From assembly GCA_958349075.1 (NCBI GenBank), contig CATWBR010000089.1:1-12352 (forward strand): a stretch of DNA of 12,352 nucleotides, read 5' to 3'. A program made the translations under genes and the position numbers. Shown here piece after piece: positions 1-12,352 of this stretch. Source of the DNA: an uncultured Clostridium sp. GTDB lineage: Bacteria; Bacillota; Clostridia; Lachnospirales; Lachnospiraceae. A model generated the notes under the pieces. It had not been told where the DNA came from, made no database searches, and worked only from the letters and a program-made list of their open reading frames with translations. Position 1 is the stretch's first letter. Each line of letters begins with the position of its first letter.

Positions 1-59
1 TAATAAAGCTACGGATCAACTAATAATAGGTCTGATTTATAACATTTCAATCAGCATTC

Positions 60-1355
60 TCATTTTTCTCCTGCAAAACCCTTATAGGATTCCAGCAGAT
101 TCCCCACAAGCTGCTCACGTCCCATTTTTAATACTTCATCCAGTTCCGCCTTATACCAGTCAATGACAGCCACCTTTTTCTCAAGGCCGCTGAATCTTGT
201 ATCCTCAAGCTTCAGATATTCATCCTCGCTTATTTCCTTATCATCCGCGTCTGTATAGGTGATACTCACCGCATCCCCGTCGAATACGGTCCCTTTACAT
301 CCCAGCCTCATCTCATCGACCTTTCCTCCTGTCATAAACAGCGCGTTCTTGTAAGTATAGTTCATCTCGGCACCGCTCCTGATTGTATCGTCGAATATGT
401 AGTAATAGAGATTTTTTCCGGGATCATAATAAACCGGAACGGAATCTGTAATTATATCAACCTGGGAATCTCCTTCCGCCGTACTCAGTACAAAATCATT
501 GAGGCCGTCGAAATTCTTATTCACTTCGTAATAATAACTGTAGGTGTATAACCCCGTTCCCTGGCAACTGGACGTAATCAGTTCCAGTCTTCCGTTATGG
601 TCCAGATCCGTTACGGCGTAGAAATAGAGGACCCCCTCGTCTGCCATTGTATCGGCCCACATGTCAATGTTATCAGCTATAATCTGCACCTGCTGCGCGG
701 CGTCGCCGTCCCTGGCCTCTGTCTCGGCTTTCTGATCCGCCTGATATGACGCTATTCCTTCCATTACAAGCTGGATGCTGTCGGAATAGTGGTTCTTCAT
801 CAGATATTCGGTCATAAGCCCCCGCTCCAGGGAGAATTCTCTTCCCGCTCCCGCCTGGGTATAGAGCCTGACTTCATTGTAGCTTTTCCCGGGCTGGCTC
901 TGCTGGGCATATTCATTGATAATAATGATGTCTTTCTTTCCGTCTCCGTTGTAATCTTTAAAGGCTACGGCTGCGACTTTGATAAACTGCTGTTCCATAC
1001 GTCTGTTGTCTTCCGTCATTCCCGGCAGATCAAAGGCCGTTTCTCCGTTCCTCATCAGTTTAAAGCTGACATCCCCGTCTCCGTCTTTGTTTTCTTTCGG
1101 CATAAATGCCGCAAAGGTCACATTGCCCCAGCCATCCAGGGTCACGTCGAATGTCTGCTCTTTTATCTGAGGCCCATACTGCTCCTCAGAACGCACGCCT
1201 TCCTGCGTGCTCTCGCTCCCGCCGTCTTCACTGCCGATCGAAATCAGTCCACCGTTTTCTTCCTGTCCGGCCTTTTCTCCCGCTTCTTTTTCTGCACAGC
1301 CGGACATAATTCCCATAAGAGCTGCCAGGCCTAATATTACTAATTTTCTTTTCAT
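60..1355 (-). CDS. Putative lipoprotein with Asp-rich FG-GAP/EF-hand-like loops
   Basis: The product is a 431-residue secreted lipoprotein of unknown function. The N-terminus is a lipoprotein signal (MKRKL, a hydrophobic stretch, then a lipobox ending at Cys20), followed by a low-complexity Glu/Gly/Ser linker to about residue 55, as is common in Firmicute surface lipoproteins. Two Asp-rich loops, DYNGDGKKD (about 134-142) and DLDHNGRLE (about 250-258), resemble calcium-binding loops of FG-GAP/VCBS or dockerin-like repeats. I see no catalytic motif. An upstream in-frame Met would add 10 residues, but the start at 1355 has GGAG seven bases before it and gives a proper signal peptide, so I chose it. 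It is probably monocistronic, with a promoter at 1441-1469. No convincing terminator is seen in 1-59. Confident as a lipoprotein; function unknown. Confidence 0.85.
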   Translation of the reverse strand: MKRKLVILGLAALMGIMSGCAEKEAGEKAGQEENGGLISIGSEDGGSESTQEGVRSEEQYGPQIKEQTFDVTLDGWGNVTFAAFMPKENKDGDGDVSFKLMRNGETAFDLPGMTEDNRRMEQQFIKVAAVAFKDYNGDGKKDIIIINEYAQQSQPGKSYNEVRLYTQAGAGREFSLERGLMTEYLMKNHYSDSIQLVMEGIASYQADQKAETEARDGDAAQQVQIIADNIDMWADTMADEGVLYFYAVTDLDHNGRLELITSSCQGTGLYTYSYYYEVNKNFDGLNDFVLSTAEGDSQVDIITDSVPVYYDPGKNLYYYIFDDTIRSGAEMNYTYKNALFMTGGKVDEMRLGCKGTVFDGDAVSITYTDADDKEISEDEYLKLEDTRFSGLEKKVAVIDWYKAELDEVLKMGREQLVGNLLESYKGFAGEK

Positions 1356-1440
1356 GCTGTTTCTCCGCTTTCCCGTCCCATGCAATACAGAAATCTCCTG
1401 AAAAGCACTGACTTTGTTGTCTTAATCCGAGTACAGCTAT

Positions 1441-1469
1441 ACTATAGTTCATTGCAATATTCATTGCAA
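1441..1469 (-). promoter_or_regulatory. Sigma-A-type promoter of the lipoprotein gene
   Basis: Read on the minus strand, a -35 box TTGCAA (1464-1469) and a -10 box TATAGT (1441-1446) are separated by exactly 17 bases, about 85 bases before the chosen start codon. The sequence TTGCAATGAA occurs twice in a row here, the first copy starting at the -35 box, which could be a direct-repeat regulator site. Confidence 0.6.
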
Positions 1470-1511
1470 CTTAAGAATTATTACACTTCATTTAAGCAGC
1501 AGGCGCGGCTC

Positions 1512-2486
1512 CTATTCTTCCGGCAAAGCTCCGACAATCTTATGCCTTAAATATAATTCTTCCAGATAAGAAACATCCTCATCTGTGATGGTGAGATCAA
1601 CTGCCTTGACAGCATCGTCAAAGTGAGGCACGCTGGTAGCTCCGACGATCGGGGCCGTAACTCCCTTTTTATACTGCCATGCCAGCGCAATCTGTGACAT
1701 GGAAACACCGTATTTCTTTGCCAGTTCGTCAACCCTTCCAATGATCTGAAGGTCATTGTCCATCGCCTGATCGTATTTTAAGCGGAGCGTCTTATCCGTC
1801 CGGCTGCGTTTTGACTCCGTCGTCCAGCCGGTGTGCGTCAGATGTCCTCCCGCCAGCGGACTGTACGGAATTCTTGCCACATGATACTGCTCACAGATTG
1901 GAATTAATTCTCTTTCATCCTCCCTGTATAAAAGATTATAGTGGTTCTGCATTGTGGAGAAAAGCGTCCAGCCGTTTTTCTCAGCTTCAACCTGCATATT
2001 GTGGAACTGGTATCCGTACATGGCGGATGCTCCGATTGCACGGACCTTTCCCATTTTTATAAGTGTATCCAAAGCCTCCATGGTCTCCTCAATCGGCGTA
2101 TCATAGTCAAACCGGTGAATCTGATAAAGATCCAGATAATCTGTTCCAAGACGCCTCAGAGTCCCGTCTATTTCTCTTGCAATCGCTTCCTTTGAAAGCT
2201 TTCCTTCATTAAAATAGACCTTGGAAGCCAGAACCACCTTATCCCTTCCGATTCCCAGATCCTTCAGGGCGTTTCCGATATATTCTTCACTGGTGCCGTG
2301 TGAATACGTATTGGCGGTATCAATAAAATTAACGCCAAGCTCCAGGGCGTGGCCAATCATTGCCGTAGTGTGCTCCTGATCCAATGTCCAAAGGTGAAAG
2401 TCCTCCGTGGCCTTTCCAAATGACATGCCGCCCACACAGATTTTTGAAACCTGTATTCCTGTTGTTCCTAATTCTGTATACTTCAT
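1512..2486 (-). CDS. Aldo/keto reductase (YajO-like)
   Basis: This is a 324-residue NAD(P)H-dependent aldo/keto reductase, a cytosolic TIM-barrel enzyme that reduces aldehydes or ketones. The full catalytic tetrad is visible: Asp56 (FIDTANTYSHG), Tyr61, Lys89 (LASKV) and His124 (YQIHRFD). The opening MKYTELGTTGIQVSKICVGG and the C-terminal region from SQIALAW to VGATS, which lines the cofactor site, fit the subgroup that includes E. coli YajO. Length is normal for the family. A Met ten codons upstream would lie at or before the ribosome site, so I start at MKYTELG, which has AGGAGG upstream. It lies 82 bases downstream of the carboxymuconolactone-decarboxylase-family gene and is probably cotranscribed from the MerR-type promoter at 2940-2970. 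Substrate not predictable; electrophile or aldehyde detoxification is a reasonable guess from context. Confidence 0.9.
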   Translation of the reverse strand: MKYTELGTTGIQVSKICVGGMSFGKATEDFHLWTLDQEHTTAMIGHALELGVNFIDTANTYSHGTSEEYIGNALKDLGIGRDKVVLASKVYFNEGKLSKEAIAREIDGTLRRLGTDYLDLYQIHRFDYDTPIEETMEALDTLIKMGKVRAIGASAMYGYQFHNMQVEAEKNGWTLFSTMQNHYNLLYREDERELIPICEQYHVARIPYSPLAGGHLTHTGWTTESKRSRTDKTLRLKYDQAMDNDLQIIGRVDELAKKYGVSMSQIALAWQYKKGVTAPIVGATSVPHFDDAVKAVDLTITDEDVSYLEELYLRHKIVGALPEE

Positions 2487-2568
2487 TTTTATTTGTACCT
2501 CCTGTCGGCCGGACACGGCGAATACCGGTGTCCTTTTTGTTATTTTTACGGTGATATCTCAGTAATTT

Positions 2569-2901
2569 TTACTTCGTGGGTTCATCTGCCCAAACTTCCT
2601 TTGCCATGCGAAAAGCCGCCCAGGCTTTGGGCCAGCCGGCGTAAAAAGCGGCGTGGGTCAGAATCTCCGCAATCTCGGTCTTTGTAATGCCGTTCTCTTT
2701 TGCCGTTGTCAGATGATACCGGAAAGAAGAATCCACCAGCCCCTGCGCCATCAGCGCTACGATCGTTACAAGGCTCCGGTCCCGGAGCGGCAGCTTATCT
2801 TCCCTGCTCCATACCTCTCCAAATAATACGTCATCATTTAACTGGGCAAATTTTGGAGCAAACTCCCCAAGAGCATCTCTCCCTGCTGTCTGTTTTACCA
2901 T
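2569..2901 (-). CDS. Carboxymuconolactone decarboxylase-family protein
   Basis: A 110-residue small alpha-helical protein of the CMD/AhpD-like superfamily. The signature runs from RYHL (His63) through EIAEILTHAAFYAGWPKAW (Glu79, His83), typical of the gamma-carboxymuconolactone decarboxylase branch. It contains no cysteine at all, so it cannot act through the CxxC centre used by AhpD-type peroxidase partners. The start has AAGGAGG seven bases upstream. It is first in a two-gene unit with the aldo/keto reductase, a pairing often seen in Firmicutes as a stress- or aldehyde-responsive cassette; a MerR-type promoter lies 39 bases upstream. The family assignment is firm; the actual reaction is unknown, and true muconolactone catabolism is unlikely in an anaerobe without the other pathway genes. 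Confidence 0.88.
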   Translation of the reverse strand: MVKQTAGRDALGEFAPKFAQLNDDVLFGEVWSREDKLPLRDRSLVTIVALMAQGLVDSSFRYHLTTAKENGITKTEIAEILTHAAFYAGWPKAWAAFRMAKEVWADEPTK

Positions 2902-2939
2902 ATCGCATCCTCCTTAATTCTGTTTCAATCTGTATTTTC

Positions 2940-2970
2940 AGCATACTCCTTGAAGTGGACTCCAAGTCAA
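2940..2970 (-). promoter_or_regulatory. MerR-family-type promoter and operator
   Basis: On the minus strand, -35 TTGACT (2965-2970) and -10 TATGCT (2940-2945) are separated by 19 bases, longer than the usual 17. The spacer holds an imperfect 18-bp dyad, CTTGGAGTCCACTTCAAG (2949-2966). A stretched spacer filled by a dyad is the classic architecture of promoters activated by MerR-family proteins through DNA distortion. It drives the CMD-family/aldo-keto reductase unit. No merR gene lies in this window, so the regulator acts from elsewhere. Confidence 0.75.
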
Positions 2971-2972
2971 GA

Positions 2973-3046
2973 GCTTTTTTTTGTTCCTGCCGGAGCAGGG
3001 TCGCGCCAGCACGGAGTGTGCATCCTCCGTGGAGCGTTTTTCTTTA
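2973..3046. repeat. Hairpin-rich intergenic segment, possible dispersed repeat
   Basis: Between an 8-T run and a TTTTTCTTT run lie two hairpins: CCTGC/GCAGG (2986-2999) and a 7-bp stem CACGGAG/CTCCGTG (3010-3031). On the plus strand the second hairpin followed by TTTTT looks terminator-like, but no plus-strand gene precedes it. Its translated reading resembles short hypothetical proteins I have seen repeatedly annotated in Lachnospiraceae intergenic DNA, which suggests a dispersed repeat rather than a gene. This is from memory, not a search. Confidence 0.35.
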
Positions 3047-3065
3047 ACAGGAAAATGCCCGGATT

Positions 3066-3109
3066 AAAAAATGCCAGGCATACCCGGGATACCTCCCATC
3101 ATATGCCTG
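3066..3109 (-). terminator. Rho-independent terminator of the TRAP/dha operon
   Basis: On the minus strand the 8-bp stem CAGGCATA/TATGCCTG (3102-3109 with 3075-3082) encloses a 19-base loop that can form a further GGGA/TCCC pair. It is followed after three bases by six T residues (3066-3071). It lies about 70 bases beyond the dhaL stop and is the first terminator-like structure after the eight-gene operon. Confidence 0.6.
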
Positions 3110-3176
3110 ACACTTATAATCAACTGCTGTATGACCTGTCTCTTTCTATCCGCCTACATGTCTGAGAGATTCAGAG

Positions 3177-3815
3177 TCACCTTTTTTCCATTAAATAGTC
3201 ACAGAGACAGCCAATCTGAAGGGACATTGTCACGGCTCCCGGATCCAGATGGCCGACACCTCTTGAGAGCATGTAACTGGCCCGGCCTTTTCTGGCCTCC
3301 ATCTGTCTCGTACTCTCCGCCCCCTCTTCAGCCGCTGTTTTGACCCGTTCCAGCACGGTCCGGTCATCCTCCCCCGCCTCCAGGGCAAGCCTGAATGTTT
3401 CCGCAGCCGGGTACAGTGAATCGATCATTGTCTTAAATCCGGGTTCTGCTTTTCCGCGGCTCATCATGTCCTCCACCATGCCTGCGAGAACCAAACGGAG
3501 TCCTTCCATGTCCAGCGTTTCCCTTCCTGCCACGGCTCTGGCAGCCGCCATGTAGGCTCCTCCGTAAAGGATGCCGGAACTTCCTCCGATTCTGCTCATC
3601 ATAAGCATGCCGATCCGTTTCAGTGTCTCGCAGACCGGAAGTGTCATAAGCTCTTCCCCGGCTTCCGTCAGCGCCTCAAACCCCATATTAAGGTTCACCC
3701 AGTGATCTCCATCCCCGGTCGCCGCGTCCAGTTCCGTGATGTAATCCCTGCTTTCGCTTATCTTTGCTGCCGCCCGGTTCAGGTAAGCCACATAATCCTG
3801 CGATGTTATAATCAT
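3177..3815 (-). CDS. dhaL: Dihydroxyacetone kinase subunit DhaL-like
   Basis: A 212-residue DAK2/DhaL protein, the nucleotide-binding subunit that transfers phosphate to a hydroxy-ketone held by DhaK. The Mg-nucleotide loop aspartates fall at Asp30, Asp35 and Asp37 (ELDAATGDGDHW), the same numbering as E. coli DhaL. The phosphate-contacting GGSSG (77-81) and the late ARKGRAS and DPGA (191-194) motifs are present. One oddity: the residue after GDGDH, usually Gly in DhaL, is Trp39, and the usual N-M is NLNM. Length is normal. Start chosen with GGGAGG eight bases upstream, 17 bases after dhaK. It is the last gene of the operon, just before the terminator. No dhaM lies in the operon, so the phosphoryl donor is either an unlinked PTS DhaM or a nucleotide. 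Subunit identity is firm; the physiological substrate is open. Confidence 0.9.
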   Translation of the reverse strand: MIITSQDYVAYLNRAAAKISESRDYITELDAATGDGDHWVNLNMGFEALTEAGEELMTLPVCETLKRIGMLMMSRIGGSSGILYGGAYMAAARAVAGRETLDMEGLRLVLAGMVEDMMSRGKAEPGFKTMIDSLYPAAETFRLALEAGEDDRTVLERVKTAAEEGAESTRQMEARKGRASYMLSRGVGHLDPGAVTMSLQIGCLCDYLMEKR

Positions 3816-3832
3816 TCACCAGTCCTCCCGCT

Positions 3833-4822
3833 TCAGTATTTGAAAGCCGGTGTATCGGCCGGCGCTTCCAGTAATTCCTTCAGTTCCTCGTCCAGCCTTA
3901 AAAGTGTGACCGAACAGCCCGCCATCTCCAGGGAAGTCATATAATTCCCCACGATGGTGCGGACCACTTTGATTCCTCTTTCTTTAAGAAGTTCCGACAA
4001 TTCGTGGTTCATAATGTACAGTTCCATCAGGGGCGTTCCTCCCAGGCCGTTCACCAGCATGGCGGTTTCACTTCCGGCAAAACTATAATCCTCCAGAATA
4101 CGGTCCAGCAGCTTTTTCGCTGTTTCCGCGGCCGATGTAAGCTCCTCCCGGCAAATCCCCGGTTCACCGTGTATTCCCATGCCGATTTCCACCTCTGTCT
4201 CGCCCAGGACAAAACCCGGTTTCCCAACTCCCGGCAGAATGCACGGAGATATGGCCATTCCCATTGACCGTAGTCCGCCGATTACCTTTTCGGCAATGCG
4301 CTTCACCTCGTTAAGCGTTTTTCCCGACTCTGCGGCCGCTCCGGCAATCTTATGTACCAGCACGGTACCGGCAATTCCTCTTCGGCCTGCGGAATAAGTG
4401 CTGTCCGGAACTGCGACGTCGTCCTTTACCACCACGCTTTCCACCCGGATTCCTTCCATCTGTGCAAGCTCTGCCGCCAGCTCGAAATTCATGATATCAC
4501 CCGAATAATTTTTGATAATCAAAAGGACTCCGGCTCCCGCGTCCGCCGCCCGGATTCCAGAAAGTATCCGATCCGGGCTGGGTGATGCAAACACATTGCC
4601 TGCCACTGCCGCATCCAGCATTCCTTTGCCCACATATCCGGCATGAGCCGGTTCATGGCCGCTGCCGCCTCCGCTGACCAGTCCGACCTTGCCGGGCGTT
4701 TTTTCTCTCCGGCTTATCACTTCAATGCCTTCCCCCGCATAGACGAGACCAGGCTCCGCGGCCGCAAGCCCCTGCAGCATTTCCGTAACTACCCTGTTAG
4801 GATTGTTAATCAACTTTTTCAT
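3833..4822 (-). CDS. dhaK: Dihydroxyacetone kinase subunit DhaK-like
   Basis: A 329-residue DAK1/DhaK protein, the subunit that covalently holds a short hydroxy-ketone as a hemiaminal for phosphorylation by DhaL. Counting from MKKLINNPN, the key residues match E. coli numbering: His56 in GGGSGHEP, the catalytic base Asp109 in NYSGD, and the substrate-anchoring His218 in GIHGEPG. Alternative Met codons upstream would add up to 13 residues, but MKKLINNPN is the conserved DhaK N-terminus. This start overlaps the end of the CyuA-like gene by 17 bases, has only a weak G-rich ribosome site, and is probably translationally coupled. Separate K and L genes are typical of the PTS-dependent type, yet the DhaM subunit is absent from the operon. 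With intact catalytic residues the enzyme should be active; dihydroxyacetone, a tetrulose or another small hydroxy-carbonyl are all possible substrates. Confidence 0.92.
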   Translation of the reverse strand: MKKLINNPNRVVTEMLQGLAAAEPGLVYAGEGIEVISRREKTPGKVGLVSGGGSGHEPAHAGYVGKGMLDAAVAGNVFASPSPDRILSGIRAADAGAGVLLIIKNYSGDIMNFELAAELAQMEGIRVESVVVKDDVAVPDSTYSAGRRGIAGTVLVHKIAGAAAESGKTLNEVKRIAEKVIGGLRSMGMAISPCILPGVGKPGFVLGETEVEIGMGIHGEPGICREELTSAAETAKKLLDRILEDYSFAGSETAMLVNGLGGTPLMELYIMNHELSELLKERGIKVVRTIVGNYMTSLEMAGCSVTLLRLDEELKELLEAPADTPAFKY

Positions 4823-6161
4823 CTTTTGCAGCACCCCCATTCTTTTTCTGCATAATCTCAAGAATCACCTGCTCCGTCCCGGTCATACCCGGGGATGCTA
4901 TAAGGCCTATATTCCGCATCGTTCCCTCAGGAGTCACATCCGCCACGCCGTGTTCCGGCGAAACAGAGCCTCCGCTTAACGCCAGCTCCATGGAAGTCAC
5001 GGCCGTATCCACCGCCGCCAGTACCTTCATACAACAGGCATGGTTTCCCCCGGTGCAGATCATACCGACAATGGATGCCGCCATATTGTTTAGGGTATCC
5101 ACGATCTGTTCAAAGCTGCCTCCCCGCATGAATGTCATAGCGCAGGCCGTCCCCGTTCCGGCCGCAATGCCGCACCCGCAGAATGCAGACAATTTTCCGG
5201 AATACTCCTTCATATACATTGTGACAAGATAGCTCAATGCGGTGGCCCGGAGCAGAAGTTCTTCCGGCTGTCCTTCCACTCTGTACATTGCATATAGGGG
5301 CATGGTGCAAATAATCCCGTGGTTTCCGCTGCCCGTAATACTCATCGCCGGCTTATTAAGGCCCAGGACCCGCGCCTCCGAAGCCGCGCCCGCAAAGAAG
5401 CGGGCAGTTGCCCTTAAGTTATCCGACACCTCTTTTCCCCCGTTAAATGCAAACAGGCTCTTTGTCAGGGTACATGCCCGGGAACATAGCGCCTCTTTTG
5501 CAAGTTCCGTGTTTACCCTGTATGCCTCCCTGATAAAATAGAGCTCCTCCGCCGGAACTTCCCTGGCAAACAGGAAAAAATCCCTCATTGTGCAGCCGGT
5601 GATGGGATTACGGCCTGCAATCGGGGCACGGCCGCTATCCAGATTACAGCCCGGACCCGGGCCGCATGGCTCCGCCTCGTCTGTCTTCTCTTTTTTATTA
5701 AGGACTATCTGCCCATTTTTCACCAGCCGGCAGATATTGGTGTGACTGCCCCGGATCTCCGCCTCACAGCAGTCATGCTCTGTCTTTATACAGGCATGAA
5801 TATACAGCTCGGAGCTGATTGAAGAAACCTCCACCTTCACGCGCCCTTCATTTATAAAACGCCGGGCCTCTTCCACCTTGGCGCCGGATATCCCCTCCAG
5901 AACTAAAAGGCCTTTTTCCTTGTCACCGGCCACGCATCCCAAAGCGGCGGCATATAAGTTTCCGATTTTATCCGTGCCCGGAATCCCGCATGTAAACGCA
6001 TTTTTATAAATACCGGAGTTTTCCATAACCAGCAGACTTTCCACCGGTTCTTCCGTCATCGCCCTTGCAGACGCACAGGCCAGGGCAATGGCGGCTGGTT
6101 CCGTCACCCCGAGAGCCGGTTTCATATCCTTTTGAATCAGTTCCAGCAACATTTTTTTCAT
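4806..6161 (-). CDS. CyuA/UPF0597-type Fe-S lyase (cysteine desulfidase or serine dehydratase alpha-like)
   Basis: A 451-residue homologue of the L-cysteine desulfidase/serine-dehydratase-alpha family (CyuA, E. coli YhaM). Known members use a [4Fe-4S] cluster to convert L-cysteine to pyruvate, ammonia and sulfide. The family start (KPALGVTEPAAIALA), GSGNHGI (277-283), CGCGIAAGTG (from 328) and MIC...CC (Cys369, Cys376, Cys377) are visible, so cluster-ligand cysteines appear present. Two features are unusual. The segment normally reading ICDGAKxGC is ICTGGNHACC, and a Cys/Pro/Gly-rich stretch at about 160-190 looks like an insertion. Start has GGAGG upstream. It sits between the ATC-hydrolase-like genes and dhaK, overlapping dhaK. 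This suggests an elimination/deamination step in a catabolic route, perhaps on an amino acid other than cysteine. The family call is firm; the substrate is not. Confidence 0.82.
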   Translation of the reverse strand: MKKMLLELIQKDMKPALGVTEPAAIALACASARAMTEEPVESLLVMENSGIYKNAFTCGIPGTDKIGNLYAAALGCVAGDKEKGLLVLEGISGAKVEEARRFINEGRVKVEVSSISSELYIHACIKTEHDCCEAEIRGSHTNICRLVKNGQIVLNKKEKTDEAEPCGPGPGCNLDSGRAPIAGRNPITGCTMRDFFLFAREVPAEELYFIREAYRVNTELAKEALCSRACTLTKSLFAFNGGKEVSDNLRATARFFAGAASEARVLGLNKPAMSITGSGNHGIICTMPLYAMYRVEGQPEELLLRATALSYLVTMYMKEYSGKLSAFCGCGIAAGTGTACAMTFMRGGSFEQIVDTLNNMAASIVGMICTGGNHACCMKVLAAVDTAVTSMELALSGGSVSPEHGVADVTPEGTMRNIGLIASPGMTGTEQVILEIMQKKNGGAAKDEKVD

Positions 6162-6216
6162 TTTTGCCGCTCCTCCATGGATTTATCGGTTCCTGCTTTT
6201 ACTATTTTTCCTGTTC

Positions 6217-6711
6217 TCAGCGGACCTTCTCCTTTTTAAAACACATTGTACACTTTCCGCAGCCCGATGCTATCGTTGCCTTTAAATCCATCGACATCCC
6301 CAGGCTCTCGGCCGTGCCGCGGTCCATCTCCATACAGATATCACAGATGTCGGCCAGGAATTTTTCATCCTGTTCCAGGCTCTGCCAGGCATTAACCAGC
6401 GGACAGTAACCCAGTTCCACCTCAAATTCCTCTTCCGTCAGCTTTACGATCTCACCCTCGTTAACCTTCTCCACTCCATAGGTCATAAACTCGTTTGCAA
6501 AATCCTTTAGATTATCAATTCCGGCAAACCTGTTCCTGCCCAGAAATACCCCGGCTTCATGCATGGCATCCCGTGCAAATTCCAGGGGAAGTCCCTGTTC
6601 CAGCCCCTCCTTTACCAGAAAATAATACCATCTTCCGCGGTTTTCATAGGCGTCACGCACCGCATCCACATTGTAATCACCCACATATTTTTTCGGCACA
6701 TTCTCAATCAT
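6217..6711 (-). CDS. L-2-amino-thiazoline-4-carboxylate hydrolase-family protein (second copy)
   Basis: A 164-residue protein of the ATC hydrolase-like family, named after an enzyme that opens the ring of L-2-amino-thiazoline-4-carboxylate on the way to cysteine. Recognisable features are GRWYYFLVKEG near residue 26, GYCPLVNAW (Cys103), DICDICMEMDRG (Cys123, Cys126) and a C-terminal CGKCTMC (Cys151, 154, 157). The last forms a CxxCxxC cluster that its neighbour lacks and that suggests metal or Fe-S binding. It has no signal peptide and should be cytosolic. It follows its paralogue by 12 bases and precedes the CyuA-like gene by 55. AAGGGGG seven bases before the start supports the start codon. 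Two adjacent divergent copies suggest a heteromeric enzyme or two successive steps. Assignment is from motif memory; many family members have no tested activity. Confidence 0.75.
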   Translation of the reverse strand: MIENVPKKYVGDYNVDAVRDAYENRGRWYYFLVKEGLEQGLPLEFARDAMHEAGVFLGRNRFAGIDNLKDFANEFMTYGVEKVNEGEIVKLTEEEFEVELGYCPLVNAWQSLEQDEKFLADICDICMEMDRGTAESLGMSMDLKATIASGCGKCTMCFKKEKVR

Positions 6712-6723
6712 CTTACTTCCCCC

Positions 6724-7206
6724 TTACTTTTTTACAAAATGCAGTTCACAGACGTTGTCTCCCGTTCCAATCGCACGCTCCAGTTTAAAGCCGATGTGGT
6801 CGTATAAGTCAAATACGCCCCGGTCCACGTCCATCGCACAGTCACAGATTAAAGCGATTTCCTTTTCATCCGCGGTAAGCTTTGTCCAGGCTCCGCACAT
6901 CGGACAATAATGGAAATGCACAACAGCCTCCTCATCCGTCAGGGAAACCAGCTCCGCATGGAACTGTTTTATCGTCTGATCGTTCATGAACGCACCCATG
7001 AACTGGGAAAGGCTGTCCGTATCAGGGTAATTTTTGCGGTAGAGATTACCCAATTTGCGGATTGCACCGCGGGCATAGGCCTCTTCGTCCAGTCCATACC
7101 GGCCGGCCGCCTTTACCATCTGGTAATACCACATACCTCTGGTCTCGTTCGCCTTCCTGATCTCCTTTGACAACGTGTCATTGATTTTTGCATTGTTTTT
7201 AATCAT
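6724..7206 (-). CDS. L-2-amino-thiazoline-4-carboxylate hydrolase-family protein (first copy)
   Basis: A 160-residue paralogue of the next gene, transcribed first. Shared landmarks: ETRGMWYYQMVK near residue 21, FHYCPMCGAWTKL (Cys101, Cys104), LICDCAMDVDRG (Cys121, Cys123) and a C-terminal GDNVCELHF (Cys143, His146). Here the CP motif is extended to CPMC while the C-terminal CxxCxxC of the sister is reduced to a CxxH. The aligned invariant positions between the two are the CP cysteine, the CD cysteine, DRG and the C-terminal cysteine. These are good candidates for catalytic or metal-binding residues. Start has GGAGG upstream, 24 bases after dctM. It is probably cytosolic and cotranscribed with the TRAP genes, so it may act on the imported compound. 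A hydrolase of a cyclic or amide-like amino-acid derivative is the natural guess, but nothing in the sequence proves the substrate. Confidence 0.76.
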   Translation of the reverse strand: MIKNNAKINDTLSKEIRKANETRGMWYYQMVKAAGRYGLDEEAYARGAIRKLGNLYRKNYPDTDSLSQFMGAFMNDQTIKQFHAELVSLTDEEAVVHFHYCPMCGAWTKLTADEKEIALICDCAMDVDRGVFDLYDHIGFKLERAIGTGDNVCELHFVKK

Positions 7207-7230
7207 CTCAAACCTCCGTTCTATTTTATG

Positions 7231-8514
7231 TTAACCTGTATAGCCCAACAGGCGGGGGATTGTAAGTACCAGATCCGGACAGTAGGTACATATTAAAAGA
7301 CACACTACCAGAACACCGATCCACGGCCAGATTCCTTTTACCATCCGGTCCACCGGTACCTTGGTAGCCATTGCCGTGGTGTATAAACAGGTTCCGACCG
7401 GCGGTGTCAGGACGCCAATCGTCAGGTTGAAACACATCAGCAGACCAAAGTGGACAAAATCATATCCGTATGCCTGCATAATCGGCAGGAAGACGGGTAC
7501 CAGAATCAGAACCGCCGGGGATGCATCCATAAACATTCCGACCAGCAGCAGGAATACCTGGATAATAAGCAGAGCAATCATTCCGTTGTCCGTCAGGGAA
7601 AGCATAAAGTTACATATAATCGTAGGAATCTGCTCTATTGCCAGAGCCCATCCCATTACGCCCGCCATTGCCGCAATTATCAAAATAGCGCCGCTCATCA
7701 CAGCCGACCTGATAATCATCGGGATTAGGGCTTTTAACTTGATTTTTTTATAGACAAAGATTCCTACCAGCGTCACCACCATGATAATCAGCGATGCCGA
7801 TTCGGTTGCCGTCGCAACTCCGGCCGCAATACTGACAAAAGTTAAAAATGGGGCAATAATGGAAAACGCGGCCGACTTCAGCTTATTCCACACATGTCTC
7901 CATCCCTGCCAGTCATGGATTACCCATTTGCGGTTCGGGTTCCGGGACAGAATAAAGATTACCAGAGCCAGGGCCAGCCCCACCATAATGCCGGGCACCA
8001 CACCGGCCTCAAACAGATAAGCGATCGGAGTGCCGCTGGATACACCGTAAATTACATACAGCAGACCCGGAGGAATTAAGGGGCCCACCACCGATACGGA
8101 GGCAATAAAACAGGCTGCAAAATCCTCCTCGTATCCGTCTTTGCGCATTTCCGGATAGATGGTCGAGGAAAGCAGAGCCGCTTCCGCATTGGCCATACCC
8201 AGAATCCCGCCCAAAAGAAGTCCTACAATCGTACAGACATAGGCAATACCGCCCTTCACCCTGCCGACCAGCGCCCGGCAGAAATCCATCAGCCTCGTCA
8301 CATCCCCCGAAAGCCCCATCAGCTCACCGGCCAGGATAAACATCGGAATTGCCATCAGATTATAGGAATTAGCCGAAGAAAACAATTTCTGCGCTACCGC
8401 AGGAAAATAGTTCGGTCCCATGGTAATCAGCCCGGCCGCGCCGACCAGTCCCAGCACATATGCAATCGGAACTCCCAGCAGCAGGGTGACTACAAACATA
8501 ATTATCATTATCAT
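7231..8514 (-). CDS. dctM: TRAP transporter large membrane subunit (DctM)
   Basis: A 427-residue polytopic membrane protein, the large subunit of a tripartite ATP-independent periplasmic transporter. It couples sodium-driven uptake to delivery by the DctP binding protein. Features are the N-terminal GVPIAYVLGLVGAAGL helix, MAIPMFILAGELMGLSG, GGILGMANAEAA, GPLIPPGLLYVIYG and the late LTPPVGTCLYTTAM, all standard DctM landmarks; roughly a dozen hydrophobic helices span the length. I start at 8514, where AGGAG lies seven bases upstream and the protein begins directly with its first helix. An upstream Met would add 20 charged residues not seen in the family. It follows dctQ by 71 bases and precedes the ATC-hydrolase-like pair by 24. 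Length and motifs are normal; the family label is secure. Confidence 0.95.
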   Translation of the reverse strand: MIMIIMFVVTLLLGVPIAYVLGLVGAAGLITMGPNYFPAVAQKLFSSANSYNLMAIPMFILAGELMGLSGDVTRLMDFCRALVGRVKGGIAYVCTIVGLLLGGILGMANAEAALLSSTIYPEMRKDGYEEDFAACFIASVSVVGPLIPPGLLYVIYGVSSGTPIAYLFEAGVVPGIMVGLALALVIFILSRNPNRKWVIHDWQGWRHVWNKLKSAAFSIIAPFLTFVSIAAGVATATESASLIIMVVTLVGIFVYKKIKLKALIPMIIRSAVMSGAILIIAAMAGVMGWALAIEQIPTIICNFMLSLTDNGMIALLIIQVFLLLVGMFMDASPAVLILVPVFLPIMQAYGYDFVHFGLLMCFNLTIGVLTPPVGTCLYTTAMATKVPVDRMVKGIWPWIGVLVVCLLICTYCPDLVLTIPRLLGYTG

Positions 8515-8585
8515 ACCGTCACTCCTCTTCAGCCTCCCCCGTCCCTGTCCGGCCAGACACAGCCGCGCAGGCACAGGAGAAGATG

Positions 8586-9110
8586 CTAATCTAAACGTAC
8601 GTATTCATTTCCGTCACTTCTGGGAATAAAAATATGCAAAAATCCCAGCACTTCCGAAAAAAGCAGCAGCCACATTGTCACCGGGAGTATCCACCAGATA
8701 AGGCGCATCGGAATCTGCATGGCGGAACTGACCTGGTTTTGAATAATATTTGAAAAATACATTTTTGTCCCGTAAAATCCAATCCAACCGACTAAACCTG
8801 CAGAGAAAATCCGGGCAAGAATCCGGGCGGCTGTCTGAAAAGGCCCCTTAAACAGGGAAACAAATAGTTCGACTTTCGCCAGATGCCCCGTGTTGGATGC
8901 CACATAGGTTCCCAGAAACGTTACATACACAAGCAGAAAAGTGGCCATCTCATCACTCCATGCCAGAGGATGGTTCAGGAAATACCGCATCACTACGGAG
9001 ACAAAGATCAGGCAGACCTGGAGTGTCAGGACTGCACAAAGAAAATATTTGACTGCCCAAATCAGACGGTCATTAAAACGGTCCAGCATATAAATTACTT
9101 TTTTTGCCAT
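8586..9110 (-). CDS. dctQ: TRAP transporter small membrane subunit (DctQ)
   Basis: A 174-residue four-helix membrane protein, the small subunit that pairs with DctM. The family signature is clear: an initial helix with VMRYFLNHPLAWSDEMATFLLVY, then TFLGTYVASNTGHLAKVELF in the second region, followed by two further helices, the last ending near LGFLHIF. AAGGAG five bases before the start supports the start codon. The gene sits between dctP and dctM in the usual P-Q-M order. A hairpin-bearing 115-base gap separates it from dctP, so the binding protein may be made in excess over the membrane subunits. Confidence 0.93.
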   Translation of the reverse strand: MAKKVIYMLDRFNDRLIWAVKYFLCAVLTLQVCLIFVSVVMRYFLNHPLAWSDEMATFLLVYVTFLGTYVASNTGHLAKVELFVSLFKGPFQTAARILARIFSAGLVGWIGFYGTKMYFSNIIQNQVSSAMQIPMRLIWWILPVTMWLLLFSEVLGFLHIFIPRSDGNEYVRLD

Positions 9111-9152
9111 ACTATCTCCTTTTCAGTTACTGTTCACAGCCCCGTTAAAGAA

Positions 9153-9208
9153 CGCGGTTTTGAAAACAACGCGCTTCGCGGACAGGCGGGAGAAGCGCCG
9201 CCCTGTCC
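9153..9208 (-). promoter_or_regulatory. Hairpin cluster between dctP and dctQ
   Basis: The dctP-dctQ gap holds a GC-rich hairpin at 9180-9208 (GGACAGG-CGG against CCGCCCTGTCC, one bulge). An A/T stem with CGCG clamps follows at 9153-9173. On the minus strand these lie just after the dctP stop and no long T-run follows, so this looks more like an mRNA-stabilising or processing structure, or a leaky attenuator, than a full terminator. It would fit higher expression of the binding protein. Confidence 0.4.
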
Positions 9209-9225
9209 TATCGGCCTTCTCCTCC

Positions 9226-10335
9226 TTAATTCTGCGGGATTCCAAGGTCTTCGCGCACTTTCAGGACATATTCATAGATTGCTTTACTGTCCTCATTTTC
9301 ACAGTACTTGTCAATTACCGGCCGGCATGCCGCCACGGCCGCCTTGTGATCAATGACGGAGACCTTAAGACCCTTTTCCTCAAATGTGGCGTAGGCATTT
9401 TTCTGTGCTGTTTCGAAGGTATCATAGCAGGCCTGGCGTCCTTTCTCGACTGCCTCCGTTATCCAGCCTTTCTCCTCCTCCGACAGGCCGTCCCAGGTCA
9501 TTCCGCTGCACACAAACAGTGGGGAGGCTGTCGCATGGCCTGACTTTACCACATATTTTGCCGTCTCATATGTACCTGAAGTAATCGTAGAGCATGCCGT
9601 ATCTTCAAATCCGTCCACCACTCCCGTCTGCATGGCATTGTAGACCTCGCTGTAACCAAGCGGCGTTGCCACAAACCCCATGGCGGTATACATATCGAGA
9701 TGCATCTGCGCCGTCATTGACCGCAGCTTGATGCTCGGAGCATCGGCCAGGCTCTTCAGCTCTTTTTTCAGGAAGAAATCGCGGGACGCGTTATACAGGA
9801 AGCCAACCGGTTTAACGGAAGTCTCCGCATACACCTTATCCAGATAACCTTTCGCGAAATCCGAGCTGACCACAGTGTTTTGCAGCTCCGTATTTACTAC
9901 TCCGGTTTCATCCACCCACATATAAGGCAGGTCAAATGCCTCCAAAACATGTGTGAAATTGGATAAGGAGGCCGCATTGAATACCGCACAGTCAATCGTC
10001 CCCATCTGCATACTCTCAAATACGGAGACCTCATCCCCAAGCTGTCCGCCCGCATAAACATCAAGTTTCAGTTTTCCTCCGGAAGCCTCATCCAGATATG
10101 CGTTCATGGCAATCAACGCCTGTGTGTAGCCGTGTGTCTCATCCCAGGATGTCGGCATACTGGTTTTTAAAAGCTTTACATCACTGTTTTCCTTTTCACT
10201 CCCACCGCTTTCCGCCTGGTTCTCCGTCTTCGTTTCCGCAGCCGGTTCACTCTCCGCCTTATTCCCTTTTCCACAGCCAGCCAGTGAAGTAACAGCCAGC
10301 GCCCCGGCAACCGCTAATGCTACAAATTTTTTCAT
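9226..10335 (-). CDS. dctP: TRAP transporter substrate-binding lipoprotein (DctP)
   Basis: A 369-residue solute-binding protein of the DctP family, anchored to the membrane as a lipoprotein (MKKFVALAVA signal, lipobox LAGC, Cys21) with an acidic linker to about residue 50. The core has QLGDEVSVFESMQMGTIDC (98-116), a central IKLRSM whose Arg205 matches the arginine that usually binds a substrate carboxylate, then YSEVYNAMQTGVVDG (228-242). The stretch after VVDG reads FEDTAC, where many family members have Q/A-E-N-P, so the ligand may be unusual. Start at 10335 has AGGAGG seven bases upstream; an upstream Met would precede the signal peptide. It is the first gene of the operon, with a leader of about 149 bases. 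The ligand is probably a small carboxylic acid, identity unknown. Confidence 0.93.
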   Translation of the reverse strand: MKKFVALAVAGALAVTSLAGCGKGNKAESEPAAETKTENQAESGGSEKENSDVKLLKTSMPTSWDETHGYTQALIAMNAYLDEASGGKLKLDVYAGGQLGDEVSVFESMQMGTIDCAVFNAASLSNFTHVLEAFDLPYMWVDETGVVNTELQNTVVSSDFAKGYLDKVYAETSVKPVGFLYNASRDFFLKKELKSLADAPSIKLRSMTAQMHLDMYTAMGFVATPLGYSEVYNAMQTGVVDGFEDTACSTITSGTYETAKYVVKSGHATASPLFVCSGMTWDGLSEEEKGWITEAVEKGRQACYDTFETAQKNAYATFEEKGLKVSVIDHKAAVAACRPVIDKYCENEDSKAIYEYVLKVREDLGIPQN

Positions 10336-10428
10336 CTTTCTTCCTCCTCTTTTTATTTGAAACAGGCATCTTCTCGGCCCCATATCATAGATCCCCTTCA
10401 ATGGAGAATGCCGCCTCTTTTAAGTGAT

Positions 10429-10446
10429 ATGACGTATGATGTCATG
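10429..10446. promoter_or_regulatory. Second GntR operator candidate in the dctP leader
   Basis: TATGATGTCATG (10435-10446) matches the reverse complement of the promoter-spacer site at 10 or more positions, differing only at one base of twelve. It extends leftward into a 17-bp imperfect palindrome, ATGACGT-atg-ATGTCAT (10429-10445). It lies about +39 to +50 from the predicted dctP transcription start and its centre is 63 bp from the first site, about six helical turns. Confidence 0.55.
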
Positions 10447-10450
10447 GTAT

Positions 10451-10497
10451 AAAAAAAATTACACTGGAATCACGATCTTTTGTTAATTCCAGTGTAA
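10451..10497 (-). terminator. Rho-independent terminator of the gntR gene
   Basis: On the minus strand a perfect 12-bp stem, TTACACTGGAAT (10486-10497) with ATTCCAGTGTAA (10459-10470), encloses a 15-base loop. It is followed immediately by eight T residues (10451-10458). It lies about 50 bases past the gntR stop. Its 5' arm contains the -10 box of the downstream operon promoter, so transcripts started there begin in the loop and cannot form this hairpin. Confidence 0.85.
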
Positions 10498-10519
10498 CAT
10501 GACGTCATACCTCTGTCAA
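10491..10519 (-). promoter_or_regulatory. Main promoter of the TRAP/dha operon
   Basis: On the minus strand a perfect -35 TTGACA (10514-10519), a 17-base spacer and a -10 TACACT (10491-10496) form a strong sigma-A-type promoter. Predicted start is an A near 10484, about 149 bases before the dctP start codon. The spacer carries a 10-bp palindrome, so binding there should block RNA polymerase. Confidence 0.75.
10498..10509. promoter_or_regulatory. Primary GntR operator candidate inside the promoter spacer
   Basis: The perfect palindrome ATGACGTCAT (10499-10508), extended as TATGACGTCATG on the minus strand, sits between the -35 and -10 boxes. Its size and the adjacent FadR-type gene make that regulator the likely ligand, acting as a repressor released by the operon's substrate or an intermediate. 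The pairing of protein and site is inference. Confidence 0.6.
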
Positions 10520-10548
10520 TATCAAAATTTGCCCTTTTTTTCCTTTTC

Positions 10549-11271
10549 TCAGCACCGCTGTCCTGTCTTTTCTCTCATTGTTTTCATATGCTCCCTGCCT
10601 ATCTCCCTGGCCTTAACCGCATCACCGGCCTGAAGAGCATGAAATAAATCAATATGAAGATTCTGCGTGGCTGTTAGTTCGAAGGAACGGCGGTAAATGT
10701 TTGTTGTATAATTCAGGGCAATGGCCTTTTTAATCGTAGGCAGCATCCTCTCGATCACAATATTTCCCGTCATACGGTATACAAGCGAGTGGAATTCTAT
10801 CTCACTGTCCGCCAGACGGTCAATCATGCGGGGATTGCTCTCATCCATTTTAAGCTCATAAATTACGTCGTTCATCTTTCTGAGGATGACTTCCATCTCG
10901 CCAAGCTGTCTTTTTGTGGCCCGTTCGGCGGCCAGATAATACACTTCCGGCTCGATCACACTTCTCATTTCACAAAGATCCGGGATCAGCTTTTCCTCCG
11001 GTATGAATTCAAACCCATAGGGATCGTCCGCCAGCCCGGGAATCGCCGCCACATAGGTTCCCTTTCCACGCTCGATATAAAGAATATTCTTGGATATCAA
11101 TATCTTCACCGCTTCCCTGATCGTAGTGCGGCTCACATTTAAAGCATCCATTAACTCGTTCTCGTTGGGGAGTTTGGAACCCAATGCAAATTCGCCAGTC
11201 ATAATCTTTGCTTTTATCTTATCCGCAATATTTTGAGAAAGTGTAAAACCTCTGTCCATAATCTGTACCAT
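10549..11271 (-). CDS. GntR-family (FadR subfamily) transcriptional regulator
   Basis: A 240-residue regulator with an N-terminal winged helix (about 10-75: ADKIKAKIMTGEFALGSKLP, then NVSRTTIREAVKIL and the wing GKGTYVAA) and a C-terminal FCD ligand domain (about 98-235). The FCD metal/ligand residues are visible: Asp155 and His161 in DSEIEFH, His206/His211 in LHIDLFH and His228 in REHM, so it probably senses a carboxylate through a bound metal. It lies directly upstream of the TRAP operon on the same strand, but its own terminator separates the two, and palindromic sites flank the operon promoter. It is therefore the likely local repressor. The start is uncertain between 11271 and the Met four codons later; ribosome sites for both are weak. 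The gene has its own promoter at 11325-11354. Confidence 0.92.
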   Translation of the reverse strand: MVQIMDRGFTLSQNIADKIKAKIMTGEFALGSKLPNENELMDALNVSRTTIREAVKILISKNILYIERGKGTYVAAIPGLADDPYGFEFIPEEKLIPDLCEMRSVIEPEVYYLAAERATKRQLGEMEVILRKMNDVIYELKMDESNPRMIDRLADSEIEFHSLVYRMTGNIVIERMLPTIKKAIALNYTTNIYRRSFELTATQNLHIDLFHALQAGDAVKAREIGREHMKTMREKTGQRC

Positions 11272-11324
11272 CCTTTATTTCCCTGCAGGCTCCCCGGCCG
11301 TTTCAGCCGTGTCCTGTCCTATCT

Positions 11325-11354
11325 ATTATATATGCTGTCTCCGGCATTTGGCAA
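11325..11354 (-). promoter_or_regulatory. Promoter of the gntR gene
   Basis: On the minus strand -35 TTGCCA (11349-11354) and a perfect -10 TATAAT (11325-11330) are spaced by 18 bases, about 60 bases before the gntR start. No copy of the ATGACGTCAT-type operator is seen here, so autoregulation through that motif is not indicated. Confidence 0.65.
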
Positions 11355-11422
11355 TCACTTTTCCTGCAAGTGGCCTCCTTCTGTGGCAGGTTAGGAATAA
11401 ATGGGGATTTAGGTGAGCAGAT

Positions 11423-11757
11423 GAGGACGCCGCCGGCAGGCCAGGGGCCGGGGTGGTGAGATGTGTGTATGAGTCTTCAGTCCCGGTTTCAGGTTGTCGT
11501 GAGGGGGAATCCGGCAGAATGAATTACTCCGGGGACCGTTTGCACTTAGTGGAGTGCACAGCGGATGCTAAGCTCGATAAGACCTCGCTAAGCACCGGCG
11601 GACTCCCATGTCCCCTGCGCAATTGATTCTGCCTCCTTCCCCGGGAAACGGATCGACGGGACTGAAGACTCCGCGAAGGTTATCGCCCGGTCCCGGGACT
11701 GAAGACTCATCCAACCAACTCCACCCCCCGGACATTGGCCGTCCCGGCCGCGTCCTC
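11423..11757. ncRNA. Large self-complementary element, candidate structured RNA of unknown family
   Basis: The 335-bp segment folds back on itself in nested order. Closing stem GAGGACGC/GCGTCCTC (11423-11430 with 11750-11757) continues inward with broken GC-rich pairing. Next is a perfect 18-bp stem, 11469-11486 with 11693-11710. Then a 22-base arm pairs at 18 positions, 11504-11525 with 11621-11642, and GGGGAC/GTCCCC pairs 11531-11536 with 11610-11615. The apex holds a 6-bp hairpin (11541-11558) and a stem with one A-A mismatch (11566-11594). Strand is undecided: it could be a leader of treR (plus) or an independent RNA. No clear promoter or terminator was found on either strand. The rod with a bubble resembles 6S RNA in outline, but it is longer and I recognise no conserved sequence of 6S, SRP, tmRNA, RNase P or riboswitches. 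A palindromic DNA repeat is an alternative. The flanking DNA, 11355-11422, holds only a small CACTT/AAGTG hairpin. Confidence 0.45.
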
Positions 11758-11795
11758 CTTCCTCAATTAAATCCTAAGATTCGAGGTGAAGAAAA

Positions 11796-12352
11796 ATGCC
11801 AAAAGCAATATACGAAACAATTTATAAAGACCTGAAACAGAAAATAGAAACCGATGTTTTCGCTTATCAGGAACTTTTGCCTTCAGAAAACACGCTAATC
11901 CAAACCTATAACTGCTCCCGCAATACCCTGCGCCGGGCAGTCAGCCGTCTGGTGAATGACGGCTATGTACAGACTATGCAGGGAAAAGGAGTCCGCAATA
12001 TCTACCAGCCTGTCGCACAAACTGCATTTACCATCGGAGAAATTGAAAGCTTCCGGGAATCTGCGGCGCGGAACAACCACCGTCCCGTCACCAGGGTTCT
12101 TTTATTTACAGAGTTTGCGATTAACGGGAAGCAGGCCGGATATACTGGTTTTCCCGTTGGAACCGATATTTATTATATCCAGCGTCTGCATTATTTAGAT
12201 GATCTGCCGGTGATCCTGAACCATAATTACTTTTTAAAAGAAGCAGTCCCCGGCCTCACTAAAGAAATCGCGGAAAATTCCATTTACCATTACCTGGAGC
12301 AGACGCTGCACATGACAATCGTAAACAGCAAGCGGATTATGACTGTGGAAAA
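11796..12352 (+). CDS. treR: TreR-like GntR/HutC-family regulator, 3' truncated by window end
   Basis: The first 185 codons of a GntR-family regulator of the HutC type; no stop occurs before the window ends. The winged helix is clear (IYKDLKQKIETD, LPSENTL, NCSRNTLRRAVSRLVNDGYV, QGKG, to about residue 65). The sugar-binding UTRA domain begins near residue 85. The passage DLPVILNHNYFLKEAVPGL followed by TKEIAENSIYHYLEQTL closely resembles trehalose operon repressors, which bind trehalose-6-phosphate. The start has GAGGTG seven bases upstream. It is divergent from the other gntR gene; the 524-base gap between them holds the structured element. Full TreR proteins are about 235-240 residues, so roughly a quarter is missing here. 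Trehalose PTS or phosphotrehalase genes would be expected beyond the right edge. I see no TreR-type operator in the gap. Confidence 0.78.
   Translation, partial: MPKAIYETIYKDLKQKIETDVFAYQELLPSENTLIQTYNCSRNTLRRAVSRLVNDGYVQTMQGKGVRNIYQPVAQTAFTIGEIESFRESAARNNHRPVTRVLLFTEFAINGKQAGYTGFPVGTDIYYIQRLHYLDDLPVILNHNYFLKEAVPGLTKEIAENSIYHYLEQTLHMTIVNSKRIMTVE

Follow-up and report, generated by a model that had tools for sequence, protein, structure and literature searches.

The locus studied here raises the question of why a TRAP importer, two ATC-hydrolase-like proteins, a CyuA-like lyase and a DhaK-DhaL pair should be encoded side by side, and on what compound they might act. The initial annotation of the window (the whole stretch of DNA analysed, 12,352 nucleotides) had proposed a catabolic pathway with the linear order hydrolysis, elimination and phosphorylation. 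It had also remarked that the chemistry leading from ATC to cysteine and pyruvate leaves DhaK-DhaL without a role, and we judge this remark to be right.

Layout and boundaries of the operon

The ORF check of the window gave eight co-directional minus-strand genes at 3177-10335, as had been stated before, and Pfam gave families for these genes and the regulator beside them. We confirmed that the eight-gene operon dctPQM-ATC1-ATC2-CyuA-like-dhaK-dhaL, with a GntR/FCD gene upstream, is genuine. All features described below lie on the minus strand. The GntR/FCD-type transcriptional regulator (10549..11271; Pfam GntR 75.9 bits, FCD 69.4 bits) is followed by a complete TRAP transporter set in which the solute-binding protein DctP (9226..10335; Pfam DctP 184.9 bits), the small permease DctQ (8586..9110; DctQ 80.3 bits) and the large permease DctM (7231..8514; DctM 310.5 bits, and above the cut-off of TIGR00786) were all matched. 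In a PDB sequence comparison the nearest solved chains to DctP were TRAP receptors, including sialic-acid ones; these were too distant to give a read-out of its ligand specificity.

Downstream are ATC1 (6724..7206), a short ATC-hydrolase-like protein, and its paralogue ATC2 (6217..6711), which scored 42.5 and 33.9 bits against PF14196, a modest margin over the curated cut-off of 28.1 bits. They are followed by the gene for a CyuA-like [4Fe-4S]-type eliminase (4806..6161; SDH_alpha 165.7 bits). NCBIfam gave nothing for the ATC-like or CyuA-like proteins of the operon. The dhaK gene (3833..4822), for the substrate subunit of a dihydroxyacetone-kinase-type enzyme, most likely starts at 4822 (ATG, MKKLINNP) and overlaps the 3′ end of the CyuA-like gene; dhaL (3177..3815) encodes the nucleotide subunit. 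Both products pass their NCBIfam cut-offs (DhaK: TIGR02363, 479.8 against 406.25 bits, Dak1 440.9 bits; DhaL: TIGR02365, 183.7 against 138.3 bits, Dak2 161 bits), and PDB sequence searches matched DhaK to 3ct4 (E 1.3e-107) and DhaL to the DhaL chain 2btd (E 6e-38). No match to DhaM was found within the window by a search that did match three other loci (L197, L198 and L145).

The initial annotation had placed the operon between one strong promoter and one terminator. We found a promoter-like site, TTGACA-17-TACACT (10491..10519), between gntR and dctP, with 10/12 consensus matches and TG ahead of the second hexamer; both hexamers are identical in the [Clostridium] symbiosum locus L001 and the spacer has one change. 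A terminator-like hairpin with a T run (3066..3113, approximate ends; stem 3087-3074 in the scan, hairpin also seen in a fold) follows dhaL, but its conservation was not seen in L001. A window-wide scan gave 25 promoters compared with 14.0 (s.d. 3.8) in shuffled sequence, and 12 terminators compared with 11.2, and is weak backing for the limits of the operon.

An operator-like site, GACATCATACGTCATA, with half-sites GAC...GTC (10428..10443), lies before dctP in the window, in L001, in L003 and, inverted, in L053. Of the six draft genomes searched, three (G001, G1476 and G003) have a single copy each of its 13-base core, always before the operon's dctP. The GntR/FCD homologues beside the operon in L001, L003 and L053 show 90%, 47% and 47% identity, respectively, and have the stretch VSRTTIREA in common. 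The GntR/FCD protein may control the operon by binding the GACATCATACGTC site, of which the presence and single occurrence were observed.

Recurrence and linkage of the genes in relatives

The single-pathway idea supposed that the gene set is conserved in relatives, and this is what we found. The set recurs in C. symbiosum (L001) and, as far as the contig goes, in a Spirochaetales MAG (L002), where the sequence stops within dhaK. In L053 (genome G1476), from another species of the genus to which C. symbiosum belongs, the order is PQM-ATC1-ATC2-DhaK-DhaL-CyuA-GntR-DhaK2-DhaL2. Conservation is partial in Planctomycetota: one MAG keeps the regulator, importer, ATC1, ATC2 and CyuA-like genes with dhaK not adjoining, and in three Planctomycetota loci the 0.65-0.85 kb beyond the CyuA-like gene showed no dhaK. 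No dctM match was present in the 172 bases that precede ATC1 in L040. Because the set recurs in other phyla, it is beyond chance, and the recurrence of genes, regulator and operator-like site across phyla supports a dedicated catabolic operon.

The gene-neighbourhood search proposed earlier gave a divided answer, positive for short ATC-like genes with CyuA and short of significance for a DhaKL link. In 120 genomes of the family, CyuA lay within 10 kb of short ATC-like genes at 9/16 loci and of long ones at 0/38 (Fisher P 2e-6), a count that leaves out the seed row (G001:C184) and five short or broken reads (L107, L142, L151, L152 and L158), and in which the long-class loci average 14.8 kb, compared with 17.6 kb for the short class, and so give CyuA less room to show. 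With those five and L137 added as short, the figures became 9/22 and 0/37 (P 4e-5). DhaK/L was near 3/16 short and 1/38 long loci in the same sample, which is not significant (P 0.07), the single long-class case being a DhaKLM set with DhaM beside a long ATC gene (L145). DhaKL is missing at most short ATC loci. The higher proportion of four of eight places with DhaK/L, or three of seven without the seed genome, was obtained with a query built on the window's operon itself.

DhaKL also occurs outside the TRAP-type operons. Five Liv-type ABC clusters (L071, L073, L074, L148 and L127) hold ATC-like genes, a Cys-type CyuA and DhaKL, and L143 and L195 resemble two contig ends of one further Liv-type ATC/DhaKL cluster. 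The names Liv, MalY-like, GlnQ-like and YfcC/AbgT-like are readings of the sequence except where a family match is given. In a DhaK tree of 32 rows (L181 and L205 being one gene, and DhaK matches without a locus left out), ATC-linked rows fell into two clades, 7/8 in one, with L195 counted as linked, and 3/4 in the other; two different DhaK clades occur with the Liv-type clusters. In place of CyuA, two near-identical loci (L069 and L070) have a PLP enzyme of Cys/Met metabolism together with a gene of aminotransferase fold. We abandoned a link between ATC-like proteins and an iron alcohol dehydrogenase (L066) because the genes downstream in a longer locus, L201, read as an ethanolamine-type set.

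The CyuA-like enzyme and the short PF14196 proteins

A PDB sequence search matched the CyuA-like protein to the L-cysteine desulfidase 9fsl (E 1e-32). Its Cys328, Cys369 and Cys376, invariant in four rows, align with the [4Fe-4S] cysteines Cys287, 329 and 336 of MmCyuA, and Glu25, Arg223 and Asn239 of that enzyme (PMC12647591) have aligned counterparts as well, by a count along the alignment. The alignment gives Val19, Glu21 and Arg264 in the CyuA-like protein, so that the catalytic dyad Cys23/Glu25 of MmCyuA is incomplete: Glu21 is kept and Val19 stands in place of Cys23. The same paper describes the C23A variant as inactive and mentions natural Val and Ser variants. Since the characterised CyuA cannot work without this residue, the substrate here may be something other than free cysteine, and we do not class this predicted eliminase as a cysteine desulfidase.

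In the CyuA tree, where L009 and L106 of the Cys-type clade are two entries of one gene, the CyuA-like protein belongs to a separate deep clade (n=30) with Val in 29/30 rows, and Val is found in 7/7 rows linked to ATC1-ATC2. Val-type CyuA is not confined to loci with ATC genes, since L041-L045 and L054-L058 have it without them. Some of the Val-type relatives (L042, L054) adjoin other transporters or peptidases, to judge from their sequences.

For the PF14196 proteins, ATC1 and ATC2 each form a clade of seven rows (98/91 and 99/94, respectively), and the tree neighbour closest to the pair is the ATC protein of L148, a Liv-DhaKL cluster (89/89); the places of L130 (read past a stop) and L137 (entered twice) were not used. 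The AlphaFold model of ATC2 (pLDDT 96.5) has what appears to be a Bet3/DmpR/MopR-like fold, and a PDB sequence search gave three weak rows only (best E 0.019). Cys103, Trp109, Cys123 and Cys154 are invariant across 39 sequences, including the proteins of L106 and L140.

A proposed branching pathway, its alternatives and known systems

Together, these data suggest, with a probability of about 0.5, that the operon encodes a self-contained route for the breakdown of a single imported carboxylate, in which cysteine or an amino acid resembling it is joined to a small hydroxy-carbonyl, and that this route branches. DctPQM, judging by its family, would import the adduct. The ATC1/ATC2 pair, for which a fold model and three invariant cysteines were observed, would open or hydrolyse it, probably with a bound metal, and the branch point would lie after this step. 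The CyuA-like [4Fe-4S] enzyme might then act on the amino-acid half, eliminating its beta substituent along with ammonia to leave pyruvate or a different 2-oxo acid, and DhaK-DhaL, as expected of the family, would phosphorylate the hydroxy-carbonyl half for glycolysis. The initial annotation had offered two ways out, a CyuA-like product other than pyruvate or a branch. The branch is favoured because DhaKL recurs with ATC-like genes and Cys-type CyuA in the Liv-type clusters; what stands of the earlier proposal is the dedicated catabolic operon.

A linear pathway, in which ATC1/ATC2 hydrolyse one skeleton that the CyuA-like enzyme then deaminates or dehydrates as a non-cysteine beta-substituted amino acid before DhaKL acts, is a tentative alternative that we consider somewhat unlikely. 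In its favour, the Val of the ATC1-ATC2-linked rows and of their clade suggests that free cysteine is not what the enzyme acts on. The apparent transporters and peptidases at L042 and L054 also speak for it, and dhaK lies immediately 3′ of the CyuA-like gene in the window. However, the Cys-type CyuA that accompanies DhaKL in the Liv-type clusters has pyruvate as its known product, and dhaKL precedes the CyuA-like gene in L053, so gene order says little. The invariant residues also bear on the idea that ATC1/ATC2 are ligand-binding or carrier proteins of a Bet3/MopR-like fold, with CyuA-like and DhaKL doing all the chemistry. This appears improbable, as the residues are shared with the proteins of L106 and L140, and the genes around those two are consistent with catalysis in that branch.

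In the ATC to cysteine pathway of Pseudomonas (AtcB, AtcC), the presumed substrate of the PF14196 protein is a cysteine-derived ring, and cysteine breakdown follows. The operon would follow this textbook route if 2-aminothiazoline-4-carboxylate were converted through N-carbamoylcysteine and cysteine to pyruvate and DhaKL were a bystander in the transcript. PF14196 bears the ATC hydrolase name, and two loci, L106 at another place in C. symbiosum and L140 in G1575, do combine a hydantoinase/carbamoylase-family gene with ATC and CyuA genes; the L106 set fits the true ATC route. However, the L106 M20 protein of this family matched neither the window nor any of the TRAP-type loci, and among 36 loci only L106 and L140 had a match. 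The ATC proteins of these two loci branch far from ATC1/ATC2, and DhaKL recurs in other clusters with two DhaK clades. We therefore regard this route as very unlikely for the operon.

The boldest substrate candidates are triose-cysteine compounds, either the thiazolidine-4-carboxylates of dihydroxyacetone and glyceraldehyde or the thioether conjugates 1DC and 3GC. One report (PMC13121033) describes the latter as products that arise in animal cells when cysteine meets triose phosphates. This assignment is speculative and on balance unlikely. If it were true, the short members of PF14196 would make up a family of hydrolases that act on cysteine adducts and release the two halves, and adducts of host or Maillard-type origin could supply gut bacteria with triose and cysteine carbon, with release of sulfide. 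More generally, if the cysteine-adduct reading holds, the operon would offer a route for gut-bacterial disposal of cysteine-sugar adducts and a possible source of sulfide. The enzyme families of the operon are known; papers joining ATC-like, CyuA-like and DhaKL enzymes were not found in the literature searched, in agreement with the earlier view that a pathway with such a set is undescribed. The operon thus makes a concrete link between three families, and gives a functional lead for the short PF14196 proteins and the Val-type CyuA clade, which have no NCBIfam name here.

The PTS-dependent DhaKLM system has the DhaK and DhaL families in common with the operon, which differs in lacking DhaM, in placing DhaK in a separate clade, and in its DhaL motif, GDGDHW compared with GDGDHG or GDSDHG in three DhaKLM sets. 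The sensor domains of DmpR, MopR and PoxR and TRAPP Bet3 may share the fold of the ATC2 model, at 8-18% sequence identity, whereas ATC1 and ATC2 are small proteins that stand alone and are encoded in a catabolic operon. Finally, the ATC to cysteine pathway also combines a PF14196 protein with a cysteine-breakdown-type enzyme; in contrast, the operon lacks a carbamoylase-family gene and has two paralogous PF14196 proteins, a TRAP importer and an added DhaKL.

Content, conservation and control of the operon

The operon comprises eight genes on the minus strand, from dctP (9226-10335) through dhaL (3177-3815), with a GntR/FCD regulator gene adjoining it at 10549-11271, as the initial annotation had proposed. 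The family names it gave to these genes were borne out by Pfam, and those of DhaK and DhaL additionally by NCBIfam equivalogs; no NCBIfam model matched the CyuA-like protein or the two paralogous ATC-hydrolase-like (PF14196) proteins, ATC1 and ATC2. The operon lies between a promoter-like site, with hexamers identical in C. symbiosum, and a terminator-like hairpin. Downstream lie aldo/keto reductase and carboxymuconolactone-decarboxylase-like genes (1512-2901). Nothing in the 16.6 kb C. symbiosum ATCC 14940 locus (L001) matched them, which makes a connection with the operon unlikely.

One scan of genome contigs with the CyuA-like protein as query returned three loci. The operon is complete in L001 (77-98% identity). 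In L002, from a Spirochaetales MAG, the TRAP importer genes dctP, dctQ and dctM are followed by ATC1-ATC2-CyuA, and the contig breaks off within dhaK. A Planctomycetota MAG (L003) has gntR, the same importer genes and ATC1-ATC2-CyuA. Wider genome samples were searched with a four-row CyuA profile; further loci are two Planctomycetota (L039, L040) with ATC1-ATC2-CyuA on 3.5 and 3.2 kb contigs, and a reshuffled operon (L053) in G1476, another species of the same genus as C. symbiosum, in which dhaKL precedes the CyuA-like gene and gntR is followed by a further dhaKL. The gene set, whose joint conservation had been put forward as a check on the single-pathway idea, recurs together in L001, L053 and, as far as the contig extends, L002. 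None of the three Planctomycetota loci showed dhaK in the 0.65-0.85 kb that follow the CyuA-like gene, although G003, the genome of L003, has DhaK matches on contigs other than the operon's.

The operon is rare. With each sample at its own chosen match level, the CyuA profile matched 25 of 295 genomes in the order (E 1e-90), 2/8 in the genus, 6/398 in the phylum, 5/392 in Spirochaetota and 3/392 in Planctomycetota. ATC genes lay in the 1.5 kb flanks at only one of 26 places in the order, that of C. symbiosum, and none were seen at the remaining fetched places of the phylum and Spirochaetota samples, indicating that CyuA-like proteins with Val at the position of MmCyuA Cys23 (Val-type) are commoner than the operon. 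The CyuA-like protein of the window (4806-6161) has an insert near residues 163-188 and is merely 77-79% identical to its C. symbiosum ATCC 14940 counterpart, compared with 88-98% for the dctQ, dctM, ATC1, ATC2 and dhaK products and 80% for that of dhaL.

A GACATCATACGTC site is common to the gntR-dctP interval of the window, L001 and L003 and, in inverted orientation, to the region upstream of dctP in L053. Among six draft genomes searched, the pattern RACATCATACGTC occurred once each in C. symbiosum, G1476 and G003, always ahead of the operon's dctP (chance expectation, 0.15-0.29 hits per genome); there was none in G002, G948 or G974, the operon upstream region of the last two lying beyond the contig. 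The regulators of the window, L001, L003 and L053 have the stretch VSRTTIREA in common, and the sole GntR match in L002 is distant (26%). On the minus strand, at 10451-10497, TTACACTGGAAT and ATTCCAGTGTAA form an inverted repeat with eight T after it. It overlaps the operon promoter's -10 box, and in L001 its arms are changed at matching positions with pairing retained. This repeat could end the gntR transcript or serve in attenuation.

Partners of ATC-like genes across the family

PF14196 matches (E 1e-8) were found in 40 of 120 genomes of the family. Six short or broken reads among the 66 fetched places were set aside, and sorting by length gave 38 long-class loci and 16 short-class loci, the latter with 17 genes of 157-193 aa. 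CyuA lay within 10 kb in 9/16 short loci and 0/38 long loci (P 2e-6, robust to other cuts), mean locus length being lower in the long class.

Short-class and related clusters showed several architectures. A Liv-type ABC importer accompanies CyuA, ATC, DhaK and DhaL in L073, L074 and L148, and probably in one further cluster, L143 with L195. In L071 it is found with two ATC genes, a second DhaKL type and CyuA, and in L127 (9677-19995) with CyuA and an SDR dehydrogenase, followed by DhaK-DhaL of the second type. L125 (6251-14146), like L127, is a Liv-type cluster with ATC-like, CyuA and SDR dehydrogenase genes. L069 (4157-12126) and L070 (4692-12681) each encode, in a single run, a Liv-type importer, an ATC-like protein, an Rrf2 regulator, a PLP enzyme of Cys/Met metabolism and an aminotransferase-fold protein, likely a cluster for the use of cysteine derivatives. 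The other short loci were without these partners or had peptide-transport-like neighbours (L126, L128, L141).

In L106 and L140, a hydantoinase/carbamoylase-family gene joins ATC and CyuA. Its M20 product scored above cut-off for TIGR01879 and also for an allantoate amidohydrolase subfamily, so it is the context that suggests action on N-carbamoylcysteine. L106 (513-4915, G001:C37), a set of this type in C. symbiosum itself, has consecutive genes for a Cys-type CyuA (Cys at the Cys23 position), the M20 protein, an ATC hydrolase and an aminotransferase-fold protein, and this combination fits the route from ATC through cysteine to pyruvate.

The DhaKL link and a candidate route

ATC-linked DhaK fell into two clades of a 32-row DhaK tree, making up 7/8 rows (L195 taken as linked) and 3/4 rows. 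L209, the one remaining row of the second clade, lies less than 4 kb from a 3-oxo-tetronate kinase gene, consistent with keto substrates of three or four carbons. With a window-type ATC profile, DhaK was adjacent in 4/8 places (P 1e-5 at an assumed 2% chance each), but the query itself was drawn from an operon of this kind. The 120-genome sample, which is less biased, had DhaK/L near 3/16 short and 1/38 long ATC loci (P 0.07). The link is therefore better supported by its recurrence in several architectures.

A four-step scheme would explain each part of the operon, together with the modules it has in common with its relatives. An adduct would be imported and cleaved by ATC1/ATC2, after which its amino-acid half would undergo beta-elimination and its hydroxy-carbonyl half would be phosphorylated. 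Thiazolidine-4-carboxylates of small hydroxy-carbonyls are candidate substrates, as are 1DC and 3GC, the thioether conjugates that cysteine forms with DHAP and G3P (PMC13121033). On chemical grounds, a conjugate of the latter kind could cyclise through its own amine. The operon's enzyme combinations were not found in the literature searched, within the terms used.

The enzymes beside known systems

The CyuA-like protein aligns with the L-cysteine desulfidase 9fsl. It retains Glu25, Arg223, Asn239 and the cluster cysteines of MmCyuA, but has Val for Cys23. The MmCyuA C23A variant is reported to be inactive, and natural variants with Val or Ser at this position are noted (PMC12647591). In a tree of 51 CyuA rows, a clade of 30, 29 of them with Val, stood apart from a Cys-type clade of 21. 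TRAP-type operons draw their CyuA from the former and Liv-type ATC clusters from the latter. That members of both branches of the family occupy equivalent positions suggests related chemistry. Val-type and Cys-type genes stand in tandem in L041 (8321-10999), with RidA 1.5 kb off, so both types coexist in one genome, and their substrates may differ.

ATC1 and ATC2 formed sister clades of seven rows each inside one group of 14 (100/96), pointing to a duplication earlier than the spread over phyla. Close relatives of ATC2 in the protein collection were few (41 at E up to 1e-8, from 225 candidates). Its predicted structure (pLDDT 96.5) is similar to TRAPP Bet3 and to the DmpR, MopR and PoxR sensor domains. 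MopR has a zinc site, and Cys103, Trp109, Cys123 and Cys154 were invariant in 39 sequences; by analogy, ATC1 and ATC2 may hold a similar site. Finally, window-type DhaL reads GDGDHW, whereas the DhaL of three PTS-dependent DhaKLM sets reads GDGDHG or GDSDHG.
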